Positions 1 to 64,000 of a DNA stretch of 64,000 bases are shown here, piece after piece. The position numbers and the translations under genes were made by a program. The stretch is from Eunapius fragilis (Eukaryota; Porifera; Demospongiae; Spongillida; Spongillidae): contig OY811987.1 of NCBI GenBank assembly GCA_963681505.1, forward strand, positions 5,128,978 through 5,192,977. Reading direction: 5' to 3'. The notes under the pieces are model-generated. The model did no database searches and was not told the origin of the DNA. It saw nothing but the letters and a program-made list of their open reading frames with translations. Numbering within the stretch: the first letter of the stretch is position 1; each line of letters opens with the position of its first letter.

Positions 1-294
1 CTCAAGTTCCAACCCCCCAAAATCATAAAGGATTGCGCATAAAATAGTTCCCGTTAAAATGATTTTAATCGTGTTATCACTTCAGGAAATACCCCTACAT
101 GGTTATGAAACATGGTGCACAGGCACATTCACACTTATGGAGATATGTAGGTTTTAAAACGAGCCATTCTGTTTTTGATAGAGACAGGGGGCAGAGGGGT
201 ACTTTGTGGTAAATAATCATTCATGGATATGGAAAATATAATAATGGCTTTGGTGCAATGTGTTAACTTCATTTTGATCAATATTGATTAAAAC

Positions 295-388
295 TAATAG
301 AGCGTTAGTCAAATAGAGCCCGAAACCAAGTGATCTAGCCATGGGCAGTTTGAAACTCATTTAATAGCGGGCGGAGGAACGAACCGGT
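295..388. other. Indel between the two Delta-block copies
   Basis: About 95 bases are present here and absent from the equivalent place in the other copy (near 14145). The flanks, ending in GATTAAAAC and resuming at AGCATTTATTAAATTGG, are the same in both. No coding potential or terminal repeats are evident. Bases 1-2080 around it hold no recognisable gene, only the shared downstream flank with a G run (968-991) and a C run (1389-1405). Confidence 0.7.
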
Positions 389-2084
389 AAGCATTTATTA
401 AATTGGTTTTAAACTTTCTTTCACTCCAAAATACGCTGACCTAGAGATCAGGGGTCCCTACAAAAGAATCTTGTCATGCATTGCCATGTGTGAAAATTTA
501 AATTGGAACAGACCAGATTTTATACTCATTGTCTCATTAGAACAGACACCCATATGTATTACATCATTTCTGTGACTGGCAGCTTTTTATGAGGCTTCAT
601 TTCCCTAGCTCCCGTGGTTGGGGCGCTGAGGGGTGGAGTGGTGCCGTGTGTGAGGTCCATGCTCTCCAAGCTTAGTCCGGCAGAGGAGCAAGGTGCATTA
701 ATTGGATATTGTTTCCCATATTGAAATGACTTATCCACTGATATCCCCCCCAACACACACACACTGTACCCCACATCCCACACAGGTTTGCTGTTCTCAG
801 GTGTTGGTGTGGTGGAATCCATCTGCACGTTGTGTGCCTCTGCCCTGTACAATGCACTGTTTCCTGTTACTCAAAGGGTTACACCTGGGTTCTGCTTTGC
901 CATCATGGCCATGGTGCTTATCATACCATGCACACTTACTGTGTAAGGCCAACCCTGTACACAGAAGTGGGGGGGGGGGGGGGGGGGGGGGTGGGAGTGG
1001 TTAGTGGCTATGGAAGCGCTGTAGGTTCTCCCGTTGCAGAAGCTTTGAAATTTATGTGCATGATTGCAGTGTGACCTTAACCATGTGTCCATAGTCATAA
1101 AGCAAAGAGCGGTCTGGTTGTGTTATGCACGAAGGAAAATAAGTGGGAGTGGATGTAGCAGGGACTAGACACCATTGTATATTCTTTGGGATATGTAGTT
1201 TTACCACAGTACCATATCGATACGACCCCCTTCTTTGTTTTAATGTAGAGATTATATGTGCATGTTTTTAAAAAGTATAAGCTTTCATCCATCGCAGTAC
1301 CCATTTGAAGAAGCCTCTGCTATACAAGTGAATGTATATTGAATAAAACGTGGTCTAGATATGTCTCTGTAACTACGTTGTGTCTCTAAACCCCCCCCCC
1401 CCCCTTCCCCCCTAAATCCATGTTTGGAGCATGTGTTTGGTTGCCACTAGATGGGCATGTGCACATGTATGTGTGTAGGTGTCTTGAATAGTACAAGTTG
1501 ACAAACCTGATAAACGTGTGTGTACAGTGGCATGCACTGTGCAGTCTTTGCTGACATGTGCCACACTGACGTTGCCGCATCAAATACAATACTTTCCCAT
1601 TGTAGCATTCTTCACTGCCACCAGAAGATGCCCGCGGGCAATGCTGCTTCTTTGTCCCATTCATCTGACGAGGCAAAACCACTTCTCAATAAGCTATGAT
1701 ACCAGTACATCTGTACATGTTTGGTTTTTATATGTGTAAATATTTTTCGAAGATTCATAATGGTCCAAAGCCTAGTGTACTTACTAGCTTTCAATGTTAG
1801 CATATAAAAATGGCACCACGAAATACCAGTAGAAATAGATATAGCTTAGAACTAAGGGAGACTGTAGATTATTGTTGTTCAGCTGGTTGATAGTTCTGCA
1901 ATTATCAATGGCTTTTAAAGTTCACTGCAAATAGGTGTACAACATATTTCAGGGAAATAATAAGGAATTTGCCAGTTCTAGTGTGTTTGAAGGCAGCTGT
2001 TGTAGAGCCTTGAAAACCTTATCAATTGAGAACAGAATCAAGACTGGCAAGCAGGAAGCAAACCATTGATTGTGAAACTAAATA

Positions 2085-2090
2085 TTTATT
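2085..2090 (-). promoter_or_regulatory. Polyadenylation signal AATAAA, Delta copy A
   Basis: AATAAA on the minus strand about 225 bases after the Delta stop codon. The same signal is present after the stop of copy B. Confidence 0.5.
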
Positions 2091-2313
2091 GAATGAATGG
2101 CCTAAGTCAGTTCTCTTTGAAGGTAGTTACATACATTGGACCAAGTTGACTACAATCAGTTCACATGACCACACACCATGGTATATAGTTAGCACATGCA
2201 GAACTTCAGCTAAGGGATATAGTGGAGAGTACATGCACAGCAATGCTGCATATAACATTTAAAAGTTGTACAAGTTTTGCTTAATGCGTGGAGTTGAACG
2301 TAGCGATGGTGGG

Positions 2314-4037
2314 CTAAGCCTTTTGGAAGGACAGCTTCATGCTGCCTTCATCTCCAGCATCATGTCCTTCTGCCTCCTTCCTGTGTTGTTGAGGTAAGGG
2401 GACGCCATCTTCAATTGTGCAGTACACCCCGTCCTCAGTGGATGCAAGACCAAGGGGTGCAGAGCTGAGAACAGCATTCCAGTACTGCGGTGGCTGTTCA
2501 CTGTGGTGCACATCATGACCTGGAGCGCTGCTATCCACGGGGCCATGTGTGGGGCCCAGACCATAGAGTGGATTGTGAATCGGAAGGGTACCCTGCATGG
2601 GAATATCTGAGGCATGCAATGGAAGAGAGGAGTGCATATTTGAGTGATCACGGCAGACTACATGTACAATTTGATGGGTTTTTTTTTTCATTGATGAAGG
2701 CAAATTAAAAAAAGTTACAATATTTGTGAAGTAAAGAAAATTGGCTTGTCGGGTATTAAATTTAATAACTGCAAGTTGATACACCTGTTTTATCAAACTT
2801 GCAATAACTTACCACTAGGATAAGTCAATAACCAGTTTGGGCTTAAAAATTGACATGATAAAAAATCATTCACGGAATTTGTCATAATTTTAACTTCACT
2901 AAAGTGTCTCGATTGTTTTAAATGTCGGCATGGTTTTTAAGTTCACTAAAGCATGTTAGAAATATTAGATACATGTGGCATCCCCATCTGGCCCTAACGC
3001 CACTTCATAATAACCACAGTCGCTTACTGTAAGATCTCAGATCCCTCTGCCTCTTCACACGGAGTAAGCAGACGATTCCCACAGCAATTAATATCACTGT
3101 TGCTACAATAACAGCCATGAGGGCCGCACCCACATGAAGTGATACTGAGGCGAGCTTCCACTCTGCTACTGTAGGCTGTGATGCTGTGGGCGTAATAGTC
3201 AACATACCCATGCAATGCATCACAGAGAGGCATGTTGTACACGTATTATTGTATCCGAAACCGTGCGGTGGGGGGTGGAGCCTCTGCTATCAACCAAATT
3301 GCTAGCAGTATTGGCAAATGTCATGCCCTTGTCCCATTCCAATGTATTCTGTGTCCCATTCCAACACACACACATTGCCACTGAAGTTCTTCCCCCCCAC
3401 CAGCTCACCATCATCAACAATATTTAATCAGTACCGTGTACTGCGTTGGAACACACGATTCCAACACCGGGCCGTTTTGAACAACTGGTGGTACTGAAAC
3501 AGAAATAAGGCTTTGGGGTTTAGGGGGTGGAGCTGAAGATTCGTTCCCCTAGCTACTTCGCCCAACTTTTTACCCATGTCCAAATCCACCACCTGGGCTT
3601 TTTTAAGATTAATAAAAATGCTCTTTCATTGTTGCCATGTTGAGTGCATTCATACTACGAACTCATTCTAACCATCTGAGTCATTTGCCACTAACACAAA
3701 CAGGTCGTATTACCTCACTGTACCCGGCCCTGGATTGAATATGTACCCCTGGCATGGGGGGAAACCATACCAATCTCCACTCCATTAGACCCATGACACC
3801 TTCATTGCATACGTTCAACCTTCCATCTCTTACATTCATCCTCCCAGGCTCCACCCCACGGGGTCTGGTGGTAAACCTCACTGTGCGTGGTACTTGTTTC
3901 GCTGGCACACACTACACTGGTCTCGCACTGCGTGCCCTTGTATCCCACTGGGCAGATACAAATGTATCCATCCCCCTGCAGTTGAAGGTGGTGGGGGGGG
4001 GGGGGGGTTGAGTTGGGTGAGGATGGGAAAGAAATGT

Positions 4038-4091
<54 letters not shown>

Positions 4092-6749
4092 CCACATATT
4101 GTCACTACTGAACACGTTATATTTTCCAAATGTTCGGCTATCTTCTAGTGTGCAAGTTTATTAGCTCACCCTTATACATGCCCCTAGCCGTTCGTTACTG
4201 AAGCACAGCAGGGCTTGCAAAATCTCACGCTTACCACATTGACGTAAGTACCGCCATGAAAGCATATATCCAATTCACGCACATCACAGAAAGCACCACC
4301 AAAACCATCCGAACAGCTGCAGTAGAAACCGCTGATCGCAGTGCCACCAACGCAAGTCCCTCCATTGTGGCAAGGGTTAGGGTTGCAGTCACCCCTGTCT
4401 GTCTCGCAGTGCTCTCCAGTGAATCCATTCGGACACCGGCACAGGTAGGAGCCCACGTTGTCAACACATTCACCCCGGTTCTGGCACACCACACCCACAC
4501 AGCCATCAATTGCTGAGGTGCAGTCCGGACCAGTGAACCCAGCAGGACATGGGCAGCCGGGACTCTTTCCCTTGGAAGGGGGGGGGGTGTGGGGGGGGGG
4601 GGTGATGGCCAATGTTGCATCTACATGACATGCACCTACATAAGTATGCAGAGATGTCTTCTACGTCACTCAGTGTGTTGACAGATGCCTGTTATCCATT
4701 ACTTATTTATAAAGGCATTTGACTATATTGATGTACTGAGGCGTAAACCACATGCACTGCCACACATACACACACACCCAAATGCACACATGTATATATG
4801 CACATGTACACGTGCACACACGTGTACAAACACATGCACACACTCACATGTACACACATGCACACACATGTGCACACGTATTCATGCTCACACGCGTAAT
4901 AAATTGGCTGCCTTGTTGTTTTTAAGCACAAAAACATTGTGCACCAGCGTGTTGCAATGGTGTCCACCTGCCGAACAAACATACCAGACAGGCTCCTCCA
5001 TTAGTGTCATTAGTGCACGGTGCAGAGAGGCACGTGTCGGGGTTATCCATGATCTCACACTGTGACCCTGTCCATCCAGGGGAACACGTACACTGATACA
5101 TTCCAGATCCCGTGTTTGCACATGCTCCACCATGCTGGCACGGCGATTGATGGCCACACACGTCATGATCAAGGTCACGGCACAGAGGACCGGAGTACCC
5201 AGGATCGCATAGGCATTGCTCTGGAGTGTTGCAGTGCCCATGGGCTGAGAGGGAAATATCAGTACAGACATCGCAGTTATACGAAATACTTATATAGATA
5301 TAAGGTCCTTTGCTATCAAATAAATATGCCCATTAACTTACCACACCCGGATACTGTCACGCATTGAGAACACGTCTCTCCTGACCAGCCTGCTTTGCAC
5401 CTGGAGTGGTTGGCCAGGCGCTGTCATACATGCATATACACATGCAGCGAGCCCACACACATACACACATATATGTATACCTGCACTCGTTAGGTAAGTC
5501 ACAGTAGCCTCCAATCAGGCTGCAGTTTGAGCTACAGACGGCTGCAAGCAATGAATACATTGGGGGCGGTTGCCAAAACTTATGTGCAAATATATACAAG
5601 TTTCGTCTTCCCATCCTTTGATCCATGTTCTCATGCAGGTTGACTAACTAGTAAGGGGCAATACAGATTTAAGCAATTCCACCCTGGAAATAGATCTTTA
5701 TCCAAGCATGCATGGGCGATACTTGTTATCGTTAATGGAAAAGTTAGAACGCACACTCACGCGTTATGCAACTTGTTGTCTCATTCTCGTATCCAGGTGA
5801 GCACACTTTGCTCCCAGAGGGGTCACACGTGTAGTGACCTGTGGCGTCGTCGTGACGGATGCAATACTCGTCGCAGGTATTACCGTAGTAGTTGGCGTCG
5901 CACGTGAGCGAGTATCTGAGCGTCATGCTGGCGGACCCGGAACTCCCGAGCTGTTGCACGTCGCTCGGACCTGAGTTACCGCTGGGGGCAAGTGCCGCGT
6001 TCACGATGATTCTGTCGATCAGGTCGTTCGAACCAATCGTGTCATAGTCACTGATTCGTATAAGCAGCTGAAACCCACCGCCCTATACGAGCAGACCACG
6101 GCCATGCATGCACATGCAAAGGAATGACAAACAAACAAAAAAAAAATTGAATGCAACTTGGCCTATTGGCATTATTAAACTCACAGTCCACGATGTTCCG
6201 GTGAAAACCAGTGGATTAGGAACGTCCTCCGTGATGTGCCCTGGAACGTTGAACGTTATTTGGTTAGTGTCGTCAATGTACTGGTCGACCGTGCTATATT
6301 CTCCAAGGGGACACTGGTCGCTGCGCTCGTCGTAGTCCATCGGTCGCAGGCAGAACAAGAAGTAAGGATCGCATGCGGTGTGAAAGGGATCACACCATTG
6401 TCCCGTCGAGTCCAGACCATTGGGGTTATCGTATGCGATGATGGAGACTGAGAAAGTCCACGTGGCTGAGCTGAGAGTCTGCAAGCAAGGTATTAAAACA
6501 GTAAGCCTATATTGAGCTGTAGGCCGAATGCTTTATCTTTATATTACATGCGTTCAATCTAACATTACTCGGCGCTTTTACGCACGCAAGTACGGCATGT
6601 GTTGAAACTTTTAGCGCCGTCGCGCACCGCTGCCAAGCACGCTGGTCCTGTTGAGTACTTACTACTAGCGAGGAAGCCCAGCAAGCAGCCAGCATGACTG
6701 TGGTAAAGCCCACATTGACATACACGAGGGAAGAACTCCTTTCGATCAT
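2314..6749 (-). CDS. Delta-like Notch ligand, copy A (10 exons)
   Basis: A membrane ligand for Notch receptors in cell-cell signalling. Exons in gene order: 6663-6749, 6185-6478, 5761-6067, 5481-5541, 5342-5400, 4985-5244, 4235-4570, 3882-3975, 3028-3183, 2314-2606. All junctions are GT-AG, phases agree, and the sum is 1947 bases (648 residues plus stop). Exon 1 is a signal peptide (MIERSSSLVYV..., 29 residues). Exon 2 is the MNNL domain with its Cys pattern. Exon 3 holds the DSL domain (CDANYYGNTCDEYC, then GHYTC and GYENETTSC). Exons 4-8 give about seven EGF repeats, one with NGGTCVGG and one with DNVGSYLCRC. Exon 9 has a Thr/Ser-rich juxtamembrane stretch, one transmembrane helix (ALMAVIVATVILIAVGIVCLL) and a basic stop-transfer. 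Exon 10 is a ~97-residue tail with NPLY. The start follows a TATA box. Splice sites were read by eye, and the exon 9 acceptor is the least certain. Confidence 0.93.
3985..4089 (+). repeat. Poly-G and (TG)n tracts in Delta intron 7
   Basis: A G run (about 3990-4008) is followed by a TG dinucleotide tract (about 4036-4088). On the coding strand this is (CA)n then poly-C, lying immediately 5' of the exon 8 acceptor and serving as its pyrimidine tract. The TG tract is clearly longer in copy B (17758-17838). A further G run at 4579-4602 abuts the exon 7 acceptor. Confidence 0.9.
4752..4900. repeat. ACACATG-rich low-complexity tract in Delta intron 6
   Basis: An irregular CA/CATG repeat fills part of the intron between Delta exons 6 and 7. 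It generates long spurious Cys/His-rich reading frames on both strands. Copy B (18509-18655) has one extra short unit. Confidence 0.8.
5598..5700. mobile_element. Degraded copy of a foldback MITE
   Basis: The stretch AGTTTCGTCTTCCCATCC, then TTTGATCCATGTTCTCA, then ATTCCACCCTGGAAATAGATC resembles the better-preserved foldback element at 53938-54108 in order and spacing. It lies in Delta intron 3, and the same remnant is at about 19355-19456 in copy B, so the insertion predates the split of the two copies. Confidence 0.6.
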
Positions 6750-6800
6750 CAGTATATTATCCCACTGCTTCGTCTATTCATGCAACCGATTGTCAGTGAC

Positions 6801-6807
6801 TTATATA
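6801..6807 (-). promoter_or_regulatory. TATA box of Delta copy A
   Basis: On the minus strand GGGTATATAAG lies about 52 bases upstream of the ATG at 6749, implying a 5' UTR of roughly 20-30 bases. Upstream, 6829-6872 carries two TTACGTAA octamers in inverted arrangement, and 6860-6895 has overlapping CGGCCG inverted repeats. All are identical or nearly so in copy B. Confidence 0.6.
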
Positions 6808-7146
6808 CCCGTATAGCTTTGGCCGATTATAGTTACGTAACCTTTGGCCCGGTCGGTTACGTAATCGGCCGTCCGGCCGTCGGTTAGACGGCCGCTTATG
6901 TAACACGTATAGTGCGTATAATGCCAGTCCGTTACGACGTAGCCGATGTCATAGGGAATATGGTCCGGGGCAATTCTTCCTTTCTAGGGAATACGGACGG
7001 TCCGTCCATTCTAGGGTCCGGGGATCGGAGGTGGATCCATTGTTTTAGAGCGCACTTGCATTGAATTCATAACCAGCATGGAATTCTTTATTGCTGGTGC
7101 TTACTAGATAAACTCGTCAAAATATGCTCCATCCTCCCTCCAATTT

Positions 7147-7176
7147 TCCAATCCTCCCCCCCCCCCCCCCCCCCCC
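7147..7176 (+). repeat. Poly-C run (~30)
   Basis: An uninterrupted C homopolymer near the right edge of the shared block, with an equivalent of similar length at 20906-20929. The region 6900-7190 upstream of Delta holds no other recognisable feature. Confidence 0.9.
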
Positions 7177-7312
7177 ACCTTCTACCCCCGCCTAATTCCC
7201 TGATCGCGTCGTTGTAACCGACAAGTAATTGTTAATCTACCCCAACGTAATGAAATCCGTTCAGTTTATCCACAGAGAAATAGATTCAAATAATGAACTT
7301 CGTAGCTCTATC

Positions 7313-7334
7313 GAGAGTTACGTTAGTAACTCTC
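7313..7334 (+). repeat. 5' stem-loop of element A
   Basis: A perfect 9-bp stem GAGAGTTAC / GTAACTCTC with loop GTTA, two bases inside the element end and followed by ATATAGGA. Element B has a stem of the same length and loop size at the same place but with a different sequence. Confidence 0.85.
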
Positions 7335-7355
7335 ATATAGGATTTGACCCCGATT

Positions 7356-7457
7356 ATGAATGTCATTAAAAAAACGCGACCCGCTTCTAACAAGACTCCC
7401 GACGAACGGATGGCTTACCTTGTTGTCGTCGTCGTACAAGAAGGTAACAACAAGTAG
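7356..7457 (+). pseudogene. MNVIKK-family ORF, interrupted, element A
   Basis: The frame opens MNVIKKTRPASNK and ends at TAG (7455-7457), codon 34. It aligns without gaps to the intact 79-codon ORF of element B: 19 codons to the shared Arg, then the same number to SQ-x-x-V...ENK. The TAG stands where element B has CAG (Gln). After the stop the same frame continues with FRVCLMSQNRVVVENK, matching FCVVFVSQDGVLLENK in B. A further indel shifts the C-terminus. Function unknown; no family recognised. Confidence 0.6.
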
Positions 7458-8121
7458 TTTCGTGTTTGTTTGATGTCACAGAACCGCGTGGTTGTAGAGA
7501 ACAAAACAATTTTCGAAACTCGTACCCAGTCCCACGTATTTCTCGTTCTTCTTCTTGTTCTTGTTCTTGACCACGCATAACTCGGGATAGGAATACTTTT
7601 AAGAAATGAAAATCACACCAATGGCTTCAGAATTCGTTGGCATTCTCGCTTCTGTGGTCAAAACGTCTCGAGGCTACATGACATATATCGGTGGTTGTGT
7701 TAGCAAATCACGTATAGTTAAGCTTACTGCACTGACAAGACTCGGATAGGTCCTACTTCGCTCTTTATACGAAGTACTAGCAGTATACATCATGTAATCA
7801 AATGTGTACGGTCTGGGCACTACACGTAGTGGTGGTGATTATGTATTTTTAACAACGTGCACGTGCGTACTATAATCGTTCTTGTTATTCGCTCGAAAAT
7901 ATCGAGCAGAGCCTGAAAAGAAACGGACCTCTCGACGCGCAAGGTATCTAGATGCGATTAGTAGACTGTAGGAAGGGGGGGGGGGGGGGGGGGGGGGGGG
8001 GAGGGTGCTGTCTGCTTCAGTCTGGTCCGATACAAAATGCGTTCGTGGGTTCGATCGCGCTGGGGCGACAATTAATAATCTCTCTTCTATACTTTTCGGC
8101 CGCCCCTTAAAGCCCCCTCAG

Positions 8122-8232
8122 ATCCTGAAAAGGAACGGACCTCTCAACGTGCAAGGTATCGAGCAGATCCTGAAAAAAGACAGCGATATTGCCATAGTCC
8201 TGAACGTGCATCTCGCTCGGCGAAAGAGTTAA
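8122..8232 (+). CDS. Possible terminal exon in element A
   Basis: An acceptor-like CCCCCTCAG precedes 36 codons beginning ILKRNGPLNVQGIEQILKKD and ending LNVHLARRKS before TAA. AATAAA follows at 8323. A second, disrupted version of the first half (SLKRNGPLDAQGI, then a stop) is at about 7905-7957, so this exon was partly duplicated, with a poly-G tract between the copies. Family not recognised; expression is not shown. Confidence 0.35.
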   Translation: MLKRNGPLNVQGIEQILKKDSDIAIVLNVHLARRKS

Positions 8233-8339
8233 GGTCACTCAAAGGTATGTCGTACCTTTACAACCTCCCTCTCATATCAAGATGGATTACTTAACATGCT
8301 ATACGGCCCATAATCGGGTATGAATAAAAATCAATGAAA

Positions 8340-8630
8340 CAAGTAAATAAAAAACATTCTCTATGAGAAAGTTGGTGGCATATAGGATTTGAAGGCAATG
8401 GTGGTGTAAAAAGGAAGGAAACAAGGGTCTAATAATAAGGGAAAATGGAATAGTCCTATATTTAGCACATTTCTATATGTAGGATATAGTATGTTGTTCG
8501 TGTGCTAAATATAGGACTATTCCATTTTCCCTTATTATTAGACCCTTGTTTCCTTCCTTTTTACACCACCATTGCCTTCAAATCCTATATGCCACCAACT
8601 TTCTCATAGAGAATGTTTTTTATTTACTTG
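8340..8630. repeat. Terminal palindrome of element A
   Basis: Inverted arms of roughly 130 bases, starting CAAGTAAATAAAAAAC and ending with its complement at the element terminus. The loop near 8475-8505 is short. Arm mismatches are few. It is homologous to the terminal palindrome of element B, with differences that are mirrored in both arms. Confidence 0.9.
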
Positions 8631-8672
8631 TATATATATAGCTTTCTCAATCCGGCATAGGTCTTTATAGTT

Positions 8673-8872
8673 NNNNNNNNNNNNNNNNNNNNNNNNNNNN
8701 NNNNNNNNNNNNNNNNNNNNNNNNNNNNNNNNNNNNNNNNNNNNNNNNNNNNNNNNNNNNNNNNNNNNNNNNNNNNNNNNNNNNNNNNNNNNNNNNNNNN
8801 NNNNNNNNNNNNNNNNNNNNNNNNNNNNNNNNNNNNNNNNNNNNNNNNNNNNNNNNNNNNNNNNNNNNNNNN
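8673..8872. other. Assembly gap (200 N)
   Basis: Exactly 200 N, the same length as the gap at 31545-31744, which suggests a fixed-size scaffold join of unknown real distance. It separates the left flank shared with 23092-23133 from the PP1 gene. Confidence 0.98.
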
Positions 8873-8891
8873 AGATAAGGTCTTTACCCAG

Positions 8892-9070
8892 ACCTACAGA
8901 TGTCCCTGACACTGGCCTTCTGTGTGACCTTCTCTGGTCTGATCCAGAGAAGGAGATGCAAGGATGGGGCGAGAATGACCGTGGGGTGTCCTTCACGTTT
9001 GGAAGTGATATTGTCAACAAATTTCTCAACAGACATGATCTGGACCTTGTGTGCAGAGCGCATCAGGTGT

Positions 9071-9110
<40 letters not shown>

Positions 9111-9754
9111 GTGTGTGTGCATGTTGTGCTGGTCTGTGTGTGTGTGCATGTTGTGCTGGTCTATAGGAGGTGCATATGTATGCATATTGTGTGTGTGCTA
9201 GTGTAGGTGGATCACATTTTGAAATTAAACTGCACAGGTTGTTGAGGATGGCTATGAGTTCTTTGCTCGCCGTCAGTTGGTGACTCTGTTTTCTGCTCCC
9301 AACTACTGTGGTGATTATGACAATGCTGGGGGAATGATGTCAGTCGATGAAAACCTCTTGTGCTCATTCCAGGTGAGATAATTATTAACCATGGCATCTA
9401 TTTTGTCACTTCTTCTTCCACCCCATCTGTCATTCTTTCTGAGCCTCCCGCTTTCCACTGTCTAGCCCTTTCCCCTTGCTCCACCCACTATTTCCTCTGG
9501 CTCCACCCACCCCACCTACTGTGCCCAATGACTCCACCCCACTGAGCTCTTTGGCTCCACCCCCCACCACCCCTCTCTGCCCCAGCTGCTATACCTTTGT
9601 CATGACCCTTGTGTTTCTGCCATTTCGTCATCTTTGGCAATCTGTACAGATTTTAAAGCCTTCGGAGAAAAAAACCAAGTACCAGTATTCAGGGTTGAAC
9701 TCTGGCAAGCCAACCACAACGTCATCGAAGGCCTCTGCAATAAAGGCCCACTGA
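8892..9754 (+). CDS. PP1 catalytic subunit, C-terminal exons
   Basis: Serine/threonine protein phosphatase 1 catalytic subunit, a metal-dependent PPP-family enzyme directed by regulatory partners. Exons: 8892-9066, 9238-9372 and 9650-9754, with GT-AG junctions. They encode [41 protein letters not shown] (including a metal-binding His), then [20 protein letters not shown], and a tail [19 protein letters not shown] ending ASAIKAH. The order and wording match PP1 closely, rather than PP2A or calcineurin. The usual TPPR tail phosphosite is absent. The 5' two-thirds, including the GDXHG and GDXVDRG motifs, would lie in or beyond the N gap. A (TG)n tract (9071-9108) fills the first intron. Confidence 0.93.
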
Positions 9755-10985
9755 TCTGTTTTCTTCCACCCACACTGTGTATATATCTACTCTTACAATA
9801 CTGCTAGATGTGTGATACCAGCTTTGACTTATGGATAGAGGCATTCATTTGGTGTTGTGCGTTGTTTCTTTGTCTTGCATTCCTGCATGTGTTATTGGAT
9901 TTATTCTGTACTAAGAAAAATTGGTTTTCGTTATATGTTCTCCACTGACATGTCCGTTCCCAGAAACTGTGGAGCGGATGAAGCGTTGTGATGTGTCACA
10001 TTACTGTGCCCTTCCAAGCATGGCATCAAGCCTGGGGCATATGAAAAATGGGCATAGCATGAGGAAGGGGCCCAGCGCAGGTTCATGTGCCCATTTAGTG
10101 CCACACTCCTTTGAAAGCCCACAGTGTGTAAAGCTAGTTGCAAAGGTCTATATAATAGATGTCATATTGCAGATTGTCTGTATGAGGTTAACTGCATCAG
10201 AGAGTTTTTTTTTTAATTTTTAAAATTGCTTACATAACTCCTGGAATACATTGGCATTTAAATTAAGGTGTGGTGCACTGACCATGCAACATGGATAATG
10301 TATTTGGTGGTAAGCATTACAGCAATGCTCTACAGGGATCGAGAAGCCATTTTCCAGGGAATACCAGTACACACTTCCTAAAAAACCGTGACAACAAAAG
10401 ACCCAACCACAGCAATGAGCTGGATCATCACACATTAACACTTACATTAATAAAATCATGATCCATAAAATCAAGTTAGAATTACATTAGGTAACTTATT
10501 TTAGATGCACGTTTTCCGTTACTGGAGCTGTTTGTATGTATGAGTGTGATGGTGTGTGTGTGTGTGTGGTGTGTGTGTGCATGTGTGAGTGTTTGTACAT
10601 TGTCTGCTGTGCTGGGTCTACAAAAGGAGTTGTATATAGAAGACAGGCTTTTGTGGCCAATGTAATTGCTTTATACATGTAGAGTGGCTAGGAGGGATAC
10701 CACAGCTATACATGTGCACTCTGGAGTAAGACATATCAATTTGAACACAAGGAACCTTGTGGTGGATGTGTTGAGCCAACAATAATACAGTTGGCGTCAC
10801 CAATGGACCCAGCCCTCACAGTTGGCATCACCAATGGACCCAGCCATCACACCCTTTTGGAGCCACATGTTTTACAATGTCTAGACTTAATGGGATATCA
10901 AGTAGCTAATTGATGTAACTCATATAGTCATAGTCATTTTTTAAAAGGGAATAGAAATGTGCCATAAAAACTGGCCGCTCCATGG
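9755..10985. other. PP1 3' flank, no gene recognised
   Basis: AT-rich sequence with a short TG-rich tract (10552-10590) and a repeated 26-base stretch containing GGCGTCACCAATGGACCCAG (about 10793-10843). No reading frame resembles a known protein. Confidence 0.6.
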
Positions 10986-10989
10986 TTGG

Positions 10990-11389
10990 TGTCTATCCAG
11001 TTATTGGGTAAGACTTCTTTCAGTGTCTACACCACATGCTGCCTCTATTGGTCACCTGCGATCCCATCTATTAGCCTTGGCTTCAGTCTGGATCCAAATG
11101 ACTTTCAGACAGCATCAAGTGGTGGCTTGGAACAGACACTTCAAAGACAAAAGACCTCCCTCTGTCCTTTCTGCCCAAGGATAGCCTCAGATCCCCTTGG
11201 CCACCTCCCTCAGTGGCATGCAGATGAGGAGGTACTGTAGTTACCCAATCCTTGACATCTGCCATTGCGCCCACCTATAAGTCAGGGTCCCACCATTGGG
11301 TCAGGGCCGAGATGGGCAGTCGTCTATCTGCAGACCTGGGCCAGAGAGGAGCTAGTGTGCCAATGCATGGCCATAGGTAGGGGGGCATT

Positions 11390-11422
<33 letters not shown>

Positions 11423-11560
11423 CTTAAAACTATATTCATCGCTGATCTTTACCAAATAAGGTAAAATGCAATGGCTGTTGAGGCATATGGTAACTGGGGC
11501 AGGAAGTTCAGGAGCACTATCAACCAGCTGACTTCTCGTCTATCCATCGTCTCTTCACTC
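10990..11560 (+). mobile_element. Degenerate retroelement fragment (C-terminal ORF region)
   Basis: Broken reading frames show, in order, LLSVSTPHAAS, a stretch with SLCPFCPRIASDPLGH, and MAVEAYGNWGRKFRS. These motifs, in this order, are what I recall from the C-terminal part of a retrotransposon polyprotein common in sponges and cnidarians (APHAASWL ... CPFC ... DPLGHH ... PLAVE-YGNWG). Frameshifts and a G run (11392-11422) disrupt it. The same family appears at 49690-50030 and 61150-61700. Confidence 0.6.
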
Positions 11561-11813
11561 CGTAAGTCAAGAGTCATTTTTGAAAGTTATGGAAAGTTGA
11601 ACTTGTCCCTGGTTGTGTCGAACTCAAGGACCATTTGGGTTCAGTTGAGGGTCCTTTAGACTAAGTGTATTTTATTGCTGACGTGTATTGCATGTGGTAT
11701 AGTACGGGCATCGCTTATCGTATATTAATTTTAAAAAGGTGTTTTAGGGTAGTGGGTGGAGCGCCGGCTATGGAATCATAGCGCTGTTACATCTGCTCCA
11801 TAACTGCCGAATG

Positions 11814-12073
11814 TTGAAATATAGTTTGGCATTCATTTATCATTCATTTTGTACTTGCTGCGTTTCTTCTGGCATTTCTATAACGACTTATATTTTGTCA
11901 ATTAAGTTGTGATATCAGCGGTAAAAGGTCCATTCTGTAAATGACTATGATAGAATGGACCTTTTACAGCTGACATCACAACTTAATTGACAAAATATGT
12001 GGTTATAGAAATGCCACGAAGAAACGCAACAAGTACAAAATGAATGATAAATGAATGCCAAACTATATTTCAA
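11814..12073. mobile_element. 260-bp foldback element
   Basis: Near-perfect inverted arms of about 120 bases beginning TTGAAATATAGTTTGGCATT, with a short loop around 11938-11955. No coding capacity. The arms differ by scattered substitutions and one small indel, which argues against a recent assembly foldback. Confidence 0.85.
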
Positions 12074-12311
12074 AATGAAGACCGTATAAATATCATTCCT
12101 GGAACACACAGCATGCCGAATGGAGTCAATGAGTTGCGGGTATCCATATCTGGTAAGGCTGGAATGTAGTGAGGTTAGTTCAGATACCAAAATATACATT
12201 ATGATACTACAGAGTATTTATCGCATAATGCAATGTGCATTGGTGGTTGTGTCATAGACTATAATACAGGATCCGAGATCACGTGCGCAGTTACGCGGCC
12301 TGTTACAACAC

Positions 12312-13380
12312 ATGTGGCGATTGCTTCGACAGAGGAGAACATTTCTCACCGTGGAACCAGTATGTCTCGTGTACATGCTCGCCTCTTTCTTCTCGTACTC
12401 GGTGTTCCAGGAGCTCCTACGCACCATGGTCTGTCAACTCGCAGCCAACTGCACCGCCGCGAGTACCAACACTACGCGCGTCGCAGCCGGCTGCAACGTC
12501 ACAGGTGACGTGGACCGCTCCGTGGAAGCCGAGTCGTCCCACTGGCTCCTCTACTTCAACGTCGCGTACGGCCTCCCGTCCATCCTCGTGTGCCTGCTTT
12601 ACGGAGGCATCTCAGACCTGATCGGGAGGAAGCCATTCATTGTACTTCCCATCGTCGGCAACCTGGTTATCACAGTGGTCATGGTGGCTGTTGTGTACAG
12701 CTACACGATGAGTCTCTACTACTTCCTGGTGGGAGGCTTCGTCGCTGGATTGCTCGGCAACTTTGCCATTTTCAACCTCGCGACGTATTCCTACGTGGCC
12801 GACATCAGCTCTCGCTCCAACCGGACCCTGCAAATAGGTGTCTTGGAAGCGATGACGTACCTCGGGGCCACACTGAGCGGCGTGTTGGGCAGCTTTTGGC
12901 TCAGTTCCGGTGGCTTCGGGCCGCCCTTGGCATTCGTTGTTGGCTTGGACCTGCTCGCTATCGCGTACGTGTTCCTCGCGGTGCCCGAGACTCGTGTTCG
13001 CAGCAGCCACAAGGCTCTCTGCTCCTCCCTAGCGAGGGACGTTGTCGCAAACGTTGTGGACATCACAAAGGCGACCATGAACAGTTGGAGGATGGTCTCA
13101 CTGCTGCTCGTCTTCTTCGTCGTGGAGCTCAACTTCTTGGGTATAACTGACACTGTGATCCTGTACACGTTGGGTGAACCTCTGTGCTGGTCTTACAATC
13201 TGGTTGGATACTTCTTGGCGGCAAGCGTATTTCTCAATGGCATCGTGTCCCTCTTCGTTCTTCCGTTGCTGACGTGGATGAAGGTCCAGGATACGTCAAT
13301 TGTGCTTGTCGGTTTGGTAGCAGGAGCCGGAGGTCTTGTGGTTATGAGTATGGCCAGCAAAAGCTGGTTGATGTTTCTTG
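12312..13380 (+). CDS. SLC46-family (proton-coupled folate transporter-like) MFS carrier, first exon
   Basis: A major facilitator membrane transporter. The ATG at 12312 gives a short cytoplasmic N-terminus, TVEPVCLVYMLASFFSYSVF as helix 1, a long loop with three N-glycosylation sequons (NCT, NTT, NVT) and two Cys, then helix 2 and the MFS loop motif GGISDLIGRKP. Several further helices follow. The VEP opening, glycosylated first loop and DLIGR loop fit SLC46 (PCFT/SLC46A3) better than other MFS families; the substrate is not known. The exon ends at a good donor (CTTG|GTGAGT) at 13380. The final helices are missing: no further plus-strand exon is found before the duplicated Delta block begins at 13851. 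Confidence 0.85.
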
Positions 13381-13850
13381 GTGAGTTCTATGCGTATCCA
13401 TTTTCCACACACGTCTGCAGATATATGTGGCACATTTTCCTTTAATATGTATATACTTCACACTTCGGATGATATAAAATAAATACTCTAAATATTTAGT
13501 ACCAGGCAGTGAAACAGTTCCTCTATTAATAAAAAAAGGTCCAAACTTCCTGGTAATTTTTTGTTTTGATTTGCCAAAATGATTTTAATAAAGACTGCCT
13601 CTTAACTTTTTTCTCGCGGGCTCCACTTAATTTGACTTTCGTTATATTTTCTTTGCTTCTTAGCATCTTATCACATAACCTCCACCTCTTCTCACAGTCA
13701 TTGTAGTCGGTTATAAATTTGAACTCCAGAACACAGGCAAAGTGAAATATAAGTGTCTGCATATGCAGTAAGCTAAAATGCTAAAGTACTGTTTTACTAA
13801 TTGTGTATAATAAATCTTATTTAGAAGCATTACATGGCCTTTGAAATGAA
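13381..13850. other. Intron-like stretch, no exon recognised
   Basis: AT-rich sequence after the SLC46 donor, up to the start of Delta block copy B. No acceptor followed by a plausible transporter exon was found. Confidence 0.5.
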
Positions 13851-16060
13851 ACTTAAGTTCCAACCCCTCAAAATCATAAAGGATTGCGCATAAAATAGTT
13901 CCCGTTAAAATGATTTTAATCGTGTTATCACTTCAGGAAATACCCCTACATGGTTATGAAACATGGTGCACAGGCACATTCACACTTATGGAGATATGTA
14001 GGTTTTAAAACGAGCCATTCTGTTTTTGATAGAGACAGGGGGCTGAGGGGTACTTTGTGGTAAATAATCATTCATGGATATGGAAAATATAATAATGGCT
14101 TTGGTGCAATGTGTTAACTTCATTTTGATCAATATTGATTAAAACAAAGCATTTATTAAATTGGTTTTAAACTTTCTTTCACTCCAAAATACGCTGACCT
14201 AGAGATCAGGGGTCCCTACAAAAGAATCTTTTCATGCATTGCCATGTGTGAAAATTTAAATTGGAACAGACCAGTTTTTATACTCATTGTCTCATTAGAA
14301 CAGACACCCATATGTATTACATCATTTCTGTGACTGGCAGCTTTTTATGAGGCTTCATTTCCCTAGCTCCCGTGGTTGGAGCGCTGAGGGGTGGAGTGGT
14401 GCCGTGTGTGAGGTCCATGCTCTCCAAGCTTAGTCCGGCAGAGGAGCAAGGTGCATTAATTGGATATTGTTTCCCATATTGAAATGACTTATCCACTGAT
14501 ATCCCCCCCCCCAACACACACACACACTGTACCCCACATCCCACACAGGTTTGCTGTTCTCAGGTGTTGGTGTGGTGGAATCCATCTGCACGTTGTGTGC
14601 CTCTGCCCTGTACAATGCACTGTTTCCTGTTACTCAAAGGGTTACACCTGGGTTCTGCTTTGCCATCATGGCCATGGTGCTTATCATACCATGCACACTT
14701 ACTGTGTAAGGCCAACCCTGTACACAGCAGTGGGGGGGGGGGGGGGGGGAGTGGTTAGTGGCTATGGAAACGCTGTAGGTTCTCCCATTGCAGAAGCTTT
14801 GAAATTTATGTGCATGATTGCAGTGTGACCTTAACCATGTGTCCATAGTCATAAAGCAAAGAGCGGTCTGGTTGTGTTATGCACGAAGGAAAATAAGTGG
14901 GAATGGATGTAGCAGGGACTAGACACTATTGTATATTCTTTGGGATATGTAGTTTTACCACAGTACCATATCGATACGACCCCTTCTTTGTTTTAATGTA
15001 GAGATTATATGTGCATGTTTTTAAAAAGTATAAGCTTTCATCCATCGCAGTACCCATTTGAAGAAGCCTCTGCTATACAAGTGAATGTATATTGAATAAA
15101 ACATGGTCTAGATATGTCTCTGTAACTACGTTGTGTCTCTAAATCCCCCCCCTCCCCCTAAATCCATGTTGTTTGGATCATGTGTTTGGTTGCCACTAGA
15201 TGGGCACGTGCACATGTATGTGTGTAGGTGTCTTGAATAGTACAAGTTGACAAACCTGATAAACGTGTGTGTACAGTGGCATGTGTACTGTGCAGTCTTT
15301 GCTGACATGTGCCACACTGACGTTGCCGCATCAAATACAATACTTTCCCATTGTAGCATTCTTCACTGCCACCAGAAGATGCCCGCGGGCAATGCTGCTT
15401 CTTTGTCCCATTCATCTGACGAGGCAAAACCACTTCTCAATAAGCTATGATACCAGTACATCTGTACATGTTTGGTTTTTGTATGTGTAAATATTTTTCG
15501 CAGATTCATAATGGTCCAAAGCCTAGTGTACTTACTAGCATTCAATGTTAGCATATAAAAATGGCACCACGAAATACCAGTAGAAATAGATATAGCTTAG
15601 AACTAAGGGAGACTGTAGATTATTGTTGTTCAGATGGTTGATAGTTCTGCAATTATCAATGGCTTTTAAAGTTTACCGCAAATAGGTGTACAACATATTT
15701 CAGGGAAATAATAAGGAATTTGCCAGTTCTAGTATGTTTGAAGGCAGCTGTTGTAGAGCCTTGAAAACCTTATCAATTGAGAACAGAATCAAGACTGACA
15801 AGCAGGAAGCAAACCATTGATTGTAAAAATAGAAACTAAATATTTATTGAATGAATGGCCTAAGTCAGTTCTCTTTGAAGGTAGTTACATACATTGGACC
15901 AAGTTGACTACAATCAGTTCACATGACCACACACCATGGTATATAGTTAGCACATGCAGAACTTCAGCTAAGGGATATAGTGGAGAGTACATGCACAGCA
16001 ATGCTGCATATAACATTTAAAATTTGCTTAAAGCGTGGAGTTGAACGTAGCGATGGTGGG

Positions 16061-17758
16061 CTAAGCCTTTTGGAAGGACAGCTTCATGCTGCCTTCATCT
16101 CCAGCATCATGTCCTTCTGCCTCCTTCCTGTGTTGAGGTAAGGGGATGCCATCTTCAATTGTGCAGTACACCCCGTCCTCAGTGGATGCAAGACCAAGGG
16201 GTGCAGAGCTGAGAACAGCATTCCAGTACTGCGGTGGCTGTTCACTGTGGTGCACATCATGACCTGGAGCGCTGCTATCCACGGGGCCATGTGTGGGGCC
16301 CAGACCATAGAGTGGATTGTGAATCGGAAGGGTACCCTGCATGGGAATATCTGAGGCATGCAATGGAAGAGGAGTGCATATTTGAGTGATCACGGCAGAC
16401 TACATGTACAATTTGATGGTTTTTTTTCATTGATGAAGGCAAATTTAAAAAGTTACAATATTTGTGAAGTAAAGAAAATTGGCTTGTCGGGTATTAAATT
16501 TAATAACTGCAAGTTGATACACCTTTTTTATCAAACTTGCAATAACTTACCACTAGGATAGATCAATAACCAGTTAATTGACATGATAAAAATTAATTCA
16601 CGGAATTTGTCATAATTTTAACTTCACTAAAGTGTCTCGATTGTTTTAAATGTCGGCATGGTTTATAAGTTCACTAAAACATGTTAGAAATATTAGATAC
16701 ATGTGGCATGCCCTAACGCCACTTCATGATAACCACAGTTGCTTACTGTAAGATCTCTGATCCCTCTGCCTCTTCACACGGAGTAAGCAGACGATTCCCA
16801 CAGCAATTAATATCACTGTTGCTACAATAACAGCCATGAGGGCCGCACCCACATGAAGTGATACTGAGGCGAGCTTCCACTCTGCTACTGTAGGCTGTGA
16901 TGCTGTGGGCGTAATAGTCAACATACCCATGCAATGCATCACAGAGAGGCATGTTGTACACGTATTATTGTATCCGAAACCGTGGGGTGGGGGGTGGAGC
17001 CTCTGCTATCAACCAAATTGCTAGCAGTATTGGCAAATGTCATGCCCTTGTCCCATTCCAATGTATTCTGTGTCCCATTCCAACACACACACACATTGCA
17101 ACTGAAGTTCTTCCCCCCCACCAGCTCACCATCATTAACAATATTTAATCAGTACTGTGTACTGCGTTGGAACACACGATTCCAACACCGGGCCGTTTTG
17201 AACAACTGGTGGTACTGAAACAGAAATAAGGCTTTGGGGTTTAGGGGGTGGAGCTGAAGATTCGTTCCCCTAGCTACTTCGCACCCATGTCCAAATCCAC
17301 CACCTGGGCTTTTTTTTTTTTTAAGATTAATAAAAATGCTCTTTCATTGTTGCCATGTTGAGTGCATTCATACTACGAACTCATTCTAACCATCTGAGTC
17401 ATTTGCCACTAACACAAACAGGTCGTATTACCTCACTGTACCCGGCCCTGGATTGAATATGTACCCCTGGCATGGGGGGAAACCATACCAATGTCCACTT
17501 CATTAGACCCATGACACCTTCATTGCATACGTTCAACCTTCCATCTCTTACATTCATCCTCCCAGGCTCCACCCCACGGGGTCTGGTGGTAAACCTCACT
17601 GTGCGTGGTACTTGTTTCGCTGGCACGCACAACACTGGTCTCGCACTGCGTGCCCTTGTATCCCGCTGGGCAGATACAAATGTATCCATCCCCCTGCAGT
17701 TGAAGGTGGTGGGGGGGGGGGGGGGGGGTTGAGTTGGGTGAGGATGGGAAAGAAATGT

Positions 17759-17840
<82 letters not shown>

Positions 17841-20499
17841 CCACATATTGTCACTACTGAACACGTTATATTTTCCAAATGTTCGGCTATCTTCTAGTGT
17901 GCAAGTTTATTAGCTCACCCTTATACATGCCCCTAGCCGTTCGTTACTGAAGCACAGCAGGGCTTGCAAAATCTCACGCTTACCACATTGACGTAAGTAC
18001 CGCCATGAAAGCATATATCCAATTCACGCACATCACAGAAAGCACCACCAAAACCATCCGAACAGCTGCAGTAGAAACCGCTGATCGCAGTGCCACCAAC
18101 GCAAGTCCCTCCATTGTGGCAAGGGTTAGGGTGGCAGTCACCCCTGTCTGTCTCGCAGTGCTCTCCAGTGAATCCATTCGGACACCGGCACAGGTAGGAG
18201 CCCACGTTGTCAACACATTCACCCCGGTTCTGGCACACCACACCCACACAGCCATCAATCGCTGAGGTGCAGTCCGGACCAGTGAACCCAGCAGGACATG
18301 GGCAGCCGGGACTCTTTCCCTTGGAAGGGGGGGGGGGGGGGGGGGGGGGTGATGGCCAATGTTGCATCTACATGACATGCACCTACATAAGTATGCAGAG
18401 ATGTCTTCTACGTCACTCAGTGTGTTGACAGATGCCTGTTATCCATTACTTTTTTTTAAAGGCATTTGACTATATTGATGTACTGAGGCGTAAACCACAT
18501 GCACTGCCACACATACACACACACCCAAATGCACACATGTATATATGCACATGTACACGTGCACACACGTGTACAAACACATGCACACACTCACATGTAC
18601 ACACATGCACACACATGCACACACATGTGCACACGTATTCATGCTCACACGCGTAATAAATTGGCTGCCTTGTTGTTTTTAAGCACAAAAACATTGTGCA
18701 CCAGCGTGTTGCAATGGTGTCCACCTGCCGAACAAACATACCAGACAGGCTCCTCCATTAGTGTCATTAGTGCACGGTGCAGAGAGGCACGTGTCGGGGT
18801 TATCCATGATCTCACACTGTGACCCTGTCCATCCAGGGGAACACGTACACTGATACATTCCAGATCCCGTGTTTGCACATGCTCCACCATGCTGGCACGG
18901 CGATTGATGGCCACACACGTCATGATCAAGGTCACGGCACAGAGGACCGGAGTACCCAGGATCGCATAGGCATTGCTCTGGAGTGTTGCAGTGCCCATGG
19001 GCTGAGAGGGAAATATCAGTACAGACATCGCAGTTATACGAAATACTTATATAGATATAAGGTCCTTTGCTATCAAATAAATATGCCCATTAACTTACCA
19101 CACCCGGATACTGTCACGCATTGAGAACACGTCTCTCCTGACCAGCCTGCTTTGCACCTGGAGTGGTTGGCCACGCGCTGTCATACATGCATATACACAT
19201 GCAGCGAGCCCACACACATACACACATATATGTATACCTGCACTCGTTAGGTAAGTCACAGTAGCCTCCAATCAGGCTGCAGTTTGAGCTACAGACGGCT
19301 GCAAGCAATGAATACATTGGGGGCGGTTGACAAAACTTATGTGCAAATATATACAAGTTTCGTCTTCCCATCCTTTGATCCATGTTCTCATGCAGGTTGA
19401 CTAACTAGTAAGGGCCAATACAGATTTAAGCAATTCCACCCTGGAAATAGATCTTTATCCGAGCATGCATGGGTGCTAGCGTTAATGGAAAAGTTAGAAC
19501 GCACACTCACGCGTTATGCAACTTGTTGTCTCATTCTCGTATCCAGGTGAGCACACTTTGCTCCCAGAGGGGTCACACGTGTAGTGACCTGTGGCGTCGT
19601 CGTGACGGATGCAATACTCGTCGCAGGTATTACCGTAGTAGTTGGCGTCGCACGTGAGCGAGTATCTGAGCGTCATGCTGGCGGACCCAAAACTCCCGAG
19701 CTGTTGCACGTCGCTCGGACCTGAGTTACCGCTGGGGGCAAGTGCCGCGTTCACGATGATTCTGTCGATCAGGTCGTTCGAACCAATCGTGTCATAGTCA
19801 CTGATTCGTATAAGCAGCTGAAACCCACCGCCCTATACGAGCAGACCACGGCCATGCATGCACATGCAAAGGAATGACAAACAAACAAAAAAAAAATTGA
19901 ATGCAACTTGGCCTATTGGCATTATTAAACTCACAGTCCACGATGTTCCGGTGAAAACCAGTGGATTAGGAACGTCCTCCGAGATGTGCCCTGGAACGTT
20001 GAACGTTATTTGGTTAGTGTCGTCAATGTACTGGTCGACCGTGCTATATTCTCCAAGGGGACACTGGTCGCTGCGCTCGTCGTAGTCCATCGGTCGCAGG
20101 CAGAACAAGAAGTAAGGATCGCATGCGGTGTGAAAGGGATCACACCATTGTCCCGTCGAGTCCAGACCATTGGGGTTATCGTATGCGATGATGGAGACTG
20201 AGAAAGTCCACGTGGCTGAGCTGAGAGTCTGCAAGCAAGGTATTAAAACAGTAAGCCTATATTGTGCTGTAGGCCGAATGCTTTATCTTTATATTACATG
20301 CGTTCAATCTAACATTACTCGGCGCTTTTACGCACGCAAGTACGGCATGTGTTGAAACTTTTAGCGCCGTCGCGCACCGCTGCCAAGCACGCTGGTCCTG
20401 TTGAGTACTTACTACTAGCGAGGAAGCCCAGCAAGCAGCCAGCATGACTGTGGTAAAGCCCACATTGACATACACGAGGGAAGAACTCCTTTCGATCAT
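16061..20499 (-). CDS. Delta-like Notch ligand, copy B (10 exons)
   Basis: Same structure as the gene at 2314-6749. Exons in gene order: 20413-20499, 19935-20228, 19511-19817, 19238-19298, 19099-19157, 18742-19001, 17984-18319, 17600-17693, 16747-16902, 16061-16350. All frames stay open. Protein-level differences from copy A seen by eye: T to S in ITEDV (MNNL), S to F in GSSGSA before DSL, N to H in GDCNPN, V to A in CPVGY, C to R in VVCASE, L to Q in RDLRSY, one Gln fewer in PLPQQH and V to I nearby. A 2-bp indel just upstream of exon 10 would shift the frame if an upstream TAG acceptor were used, so the CAG acceptor at 16350 (2606 in copy A) is the one that keeps both copies intact. Confidence 0.93.
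17709..17838 (+). repeat. Poly-G and expanded (TG)n in Delta copy B intron 7
   Basis: G run at about 17709-17728 and a TG tract of about 40 units at 17758-17838, longer than the equivalent in copy A. This is the main length difference inside the gene. A pure G run at 18328-18349 abuts the exon 7 acceptor. Confidence 0.9.
19355..19456. mobile_element. Degraded foldback MITE, copy B
   Basis: Counterpart of 5598-5700 in the other Delta intron 3, and related to 53938-54108. Confidence 0.55.
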
Positions 20500-20550
20500 C
20501 AGTATATTATCCCACTGCTTCGTCTATTCATGCAACCGATTGTCAGTGAC

Positions 20551-20557
20551 TTATATA
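20551..20557 (-). promoter_or_regulatory. TATA box of Delta copy B
   Basis: Same GGGTATATAAG sequence and spacing to the ATG (20499) as in copy A. Confidence 0.6.
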
Positions 20558-20948
20558 CCCGTATAGCTTTGGCCGATTATAATTACGTAACCTTTGGCCC
20601 GGTCGGTTACGTAATCGGCCGTCCGGCCGTCGGTTAGACGGCCGCTTATGTAACACGTATAGTGCGTATAATGCCAGTCCGTTACGACGTAGCCGATGTC
20701 ATAGGGAATATGGTCCGGGGCAATTCTTCCTTTCTAGGGAAAACGGACGATCCATCCATTCTAGGGTCCGGGGATCGGAGGTAGATCCACTGTTTTAGAG
20801 CGCACTTGCATTGAATTCATAACCAGCATGGAATTCTTTATTGCTGGTGCTTACTAGATAAACTCGTCAAAATATGCTCCATCCTCCCTCCAATTTTCCA
20901 ATCCTCCCCCCCCCCCCCCCCCCCCCCACCTTCTACCCCCGCCTAATC

Positions 20949-20970
20949 GGAACCTACGCGAGTAGGTTCC
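20949..20970 (+). repeat. 5' stem-loop of element B
   Basis: Stem GGAACCTAC / GTAGGTTCC with loop GCGA, starting two bases inside the element and followed by ATATAGGA. Geometry is identical to element A, but the paired bases have changed together. Confidence 0.85.
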
Positions 20971-20991
20971 ATATAGGAATCCAACAGTATC

Positions 20992-21231
20992 ATGAATGTC
21001 ATTAAAAAAATGTCACTCACGTCTAGCGGGACATTTAAGAATCGGGTCACTTCGCTCTTAGTGGCATTCGAGCGATATAAAAAAGGACAACAGTTCTGCG
21101 TTGTATTTGTGTCACAAGACGGTGTACTTTTAGAGAACAAAAATACTCGTCCCCATCGTCCGTACCCAGTCCCACCTAAAATTTCTCCTCCGTCGGCTTC
21201 TTCTTCTTCTTCTTCCTTCCGGAGAGTATAA
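20992..21231 (+). CDS. Small MNVIKK-family protein of element B
   Basis: Seventy-nine codons: MNVIKKMSLTSSG..., then VTSLLVAFERYKKGQQFCVV, SQDGVLLENK, a Pro-rich stretch, a run of Ser (S6) and FRRV before TAA. It aligns codon for codon over the first ~50 positions with the interrupted ORF of element A at roughly 40% identity, a sign of past protein-level constraint. It may be a first exon rather than a whole protein. No family is recognised, and no HUH nuclease, helicase, integrase or RT motif is seen. Confidence 0.5.
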   Translation: MNVIKKMSLTSSGTFKNRVTSLLVAFERYKKGQQFCVVFVSQDGVLLENKNTRPHRPYPVPPKISPPSASSSSSSFRRV

Positions 21232-22371
21232 CTCACGACAGGAACGTTTGTAAAGCACGCCAAGTGTACCAATCGCTTCAGGATGCGTCCGCAGGTTATC
21301 TTCGGGGGTCTGTTAGACGCCTAACTGTTCGAGCAATTAACTAAAGCGAATAGTACCTCATTTGGTATTCGGTTAAAAATACCCAATTACATCAGCTAGC
21401 TATTTTTAAATGCAATAATAGCCACGTGTCGTGGGCGTGATTCAAATTCTTAATATTCCCGCACGCTGTAGAAGAGGTATACGCACTGAATCCAAGAGCC
21501 TTTTCGGGTCCCTACGGCTCCATGTATAAATGTCCAACATAATGCCAAATGGTTGAGAAACGGAATGGAGCAGCGATAACGTTATAGGAAGGCTCCTGAC
21601 GAATATTCAAGGTATCATTTTCTGCATGACGCCTGTGCGTTACTCTCAACTCTTATCATTCGTTACGCAGCTTGAAATGAAAGCCAAAACTACCATACAC
21701 GTAAGTACCCGACACTATCGCATATAATTGTTTGACCGAATTGATTTCTATACTATAGCTTCTTATATAGCATAACTTTCGAATTCTGTCGGTGGAACTA
21801 CATACGCGATCAGATACTACGATATACAGTCTACAGCAGATAATGTGAAGCAAGTGGCTCCAATTAGAATGTGTCTCCCCCACACCACCGCCCTTACAGA
21901 AAAAAAACCCGGCAACAACTAGCCACTCGTACACCTACAGATATGCCAAACGAGTGCAATACAAGACACGACAAGGTGTCAAGCGCGCTACTGAAAGGAC
22001 CATCAAAGCGACCACCCCGAAGGTGCGTTAATGAATGTTGGATCTGGACATAAATTATAGCATGTATAGTGTATCGCTAAAATATTTTATGCAACAGTTA
22101 CAGCGGAAGATATTGCATCTCTCTCCGTGCTGTTGTTTGAAATATGTGCACGCTGTTCGCTGACAACAATTTCGTAATAATGTTAATGTGTATTGTGGTG
22201 CATAATTTATATCTAATAGTATCAAAGTTGCTTATGACAACGTATTGTGGTTTATCTGATAATAGCGTGAGATCAGTGGGTACATGTAATCTTTGTCTGA
22301 TGTATTATATGGCTTCACTTGCCAGTGGAGGATTTGTTTTAACTAATGGTTGTTTAAATCACCTGTTTCAG

Positions 22372-22523
22372 GTCCAGGTCCAGGAGTGGTTCCATGTCCA
22401 GCTGCAGGATTAGCTCCACCTGCTCTACCTGCTATATATCCTGGATATACAGAAGTATATCCTGGTCCAGAATATACAGCAGTATATCCTATACAAGATG
22501 ACATGCTCCTGGGTTATAAATGA
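22372..22523 (+). CDS. Possible terminal exon of element B, Pro/Tyr-rich
   Basis: A strong acceptor (CACCTGTTTCAG) precedes a frame reading GPGPGVVPCPAAGLAPPALP, then repeated Tyr-Pro motifs (AIYPGYTEVYPGPEY, AVYPIQDDM) and LLGYK before TGA. The periodic YP repeats come from an imperfect TATATCCTGG-type DNA repeat. AATAAA follows 87 bases later. Its 5' partner exon is not certain; the MNVIKK ORF is a candidate. Function unknown. Confidence 0.4.
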
Positions 22524-22695
22524 AATACTTGTACTTATTGTTTAAATAGTAATACTGTGTTTTTAATGGTACACCCACACCTCAAAAAATTGCATGGCCA
22601 CGAGATTCTAATAAAACTGTCATTTGACATTCTTGCTACATGGTTACTTTTCAAGAACTAAATACAATACTAAATCTACCAAAAAATGTAGGAAA

Positions 22696-22978
22696 CAAGT
22701 GATAAAAACATTCTCTATGCGAGAAGGTTGGTGGTATATAGGAATCAAAGGCGGTGGTGGTGTAAAAAGCAAGGGAACAAGGATTGTGATTGAAAAGGAA
22801 AATTGAAATAGACCTATATTAGCACACACAGTTAGACATGACGACATGCTGCTAATATAGGTCTATTTCTTTTTTCCTTTTCAATCACAATCCTTGTTCC
22901 CTTGCTTTTTACACCACCACCGCCTTTGATTCCTATATACCACCAACCTTCTCGCATAGAGAATGTTTTTATCACTTG
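22696..22978. repeat. Terminal palindrome of element B
   Basis: Arms of about 125 bases starting CAAGTGATAAAAACATTCTC, with a loop near 22828-22848. Homologous to 8340-8630: shared blocks include the CATTCTCTATG start, the GTTGGTGG step and the GGTGGTGTAAAAA step. Many positions differ between the two elements, yet each element's own arms still pair. Confidence 0.9.
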
Positions 22979-23133
22979 TTCCCTGATCGCGTCGTTGTAA
23001 CCGACAAGTAATTGTTAATCTACCCCAACGTAATGAAATCCGTTCAGTTTATCCACAGAGAAATAGATTCAAATGATGAACTTCGTAGCTCTATATATAT
23101 ATAGCTTTCTCAATCCGGCATAGGTCTTTATAG
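22979..23133. repeat. Continuation of the duplicated Delta-block flank
   Basis: 22979-23096 matches 7193-7310, and 23092-23133 matches 8631-8672. The two pieces are contiguous here and are separated by element A in the other copy. This shows that both elements are insertions and that similarity runs at least to the N gap. Confidence 0.95.
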
Positions 23134-23499
23134 TTGACAGCTAGAACAGATGGGTTAAAGTGTATTGAAGAAGAGAACAGTTGTGGTTGATGATTAACCG
23201 GTTATAGTTATCCAGGCAGCGTGTTGTGAACCTATATAAAAGGAATGTAATGAATCGCCTCAACCACCTGTTTGTCTGTATAGAGAATTTCTGTTAAGTG
23301 ACACTAACCTTCCCCATGCTGTGTTATTTTTGTCCGCAACAAAAAAATATATACACTCAGATAAACAGTACGTGATCATGAGAAATGTATACAGTTAAAT
23401 TGAATATTAGAGGTGGTTCTACTATTCTTGGTCACCTATTAGATGGAAACTTGTAACTTTTGATCTTCCTAAGATGCCAAGGGACAACCATACATCATG

Positions 23500-24100
23500 C
23501 ACCACTGTCCATGAAATATCATAAATTTTATGTGTGTGAAGCAGCTGGCAGTTTTCCAGTCCCCAGGAAGCAGTTTCAAAACCCTTACCAGCCCAAATTG
23601 GGTCAGTGTTGCAGCAGAAACTGGTTTGCCGGTCCAAAGTGAGGCTAAGATTATGGCAAAATCCCTTGAAAAGACAGAAGATGTGGAGTCATGGATTGTG
23701 AACAGGGAGTCGTCTGGACATGGTCTCTCATGCTTTGCCAGCTTTGGTGCATGCATGTGTTCTTTGGGTGATGCTGTCCCCCGCCATGTCTTGAACCCCA
23801 GAGAGGGATCAGTGGTTATTCCTATAAGCGGCAAGGATTGCAACATTAGAGCCGTTAGAGCAGGAACCGATGCAGAGATGTGGACATGGCCAGGTCATGC
23901 ACTTCGATAATTTTTGTTTCGAATCAGCGAAGCAGCTAGGGAGAATGCAGAGAGAAACTACTTCCTGTGGCTCCACAACCAGAACAGCTTGCATGGCGAT
24001 TCTAGAAACTGTGGGCGTGGAACTGGCACAGGAGTATGAGAATGGAAAATTTCCAGAGTGCATGGCTCCTGCTGTAGACTTGGCTGCCGGAGGCTTGTAA
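23500..24100 (+). other. Unidentified open stretch
   Basis: Two overlapping plus-strand frames (23530-23910 and 23870-24100). The first contains SSFKTLTSPNWVSVAAETGL and NPREGSVVIPISGKDCNIRA; the second contains KQLGRMQRETTSCGSTTRTA. A frameshift between them would join one longer sequence, which suggests a decayed coding region. No family recognised. Sequence 23134-23500 and 24101-24560 shows nothing further. Confidence 0.3.
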
Positions 24101-24564
24101 TGAAAGTACCTGTTGCATGTGCCTGATCCTCAGGTTGTAAATGCCCCGAACCTAGCTCCAACAGCATCCTAATATCCTCTTCGAACAAGAAAAAAACCAG
24201 ACCATTATTAAAGAAAAGGGTGCTAGCATCGTATGGAGAACTACATGTCAGTAGCAAGTGTATGAGGACTCTGAACTGGCCAGATAGTATAGGTGCCTTG
24301 TACTGTGTATATATAGCTTAGGATCTACTATATTTTTGAGTGCTGTTTAAGGCACAAATGTGCTTCCAAGACCGGTGGCTAATAGAGGTGCCCCCATCCC
24401 GCCAAGTAAGAAACTAAATATTCATAACTTTATAAGTGGCGGTGACTCAAGTCGCGCTGTTGATAAAATGATGCTCCCGCAACGAAAACGTGCCTAAGTA
24501 ACATGAAAACAGTAGTACAATATTAGTTACTCCCGCCCGCGCATTAATGCCCCTTCCCCTTTGA

Positions 24565-24620
24565 CCCCCCCCCCCCCCCCCCACCCATCGCAAAAAAATT
24601 TCTGGATCCGCCCTCCTTCC
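24565..24620. repeat. Poly-C run with a TCTGGATCCGCC-type repeat end
   Basis: A C run (24565-24582) followed by AAAAAAATTTCTGGATCCGCCC. The GGATCCGCC motif recurs in related form at 31368-31400 and 59328-59400, suggesting a dispersed SINE-like family. Confidence 0.4.
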
Positions 24621-24798
24621 GGCTTGGGAGGCAAATTATATGCAGCGTTCTTTCCTCAAGGTATATTGGGGGCCAGTTCAAATGCTATTTTCCGAAGACC
24701 ACCGTACAGTGATATATTCTCATCAAAACTTGGTACGGAAAATATTTCATTAGGGGGCGTTGGCCTATTTGATCACACGAACGGCATGCGTACACATA

Positions 24799-25819
24799 CT
24801 ATAATCGCAGCCTGCAGTCTTCAACTTTGCTCTCAACCCTTCCTAGCTGGTCTACGCTCGCCCACGCCATCCTCTCCGTTGTAAAACCTTTCGCTATCCG
24901 CCCCTCCTTGTCGATCAAAATAATTCCTCCGTGACCTCCGACGCGCTTCCACATGTACTCCAGCGCGGAATCGACGGCTCTCTGCGGCTCCAATCCCGCC
25001 CTCAGCAGCTCCACGGCTCTCTGGGCCAGTGTGGCCTTCGCTATCGATTCCCCGTGTCCCGTGCACGATACTCCGCCCACGCCATTATCGCAGTACCCGC
25101 CGCAACCCACCAGGGGGACGTCCCCTACGCGGCCAACGCGCTTCATGGTGATGCCGCCCGTGGAAGTGGCGCAAGCCAGGTTGCCGTGGAGATCGAGGGC
25201 TACCGCACCCACAGTGTCGTGACCACACGGGGCGAGTCCGACCGAGGTGCCGCCCGCTCCTCCTCTGCTCGTGTAAAAGCAATCGTGCACCACGGTGTTG
25301 AATCTGGTGTGACTCTCCCATTCTTTCTTGGCAATGTCGGAGACCAACTCTTCCCTGCTGACTTCCGGGATGCCCATCTCCCTGGCAAACTTGTCCGCAC
25401 CAGCCCCCACTAACATCACGTGATCTGTCTTTTCCATCACGAGGCGAGCCAGAGAGACTGGATTGGCGACGCTTTTCACGCCAGCAACCGCCCCAAACCT
25501 GAGGTCTTTCCCTTCCATGATGATGGCATCCATCTCTATCTCACCGACCTCGTTCAGAACTGAGCCATGACCAGCATCGAAGGCGGGGTCATCTTCCAGA
25601 ACCCTAACGGCTGCCTCGACTTACGAGAGAGAGAGGGGGCGGTTAAATATAAGCTTATATATATATATAATAAAGGGATATGTTACCGGCATCCAAAGCT
25701 GATCTTCCTCCTCTCAGCAGCTTGTGGGCTTCCGTAGCTGCACGTGTGCACCCCTTAACGTTGGCGTCAACAATGGAGTCCGGAATGGCATAGGCTCCCC
25801 CGTGAACTATCACTGACAT
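24799..25819 (-). CDS. ASRGL1: Isoaspartyl peptidase / L-asparaginase (ASRGL1 type)
   Basis: A cytosolic N-terminal nucleophile hydrolase that cleaves isoaspartyl dipeptides and asparagine after autocleavage. Two exons: 25687-25819 and 24799-25619 (317 residues plus stop), joined in phase 1 across a GT-AG intron. The protein begins MSVIVHGGAYAIPD. The family core follows: DAVEAAVRVLEDDPAFDAG, GSVLNEVGEIEMDA, then NPVSLARLVMEKT. The autoprocessing site is GHDTVGAVALD with the nucleophile Thr near residue 180, followed by ATSTGGI, KRVGRVGDVP, GGYCDN and CTGHGES for substrate binding. Length fits the family. A GTAA donor and an unusual TAAG acceptor flank the intron, which also holds an AT microsatellite. 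It appears intact. Confidence 0.92.
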
Positions 25820-26435
25820 CTCAACCAGGGATGTATATATATAATATTATATATATAATCTCTGCTCGTACCCAGACGTATTAATGGTTTATAAATGGTT
25901 TGGCATGGCATAAACTATTAAAATACACCCAATATCTACCTTGGCTTTGTGGTGTTGATGTCATCAGGCTACAGGCTCATGCAGGTTGCGCTCACTGGCA
26001 TGTGTTTTTGGTAGGGACCTCTTTGTACCTACCGTTAATCAATCGCTCTCCTGCATGCAATCATATGAATGAGTTTTGATAAAGGATCATTGTATGTTTG
26101 AACATTAAAATCAGATTCGGGTGATTTGATGTTCAATCATTCTACGCATCTGACGCCCCCCCCCCCCTCGTGTACGTGAACTGTTCCAATCCGTGCACGT
26201 AGTTATGCAATCTATTGCAGTACTTGTCAGTGAAAACGCGAGCTTGATGATTGTGGCAGTGTCATCTATAGTATGAAAAAAAATATAAAAATAACGAGTC
26301 GAGACGATGCAACAAAAGCGGGCGCATATCGAACAGACTGTACCAGACTGACTTATCGGATCACAATTAAAATACATAGCCATTATATGATAGCCCATTC
26401 CGGTGACACGAAGAAAACAGAGTACTCCAAGTCTC
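25820..26435. other. ASRGL1 upstream region, no gene recognised
   Basis: Contains a short (TA)n tract (25828-25858) about 10 bases upstream of the start and a C run (26155-26167). No exon identified. Confidence 0.5.
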
Positions 26436-26845
26436 TGTACAGTAGCCGCTTGCTCCAGCGGTAATTATCACATTCGCAGCAGCGGAAAAATAATTATTTC
26501 ACCTGGTACAGAAGAAACTGTTGGTGTACTTAGCAAACCCGCCCTGTGGTTGACAACGCTCCTCTCTAAATGGAATTCACTGTCCATACCCGTGTACATA
26601 TATATAGCGCTTCGTAATCCGCCCCTTTTCTAATACATGTACTATTAGAAAAGAGGCGGATTACGAAGTGCAATGTACACGGCAAAGCCGCGTATGGACA
26701 GTGAATTCCATTTAGAGAGCAGCATAGTCAACCACAGGCGGGTTTGCTAAGTACACCAACAGTTTCTTCTGTACCAGGTGAATATAATTATTTTTCAGCT
26801 GCTCCGAATGTGATAATTACCGCTAGGGCAAGCGGCTACTGTACA
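26436..26845. mobile_element. 410-bp foldback element
   Basis: Two arms of about 200 bases starting TGTACAGTAGCCGCTTG, meeting near 26628-26648 (TCTAATACATGTACTATTAGA). The arms differ by substitutions and small indels: the right arm has an extra GCAAAGCCGC-type stretch and lacks the (TA)4 of the left. No ORF of note. No clear target duplication. Confidence 0.85.
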
Positions 26846-27664
26846 CTTAATCTGGCAACGCCGTGAACGCCTACCCCCTCGTTCCCCGTCGAATAGATAC
26901 TCGTTCCCCATCTAATGATCCTCATTCTCCATCGAATGAAATTTAGCGTTATTGAATGAAAAATGCGGTATCGAATATTGAAACAAACGGCTCTCCATGT
27001 ATCTGTGCCATCGTAATCTGCACCCACCCAAATATACAATTCAACAATTATCAGATCTCGGGCGCCGAGTTCAGTTTTGCATGCAGCATACAGCTGCAAT
27101 GCATCAGGTTGATAAAACATTCCTTCAGAATTCAACACAATTTGTTACTAAATATGATCATTGTTTAGGGTACTTTTATATTTACTAGTCGTGCTCATAC
27201 ATACAATCTCCACCCCCATGCTTATATTAAAAACATTACTGTAACACAAAATCAGCTAGATGTCATTCATTATTCAAGTTCAATGCTATGCAATACTGAT
27301 TTATACACAACATCTGAACTATGCCGATTCCTGTGAGCATCAGAATGATAATTAAATTAGTCAATTACGATAACCTATCTTTGCATGGTTTTTGCATGGC
27401 TTAAATAAAACAATATAGTAGTGCAATCATCATACCTAATCATTAGAGGCTCAAACTCCAAATTTTCTAGTCATTAGAATCTTTAATTACAAGTGTGTAT
27501 ACACCTCCACACCATACCAAGATATTCCCAACAAAGTATATGAACAAACTCAAATCAATGTACTAACAGCAGACAAGATAAAATGTCATAGCAAAAAAAA
27601 AAACTGCTACAATGCTTCTACACTATACTATAGCTGCACTATAACCATTCCAAACTTCATACTA
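26846..27664. other. AT-rich intergenic region
   Basis: Nothing recognisable beyond a short repeated GTTCCCC...TCTAATGATCCTC motif near 26880-26935. It probably includes the 3' UTR of the downstream oxidase gene on the minus strand. Confidence 0.5.
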
Positions 27665-29436
27665 TCAACGAACATCAATTAGATAGTAGTATAAAAGAAC
27701 AGAAACTAATATTAAACTAATACAGCTTTTTACTGCAGAGCTGGCACAATAGTAGCATCCAAGGTTACCATAATAGTCGGTGGTGGGGATAGCATTGGGC
27801 AGAGTAACACAATTATGGCACTGGAAGATTCCATTTGGGTCATACACCGCCTTGATCTGCTGAAGGCGTGCATAATTGGCACTGCCCCAGAACGAATTCT
27901 GCCAGTTCGGTTCATTGTAGTCACTTTCAGACCAGTATGCTCCTGAATTTGGAAAAGCTGTGCGAAGGACACTGGTCCAGGTGGATACTGTAGTAAACAT
28001 TGTATTGATTTTGTCCTTTGTGCAGGACGTATCACATCCCCCTGCCACTACAAGGTGCCACACAGCATCCCTCCATGCCGGGGTGACTGATGTTTGGGTG
28101 CTAGATCTATCAAATGCAGCTACTGCTCCACCAGCTACAAGGTGACCATACAGAGTTGTCTGAGAAGCTAAAGAGGCCATGGCCGATACAGCAGTGGCAC
28201 GCTGGGCTGTATCTGTGCAGGCACTGAGGGGTACAAGCCTAGATCCAAGGGTAGACACCGTCCCTGTCGGGTCACCCAGGTCTATCAGGTTATGCCAATC
28301 ATCCATTGATGGGGTGGTGTACAAATTGTTTGCGGTAACATAAAAATCTGCTACATTTGATGTCAGAAATGTCTGGAACTGTTGAATTGATGCAGTTGCA
28401 TTTGACAGTGTACCATTATACACAAAAGAAGCAATGAAGTAGTAATATGATCCTGTTTCCTTTATCACAAAGAAATACCCACTCCACACACCTCCATTTT
28501 GACCAGGAGACAGAAGATTAGGTGTGGCTAATAGAAAACCATCCAACAGTAGGGATACACTCGTGGTACCACGTAGGAGAACAACAGTAAGGTTATATCC
28601 AGTTACCCCATCTGGAGGAGTCGGGTGGAGCCGATACACTGCAGATGTCACAACAGCAAAACTTCCTCCTCCCCCTCCTCTCAGTGCCCAAAACAGGTCA
28701 GGGTTTGAACAAGCAGATGCATTCACAGTCGTACCGTTTGCTAGAACGGCGCTAAATGCCAACACATTGTCTACAGCGAGGCCAAATGCTGGGGACATGA
28801 AGGAGTGTCCACCTCCCAACGTGTAACCTCCACATGCTGCAACTGTTCTTGCTGACCCGCCCACCACCCCATATTTGGGGGCCACGGCTGCATACACCTC
28901 ACCCCAAGCTGCACCACCTGTTACAATAACTGCTGGAACAGAAGAATTCCCAGGACAGGCTGTGTAATTCTCCACTATCTGGATGTTCTTGTAATTGTAC
29001 ATCCATATAAGGAGAGCACCAGCAACAGTAGATCTTCCCTGAAATTCGTGTCCTGTTGTTTTAATGACCACCCTGATGTTGCGCTGAGCAGCAAAGCTCA
29101 GTGCTGTAGAAATATCTGCTACTTCCTTAACTGCGACTGCGTATGGAGGGATATTCCCTTGTGAACAGGGCTGTGAAGGGTTAAAGCAATTTTTCCCCAA
29201 GGTGTCTTCCTCCCAGATTGGATACTGAGCCGCTCCTGGTTGAGAAGAGCGCCAATACGGGTTTGTCCAGTTATTGATAGCTGTAACACAGCCTGGTGAC
29301 GATGTTCCCTGACTGTAGCAAACACTGGTTACAGGTAAAATAGCAATCAAACGTCCCTTGACAGTGGTGTTGAAATTTTGCCAGTCTTGTGCTGAAGGCC
29401 AGCATGGATCAGATGGCTGACAATATTTTAAACCAG
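27665..29436 (-). CDS. FAD-linked oxidase, berberine-bridge (BBE) type, large exon
   Basis: A VAO/PCMH-fold flavin oxidoreductase, probably secreted or anchored outside the cell. The exon starts after an acceptor (GAACCACAG) at 29436 in phase 2 and reads LKYCQPSDPCWPS, then the FAD domain. That domain includes TTGHEFQGRS (the His is a likely covalent FAD site), VTGGAAWGEVY, CGGYTLGGGHSFMSPAFGLA and PDLFWALRGGGGGSFAVV. The C-terminal BBE motif is YWSESDYNEPNWQNSFWG, then YARLQQIKAVYDPNGIFQCH. It ends in a Cys/Ser stretch and a hydrophobic tail (ISLILVSVLLYYYLIDV), compatible with a GPI signal or membrane anchor. The signal-peptide exon was not found. A TIR element (29568-30869) now lies immediately upstream. 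Substrate unknown. Confidence 0.9.
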
Positions 29437-29567
29437 CTGTGGTTCAGTAAATCACAACATAAGAGAAATTCTATCAACACACAAATGCAATATGTTTAGT
29501 GCCCCACTATTTCTCAATGTTATTAGTTACTACATTAGTCAGCCTAATGTCAGTAGACATGCAGATA

Positions 29568-30335
29568 CGGTGGCCCTGGAGGTCGCGAGCGAACAATGTA
29601 CACTTGTGCATTTCACGCCTGTGGTTTTGTGGTTATAACAGAGAGCACTAGTACGGTTTTGGGTTAAAACAAATAACAAAAAGGCGGTTTGCATGTCCGG
29701 ACATAAAGCATGCTTACACAAAACATCGGACACAAAACATCGGATGTTTTTTTACACAAAACATCGGACGTAAGACGTTTAATCGTTACATCGGACGTAA
29801 GACGTCTTCTTTGGAGCCTTCGCATCCTACACTGACGTGACCCAGCAGGGTCCATTACGCCTAGGAGCATCATTACTGTAGCCCTATAACAAGGTATCAG
29901 TATAGTCACATGTGCACACCAGCAACATGCAATGCATCCCAGACCGTTTCGTTTTATGACCATTTTTGGTTTGCAGTAGTCTCCACATGGCTCGATAACC
30001 CAACAAACAGTTATAGATGTCTTTAGCTCATGCTGAAATATCAAAATAGTCATAAACTAATGGTGTATCTAACAGGCAACCTACCCTTATTGCGTCGTAC
30101 ACAACCAACAGCTGTGTTTCACACACATTCCGCCGTTTTAGACCCATTGTTGCAAGTTTCTGTTTCAACCATGTCAGCCGGTAACAAGTACACTAAGTAC
30201 ACCAAATAACATACATTGTATACACATGCAGATATACATATTTAAACACCACTCACAATGCAGACAGACATGCATTGATACAGACACACAAATCTCCCTC
30301 TGCGTATGTGTCACACGCACAACACACACTCACAA

Positions 30336-30414
<79 letters not shown>

Positions 30415-30869
30415 GTAGGCCTATGTCATACCCGACTGCAACGTATTTTAAATAAGCCCTGTATGGAGATTGGTTACTTGGCGTCATAGTGAACACGCAG
30501 TGTCGGTACGTACGTACCTTCAACTGCACGGTCTTCTCGGTGCATTCCTCCAGCCAGACACGATTGCACGTTCCTCCCTCACTTAGCGTAAACTGTAGTA
30601 ACTCGTCGATCAAAGTTATGTGTTTAAAATGTTATGAAACGTCTTACGCACATTGTTATTAAATGCCTTACGCGAATTGTTATTAAACGTCTTACGTCCG
30701 ATGTTTTGTGTAAAAAACGTCCGATGTTTTGTGTCCGATATTTTGTGTAAGCATGCGTTAAATCGGACACGCAAACCGCCTTTGTTATTTGCCGAAACCG
30801 TACTCTCTATTACCGCAGACGTGAAATGCACAAGTGTACAGTGTTCGCTCGCGGCCTCCAGGGCCACCG
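29568..30869. mobile_element. 1.3-kb TIR DNA element flanked by TA
   Basis: Terminal inverted repeats of about 230 bases begin CGGTGGCCCTGGAGG at 29568 and end with the complement at 30869, with TA on both sides (29566-29567 and 30870-30871) as a likely target duplication. Arms are roughly 85% alike and contain internal repeats of ACACAAAACATCGGAC and CGTAAGACGT. The interior has a (CA)n tract (about 30342-30411). No DDE transposase was recognised. Confidence 0.8.
29830..30613 (-). other. Possible spliced small gene inside the TIR element
   Basis: Three exon-like pieces keep phase 0. The first ends at 30518 (IDELLQFTLSEGG..., then EECTEKTVQLK) before GTACGT. The second is 30085-30111 (LLVVYDAIR), with CACAG and GTAGGT borders. 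The third starts at 30032 after TTTCAG (HELKTSITVCWVIEPCGDYC, then a Cys-rich stretch). Family unknown. The matching phases may be chance. Confidence 0.3.
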
Positions 30870-30917
30870 TAGTTGTACGTAACTATGTAGTGTTAAACAG
30901 ATATGATCTGAACTCAC

Positions 30918-31056
30918 ATGAAGGACATCTATCACAGTACGCCTGACGGCAGGGCTGTCCTGAGGCTGCACACGTTGTACTGTTGCACACACCTGTCAGA
31001 CAGCTGACACCAGTGAGCCCTGTTGATGTGGAGCAGGTACAGCTGTCACCTCTCAC
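30918..31056 (-). CDS. Isolated Cys-rich exon
   Basis: An exon-like piece with acceptor ACACAG at 31057 and donor CAT|GTGAGT at 30918. It reads VRGDSCTCSTSTGLTG, CLTGVCNSTTC and CRQAYCDRCPS. The Cys spacing suggests an extracellular repeat domain. No partner exon was found on either side; the flanking gap and TIR element may have removed them. Confidence 0.4.
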
Positions 31057-31261
31057 CTGTGTGTAGGAAAGATGATAATAAGACTATGAGATTCACTTGC
31101 TACCGGTATTCAGGCTTCTTGGATACATACAATGAATGATACAACTAAGTTGTTGCACGACTCCTACACATCAGAGCACAGCACACTATGCTTACAGAGG
31201 TGGTCACACATGTGCATGGGGAACTTGTGGTCATTTAATGAACAAATCTGACATGGTCATG

Positions 31262-31400
31262 GGCGCCCGGGAGGGGGGGTGGCCGTGACCCCCTCTTTTG
31301 AGACTCAATGGCGGACCCCCCTCTAATAAATGCCTGTTAAATTATTCCCAGTATTCTACGTAAATGCGCCAGTGGCGTATCCAGAGAGAGGGTGTTCCGG
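31262..31400 (+). repeat. Dispersed SINE-like repeat
   Basis: CTTTTGAGACTCAATGGCG, then AATAAATGCCTGTTAAAT, CCCAGTATT and TACGTAAATGCGCC recur in the same order at 63705-63835. Here it is followed by CAGTGGCGTATCCAGAGAG, a motif also seen in variant form near 59375-59395. Confidence 0.6.
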
Positions 31401-31544
31401 GTACTTAAGCACCACCCTCGGTCAAAATTGTAACCGTTAATTATTAACGATAACGTATTTGCTGTGTGCCAAACAAAGGGCCCCCACTTTTCGTATCGAT
31501 CGGTCCTGAAGCGGACTGCACCTCCCCCCCCCCCCCCCCCCCCC

Positions 31545-31744
31545 NNNNNNNNNNNNNNNNNNNNNNNNNNNNNNNNNNNNNNNNNNNNNNNNNNNNNNNN
31601 NNNNNNNNNNNNNNNNNNNNNNNNNNNNNNNNNNNNNNNNNNNNNNNNNNNNNNNNNNNNNNNNNNNNNNNNNNNNNNNNNNNNNNNNNNNNNNNNNNNN
31701 NNNNNNNNNNNNNNNNNNNNNNNNNNNNNNNNNNNNNNNNNNNN
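31545..31744. other. Assembly gap (200 N)
   Basis: Exactly 200 N, preceded by a C run (31525-31544) and followed at once by a minisatellite; both would stop an assembler. Confidence 0.98.
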
Positions 31745-32566
31745 CCTCCAGCTCTCTCTATGTGACCACCTCCAGCTCTCTCTATGTGACCACCTCCAGC
31801 TCACTCTCTCTGTGACCACCTCCAGCTCTCTCTATGTGACCACCTCCAGCTCTCTCTATGTGACCACTCCAGCTCTCTCTATGTGACCACTCCAGCTCTC
31901 TCTATGTGACCACCTCCAGCTCACTCTATGTGACCACCTCCAGCTCTCTCTCTATGTGACCACCTCCAGCTCACTCTCTATGTGACCACCTCCAGCTCTC
32001 TCTATGTGACCACCTCCAGCTCACTCTCTCTATGTGACCACCTCCAGCTCTCTCTATGTGACCACCTCCAGCTCTCTCTATGTGACCACCTCCAGCTCTC
32101 TCTATGTGACCACCTCCAGCTCTCTCTATGTGACCACCTCCAGCTCTCTCTATGTGACCACCTCCAGCTCACTCTCTCTATGTGACCACCTCCAGCTCTC
32201 TCTATGTGACCACCTCCAGCTCTCTCTCTATGTGACCACCTCCAGCTCACTCTATGTGACCACCTCCAGCTCTCTCTATGTGACCACCTCCAGCTCTCTC
32301 TATGTGACCACCTCCAGCTCTCTCTATGTGACCACCTCCAGCTCTCTCTATGTGACCACCTCCAGCTCTCTCTATGTGACCACCTCCAGCTCACTCTATG
32401 TGACCACTCCAGCTCTCTCTATGTGACCACCTCCAGCTCACTCTCTCTATGTGACCACCTCCAGCTCTCTCTATGTGACCACCTCCAGCTCTCTCTCTAT
32501 GTGACCACCTCCAGCTCTCTCTCTATGTGACCACTCCAGCTCACTCTATGTGACCACCTCCAGCTC

Positions 32567-32637
<71 letters not shown>
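31745..32637 (+). repeat. 24-bp minisatellite and (CT)n tract
   Basis: Tandem CTCCAGCTCTCTCTATGTGACCAC units with small CT-length variants run from the gap edge to about 32570. They pass directly into (CT)n at 32571-32637, as if the array grew from the CT tract. Open frames here (for example repeats of SSSLYVTT) are artefacts. Confidence 0.95.
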
Positions 32638-32640
<3 letters not shown>

Positions 32641-33613
32641 ATATCCTGTTATTAAAAAGTATGTGAACGTGACTGATTAGAAAACTAAACGAGGACTTGA
32701 TGTGCACATTGAAACCAAAGGAAACAAGAGGTTAGTTGAGGTCAGCCCAACACCTGAATCAAAAAAACCCTTTCCTAATTACTTTTGTAGCCACACACAT
32801 ATTAAATTGAATTACTAGCTAATGATCCTTATTAAAATCATTCAAATACCAATTTCCTGTTAAATGGAAATGTACAGGTCCATACCTCTACAAAAACATA
32901 TATCAGCTCTGCTTTCTGCCCCCTATGATGCAAACAAATATTAACAGCACAGGAGAAAATCAAGCAGCAAAACTGCAGCGACACCGGTATGGTGTAAAGG
33001 TGACACCACTGGCACTAGTTGCGGTGTGTACTAACAGTAGTTATGGTGCAAAGGTGTAATGTACTAACACTGGTATGGTGTAATGTACTAACACTGGTTA
33101 TGGTGCAATGTACTAACATTTCTAAGCCATACATTCATGAAAGTATAGTAGTACATCTGGCTTTAAATAATACTGCTTCAATGTGCTGCCTTGCACAAAA
33201 TATACGTGCGGTAGTATGAGTGTAATCCTATGGGGACCAACCATTCCTTACCCTGCACTTAACCCCAAACCTAAGCCCCAGATAGCTAACCTGCTTATCC
33301 TTCTCTGCTCACAGGCTAGCTAGCTGGGCTTAGGTTTGGGTTAAGAGTTGGGGACGGTTATAAAATATTCGGTGAATTTTAATTGTCCCCTTGAAGCAAA
33401 GGGTTATCGGCGTGAGGTGTTAGCAATGTGGGCTACCTATGTCCAACAGAAATCACAACACGTCTATAAAGTTGGCTTCACATGAAAAATTTCACCTACA
33501 GGATGTCTAAATTACATGCTCACTCTATGGACAAACATTGGATGGCCATTGTACACACGAGTACTGCTCCATTGTACAGAACATGGTAATGCCTACTTCC
33601 AAATAATGCCTAC
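32638..33613. other. Unannotated region with a small inverted repeat
   Basis: No gene recognised. At 33238-33357 an inverted repeat pairs ACTTAACCCCAAACCTAAGC with GCTTAGGTTTGGGTTAAG. Repeated GTACTAACACTGGT phrases lie at 33015-33120. Missing WD40 exons of the gene to the right would be expected here and were not found. Confidence 0.5.
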
Positions 33614-36600
33614 CTCTGAACTGTGGTGTTGCTGTGCATGCTGCTAAGCTTGGCAGCCTTATCCATCCCAACAGACAGCAGCATCCCGTTGTCATGGGGA
33701 CTGAAGGACATGTCTCTCAGTACTCCCTTATGGATACCAACATACTCACTGCAGTGCAAGTCCATAGTACTCAACTATATCATGAGGGGACGAGAGTAGG
33801 AGGGGAGAGAGATAGATATGAGATGGAGAGAGAGAGGGAGATGAGAGAGAGGGAGGGGGGGGGGGAGAAGTTGACCGACACCTTCTAAAGCTATTTATGA
33901 TCTTGGCCATCACCCTAATGCAGGTCACACTTATTGCGCACACACCTCACCCACATCCTTGGGCTCCACGGCAACACACCTTGCATTACACATTCATACC
34001 CCACACACCCACACACCTTGAGGACACCAAAGCCAGGTAACAGTTGGTTGGCTGAAGGCTTTGAGGCGACAAGCATTCCTGCCAGTGGGTTGTGTGCAAG
34101 AACACGACATCCACCTGCCTGGGGAGGAGGTGGTGACATAGCAGTCAATATTCATAATACAAAATGGACATCTGCATACACTCTCTAATTATAGCACACC
34201 TACCAATGAAGACGCCCAACCCAACCATATGCATTATTCCCTCCCACCATGTTATGAGTGCCTTATGAGGCCATATTACGACATATCTTACTGTACCTGG
34301 GAGACATTAAGTCCTTTGGTGACGACATATCTTCCTTCCTTTGTTGATAAGCTTGCCTGAAGTACAGTGTCTGCCTGCTTGCTTCCCCTCTCCTGCCTAC
34401 AGCACAAAGCAATGGACCTATCATTAGCAGTGTCTGCCTGCTTGCTTTCCCTCTCCTGCCTACAGCACAAAGCAATGGACCTATCATTAGCAGTGTCTGC
34501 CTGCTTGCTTCCCCTCTCCTGCCTACAGCACAAAGCAATGGACCTATCATTAGCAGTGCCTGCCTGCTTGCTTCCCCTCTCCTGCCTACAGCACAAAGCA
34601 ATGGACCTATCATTAGCAGTGTCTGCCTGCTTGCTTCCCCTCTCCTGCCTACAGCACAAAGCAATGGACCTATCATTAGCAGTGCCTGCCTGCTTGCTTC
34701 CCCTCTCCTGCCTACAGCACAAAGCAATGGACCTATCATTAGCAGTGTCTGCCTGCCTGCTTCCCCTCTCCTGCCTACAGCACAAAGCAATGGACCTATC
34801 ATTAGCAGTGCCTGCCTGCTTGCTTCCCCTCTCCTGCCTACAGCACAAAGCAATGGACCTATCATTAGCAGTGTCTGCCTGCTTGCTTCCCCTCTCCTGC
34901 CTACAGCACAAAGCAATGGACCTATCATTAGCAGTGTCTGCCTGCTTGCTTCCCCTCTCCTGCCTACAGCACAAAGCAATGGACCTATCATTAGCAGTGT
35001 CTGCCTGCCTGCTTCCCCTCTCCTGCCTACAGCACAAAGCAATGGACCTATCATTAGCAGTGTCTGCCTGCTTGCTTCCCCTCTCCAGCCTACAGCACAA
35101 AGCAATGGACCTATCATTAGCAGTGTCTGCCTGCTTGCTTCCCCTCTCCTGCCTACAGCACAAAGCAATGGACCTATCATTAGCAGTGTCTGCCTGCCTG
35201 CTTCCCCTCTCCTGCCTACAGCACAAAGCAATGGACCTATCATTAGCAGTGCCTGCCTGCTTGCTTCCCCTCTCCTGCCTACAGCACAAAGCAATGGACC
35301 TATCATTAGCAGTGTCTGCCTGCTTGCTTCCCCTCTCCTGCCTACAGCACAAAGCAATGGACCTATCATTAGCAGTGTCTGCCTGCCTGCTTCCCCTCTC
35401 CTGCCTACAGCACAAAGCAATGGACCTATCATTAGCAGTGCCTGCCTGCTTGCTTCCCCTCTCCTGCCTACAGCACAAAGCAATGGACCTATCATTAGCA
35501 GTGTCTGCCTGCTTGCTTCCCCTCTCCTGCCTACAGCACAAAGCAATGGACCTATCATTAGCAGTGTCTGCCTGCCTGCTTCCCCTCTCCTGCCTACAGC
35601 ACAAAGCAATGGACCTATCATTAGCAGTGCCTGCCTTCTTGCTTCCCCTCTCCTCCTGATATTTACAGCATGGGCAAGAAGAGTGACTTTGCATGGCATA
35701 TATTTCAATTGCTCATGTCAACTTTGATGCTCCTTCCTGGAATAATGTGTTAGGTGGCTTCATGGTAACGATGCATACGCTAACTACATCAAGGGGGACC
35801 AGGTAGGGTCAGTAAAAGGGGGAAGGGGAGGGGGGGGGGGGAACCCCAGGTAGGGTCGGGAAAAGGGGTGGGGGAGGAGGGGGAGGGGGAAGTAGGGAAG
35901 TAGGTAAAGGACATCGCTATACTTACATACAATGCTGCATTACACCAGGGGAAAAAACTGCAGGTGGTGACATGCTCCAGGTCACACTGTTTGTGTATCA
36001 CCATTACTTGAGCTATGGGTGTTGTCCAAACACACATTTTAAAATGACCAATAGAAATCAAGAGCAAATAAAATAATAACCCTAAAACTAAGTTCCATTG
36101 AATAATCAGGTTTACAAAACAAAGGCAGGGTGGATGAAGGCACAATATCCATATCTCTGTAATCACGAACGTATCCGCGTATCTTTTTTCATAATCAAGT
36201 ACGTGTTACCATTTTATTTCCTGGTAAGTTGAACACATTCGTGGAGTACGGTGATGCGCACGTTTAAGCATGAACCTTTAACACTCCCCTCCCCTCCCTC
36301 CCCAATGCTGACCACCACTCCCTGCTTGCCTCATCATTTCCAGCTGTAGCTTCAGTCGCTCACACTCTGCCTTGGCTAGCTGGTACTGCAGTACAGCTTG
36401 TGCCTCTGCCTTTTGTGCCCCTATGCGGAGTGTTTTCTCCTCTTCCACTTCCTGGGAAGGGGAGAGAGGGGTAGGGAGGGAGGGAGGGGGGAGAGAGAAC
36501 GAGAGGGTGATGGGCCTCAGTTGTAAACAACAAATTTTTTTGGACACATGTTCACCACAAACATGCATGTAAAGGTCTTGTTGACAACAATGAATACATG

Positions 36601-39600
36601 AGTCCAATACAACATAACCTTCACATTCAAGTCCATCCCTACGTGATCAACTCTGTCCCTATGCCACATGTGTGTTGGTTATATTACATGCACATAAACA
36701 TAAAGTCTACATTTGTTCCTTTCCTTTCAAAAGCTGGGACCTGAACTTAATAGTCAGATATTGGAACTCCATAGCGATCAGGAATTCGCCTGTTTCATCC
36801 TAATCGCATTAAATCTGATCCAGTAACTTCAAGCTGCTGTCAGGGCCAGGATATATGGCTACGTTTGTGGGAACCTCCTCTCACTTACAGTGAATTCATG
36901 GACAACCATCACCGCCTCTTGATTAGAAATATAGGTTCCTATGGATTCCATTTCTCTTCCTCTTACAAGTCTCAATTGATACACATGCACTGTTCTAAAC
37001 CTCTGTTCATCATTATCCTTTACACACAGGGCCTCTCACTTCAGCCACTTCCTAACCTGCCTCCCACTGATCTTTCCTGCAGCAGGACAAGACAACCACA
37101 CTTGATCCCCAATTTAAAATGCTTGTTGTTTCAACTGCATATCATAACTTGTTTCTGGATTTCCGCAGCTTCTACAATGTTTGCTTCAACCATTTCACAC
37201 AGTTCAGCCAATTTTTGATGAAGCTGAATTTTGTACTCATTGAAATCATAACTGTTCGATTCCTGTTCTTTCCGAGGAACAACTAAAATACCTGCAGTTG
37301 AAACCAAAGCTGTGCAAATGTCGTGGAGGAAACTGTTTCCAAGCCTTAAGGGTTATTCTCAGTGTGCTATCTTCATATTGCCCAAATTTGTATATCCTGT
37401 AATCTTTCCAGTAATCTCATCAGTAATCTGCCCAGCCAAAATGCCAGTAGTAGCACACAACTTGCCACCCACCTGCCTAGACAACGCATCAGCACAAGTG
37501 CTTATGGAATACTTGATGTTGAAATTGAACTCCTGAAGTGCAAGTGCCCAGAGACATAACCCCTCCATCTCTTGAGCTGCTAGAGACACAACCCCTCCAT
37601 CTTTTGAGCTGACAACCACAACAGAGGATTATGATCGGGTGTACAGGGTAAAATGCCCACCAAGGAGATAGTGACGAAACTGTTTGGTGGCATACACGAT
37701 TGTGAGACGCTAACACTGTATCACAACTATGATTCTTTTCAGCTGGGTTAATGTCCGACTTGCAAAGCCACCAGATGAGCTTCTTGCTCTAACACTGCAC
37801 CCAGGACTTCCATAACCCCTAGCATCTGTTGCGAACTGAAATTCCTTTTCAAATGAATGGACATTTGAGCACAGGTGCCTTTGTAAGGAGTTCTTTCAGC
37901 TGTCCGAATGCCTTTTCACACTGAGTTGTCCAGTGAAATTCTGCATCCTTGTACATAAGCCTCAACAAAGGCTCAGCAATTGAAGAAAACATCGTGTATG
38001 TAATGGTGATAAGAAGAAGCCAGTCAAACATCTGAAATGGTGGTTGGTTGAGGCATTGTTGAATAATGTTATTTCCCATATCTGGCAACATTCCGTTTGC
38101 TGAAAACACATGGCCTAAGTATGCCTTGACAGCAGACACTTTGAACCTTGTATATAAGGTAATTCCAGCCTCCTTCACCTTCTTCAAAACTGTACGCAAC
38201 TACTTTTTGTGATACTCCACTGAAGACGAGTAGTATAGCAGAATATCGTCAATGTAAGAATTCATACTCTTCTACAATTTATCCACCAAGCGCTGCATGG
38301 TTCGAGGAGCCCGTTTAAACAGAATGGCATTCGAGTAAATTCAACCAGACCCATTCCAGGCCTGGGTGAAAAGGTAGTCTTGTGCCTAGAGAACATACTG
38401 AAGACAGAGCCTTGGTAATAGATGCACAGAATGGAAAACCATTGAAGATAAAAGATTGCAGATATATTGGAGAAACTAGTGACAACAGTTGCTGCTCCGG
38501 TGGTTGATGAATATTGGCAAGTGGCATCCGATTGCTTCCTTGGTGGGCATCATCTGGGTCCATTCCTTGGTAGGCATCATCTGGGTCCATTCCTTGGTGG
38601 GCATCATCTGGGTCCATTCCTTGGTAGGCATCATCTGGGTCCATTCCACTTGCCAGAATCCTGATTTGAAATCTAATTGTGTGAAAATGGATGCACCTGC
38701 CAAACGGTCTTGAACCTCATCAGGCAATGGAAGAGAGTATGCTGTAGTTTCTGCTCTTTTGGAAAGAAGGATGAAGGGGAGAAATAGAAAGAGTCTATTG
38801 TTCGGCGTATGTACATAATAATTATAATTTACAATTACTGCTTGATGTATATTTTTTACTGTAACAGATGGTAGTCTGCAAAATGACCAAGACAGGCAGC
38901 GGTGGATACAGAAGGTCGGTGATAAATGCAGAGTTTCTTGTTTCCGTGCTTCAGATGATTATAGTACAACAGTAAACAAAGCTGCATCCCTGTTTGTTAA
39001 AAACAGTTGTTCGTTTGATCTTGTAATCGGTTTAGCCAAGGTACTGAATTGCCCACTGCAAAGTGGTCTGCCGTGGACCATAGGCACATATTTGGAAGAG
39101 CTAGGTGGTTCAAAAGAAAAAATGCTTGGCGTCTACTTGCCAGATGACATAAGTGAGAAAAAGGTGGTACATTAGTTACAAATGTGATACATGTACATCT
39201 TCAGGACTCGGGGAATGAAAGATCTAAAAAGGGTACTTAACACAAAATGTGTTTTGCAAAATATCTGTGCACATACATGCACAAATATGAAGGACCACAT
39301 TCTTCATACAGGAAGTGAAAATGAATTAGTTGATCCAAAGGCAACATTAAGTCACCCTGAGCCTAAAGCTTATAACAGCACTGGAAATTCATCCTTGGTT
39401 TGTTCGACTATTATTGTTGGTATCTAGTATTAATGAACTTTTAATTTAATTGTTATTTAACCACTTGCAGTCATAGCCCATGCTGCTGCAATTTTTGTTG
39501 CACAATGTCTATATTTTTAAGTTGTTCAGTTTAGATGTTCTAAAATATATTACACAGGTAACCTTGTTATTTGAAAACAAACACCTACATATTCAAGGCC

Positions 39601-42600
39601 CAAATGTAGTTTAAAGCAATTTTAATTGACACAATTACATAATTAGGATAGGTAAAATAGTGCTAAATTCATACCTCTCTCTTCTAGTAAGTTTTATTAC
39701 TTAATTATTGAGGTTGCTTAATCCATCATGAATAATTTGATTGAAAATATCCCATATCACTAAGTCGAAAAATTTTATACACTGGTTAAAGTACATCATC
39801 TGTGGACTATAAAATTAAGGTTAATTAATACTTGGAACCAACAGTAGTAGCAACCATAGACACGAGGTCTCCCGCACTAACGATTCTGAAGGTACTGTTT
39901 AGGGCTAAACAGAGTTTAATGGAGCCCTAGTAACTCCCTATCAGTATTTGCGGGCAGATGCTTGCGGTGACATAGGCCTATGCATCGACTTAGCCAGCCT
40001 ATAGAGAGGAGCCTTGCCTTCCCATTGTACCCTTTGGCCCTGGTCGCAGGCAGCTGCACAGGTCGCCGCAATGCTGTCGCTATACAGCCGCCCCTGTCCC
40101 TGAGCTTTGCCAAGCACTGAGGCCGCCTTGTTGCAGCCGATGTCCCAGCCAACCAGTCATGGCAGCTAACTGTGCTCCCAACCCCTCTCCTCTGCTTAAG
40201 AGCTCCCCGATCTCAACGATTGTGATCAAAGCGGGTCCGTCCGCGGCGGTACGCAGGAGCAGCTCCTCCTCCCGCTCCAGACGTGGGCGCCACCACAGTC
40301 ACTGCCACCACCGGTCAAGCAGCCTCAAGGAGTTTATGGTTTCCCCCTTCCCTACATACTCAACCACTCCGGGTCAGGAACGCCTGGTCAAGAAGATAAA
40401 TACATTAATTTTGATTGCCTTCTGGGTCCTGAGGTCAATGAGGGCCTGTACGCCCTAAAAACGCAGGGGAAGCATGCGGGGAAAAAAAGGGTGAGCAGAC
40501 GGCGCATAATGGACTTTCCATGTGGGTATCCTGGCTGCTTAACAGTATTTCTAATGGTGTATCGATAGGTGCATCCATACGTCAGCTGAGCTTGAGAAGG
40601 AAGTGACAGCAGGCAGGGTCCTAGGCCCCTTCTCCAAAATTCCTATGGAGTCATTCAGGACCTCTGGGCTGGGGGGGGCCATCCCCAAGAAGAATGGGAA
40701 GTGGAGGATGATCCTCCATTTATCTGCCCCATACGGAAAGAGCGTCAATGACGGCATTAGCAAGGAGAATTCCCGGTTCACTACACCACGGTAGACGACG
40801 CAGTGGATCTGATATCAAGGTTTGGCACTGGGGCCATCTTGGCCAAAACAGAACTGAAGGCAGCGTTCAGGATGGTGCCCATCCACTCGGATGACTGGGG
40901 CCTCCTGGGTATGCAGTGGTAGGGCAGTTTTTACATGATACGTGCCTCCCCTTCGGGCTCAGATCAGCCCCATTCCTGGTCGATCAATTTGCTGAGGCCC
41001 TGCATTGGATCATTGACAACATCTACCAGGTGGATGCAGTCCACTAGGATGACTTCCTGTTAGTTGGGGCTCTGGGTGATGATCAATGTGCGTCATCAGT
41101 CCACTCAGTCCTCAGTTTGTGCAAGAAATGAAGCATTGACATGGCCTTCGACAAGCTGGAGGGACCGTCTATGCGCACCACATTCCTTGGTATCATGCTG
41201 GACTGAAAAGCTCGGGTCCTGTCTCTGCCTCAAGACAAGCTGAAGGACATCCTGGCCAAGGTAATGGTTGGGACGCTGCAGCACCACTACACATGAGCTC
41301 CTGTCCTTCAATGGCACTCTGTCGTTTGCCACGAAGGTTGTCCCAGCCGGTCAATTGTTCCTGTGCCACCTGATTGACCTCTCCACAACAGCCGACAAGT
41401 TGCATCATCACATCCGTCTCTCTGCTGAGGCCAGGGCCGACCTCACCTGGTGGGCACGCTTCCTACGTTTGTGGAATGGTCGGGCCATATTCCTTGACTC
41501 CAAGTGGATTGCTCCAGGCAGCTTGAACCTGTTTACAGATGCCTCCGGCTCGGCTCCCATGGCTTTATGGGTGCATCGTTTCCCATCAAAGGCTCCCTCA
41601 CCGCTCCATACAATGGCAGGAACTGTTTGCCATCCTTGCAGCAGCTGGCCCCATTGCCTTGCAGGTCGTCCGGGTTGTCTTCCACAGCGAAAACCTGGCA
41701 GTTGTCCACGCATGGTCAGGCCTGTCCTCACGGGACCCGGCCCTCATGGTCTTGACCCAGGAGCTGTGTTTTGTCCAGCTAGTGCATGTCCCAGGGAAGC
41801 ACAATGTCCCAGGGAAGCACAATGTCCTAGAGCTCTGATGCTCTGTCCCACAACATGATGACGTAAGTTTTTTGCCGCTTGCCCCACAGGTGGATCCTCT
41901 ACCCTCGGTGTTGCCTCCACACTTGGCCAGGCTCTAGAGGCCCTGCTAGAAGTCTTGGTTAGCACCCTCTACTACTGCTGCATATTGGGTGGGAATACGG
42001 TGCTACCTAGCCTTCTGTCACAAGCTCCAGGTCCGGCCCATCCCTACTAGGTCACAGCCTTTGCTACTCACCTCCAGTCAACGGTCACTCTATCAACCAT
42101 CTGCATGTACCTGGCTGCGGTATCGTTCCTGCAACACATGGAAGGTCTCCAAAGCCCAGTGAGTGGCAAACCCCACTCTGAGGCTACTGCTGTGAGGGCT
42201 CCGACACTCCGAGGTGTCAGGCACAGACCTCCATCACACCCAGGACCCCCTATCTTGGCTACTCAAGTCCTCACGAACAAGCAGGTCACTGCAGCACCAG
42301 GACAGGCGGATGTTCCAGGCAGCTGCGTCACTAGCATTCTTCGAGTGGGAGAATTTACGGCCACACCCTTCCTTCCCGTTCCACTGGCTAGAAGCAGCAT
42401 CAGACTGTTCGGGCATAAACTTCACATCTGAATGAGACACTCCAAGGCCGACCAATGGAAAAAAGGAGCCCTCATTACCATCGGCTGCACCAGGGACAAG
42501 TGCTGTCCAGTCCAAGCAGTGGCATGGTATCTGAAAGAGGCCCCCATGTTGTTCCATTTCAGGGACGGCTCCAATAAGGTCAGTAGCTTCACATAATTTC

Positions 42601-45600
42601 TCCATCCATTCGTCAATATTGGGGCAAACTAACATGTTTTGTCAGACATTCTCTGCTGAATACATGAGTCTAATACAACACAATCAAGTCCGTCGCTATG
42701 AAACAAATTTATACCCATGACCCTACACGCATGCACATGTACACGTACACGTTACATTACAAAGTCTACATGCATATATATGGGCATACACACACACACA
42801 CACACAAGCCCCCACAGGTTTTCCTTTTTTATTAACCTTTAGGGCTCTGTCCCTTTCAGTGGTATCCACAACTGACACAGACTTGGCATAGATAACACGA
42901 ATATCCTTCCTCCTGGCCTTAAGGTTGCACTGTGGACACTTCCCCAGGGGCTGAGCCTTCTTCAGCCATTTCTCTATGCAGCTATACAGATGAATACCAT
43001 CATCACACACACACGTCCACACTACATACATGCACCACACCACACCACACATCACACACGTTCCCACTACATATAAATACACTACCTCATCACACACTCA
43101 ACACACCCTACACATGTTCCCATGTACATCACATCACACACCCATGTACCATCAACACACACTCACTTATGTCCAAAGAGATGTCCACAGCGCAAGGAAG
43201 CTATCCGATGACCCCCTGAGTTGGTCCAGGGCTCAAAGCAGATACTGCATATCTGACCCTGGGAGTGGGAGGGGGGTCAAGCCGGTAAGAGCATGTTACC
43301 ATGGTTACACAATGCTTATCAGATAGGAAATAAGTGTATTGTCTAAACCCCTTTTTAATGTTTCAAGGCATCTTGAAAGCCCTTACATGTACTTCCATTC
43401 ACCTGATCCCAGTCAGTACAATGGATGAACATGTAATTACACCACCACACATTACAGAGTTAGGGCATAGCTGTCAAGCTAATCAGGGCTCAGCAAGGAG
43501 GGAACCAGCAATTACATTCATTCTGTGATGTAGTGTGCCTTCAATGACATTACGTAACCTTGTGTACAGGTTTACAATGCATCACAGTGAACTATCACTG
43601 CCATACAAAATTGTAACCAAGTGTGACAGAGCAAAACACGCAGCCATTATTTTTCTTTTTAAGCAATGACATATTTATTTGGTGTTGTAATGTCGGATGG
43701 TGTTTTTGACGTTGACAGAAACAGTTCTTTTCAAAGGTGCAATGGTTTGCCACCAAAAATATGATAACTGCTTGGAAGGAACTACAGAAACTGCAGCAGC
43801 AGCCAAGAGGAAAACAGCACGCTGCAAACATTATGGTGGCGGACCTTCATGAACGATATTACTAAATTTTTGTGCAGTCAGATTTGCGTTGTGTCATTCA
43901 TAAGGTTGATGAAAATGAAAACACTTGGCCACCTATCACGTCATCCACTGTAGTGTATTCGTCTGGAGTTTGCAAACGACTGTCATGTATGCAAGCTACA
44001 GTAAAGATTATACAACTATGTCATAACTCTATCTTTGGACATCGCAAGTGTGGCTTTTGGTATACATTGCCGCAAACTTTAGCACCTAGCTCTGGTAAAC
44101 ACGCCTTATCCAGCTGATGGAGCAAATATTGTACCATGGCCACCACCTTTACGAACATAGATGCAAGCTTTCTGCATTTAAAAAAAAAAAGTGCTAAGTA
44201 TGCCTTGCTTTAGGTATGTATTCATAAAGATGATGGTTCGTTACCAAGGACTGTTTGAGTAGTTATCAATTCTACCGATGCACTACAATCTAAATCACTG
44301 TTGTAACACATCACATCACCCAACCTCTTCAAGTCCACACCTGCATCCTCTACCACAACCCACTGTCCCTCCCACCACACCGCACTCTGGCCCTACCTCA
44401 CTATCACAGTCACCACCATCTGAGTCCTCTTGGACCTTTCTCTTCTTTGGAGACTTGAAGTCAACTGCTGAGTCATCCAAGGTGGCCCCTCTGTTGGTAC
44501 CAGCGGCAAGCCTCTCCAGAGCGGCCCGGGCCAGATTGGGGAGTTGGGTGGTCTGGGCCACTACTCTGGATGGAGCAGCCCATTGGGCCATATTGAATGG
44601 AGTCACCCTGGGAACTCGCTGAGTCACGTTGATGGGAGGAGCCTGCTGAGTCATGCTGAGGGGAGGAGCCTGCTGAGTCATGCTGAGGGGAGGAGCCTGC
44701 TGAGTCATGCTGAGGGGAGGAGCCTCCTGCTGAGTCATGCTGAGGGGAGGAGCCTGCTGAATCACATTAAAGGGAGGAGCCTGCTGAGTCATGTTGAGGG
44801 GAGGAGCTGTGCCAAAGGGAGGAGCTTCCTGAGCCAGATTCAAGAGAATGAGTAAAGGCCAGTAGGGAAAAAGGCCAGTAGGCGAGCACATGAAGGTTAA
44901 TAGAGGAAGAGAAAGGAGGAGAGGAGAGGTGAAAACGGTGAGGAAAAAAGTATTCATTCCTCACACAAATGTTTCACAAGTCATGAACACAATAAGCTAT
45001 TTGCCTCAATAGCCATCACACTGCCACACACCTTGTGCACTAAGAGCCGCCTCTATGTATGTACAGTGCTAATTACAACGTGCCGTTACTTCATTACAAC
45101 AAAAGGTACATCAATGATGAGAAAGTGAGCAAGCCAAATAAACACCACCTCCTTTCAATCAGGTCATGTCTAATTAGAGGGTGTGACCAGTACCTTGCAC
45201 CATGCACAATACCACACACCACCTTGTATGTTGACCTCATTGAGTCGACATACATTTAAAAAACTATACCCCCCCCCCCCCCCCCCCCCCCCCCCGCAGC
45301 AAGAAGTGAAGTTCATTTATCCACTGTATAGGGGTAAATGATTACTAACCCAATTCAGCCTACATCAATGTGTAATAAGACTGTATGTATGATGGAAATT
45401 GTGAGAGAAAACTACTTTGATGTAGAACTCTGCATAACTATTTGTGTGAAAAATTTTAAAAAAAATACAACATACCAATGCAAAATTCCTTGCTCCATTA
45501 TACATTTCATTTATCTTAAAAATAGCTCGTGTAAAGCTTATGGCTACCCTAACCCAATGTAAATAGAAGTCACAAAATCCCACACTGCATGTATGTGCAG

Positions 45601-45621
45601 ACACACGTACACACAAGTACA

Positions 45622-45680
<59 letters not shown>

Positions 45681-45804
45681 CGCACGCACAACCACCACCA
45701 CACAGGATTCACGCGAACTATACCTCGTTTAGCTCTTCCTCACTGCTGCTGTCTTCATCACCATTCGCCTCATTAGTACTCACCAATGCTTCACCTTGGT
45801 CCAT
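33614..45804 (-). CDS. RFWD3: RFWD3-type RING/WD40 E3 ubiquitin ligase (3' exons incomplete)
   Basis: In vertebrates RFWD3 ubiquitinates RPA and RAD51 at stalled forks and in interstrand-crosslink repair. Exons in order: 45724-45804 ([20 protein letters not shown]...), 44397-44828, 43167-43258, 42837-42981, one from 36451 to about 36320, one ending at 34297, 34017-34118 and 33614-33774. Phases agree where both ends are clear. Exon 2 has tandem APPLSMTQQ repeats and the nuclear signal SPKKRKV. Exons 3-4 form the [49 protein letters not shown]. Exon 5 is a coiled coil ([18 protein letters not shown]...). The last three match RFWD3 up to the first WD repeat ([41 protein letters not shown]). Later WD exons are not seen. 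The intron between 36.4 and 42.8 kb holds two retroelement remnants. The gene is head-to-head with an aquaglyceroporin. Confidence 0.88.
34368..35657 (-). repeat. 63-bp tandem array at an RFWD3 exon
   Basis: Twenty complete 63-base units plus a partial one. The length is a multiple of three, so several frames stay open on both strands. On the RFWD3 strand each unit contains TGCTTTGTGCTGTAG|GCAGGAGAGG, a usable-looking 3' splice site followed by the start of the exon. The last unit runs in frame into the genuine exon sequence ([20 protein letters not shown]). Units vary at a few positions in a higher-order pattern (Ser/Pro alternation on the plus strand). An acceptor also precedes the first unit (TGTAAATATCAG at about 35658). 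Confidence 0.9.
35700..36320. other. RFWD3 intron, no exon recognised
   Basis: Contains a GGTAGGGTC...GGGGAGG purine-rich repeat (35800-35900). The donor of the coiled-coil exon is somewhere near 36310-36330; several weak GT sites compete. Confidence 0.4.
36880..38770 (-). mobile_element. Degenerate Ty3/Gypsy-type retroelement
   Basis: On the minus strand, broken frames give RT ([29 protein letters not shown]), the RT/RNase H joint ([17 protein letters not shown], then [27 protein letters not shown]) and the RNase H end ([10 protein letters not shown]...CADALSR). The integrase tail ([15 protein letters not shown] with a frameshift) lies near 37000-37230. The integrase core is largely missing. 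Stops and frameshifts show it is dead. A 27-bp unit is repeated four times inside RT (38541-38650). It lies in the RFWD3 intron in the same orientation as the gene. Confidence 0.75.
38868..39175 (+). other. Unidentified ORF in the RFWD3 intron, opposite strand
   Basis: After TTTTTTACTGTAACAG a frame of about 100 codons reads [55 protein letters not shown] and ISEKK. It looks like real coding sequence (a plausible acceptor, and GTGG after AAAAAG as a donor), but I do not recognise it. The sequence about 250 bases downstream (39460-39710) recurs at 49480-49640. Confidence 0.4.
39460..39710. repeat. Sequence shared with 49480-49640
   Basis: The phrases CCTTGTTATTTGAAAAC, ATATTCAAG, AATTAGGATAGGTAAAAT and CCTACCTCTCTCTT(TT/CT) recur in order. 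This suggests that the RFWD3-intron duplication or a shared mobile element extends beyond the exons. Confidence 0.6.
40150..42640 (+). mobile_element. Degenerate DIRS-like (tyrosine-recombinase) retrotransposon
   Basis: In order on the plus strand: a Ser/Arg-rich gag-like frame (40159-40458); RT motifs [40 protein letters not shown] and SVNDGI, then [10 protein letters not shown] near 40950; an RNase H region (LFTDASGS near 41535, [20 protein letters not shown] in another frame, LAVVHAWSG); and a tyrosine-recombinase segment ([36 protein letters not shown]) near 42430-42580. Many stops and frameshifts. RT of the LPFGLRSAP type plus a C-terminal recombinase is the DIRS arrangement. It lies antisense in the RFWD3 intron just before the RING exon. 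Confidence 0.75.
42655..42740. repeat. RFWD3-intron sequence also at 36580-36690 and 50945-51060
   Basis: AATACATGAGTCTAATACAACAC and following bases occur at all three places. The two copies in the intact gene flank the retroelement-rich insert; the third is in the decayed gene copy. Confidence 0.6.
43595..44120 (+). other. Unidentified ORFs in RFWD3 intron 2, opposite strand
   Basis: A helix-rich frame ([20 protein letters not shown], then [14 protein letters not shown], ending about 43865) is followed by TTTTTGTGCAG and a second frame ([20 protein letters not shown]...) to 44117. This could be a two-exon gene or part of a transposon. Not recognised. Sequence 44130-44390 shows nothing more. 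Confidence 0.3.
45265..45296 (+). repeat. Poly-C run
   Basis: A C homopolymer in RFWD3 intron 1; the equivalent in the second copy (53281-53294) is shorter and interrupted. Confidence 0.9.
45624..45674 (+). repeat. (CA)n microsatellite in RFWD3 intron 1
   Basis: About 24 CA units; the second copy has only a short interrupted tract (53595-53620). Confidence 0.9.
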
Positions 45805-46236
45805 AATTGCAAGCTTAAAAATACATAACTAGTAGCAAGAGACTTAGACTGTTGGAATGTTCTGTTTTCCCTTTCTTTACACGATAAAACCTATACGGTG
45901 TGGCCTTTTCTATTTTCCCGCCATGGGACACGTGAGCAGTACAACAACAAAAATTAGCTAATAGGTCACGTGTACATTTTTTCTTCTTCCAGGAAAGTTA
46001 AATTTAAACCCATACGGTTGTACTGGACCCTAGCTAGTAACGGAAATCTTCGGTGCGCTATATCATAGATCACATGAAGCGACACTTGTTGTGGTGATGG
46101 TGGGGCGCGTAGATGGCGAAATAAGGAAGTCTTGCTCAGTTGGGAGGTCGTTTGAATGTTCATCGCGCATGCGCACATGCAAGCATTACTACTATATATA
46201 CAGGTCGTGCATGTAGCGGTACATGTGAAATTCTAC
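45805..46236. promoter_or_regulatory. Bidirectional promoter, RFWD3 / aquaglyceroporin
   Basis: Only 432 bases separate the two start codons, which point away from each other. The part from about 46025 to 46175 is well conserved in the second copy (54120-54266). Confidence 0.6.
46164..46175. promoter_or_regulatory. NRF1-type site CGCGCATGCGCA
   Basis: Matches the YGCGCAYGCGCR consensus of NRF1, a typical activator of divergent housekeeping promoters. The second copy has CGCGCATGCGCG at 54255-54266. It lies about 60 bases upstream of the conserved aquaglyceroporin ATG. Confidence 0.55.
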
Positions 46237-47214
46237 ATGGCCACAGTAGCTAGGATTTTTCATACAAATGACGACGCTTCTTTACTGAATGAGGAGTCGC
46301 ACGTTAGTCGAAGACTTCAACTGACAGTCCTAACGGAGAAATGGTGCAGAAGGTTTCGATCAAATGTCCTCCCCATATTTAGAGAGCTATGCGGCGAGTT
46401 CGTGGGAACCTTTCTCGCCATTCTCATCATCATTACCGTCGCAGCCACACAAACCTTACTGGACGCAGCGGGAGGACTGTGGCAGGTGGCGGTGGTATCC
46501 GGACTTGGGGTGGGTCTGAGCATATACGCCACCGGACACGTCTCCGGCTCGCACCTCAATCCTGCTGTGACAGTGGCCTTCGCCCTGGTGAGATGGAAGC
46601 TGTTCTCGTGGAAGAAGGTAATCCCGTACGTCGTGGTCCAGATCGCCGCGGGTTTCTTTGCCGGGTCCACGCTGTATGCTTTGTATTCGGAGTCCATCGA
46701 TCTGTTCGAAAAACGAAACCACATTGTAAGAGGTTCGGACGAATCGGTGCGAACGGCTATGATATTTGGAGAGTACTTCCCCAATCCCGGGTTCGCTGTC
46801 GTCAAAAACGGTTCAAGTTCAGCCGCGGCCATGGTTGTATCGCCTCTCAAGGCCATGGCTATTGAGGCTTGGGCGACGGGGATACTGGTCTTCATGATAT
46901 TCAGCTTCTCCGACCCGAATAACAGCAGCGTCGGAAGCAGCAAGAACAAGGTCGCCATTCCTGTCCTGATCGGACTCACCGTCGCTGTCCTGATCAGCAT
47001 CTACGCACCGCTGACTCAAGCTGGCATGAACCCAGCCAGGGATTTCGGACCGAGGCTATTTTCGGCAGTCGCTGGGTGGGGCAGAATTGCCATCCCTGGT
47101 CCGAGGAACGGGTTCTGGGTGTACATTGTTGGACCGCTCATTGGCGGGCCGATTGGAGGCGCTCTGTATGACTGGGTGGTGGCAAGACAACCAGCAAAGC
47201 AAGATTCAGCTTAA
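46237..47214 (+). CDS. Aquaglyceroporin (MIP family), intronless
   Basis: A membrane channel for water, glycerol or other small neutral solutes. 325 residues. I chose the ATG at 46237 (MATVARIFHT) because upstream in-frame ATGs (from 46156) are not conserved in the second copy. After a ~50-residue cytoplasmic N-terminus comes ELCGEFVGTFLAILIIITVA (helix 1), then the first half-helix SGSHLNPAVTVAFAL, and the second, AGMNPARDFGPRL. The Asp directly after NPAR is the glycerol-facilitator signature. The loop between helices 3 and 4 is long (FEKRNHIVRGSDESV...). The single exon is notable in an otherwise intron-rich window. AATAAA at 47277 follows. Confidence 0.93.
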   Translation: MATVARIFHTNDDASLLNEESHVSRRLQLTVLTEKWCRRFRSNVLPIFRELCGEFVGTFLAILIIITVAATQTLLDAAGGLWQVAVVSGLGVGLSIYATGHVSGSHLNPAVTVAFALVRWKLFSWKKVIPYVVVQIAAGFFAGSTLYALYSESIDLFEKRNHIVRGSDESVRTAMIFGEYFPNPGFAVVKNGSSSAAAMVVSPLKAMAIEAWATGILVFMIFSFSDPNNSSVGSSKNKVAIPVLIGLTVAVLISIYAPLTQAGMNPARDFGPRLFSAVAGWGRIAIPGPRNGFWVYIVGPLIGGPIGGALYDWVVARQPAKQDSA

Positions 47215-47276
47215 ATTTGCGAGCATGATATGCGTAGGTGACATGCATGGATGTATTAAAAGTAATTCAGTTGTAC

Positions 47277-47282
47277 AATAAA
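47277..47282 (+). promoter_or_regulatory. Polyadenylation signal AATAAA
   Basis: 63 bases after the aquaglyceroporin stop codon. Confidence 0.6.
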
Positions 47283-47819
47283 TTTTGTCTCTATGTTAAA
47301 AAGAGGCTGCATGCGGCTGGCTGACTGTGTGAATGCATGCAGTGTTTGTCTCGTCTCAAACTCACACTGCAAATAAGTTCGTTGATAAGTACACGTAGAA
47401 CCAATTCTATAAAATCCCGGAACACTGTTTCAACAACATCCGGACGAGACCGGATTATGAAAATTTTTGTAGTAAGCCCTATATGGTTTAAGTCCTAAAC
47501 TACAATATAACCAAACTATGCCCATATATACGGCCGAGTTTACACACGTCATATGTTTATATTGTTCGGTAACCCTTAGCAATTCACATGTATGCCGGTC
47601 CCATCTCTGTGGCTCCACATAAGGCCCTAGACAAGAGAAGACTGATATAAATGTTAGCGATGGCATTGAAAGTTATTTCTACAACAAAGGTTAGTAGATT
47701 TTAGTGATTCAGTTCTATGTCTGCCTTTCCGTGATCGCATCGAAAGTTCTTTAGAACTACAACAAAGGTTAGTACTTATTAAGATTCCTTGACTTTTTTT
47801 TCCACACACCGCACTGTAC

Positions 47820-47842
47820 AACCCATACACACACATGCTGTT

Positions 47843-47889
<47 letters not shown>

Positions 47890-48500
47890 CACACAGGCTG
47901 TTCTCCACACACACTGTTCAATCCACACTAACCACACCACTCAATTTTTAGTCCACACACACACACTGTTCAGTCCTCATCAGACACACACATGCACAAC
48001 ACACATACATTTCAGTCCACACACTACACATGCACAATGTGCAGTCCACCACACAAACGGTGTTCAATCCACATAGGCACGACAATTTTTAGTCTACACA
48101 CACACTGTTCACCACACACACCATCCGCACACTTCACTGCACACACAAAATTGTGTGGTGTAGTGTACATGTGTAGGGTGTGGATGGTTCCTGATGAGGA
48201 CTGAACAGTATGTGTGTTGGACTATAACTTGTGTGTGCATGTGTAGTGTGTGGATGGTGCATGCACGTGTGTGTGGACTAAAAATTGTGTGGTGTGTGTG
48301 GATTCAACTGGTATATGTGTGGTGTAGGTGTGGATGGATGCATGTGTAAGTGATAAAGACTGAACAGTGTGTGTGTGTGGTGAGGACTAAACAATGTCTG
48401 TGTAGACTAAAAAGTGTGGACCGTGTGTGTGTGTGGACTAAAAATTGTGAGGTGTGTAGTGTGTGCGTGTATTGTGATGAGGACTAAGCAGTGTGCATGC
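47820..48500. repeat. CA-rich / TG-rich imperfect palindrome
   Basis: CA-rich phrases on the left (a (CA)n tract at 47850-47886, CACTGTTCAGTCCTCATCAG at about 47965) are mirrored as TG-rich complements on the right (CTGATGAGGACTGAACAGTA at about 48191). The centre is near 48150 (CAAAATTGTGTGGTG). Sequence 47283-47820 holds no gene. Confidence 0.7.
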
Positions 48501-48653
48501 GTAGTGATCTTTGACGCTCCATTATTGAGAACATCATGGTAGGTCCCTATTTATATAAAGTCGCAGCGTCAAGTAGGTGTTTACTGCGTTACTAAAAAAT
48601 TTCTTGGCTTCAGTTGCTTTGTTAGAATTCCTTCTTGCCACACTTGTAGTCAC

Positions 48654-49250
48654 ATGGTAACTAGTTTAGTAGGCATTGATGAAATGTGCGGAGTTTTACA
48701 ACAGGATTGGTTGGTTGACCACAAACCACTTATTTTTAAACCACATTGTGAATTAGTGAACCAGTCATTGGTTGCAGCATGTGTTGACAGTGAAATGAGC
48801 TACAGTTTTACTTGGGTGAGTATGAAGCCTCTTCATAAGGAGAATTGGTTGGGTATTCATACAGTTGGCACTCATCTCATAGTTTTCTGTTCAAAATGGC
48901 TTGCAGTTTGATATGGTGTGCGTTGGAACAAAAGATGAGCTTTTATAATATTATTTTGGTGCACTTACAACGTGACACCGAGGTGAAATATGAATTCCAC
49001 AGGTTTCTTCCACTGTTCCTTGTACTATTACTACTAGTAGAGCTACAACCGCAGGTGGTCAGGGTCATGGAACTGTAGGAGTTAGTACCAGCAGTAACCC
49101 ATATTCCATTCCAAGAGCAGAACATCCAATCAGTCAACAACTGAAGTCCTTGGCTGATACTGCTAATGGAAATACCTTAACACTTGCTTGTGGAGCAAAA
49201 AAACATGATGGACGTTATTCGACAAAGATCGTTTTCCATTGACAATGAGT
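48654..49250 (+). other. Unidentified coding-like stretch between the duplicated pairs
   Basis: First frame (48654-48911): MVTSLVGIDEMCGVLQQDWL, then FKPHCELVNQSLVAACVDSE. After an acceptor-like CCACAG (about 49001) a second frame of about 80 codons has SSTVPCTITTSRATTAGGQG, PYSIPRAEHPISQQLKSLAD and GAKKHDGRYSTKIVFH before TGA. Composition suggests real protein, but no family is recognised. Confidence 0.35.
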
Positions 49251-49689
49251 ATATACAAGGTATGAATGTACCTCATAATATGAATGCAGATGAATTAGAT
49301 ATTCTTAATTTTGTAGGACGACCTACTGAAAAGTGTTGGATATCTATTTTGTTCTACAATTACACGAAACCCTTCACAAGCATGCAGCTATGATAGTTTC
49401 CTAGGTGCCGGAATAGTATTACAGTTGCATGTACCACCAGTGCACTGCCTTGAACGGATTGGGCTGATTTTAAAGCTGTTTCGTTAAGTTGTTCTAAAAT
49501 AAATTACCTTGTTATTTGAAAACTAACTCCCCATATTCAAGATCTAAATTGGTTTTTTAAAAAGTAATTTTAATAGACATAATGATAATTAGGATAGGTA
49601 AAATTTTGCTAACTCCTACCTCTCTCTTTTAATATATATTAACATCTTTGCTGCATTTTGTCGTTGTGCCCACCTGTTGGGTAGGATAT

Positions 49690-50030
49690 GGACTAGGCAC
49701 AGCCATGTTAACTCCCATCCTGAAGATGTCCTTGTTCGGGGATGGGACAGAGGAAAACCAGCTGCCTTCAACGTAACAGTTACATCTGATCATCCTCTTC
49801 CACCATAAATGAAGATGGGGCAGCAGCCTTTGCAGCTGAGGCTAGGAAGCATGCTGCTAATGATCCAGGAATTGAAATGGTCTTGTATCCCACTGGCCGT
49901 AGAAACATGCAGCAACTGGGGCAAACAGGCTCGGTGTACATTCTCCCGACTAGTCTCTTTGCCATTGACCAGGCCAGCTGTATAGCAAAATGGCTGCAGA
50001 GATCTACGGCCATCTCAACTTATCTCTTGT
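49690..50030 (+). mobile_element. Retroelement fragment, same family as 10990-11560
   Basis: Frameshifted pieces read VRGWDRGKPAAFNVTVTSDH, AAAFAAEARKHAANDPGIEM and PLAVETCSNWGKQARCTFSR, the same motifs and order as in the other two fragments, here covering the extreme C-terminus. The rest of 50030-51100 holds no recognised gene. Confidence 0.6.
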
Positions 50031-51104
50031 GAGATCAGTGGCCTGGGCCATCTTAGGGAAAGAGTTAGCTAGTGCATGTGTAGAACTGTAGCTTAGATCT
50101 GTGTATCGTTGGTGTGTTCTCTTGTATTCGCCATGTCAGGTTGTTTTTCCATCATGAATAATTGCTTTGGTCAGACGTACAGTCACAAAATTAGTTGTTT
50201 CCTTTTTTGAACCCCACCCTCCAATACTTCAGTCCGGTTTCTGGGTCAAATACTGAACTTGGTGTTCCAGTTTAGCGAGCTTGGATTCACCACCTATTGT
50301 CACGACTGTCTCCTGTGTGCAACACTCCCACATGATCAATTATCAGTTGTGCCCTTGTCACGGCGTCAGCAGTTGTTTTAGAATGTGAAGCTGTCTTGCG
50401 GGAAGCCCTGCTGTAAGAGGAGCTATTCTTTTGACTTCAGGCATTGCTGCATTCAGAAGTCTTGTGCAAGGACATGCCTGGGAGCGATTGCCTTTTTTTC
50501 CCAATTGTTTGAGTACCGATAACTGTGCATCCGTGGGGTGAAATGCATTTTTTAACCTTATGACAATCCTTACTTTCATCTTCTCCAATTTCGGTAAAGA
50601 AGGCTATGCTTCACCTTCCATAGCTTCACAACCCTGGCATCATTTCTCCATCCATTCGCTTTCACATGTATGTCAAACCACAATAGCCACTCATTCCAAC
50701 CTCCCCCTGAAAATGCTTTTGGCAAACTAATATTACAAAATAGATTTTTGCTGCCATATCTATTAACAGGTTACTTGAGACCAATCCAGGTACCGTTCCG
50801 TGCTACACGGATCGGGTTTGGAGCGGTTATGGACTAATTAGTTGGCGTCCACATTGGTTTGAAGAACTGTTGAACCATTCTACCCTCTAGTGGAAACACA
50901 CTGCAACAAGTTGGTCAGACATTCTCTGCTAGCCAATGTAAAAAGGTCTTGTTGACAACAATGAATACAAGAGTCCAATACAACACAATGTTCATGTTTG
51001 AGTCCTTCTCTATGCAACCAACTTTCTACATATGTTCCTACACGTAAGCACATTACATTACAGTCTACATGCATATACATGGGCACACACACACAAGCTC
51101 CCAC

Positions 51105-53745
51105 AGGTTTTCCTTTCTTTAGGGCTCTGTCCCTTTCAGTGGTATCCACAACTGACACAGACTTGGCATAGATAACACGAATATCCTTCCTCCTGGCCTT
51201 AAGGTTGCACTGTGGACACTTCCCCAGGGGCTGGGCCTTCTTCAACCATTTCTCTATGCAGCTATACAGATGAATACCATCATCACACACACACGTCCAC
51301 ACTACATACATGTACCACACCACACCACATCACTACACAACTACATACCATCACACACTTACTACACATGTCTCCACTACACATGTCCCCACTACATACA
51401 ACCATCACACTACCCCATAACACACTCAACACACCCTACACATATGTCCCCATGTACATCACATCACATTTACTTATGTCCAAAGAGATGTCCACAGCGC
51501 AAGGAAGCTATCCGATGGCCTCCTGAGTTGGTCCAGGGCTCAAAGCAGATACTGCACATCTGACCTTGGGAGTGGGAGAGGGGTCAAGCAGGTTTAGAGC
51601 ATGTTACCATGGTTATCTGATAGGAAATCAAGTGTATTGTCCAATAATGTTTCGAACCCTTACATGTTTCAATGCATTGTGAAACCTTTGCATGTTTCAA
51701 GGCATCTTGAAAGCCCTTACATGTACTTCCATTTAACTGATCCCAGTACTCAATTATACCACCTCACATTACAGAGCCCGATATTTTCATAACGAAGAGA
51801 TTTTTGGTATACATATATTAAGCAAAAGTGTACATATCTATAAGGAGGATTGGAAATTTATATTAGTTCATATGATGGGCCCATCTGATATGGAATGACC
51901 CACCCTAATCTGGCCCTACCTCACTGTTACAGCCACCACCATCTGAGTCCTCTTTGGGGATTTGAAGTCGACTGCTGAGTCATCCAAGATGGCCCCTCTG
52001 TTGGTACCAGCGGCAAGCCTCTCCAGAGCAGCCTGGGCCAGGTTGGGGAGTTGGGTGGTCTGGGCCACTCCTCTGGATGGAGCAGCCCATTGGGCCATAT
52101 TGAAAGGAGTCACCCTGGGGACCCGCTGAGTCATGTTGATGGAAGGAGCCTGCTGAGTCATGCTGAGGGGAGGAGCCTGCTGAGTCATGCTGAGGGGAGG
52201 AGCCTGCCGAGTCATGCTGAGGGGAGGAGCCTGCTGAGTCATGTTGAGGGGAGGGACCGTGTCAAAGGGAGGAGCTTCCTGAGCCAGATTCAAGAGAATG
52301 AGTAAAGGCCAGTAGGGAAGAAGGCCAGTAGGGAAGAAGGCCAGTAGGTGAGCACATGAAGGTTAATAGAGGAAGAGAAAGGAGGAGAGGAGAGGTGAAA
52401 ACGGTGAGGAAAAAAGTATTCATTCCTCACACAAATGTTTCACAAGTCATGAACACAATAAGCTATTTGCCTCAATAGCCATCACACTGCCACACACCTT
52501 GTGCACTAAGAGCCGCCTCTATGCATGCCCTAAGAGCTGCCTCTATGCTTGCCCTAAGAGCCGCCTCTATGTATGCACTAAGAGCCGCCTCTATGTATGC
52601 ACTAAGAGCCGCCTCTATGTATGCACTAAGAGCCGCCTCTATGTATGCACTAAGAGCCACCTCTATGTGTGCACTAAGAGCCGCCTCTATGTGTGCACTA
52701 AGAGCCGCCTCTATGTATGCACTAAGAGCCGCCTCTATGTGTGCACTAAGAGCCGCCTCTATGTATGCACTAAGAGCCGCCTCTATGTGTGCACTAAGAG
52801 CCGCCTCTATGCATGCCCTAAGAGCTGCCTCTATGCATGCACTAAGAGCCGCCTCTATGTGTGCACTAAGAGCCGCCTCTATGTATGCACTAAGAGCCAC
52901 CTCTATGCATGCACTAAGAGCCGCCTCTATGTGTGCACTAAGAGCCGCCTCTATGTGTGCACTAAGAGCCGCCTCTATGTGTGCACTAAGAGCCGCCTCT
53001 ATGTGTGCACTAAGAGCCGCCTCTATGTGTGCACTAAGAGCCGCCTCTATGTGTGCACTAAGAGAGCCGCCTCTATGTATGCATTAAGAGCCGCCTCTAT
53101 GTATGCACCAAGAGCCGCACAACGTGCATTAGAACAAAAGGTACATCAATGATGAGAAAGTGACCAAACGAAGCCAAATAAATGCCACCTCCTTTTAACA
53201 GAGCCATGTCTAATTAGAGGGTGTGACCAGTAACCTTGCACCATGCACACAGGTGGGGGTTATTCCACACACCTTATAGCACCCCCCCCCCCCCTTCCCG
53301 CAGCAAGAAGTGAAGTTCATTTATCTACTGTATAGGGGTATGTATGTATGATGGAAATTGTGAGAGAAAACTACTTTGATGTAGAACTCCGCATAACTAT
53401 TTGTGTTAAAAAAAAAAGTTTAAAAATACAAGATACCAATCCAAAATTCATTGCCCCATAATACATTTCATTTACTTGTTTATCTTAAAAATAGCTCGTG
53501 TAAAGGTTATGGCTACCCTAACCCAATTTAAATAAAAGTCACAAAATCTCACACTGCATGTATGTGCAGACACACGTACACACAAGTACACAAACACACA
53601 CACACATACACACACAGTACACGCACGCACAACCACCACCACACAGGATTCACGCGAACTATACCTCGTTTAGCTCTTCCTCACTGCTGCTGTCTTTATC
53701 ACCATTCGCCTCATTAGTACTCACCAATGCTTCACCCTGGTCCAT
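51105..53745 (-). pseudogene. Decayed second copy of RFWD3 exons 1-4
   Basis: Exon 1 at 53665-53745 (one E to K change), exon 2 at 51920-52278, exon 3 at 51474-51564 and exon 4 at about 51105-51261 correspond to the intact gene. Lesions relative to it: 16 bases are missing in exon 2, shifting the frame and removing the PKKRKV nuclear signal; nine bases are missing at the end of exon 4, including the GTTAAT donor; a G to A change moves the exon 3 acceptor by one base. The coiled-coil and WD exons have no counterpart on this side. Exon 2 has fewer APPLSMTQQ repeats. The RING sequence itself is still readable. Confidence 0.85.
52498..53112 (+). repeat. 24-bp tandem array, about 25 copies
   Basis: Unit GCACTAAGAGCCGCCTCTATGTGT with TGTAT/TGTGT/GCATG variants. 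It lies in intron 1 of the decayed RFWD3 copy. The intact copy has a single unit at about 45036-45060, so the array expanded after the duplication. The open frames it creates (repeats of SRLYVCTK and IEAALSAY) are artefacts of a unit divisible by three. Confidence 0.95.
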
Positions 53746-53937
53746 AATTGCAAGCTTACTAATACATATAGTCTGTTGGAATGTTCTGTTTTCCCTTTCT
53801 TTACACGATATAACTTATACGGTGTGGCCTTTTCTATTTTCCCGCCTTGGGACACGTGAGGGGTACAACAAGAAAAAAAAATTAGTTAATAGTCACGCGG
53901 AAAGTTAAATTAAAACCCATACAACAGATCACAGGAA

Positions 53938-54108
53938 AAAGTTTCGTGTTCCCATCCTTGGATTTTGATCCATGTTCCCAGGGTTTTTCTAGGATTGCAG
54001 TTTTCTAACCACATCTAAGGTACAATGTTGACATAAGCCATTCCACCCTGGGAATGTGGATCAAAATCCAAGGATGGAAACACGAAACTTTTTCCTGTGC
54101 TACAGTGG
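53938..54108. mobile_element. Foldback MITE in the duplicated promoter
   Basis: Inverted arms of about 50 bases (CACAGGAAAAAGTTTCGTGT ... ACACGAAACTTTTTCCTGTG) flank a ~65-base centre. It is absent from the equivalent promoter at about 46010-46030. A related degraded copy sits in Delta intron 3. Confidence 0.85.
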
Positions 54109-54254
54109 TTGTATTATATTCTAGCTAGTAACGGAAATCTTCGGTGCGCTACATCATAGATCACATGAAGCGACACTTGTTATGGTGATGGTGTGGCGCG
54201 TAGATGGCGAAATAAGGAAGTCTTGCTCAGTTGGAAGGTCGTTTGAATGTTCAA

Positions 54255-54266
54255 CGCGCATGCGCG
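54255..54266. promoter_or_regulatory. NRF1-type site in the duplicated promoter
   Basis: CGCGCATGCGCG, counterpart of 46164-46175, preserved although both genes it would drive are broken. Confidence 0.5.
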
Positions 54267-54307
54267 CATGACATGTCGCGCATGCAGCGGTACATATGAA
54301 ATTCTAC

Positions 54308-55150
54308 ATGGCCACAGTAGCTAGGACAAATGACGGCGCTTCTTTACTGAATGAGGAGTCGCACGTTAGTCGAAGACTTCAACTGACAGTTCTAATGGAG
54401 AAATGTTGCAGAAGGTTTCGATCAAATGTCCTACCCCTATTTAGAGAGCTATGCGGCGAGTTCGTGGGAACCTTTCTCGCCATTCTCATCATCATTACCG
54501 TCGCAGCCACACAAACCTTACTGGACGCAGCGGGAGGACTGTGGCAGGTGGCGGTGGTATCCGGACTTGGGGTGAGTCTTAGCATTTACGCCACCGGACA
54601 CGTCTCCGGCTCGCACATCAATCCTGCCGTGACAGTTGCCTTCGCCCTGGTGAGATGGAAGCTGTTCTCGTGGAAGAAGGTAATCCCGTACATCGTGGTC
54701 CAGATCGCCGCGGGTTTCTTTGCCGGGTCCATGCTGTATGCTTTGTATTCGGAGTCCATCGATCTGTTCGAAAAACGAAACCACATTGTAAGAGGTTCGG
54801 ACGAATCGGTGCGAACGGCTATGATATTTGGAGAGTACTTCCCCCATCCCGGGTTCGCTGTCGTCAAAAACGGTTCAAGTTCAGCCGCGGCCATGGTTGT
54901 ATCGCCTCTCAAGGCCATGGCTATTGAGGCTTGGGCGACGGGGATCCTGGTCTTTGTGATATTCAGCTCACAGATCGATGGACTCCGAATACAAAGCATA
55001 CAGCATGGACCCGGCAAAGAAACCCGCGGCGATCTGGACCACGATGTACGGGATTACCTTCTTCCACGAGAACAGCTTCCATCATATCGAGAAATTGGCG
55101 GTCAAAAGGATTACGCGGTATTCGGTCATTGCGTAATTCGGTGTCCATAG
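54308..55150 (+). pseudogene. Truncated aquaglyceroporin copy with inverted internal duplication
   Basis: From the conserved ATG (54308) to about 54966 it matches the intact channel, including SGSHINPAVTVAFAL. It then departs: 54970-55083 is the exact-length (114 bases) reverse complement of 54654-54767 from the same gene. The frame runs on through this inverted piece (IDGLRIQSIQHGPG...) to a stop near 55150. The second NPA half and the last two helices are lost, so no channel can form. Confidence 0.88.
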
Positions 55151-56096
55151 AAAATGTATGGACGCATTCAGAAAACTGCATCTAACTGCAGAAAAAAAAA
55201 TTATATTGACTAGGTGCTCTCGGATTTGTAATGTGGGGACTATTTGGCATATTTTGAGTAGTTTTTCGCACCTTAGGTACTTATATCCGCACTTCCACAT
55301 TAATTATGCAAGGTTTCCAATGTCCATTCATTTTATCTCATTTCGTTATTCAGTCATCAATAGTTTCCCAACCAAATGATAATTTCGTTAGGTGCCAACG
55401 GATTATATGAGAGCAGTAAGTGTACTTATTTATCATCATTTTTTCAGAGCTTAGGGCCTTCAAATCGCACTTCCGTTGAATGGTTAGTGAGATACACCCC
55501 GCATACAAGACGATCATCACGTGCCCCTTATCATCAGTCGGCCGTGCCCAGACCTAGCTGTTTTTTGATGTTGTAGTTAAATGACCAATAATTATTGCTA
55601 TGTACTGACTTAGCATGATGACCACATGTAGGAGTGGCTAGGTGGCACTAATCGGGAAAGACGGAGGTTGCGATTACACAAAGGAGTTTGCCACTCAGAG
55701 AATCGACACGGGCATACAACCAGACTTATTACGGAAGGATCTTGTAAGTCTCAGAGTACTAGTTAAGTAGCATGAATGCAAAACGTACATTGGATGGTAG
55801 TGACTGTTCGTAATACGCTAAAAGGTTATATACCGGAGCGGTAGTACATGTAAGAGCTTACACGTAGAGGTAACGTCTGGTACAAACGGCGGGAGCTTCA
55901 AATATACAAGAGCTGCCATATTTCTATACGACTGACGGTACGCACTTTATTGACCTTTCCCATTGAAAATGAATGCATCATAAAAGATTGAATACTTCTA
56001 ACTTTGCAAAAGCTAGTCCGACTTTAAGTTTAGGTGCATTAGATTTGTGCCAACTGCAGCATTTGAAAACTACCATGTTTTCTCGTACAATGTCCC
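55151..56096. other. No gene recognised
   Basis: AT-rich sequence with no supported exon. Similarity to the intact aquaglyceroporin 3' flank is lost. Confidence 0.5.
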
Positions 56097-56099
56097 ATG

Positions 56100-56690
<591 letters not shown>

Positions 56691-57168
56691 TTATACCTAC
56701 TTCACAAGCCTGAAATTAATTGTAGTGTAATTGGGGGAAGGAGGCTAGGGACACATTTTCCTGTCTAGCCACCCAGCTTTGCCATATTGGGTCTCCAGAA
56801 TCAAAATGCAGCTTTGTGTATGAAACATACAGTAGGTTTAACCTCACCTTGACTAGGTCTCTTGTAAGAGCAATTATGGCCCGGACTCTCGTAGCTTAAA
56901 ATTTTTTTACTGTAGGTGTATAATCCATGTTCATGTATCTTAACTGTAGTAAGCCATATTACAGTACCTTAATTATGATTATGAAAGTACAAATTTATTT
57001 ACATATCTTGTGAAACCACAAGTTCATTTACCACACTGCTGTTTTTCCTCTCTTCTCCTCCACCTCTTTCTCCTTCCCTCCTCCCATCCTCCTCCTCCCT
57101 CCCCCTCCTCTCCTCCTCCCCTTTCTACTTATACCCATCCTCACACTTCTCCCTCTCCTGCCCCGAAG

Positions 57169-58962
57169 ATGTGTGGTCTGTGAGCTCATCACTGTTGCCA
57201 TGGCAGCTCTACGGGGGATGAGCCTGTCCTCTGCAGTACGGAGTTTATTAGTTACCATCATTTGGAGGTATGTCTCCATTGGCGCTACATGTATGTGTCC
57301 ATTGGTCCTACACATATCATGGGTGTACACAGGGGGGGGGTCATTGGGTTTGAACAACCCCCCGTCCTATCCCCAAAGCGAGATCGCCTTCATCATTGAG
57401 TCTAATCAGTTTTATTAAGAACAAAATATATTGTATGATGCGTGTATGTTTTTGTAAGTTCACCTATTAACCAAATTCAACCCCCCCCCCCCCCCTCTTC
57501 CTGAAGGCTGCGTATCCTACATGTATTGGTCTTCACTCATTGGTCCTCACTCATAGTGTTTTAAACTCTCCTCTAATCCCTGACCCTGTCGAGTCATTTT
57601 AGTTACAGGAAGTAGGAAGAGGTGTGGTTTTAGTTAAGGGAGATGAAATGTCCACCCCCTCCCCCCATTGGGAGCACACACATCTCCTACACTTTACCTG
57701 TATCCATACACGGAGCATATGTTGGCACATTGTCACTGCAGTAAGAATGGTGGAGCCACCTATGTGCTCCTAGATAATAACAATGTGGAGAACATTGCTC
57801 AAGAGATGGTCAGGCTTCTGTGTGTGCTGTACCGTTCCCCTCTTCCCCATCAGTCCCTCCTCCCCATCACTGTGAATTGATGGGGAGGAGGCAGCAGTGA
57901 TGAGAAGACATCCAGTCAGATTTTCTGGTAAGCTCTCTGCGCTCCTCCCCCCCCCCCCCCCCCCCCCCCCCCCCTCTTCCCATCAGATTGGTCAGAAAAA
58001 CTCCTGATGATTGAGTGAAGGTATACCCAGGTGGTCTGCCAGCAGCTCTGGTTCCAGGCTCAGTGGGCTACCTACATGACTGCCTGGTATGGACCAGAGA
58101 CTGAACCCATCATACCGAACAATGTGATGTAGCTCATGGACTGTGCCAGTCACCCTTCCAACCTCCACCAGGAGAACCACTACTCAAATGTAAAGCTTTG
58201 TGTTTTCATCATATAATGCTTGCTACTGTATATGCAGACTGTAAAGTTGTTCAGTGACGTTGTGTATGGTGTTGACACAAGTTTGTATGTTTGTGTACCA
58301 AATGTATCAAATGTAGACAGTTGAAGAAGGGCTGGTAGTTGTATTAGCTGCTGTCTGAGTCTTTGTGGTTTCATAAGTACTGCCTCTTTAATTAGGAGTG
58401 GTGACATGTGGAAGAATTGTTATTGGTTGTGGGTTTTATGTAAACTTTTCAATTAAGAGGTCAGATAATTCGTTGTTTTTCTTGCTCCTAGCTCTGCATT
58501 GGCAGACTTATTAAGTAATATGTAAGGCACTCACTCTGCAATGGCTGCAAAGTACATGTAGGTTCTGCATTATGACATACCTCACTGAGGTCAGATCTCG
58601 CACCTCATTGTGTCGAATTGAAGGAAAGCCTCCTGATGGGCAATTCATGGCATGCTCCACAGTATAGATGGAGCCACATATGCAATGTGATGGTAATAAA
58701 GGAGGTTACCAGCCATAGTGTAAGCAGATAGCATCTCTAAAAGCACTCTAGGTTCTCAGGGCCATACCCAGAGGGGGTTCCGTAACCAAGGAAACCAATA
58801 AAATTGCTATAGCAATTTTATAGGTTTCCTTGGTTACGAACCCCCTCTGGGTACGGCCATGGTTCTTTTCCTCAAATTGTTGGATCCCATGCTCAGGAGG
58901 CAACGAAGTTGCACAAGTGATGCATGGTATCCTCAAGAGGTATGAAGAGCTCACTACTGTGA
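57169..58962 (+). CDS. Unidentified gene, internal exons
   Basis: Three exon-like pieces with compatible phases. 57169-57267 has a pyrimidine-rich tract before CCGAAG, encodes CVVCELITVAMAALRGMSL and RSLLVTIIW, and has donor GAG|GTATGT. 57742 to about 57833 has acceptor TTGTCACTGCAG and encodes KNGGATYVLLDNNNVENIAQ then EMVRLLCVLYR. 58897-58962 has acceptor GCTCAG and encodes GNEVAQVMHGILKRYEELTT. All look like helical segments of a large intracellular protein. The donor of the second piece is unclear. The family is not recognised. G/C homopolymers at 57480-57496 and 57949-57974 lie in the introns. Confidence 0.4.
58761..58858. mobile_element. 98-bp palindromic MITE
   Basis: Almost perfect arms of about 47 bases (CCAGAGGGGGTTCCGTAACC ... 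GGTTACGAACCCCCTCTGGG) meeting at GCTATAGC. No coding capacity. Confidence 0.85.
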
Positions 58963-59327
58963 GGTATAGTTAGAGCAAGGTATGTCCATTTACCAGATTG
59001 TAGTACATGTTTTTTATTTTAAACACATACACCAGCATCTTTGCCATTGTGTATGTGAGTGATGAGTGCCAGCCTTCATGCCATCGATCACCATGGCATC
59101 CTGTTTTGTGTTACTGGCCATTGAACAGTGTTTAGTAAGAAACATGCAGGTACATGTATGTGAGCGTGTGTGGGTGGTATGTATAGTATGCAAGCACTTA
59201 CATTGTTTTTCCAGCTGTGGGTTGTGTGTATGTTTGCATGTGTATGTGATAGATAGCTAAACCACCCATTTGAGTGCAGTCATTCCTATTCTCAACAAAA
59301 ATCTTTATGTATGGTTGTAATTAGCCC

Positions 59328-59480
59328 TGGATCCAGGATTTGGCGGGGGGCACATTGATAATAAATATATGTGAAGCCAGTGGCAGATCCAGAATTAAAT
59401 TAAAGGGGGATTGGAGGGACAGAGACACCAAAGGGAGATGTGCTCGGGTTGCAGACCTAATTCCCCCCGCTCCCCTCTGT
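59328..59480. repeat. SINE-like repeat remnant
   Basis: Two near-repeated phrases, CCTGGATCCAGGATTTGGCGGGGGGCAC and CAGTGGCAGATCCAGAATT, resemble the end motif at 31368-31400. No internal promoter boxes are convincing. Confidence 0.4.
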
Positions 59481-59957
59481 CCGCCAGTGTCTGCATAGGA
59501 ATTAAGTAGTCTGCCATACACATGATTGTGTATGAGAGGGCGGGGCAGCTTTGGGCTATTCCATTATTTAACCATACACACCTACAGATGACAATAATTG
59601 CAAACGTAACCCCCAGGACAATATATAAAACCACCTTTTGTTGTTAAGTTTTTTAATACCCCCAGACAAGCTTCTATTTGGTTACATCTCCCCTGGACAA
59701 GCTTATGTTATACCTGCTAACCTCTACCACTCCCACCCCCCCCCACCCCCCAAGTACAAGCTTATGTTTTATCTGATAGCACCCCGGGACAGGCATTTAT
59801 ACTACCCCCCTCAGGACATATTTGCAACCCTGGACAACGACATCGACATGTTTCTAAACACAACCCCCCACCATGGACACCATTGCTGTCATCTGTAGGA
59901 GTGTACACTTAAATAATGGAATAATCCAATTGGTACCAGAGGGGCGGGATATGAATT

Positions 59958-59984
59958 TGGGGGGGGGGGGGGGGGGGGGGGGGG
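59958..59984 (+). repeat. Poly-G run
   Basis: A G homopolymer of about 26. The surrounding 59480-60070 shows CCCCCAGACAAGCTT / CCCCTGGACAAGCTT short repeats and no gene. Confidence 0.9.
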
Positions 59985-60074
59985 CGCATGCACATGGCTA
60001 GATCGCTGAAATCAACCTTAGCCTTAGTTTGGTAATGTAAAACTGATGGCCTTTCCTAACTCCCCAGTATTGCA

Positions 60075-60315
60075 ACGTCCAATACCCCACCGGGTTCAAA
60101 CCTACCATAACTTTCAGTAGGAGTAATCAAATCGCTTCAAATTCAGTTTGCAAATAGAGAGGTCCCTACATGCACATTTTCCCGCTTGATATAGCGGGAC
60201 ACAACATGCCGTGATAGGTACAGGAACCTCTCTACCCACAAACCGAATTTTAAAAGTGATTTGATTATAGGAGAACCGAAAAGTATTTGGCGGGTTTGAA
60301 CCTAGTGGGGTATCA
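60075..60315. mobile_element. 240-bp foldback element
   Basis: Arms CAATACCCCACCGGGTTCAAACC and the complement of GGTTTGAACCTAGTGGGGTAT, then TAATCAAATC...CAGTTTG against CAAACCG...GATTTGATTA, with a central CCCGCTTGATATAGCGGG hairpin. Arms are about 85% alike. Confidence 0.75.
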
Positions 60316-60481
60316 CACATTGCAATACCCCAAAATGTATTTCACCATACAGAAATGGTGTACTATGAAGTGTTGAGAATAAGAAGTCATTAGCCTTAAC
60401 CGTTCGGAAGTTATAGTTATTCAAACGCAAGGGAATATTGAGGGGCAATTTTGTTGGAAACTGTCCCATATATATAAATGT

Positions 60482-60712
60482 GTGCATACATGTATGTGTA
60501 TTTTGTACATGTATATATGTGAAAATGTATGTATCAGTGTGTGTTTTATGTGTATGTGTACATGTATGTGTGCATGTTTTATGTATGTGTGTACATGTAT
60601 GTATTTGTGTATGTTTTCACATGTATGTGTATTATGTACACATGTGTACTTGTATGTATGTGTGTGTTTTATGTATGTCTGTACATGCATATGTGTGTGC
60701 ATGTGTATACAA
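60482..60712 (+). repeat. TGTATGTG-type low-complexity tract
   Basis: Irregular ATGTATGTGT repeats produce spurious Cys/Val-rich frames. Not coding. Confidence 0.9.
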
Positions 60713-60794
60713 TTGATCGTTTGAAGTAACAATAGCACCATAAACAAACATGTACAAAAAAAATTCTATGTTCTTGACCTTCATGTTTTCTCAG

Positions 60795-60908
60795 CCTTGT
60801 AGAGACTCACTGATGAAGAACCACGTGTGTAGCTATGTTAGTGATTCAGTGTCAGCGCTCTTGAACTATTTGACATGCTCCCGCCTGAAAGAGTGCTGCA
60901 AGATGTAA
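60795..60908 (+). CDS. Possible terminal exon
   Basis: A strong acceptor (ATGTTTTCTCAG) precedes 37 codons, PCRDSLMKNHVCSYVSDSVS, ALLNYLTCSRLKECCKM, and a TAA. It could end the unidentified gene at 57-59 kb; phase compatibility with the preceding exon is not established. Confidence 0.35.
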   Translation, partial: PCRDSLMKNHVCSYVSDSVSALLNYLTCSRLKECCKM

Positions 60909-61149
60909 AATAGGTCACAGTCAAGTTGAATTTTAATTTAGGATTGGAGTTAGTGATACATTAGTGTGGGCCTATTGCTTTCTGGCCACTTAATTATATG
61001 TAATCTTTTGTTTTAAGTAATGAATTGCTTCCAAACGTGATAAACAGATCTTGTTAGGACTGATATTTGTTTTATGGGACACAAATATAAGGCATAGTCT
61101 CCCTGTCTGAAGTAATCTCTGTGGATGCTATCACAGCCTCACCCGTCCA

Positions 61150-61700
61150 CCAAAGGGTATACTGTCAAAGAAACTAGAGGACCCACCAGTTCTCATTGTT
61201 GTTGAAAGCATCATCACCTGCTGACAAGGCTCGGCTCCTCTCTGTGTCAGCACCTCATGCTGCATCCTGGCTACTGGTCACACCTCCTAGTCTTGACCTG
61301 AACTTTGAACCCAATGAACTGTAATTCTCCATCCAATGGTGGCTAGGGATGGAGATGGCTAGAGGCTCCTCATGTTCTTTGTGCCCTGGCGCTACTACTT
61401 GTAAACAGGGTGGTGATGTTGTCACTGCATGGCCACAACCATCTGCGTAACGTGTATGTTGAGTTCTGCCATCGTGCCCATCTTCCAGGAGTGAGAGTAG
61501 AGTCAGGCAGTACCATTACACCAGACCTAAGCTGTACCCAGCCAGCGGATGTACTTGTCCTCGATTGGGAGAGAGAATACATCCACTGGCCGGGCGGCTT
61601 AAGTCTGGTGTACTGCCAAGATGGACATGGTGGCAGAACGCAGATGGTTGTACAACAATGGTTGTACAATTTTACAACGGTAGGAGGGTGAGTGTTAACT
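61150..61700 (+). mobile_element. Retroelement fragment, third member of the family at 10990
   Basis: Broken frames read LCVSAPHAASWLLVTPPSLD, FSIQWWLGMEMARGSSC, CPGATTCKQGGDVV, then NHLRNVYVEFCHRAHLPGVR and PADVLVLDWERE. This copy preserves the middle of the conserved region, overlapping the 11-kb copy on the left. Frameshifts and an insertion near 61590 disrupt it. Confidence 0.65.
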
Positions 61701-62785
61701 ATGTAATTGCCGGTGTTAACAGCAAAGACAGTGTACAAATGAGCTGCAAACTCTTGGCAGGTACATGTATATGAGCTCCTTGTTTTCTTTTCCCTAGCCT
61801 CCACCAAGAAGCGGCCACACACTCTGCAACGCTCTTTGACTTTCGTTATGTGGTGCTCCATCCAAAGCAACACCTATTATTCATATAAAACAAATGTCCT
61901 AGTTCTGAACATTGTATATATGCTCTCCCATGTGTGTTGTTGAGTGTTTATAATCACGGATCCTGTTCTGTGGGTTAGTTCGATCGTACACCAAGCTTGA
62001 AGTAGACCCACCGAAGTTACATCTGGCTGCGTGTAACTATTAATCAAATCAACTGCTCTTGCGCGTTGATACTTTTTTTTTTACAAGACTGGTAGGGTGT
62101 GTGCGGGAGCTATTTATTTGAACGGAATTACTTAGAACATGTGGCTCGGCAAACAGACATGCATAATGCAAGGTACGAACGTTACAACTTTTGGCTTACA
62201 CAGTATCGTCAGATCAGACAAGAGTGTAACCTACCAGGCCACCCATACCTACACACCATCACATGTACACAGACCATCACCTACACACTATGATGACATA
62301 CCAGTACCCCTCACACATGTGGATACTCAGCAGCAAAAATATGACCAAATGGCTGGATGTTATATTATTACATGTACAGGCATCTGTATTGCTACACACT
62401 CAACAGGTCAGTTTTTATAAAGTGGGAAGGAAAAGTTTACATAATCACCCACAACTACTACCTATATACGTAGTTCTTATCTAAAAGACCAAGCCTCCTG
62501 TCTGCTTTCAGCAAGTCCATCAATACCAGCAACTATCCACATTCACACATACAGTTCTTACACCACCAAATACAAATGCCAAGCACACCACAAATCTACA
62601 TGCATGCATCACATGAAGTCTGTAGAGCCTTGTAGCTACTTGAGGACCACACAAAGCCTGCAATGTCCCTTCTATTTGAGTTGTTGCTGAAGCTTTTTGT
62701 CATGCTGGCTATATCACATTGACCATACAGCCATCTAGGGAGCATTTCATGTGGAGTAGGAAAAATGAATATAAAAAGAACGGTT

Positions 62786-62862
62786 AGTGTTCTTAGCCTA
62801 TCCTGTTGATCACTACCCCTTTATGTTGGGCAGATGACCTCTGATAGGGGTAGGCTAAGAAC
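62786..62862. repeat. Small inverted repeat
   Basis: TGTTCTTAGCCTATCC pairs imperfectly with GGGGTAGGCTAAGAACA around a ~45-base centre. Sequence 61700-62780 holds no supported gene. Confidence 0.5.
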
Positions 62863-63111
62863 AAATGTAAGGCAGAATTATGGGTACATGTATGAAGGGA
62901 ACTGCATATGTTATCTTGTTGTTACATGTAGTACATATGAGTTGGTGTATGGGGTGCATGCCATACTGTTGCCCCTTGGCAATAAGTGATATAACCTCAG
63001 AGTTGCCTTAGCAACGAATTTTTAAAATTCCCCCTCTAAGGTTTTTATCAAAGAAACCCCATGTGTGGGACTGGTAGTGTTCACTGTTATGCTCACTGTT
63101 CTAGTGTGTGA

Positions 63112-63129
63112 TGTGTAGTGTGTGTGTGT

Positions 63130-63177
<48 letters not shown>
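63112..63177 (+). repeat. (TG)n microsatellite
   Basis: About 28 TG units with one TATG interruption. Confidence 0.9.
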
Positions 63178-63179
<2 letters not shown>

Positions 63180-63330
63180 TTAAACTCATGTTGGTCTACT
63201 GATCTGTAGGCTAGGTGGTTGGCCAGCTATACGCTAGGGTGCTGGTGTGCCTGTGGGGTAACCTGGTGTGTACATGCTGTTATTAAGGGATAACAGGTGA
63301 CACAATCCATCACCGAGAAAAAACATCAGT

Positions 63331-63353
63331 GGGGGGGGGGGGGGGGGGGGGGG
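63331..63353 (+). repeat. Poly-G run
   Basis: A G homopolymer of about 23; no gene recognised around it (63180-63700). Confidence 0.9.
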
Positions 63354-63704
63354 GACAAATGTTAAGTTGAAACTTTTAGGAGGACTTTATACCAAGCGAG
63401 CCAATTATGTGCATGGGTTGTGTCACTTGTTATCCCTTCATTGCCAAGAGGGGGCAAAAATATGGGAGGTGTGGGGCACTCCCGCCCCATCAATGAAACT
63501 ATGCTGGTGTGTAGGGTCATTGGGAATGTGCACACTGTTGCTAGTGTGTACTGGTATGTGGTTGGTGGACAATATGAGTTGGGTGTGTATGCTGATGGGA
63601 GGTCATTTAGTTGTGTATGCTGGGAGTGTACACTCATGTTGGGGGTGAAAAATGTTATTTGATGTGTTGGGTGAGTAATATAGAATTCTGAGTGTGACTG
63701 TGTT

Positions 63705-63835
63705 TTGAGTCATGGGCACCCCCCCCCCCCCCCCCCTTTTGAGACTCAATGGCGCCCCACCCCCAACCCCTTGTAATAAATGCTTGTTAAATAATTTAAC
63801 CCCTGTCCCAGTATTGATTTCTACTTACATGCGCC
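63705..63835 (+). repeat. Dispersed repeat shared with 31262-31375
   Basis: TTTTGAGACTCAATGGCG, AATAAATGCTTGTTAAAT and CCCAGTATT...ACATGCGCC in the same order and spacing as at 31 kb, with a C run (63720-63737) in place of the G-rich segment there. Confidence 0.65.
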
Positions 63836-64000
63836 TCCCCCCTGCCCACCTCCCTACATAGGCGGCGCTGACACTACGGCAAGTACGGCGAACGCCGTAG
63901 CACTTTTTATGTTACACCCCTGCTCATATATTGAAGACCCTCTTTCCACCCCCTCCCCCACCCCCCCAGTCCGCCGTATCACTTTTTTTATTGCTCTGCC

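Follow-up and report, generated by a model that had tools for sequence, protein, structure and literature searches.

The window analysed here is a stretch of 64,000 nucleotides from the sponge Eunapius fragilis (assembly GCA_963681505.1, contig OY811987.1, positions 5,128,978 to 5,192,977). It holds two related insertions, element A at 7311..8630 (1,320 bp) and element B at 20947..22978 (2,032 bp), which we interpret as non-autonomous Helitrons; both lie on the plus strand, as do all features below unless stated otherwise. Each begins with TC, ends in CTTG and sits between an A and a T. A hairpin with a 9-bp stem and a 4-nt loop lies directly behind the terminal TC of A (7313..7334), a hairpin of the same dimensions is found in B (20949..20970), and the sequence ATATAGGA beside the stem is common to both elements. 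Subterminal repeats located 23-24 nt from the 5' end (CATATAGGATTTGA, 14 nt, 7334..7347 in A; ATATAGGAATC, 11 nt, 20971..20981 in B) recur as inverted copies on the minus strand at 8578..8591, 39 nt from the 3' end of A, and at 22928..22938, 40 nt from that of B. Reading frames starting with MNVIKK follow in A (7356..7457, 33 codons and a stop) and in B (20992..21231, 79 codons and a stop). Toward the 3' end each element has an AATAAA (8323-8328 and 22610-22615) and closes with a large palindrome, of 291 bp with arms of about 130 nt in A (8340..8630) and of 283 bp in B (22696..22978). Within the right arm there is a short subterminal hairpin, which ends 13 nt before the 3' terminus in A (8597..8617) and 11 nt before it in B (22945..22967). 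An earlier note on this DNA had proposed such a plan, from the TC, stem-loop, ATATAGGA and MNVIKK frame to an AATAAA and a palindrome of about 285 bp ending in CTTG, and all of these parts were found in both elements; the spliced-looking last exon that it also listed is plausible in B only.

Between the shared parts the two elements diverge, being alignable solely at A 24-64, 159-258 and 1016-1310, and no reading frame longer than 90 codons is present in either. B nevertheless retains recognizable sequence: positions 992-1233 of the element (21938..22179 in the window) and 1279-1412 are 83% and 71% identical, respectively, to sequence upstream of Rep in L069, a Rep-bearing Helitron from this genome. 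The description of the bodies as mostly unrelated thus applies to A compared with B, but B keeps Helitron-derived internal sequence. Divergence and deletion therefore suffice to explain the differing bodies, and the exchange of cargo that had been suggested for them was dropped as unnecessary.

A and B lie in a duplicated stretch that extends approximately from window position 1 to 8670 and from 13852 to 23140, with blocks 13.72-13.85 kb apart and 95-100% identical in the listed blocks. When the flanks of either element are joined, the resulting 24-mer occurs exactly once in the window, at 23082..23105 for A (in the second duplicated copy) and at 7184..7207 for B (in the first). Neither element therefore has a target duplication, and in the simplest account both inserted between A and T, as first proposed. 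Each element is present in just one copy of the duplicated stretch, so both most likely inserted after the duplication. At 8673-8872 and 31545-31744 the window reads N for exactly 200 positions, probably because of assembly gaps; the first such run begins 42 bp past A.

As single strands, the 5' hairpins fold at -8.0 (A) and -9.0 (B) kcal/mol, values equalled by 0 of 200 shuffles for either element (z about -5). The palindrome arms are 131 nt long and 100% complementary in A, and 135 nt and 98% complementary in B; the palindrome of A, the one folded, reaches -153.8 kcal/mol, whereas its shuffles average -23.2 (z -35). Less exceptional is the short hairpin in the right arm, 21-23 nt with one mismatch, which 3 of 200 shuffles match in folding energy in each element. 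The 14-nt inverted repeat of A exceeds the longest found in 500 shuffles (10), while the 11-nt repeat of B equals its longest (11) and is alone not beyond the control. Given the short hairpin at about the canonical place and the inverted subterminal repeat, the giant palindrome resembles an ordinary Helitron 3' end that has been doubled in inverted orientation.

Searches of the whole assembly (219 Mb, 24 contigs) showed that the family to which A and B belong is very abundant. Element A as a query returned at least 40 places at 95-100% identity, namely 2 at full length, 1 over 1-1204, 36 over 554, 586 or 587 to 1320 and 1 over 726-1320, with separate matches to the 5' half at 91-97%; B returned at least 38 near-full-length places at 97-100% and one more at 86%. 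Both counts are lower bounds in which the copy in the window is included. Allowing one mismatch at most, the first 19 nt of the MNVIKK frame occur at 2,027 places (2 in the control), and the pattern of A, TC, hairpin and ATATAGGA, its stems restricted to the union of the three types seen, at 1,315 (control 0). The palindrome end was found at 6,406 places (control 0), an intact palindrome counting twice; the first 100 listed sites form 34 minus-then-plus pairs 250-272 bp apart and leave 32 unpaired.

The two end signals belong together. Of 22 listed start motifs (C1:0.14-2.92 Mb), 21 have a palindrome-arm site no more than 3.5 kb downstream, compared with 3 upstream and with a random mean for downstream pairing of 1.8 (maximum 7 in 2,000 trials); for one of the 21 (1413353) the site belongs to the palindrome of a nested Helitron and not to its own. 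The ends themselves were examined in B copies (30 of the 38 B loci, with 29 distinct flank pairs). CTTG is the 3' end of the element in 30/30 rows and is followed by T in all of them, the preceding base is A in 28/30, and the first two bases are TC in 26/30, the four TT rows representing a single mutated copy that was multiplied. The two rows that lack the preceding A (L016, L033) were kept in the counts. Ten 5' ends were also sampled across 100 listed exact places of the start motif, all on C1, from the total of 2,027. Eight have TC and the hairpin, seven with 9 pairs and one with 8, and A precedes all eight; the other two (L076, L082) are 5'-truncated and depart from the simple plan, and were likewise retained in the counts. 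These thousands of end signals, respecting TC...CTTG and insertion between A and T where examined, are the further copies whose absence would have spoken against a mobile-element family.

The sampled 5' ends include a third stem type, GGAAGTTTC-GTTA-GAAACTTCC. Across the four distinct rows, five of the nine stem pairs are changed on both sides, and 97.2% of the stem cells are paired as opposed to at most 50% when the partners are slid; one row (L080) breaks a stem pair. By the number of further pair types the stems do not exceed the control, since 106 of 500 shuffles reach the observed value. These four distinct rows suggest that the 5' stem is kept as a structure rather than as a sequence.

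Helitron_like_N is matched 91 times in the genome, and many of the matches lie in intact frames some 2,000 aa long. Ends were examined for 13 of these, comprising nine copies, six of them by the 3' end alone, and four chimeras; each of the nine copies has a palindrome-type 3' end, at 5.3-7.0 kb past the start of Rep. The autonomous Helitron is 10.52 kb long, and its 1,977-aa frame, read in pieces, combines a Rep (HUH, two tyrosines) and a PIF1-type helicase in one ORF together with an OTU domain. Helitron_like_N scores 94.7 bits in this frame, which also matches the Helraiser structure 7lcc (E 9.5e-6). A separate proline-rich frame lies near the 3' end (L072:487-1032), and its GYTDVYPGP resembles, by eye, the GYTEVYPGP of the B last exon; the element then ends in the same kind of palindrome with CTTG (L072:1198-1480).

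Two autonomous copies on C1, at 1402421-1412947 (10,527 bp) and 1774145-1784665 (10,521 bp), run from A, TC, stem and ATATAGGA through Rep to the palindrome end, their 5' modules having been placed by a degenerate pattern match. The first (Rep at C1:1405918) lies inside a B copy on the minus strand; from the coordinates of B we reasoned that it would start near C1:1402435, and the module was found 14 bp off, at C1:1402421. The start of the second (C1:1777642), predicted from the offset of the first before the pattern search, was matched exactly. A third copy, at C1:11850697-11862680, has modules at both 11850697 and 11851168, and for it the common offset failed. The module at 11851168 (L070) most plausibly belongs to an element nested in the copy, 471 bp from where the copy starts; the copy itself would measure 10,522 bp if the nested element is 1,462 bp long, a figure derived from the common offset and hence non-independent. 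A start of this copy (C1:11855656) at the A-type end of L070, giving an A 5' end with a B 3' end, was rejected in view of the further module at 11850697 and of a 215-aa upstream frame common to all three C1 copies.

A and B share both end signals with this autonomous Helitron of near-constant length, and the 83% internal match ties B to a related Rep-bearing element (L069). We therefore regard A and B, with high confidence, as internally deleted, non-autonomous Helitrons that are most likely mobilized in trans by the 10.52-kb element. The earlier note had likened the insertion to that of HUH-type elements (Helitron or Replitron-like) and had called for longer relatives encoding Rep and helicase; Rep-PIF1-OTU Helitrons with the same two ends are what the genome contains. 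Its remark that no transposase is present accordingly describes A and B themselves and fails for the family. Two internally deleted copies (C3:10423984 and C1:14415883) have the region upstream of Rep joined to the autonomous 3' region with a 4 bp overlap, and would represent a stage between the autonomous and the B-like elements.

The termini, first thought to fit no class, bear the hallmarks of Helitrons. As in canonical Helitrons (Helitron1; Helraiser/Helibat), the 5' end is TC, insertion is between A and T without duplication and the protein is Rep-PIF1. Canonical Helitrons also have a short hairpin of 16-20 nt, placed about 11 nt before the 3' terminus; its counterpart here measures 21-23 nt and ends 11-13 nt before the terminus. 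In contrast to the canonical 3' CTRR, the sponge elements end in CTTG in 30/30 B rows; such ends are nevertheless in print, for Pleurotus HELPO2 and for Helraiser truncation insertions, with maize also mentioned, in the available text of two papers (PMC4289320, PMC4778049). Canonical Helitrons lack terminal inverted repeats, whereas A and B have repeats of 14 and 11 nt; the sponge family differs further by its 283-291-bp 3' palindrome, 5' hairpin and OTU domain. Replitrons, which had been suggested for comparison, are likewise HUH-type; their defining feature is a Y1 HUH transposase without a helicase, whereas the partner found here has Rep and PIF1.

We give about an even chance to the view that the lineage stands on the Helitron2 and proto-Helentron side rather than with canonical Helitrons. 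Terminal inverted repeats and two hairpins are described as Helitron2/Helentron features, with T-rich insertion sites, in the portions of the literature available to us. The asymmetric terminal inverted repeat and the hairpins at both termini of Helitron2 have their like here, but Helitron2 inserts between TTTT and T or C, or at TT, and the sponge elements between A and T. The repeats of Helitron2, Helentrons and HINEs lie 2-4 nt from the 5' end, compared with 23-24 nt here, where the giant palindrome is an additional feature. At the other end the distances are alike, since the available text on HINEs places their subterminal inverted repeats 38-60 bp from the 3' end (PMC4067079) and those of the sponge elements lie at 39-40 nt. 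In the roughly 1,820 of 1,977 codons scanned against Pfam, no endonuclease domain was detected, in contrast to the C-terminal endonuclease of Helentrons. This absence has a parallel in the proto-Helentron of Phytophthora infestans, described in the same partial source as a Rep-Hel element without endonuclease, with Helitron-like ends and insertion between A and T (PMC4067079). That element differs in its 5' TT, 3' CTAG and SET protein, and a giant palindrome goes unmentioned in the available part of its description (PMC4067079).

The Rep motifs in the autonomous copy are QMRGAPHYH and YQMHKCTNYC, and the lineage form is QxRG-A-PHYH with F/Y-x-K, unlike a second Helitron lineage of the same genome (L039-L043), which has long open frames and a canonical-looking Rep with QKRGLPHAH and MIHGPCG. 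Between the G and P of motif 2 the lineage has A at 21/21 loci (L048-L068), and AP is found in 71 of 73 motif-matching relatives among 120 proteins; this is neither the S of the printed Helentron signature nor the L of the canonical Helitron RGLPHxH. Among the best Rep relatives are an Ephydatia muelleri protein (82%) and a eukprot 'Em' entry (83%), as suits a freshwater sponge host. On these sequence features we place the lineage among the Helitrons, as a non-canonical Rep lineage of mixed character.

Differences between palindromes are mirrored in the two arms. With the arms of four distinct palindromes trimmed to 128 nt before alignment, the differences between A and the autonomous copy (34/34), A and L065 (37/37) and the autonomous copy and L065 (9/9) are all found in both arms, as are most of those between A and B (35/37), B and L065 (12/14) and B and the autonomous copy (3/5). 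Using 135-nt arms that reach the loop, the mirrored share is 31 of 37-38 for A and B, 30 of 35-36 for A and the autonomous copy and 3/4 for B and the autonomous copy. Among 22 distinct palindromes, collected by a pattern demanding both arm ends, the arms differ at 0-3 positions over the first 125 nt in 20; an ungapped count gives 50 and 77 differences for the other two (L028 and L023), probably reflecting indels. The arms thus appear to evolve together across families, and this would fit correction inside a folded single strand, as in a rolling-circle intermediate. The mirrored arms could also stem from repeated new inverted duplications, an alternative that we consider possible and distinctly less probable than such correction. 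It would yield equally perfect arms, and the loop of A does differ from those of the other palindromes, but B, the autonomous copy and L065 have, by eye, similar loops in the same orientation, and changes that are few and mostly mirrored (9/9, 12/14 and 3/5) suit gradual change better. Flip-flop of the loop is expected where a hairpin is resolved as in parvoviruses. It was considered and set aside, as the match among B copies runs through the loop in a single orientation, and L065, judged by eye on its sense strand, has the orientation of B.

In four chimeras (L029-L032), B copies with TT in place of TC lie inside a Helitron Rep frame with a common 5' flank, and four different 3' flanks follow straight after the B CTTG, none of them continuing into Rep. 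One chimera (L061) is identical to an uninterrupted frame (L057) at 2,425/2,425 bases up to the junction, and the L057 frame runs on across the site between A and T at which the junction lies. The palindrome of the nested element therefore forms the 3' limit of a larger Helitron in these four cases, as read from the 3' flanks. In the simplest reading, a B element landed in a Helitron and lost its TC, and the Helitron then moved with its own start and the B palindrome as terminator.

An A-T site inside B, between window positions 21415 and 21416, is a target hot spot. In other B copies it is occupied by nested family members at C6:9042829, C6:9045328, C7:1855853 and C1:1402421, with nesting three deep on C6, and C8:2762569 is an exact match to the nested-junction pattern, by pattern match alone. 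The third autonomous copy was hit 471 bp from its start, compared with 469 in B.

The chimeras also bear on whether A and B could form a separate new HUH class, with an unrecognised transposase of its own and the Rep Helitrons as mere neighbours or nest hosts. Although inverted subterminal repeats and a giant palindrome are absent from the canonical Helitron description, and A and B lack any frame above 90 codons, we hold this to be very improbable, given that two Rep-Hel elements (10,527 and 10,521 bp) share both ends and a third fits, that B contains Helitron sequence and that the chimeras join a Helitron body to a B end; a new class without transposase was rejected on the same Rep-Hel copies. 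Least probable of all is that the palindromes are fold-back elements or MITEs in their own right that landed close to the ends. Fold-back elements typically do have palindromes this large, but in 30/30 B rows the element closes with the CTTG at the outer palindrome edge, and 21/22 sampled 5' motifs have a palindrome-arm site downstream.

For mobilization of A and B by the autonomous Helitron, we infer from sequence the action in trans, the contacts of Rep, the polarity of synthesis and the snapback correction, in the following order. The 5' hairpin and the ATATAGGA repeat would guide Rep to nick between the flanking A and the TC, and the strand would be unwound and copied up to the 3' palindrome. 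There the inverted ATATAGGA repeat and the short hairpin 11-13 nt from the end would signal a stop at CTTG, and the single strand would be joined into a target between A and T. The single-stranded palindrome could meanwhile snap into a duplex of about 130 bp, in which arm mismatches would be corrected in each round, and the arms may thereby stay identical. In Helraiser the short hairpin acts as a terminator that can be bypassed, according to the available text (PMC4778049).

CTTG, TC, insertion between A and T, the short hairpin and Rep-Hel are already known from Helitrons. What appears to be new is a 3' end doubled into a giant palindrome with co-evolving arms, and because of this doubled terminator we count the lineage as a new form of Helitron. 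Further novelties are the 5' hairpin with compensatory changes, the inverted subterminal repeats beside insertion between A and T, and the four chimeras in which the palindrome of a nested element ends a larger Helitron. Among the matches listed for the openly licensed literature, as judged by title and start of abstract, we found no paper on a long Helitron palindrome, and none on sponge Helitrons among those listed.

These elements address how Helitrons recognize their ends and stop. A bolder suggestion, made tentatively and rated rather doubtful, is that the palindrome is a two-way, self-repairing terminator, in which both arms are complete Helitron 3' ends and each round rewrites one arm from the other. 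If so, it would stop a rolling circle from either side and truncate Helitrons reading in, producing chimeras, and Helitron 3' ends would be sequences kept by folding and not by base-by-base selection. Young and represented by thousands of end signals in a single genome, the family offers natural, testable data on termination, the chimeras bear on the formation of new Helitron families through end capture, and the mixed features indicate that a Helitron2-like hairpin and inverted repeat can coexist with Helitron1-like insertion between A and T.

Two B copies (L023 and L024; C17:581067 and 594278) have identical 20-base flanks and lie 13.2 kb apart, perhaps through another local duplication. At L033 and L016, 5' fragments of B, of about 34 nt and about 591 bp, stand directly or nearly before a full B whose usual A is absent; such fragments are possibly products of abortive or re-initiated copying.
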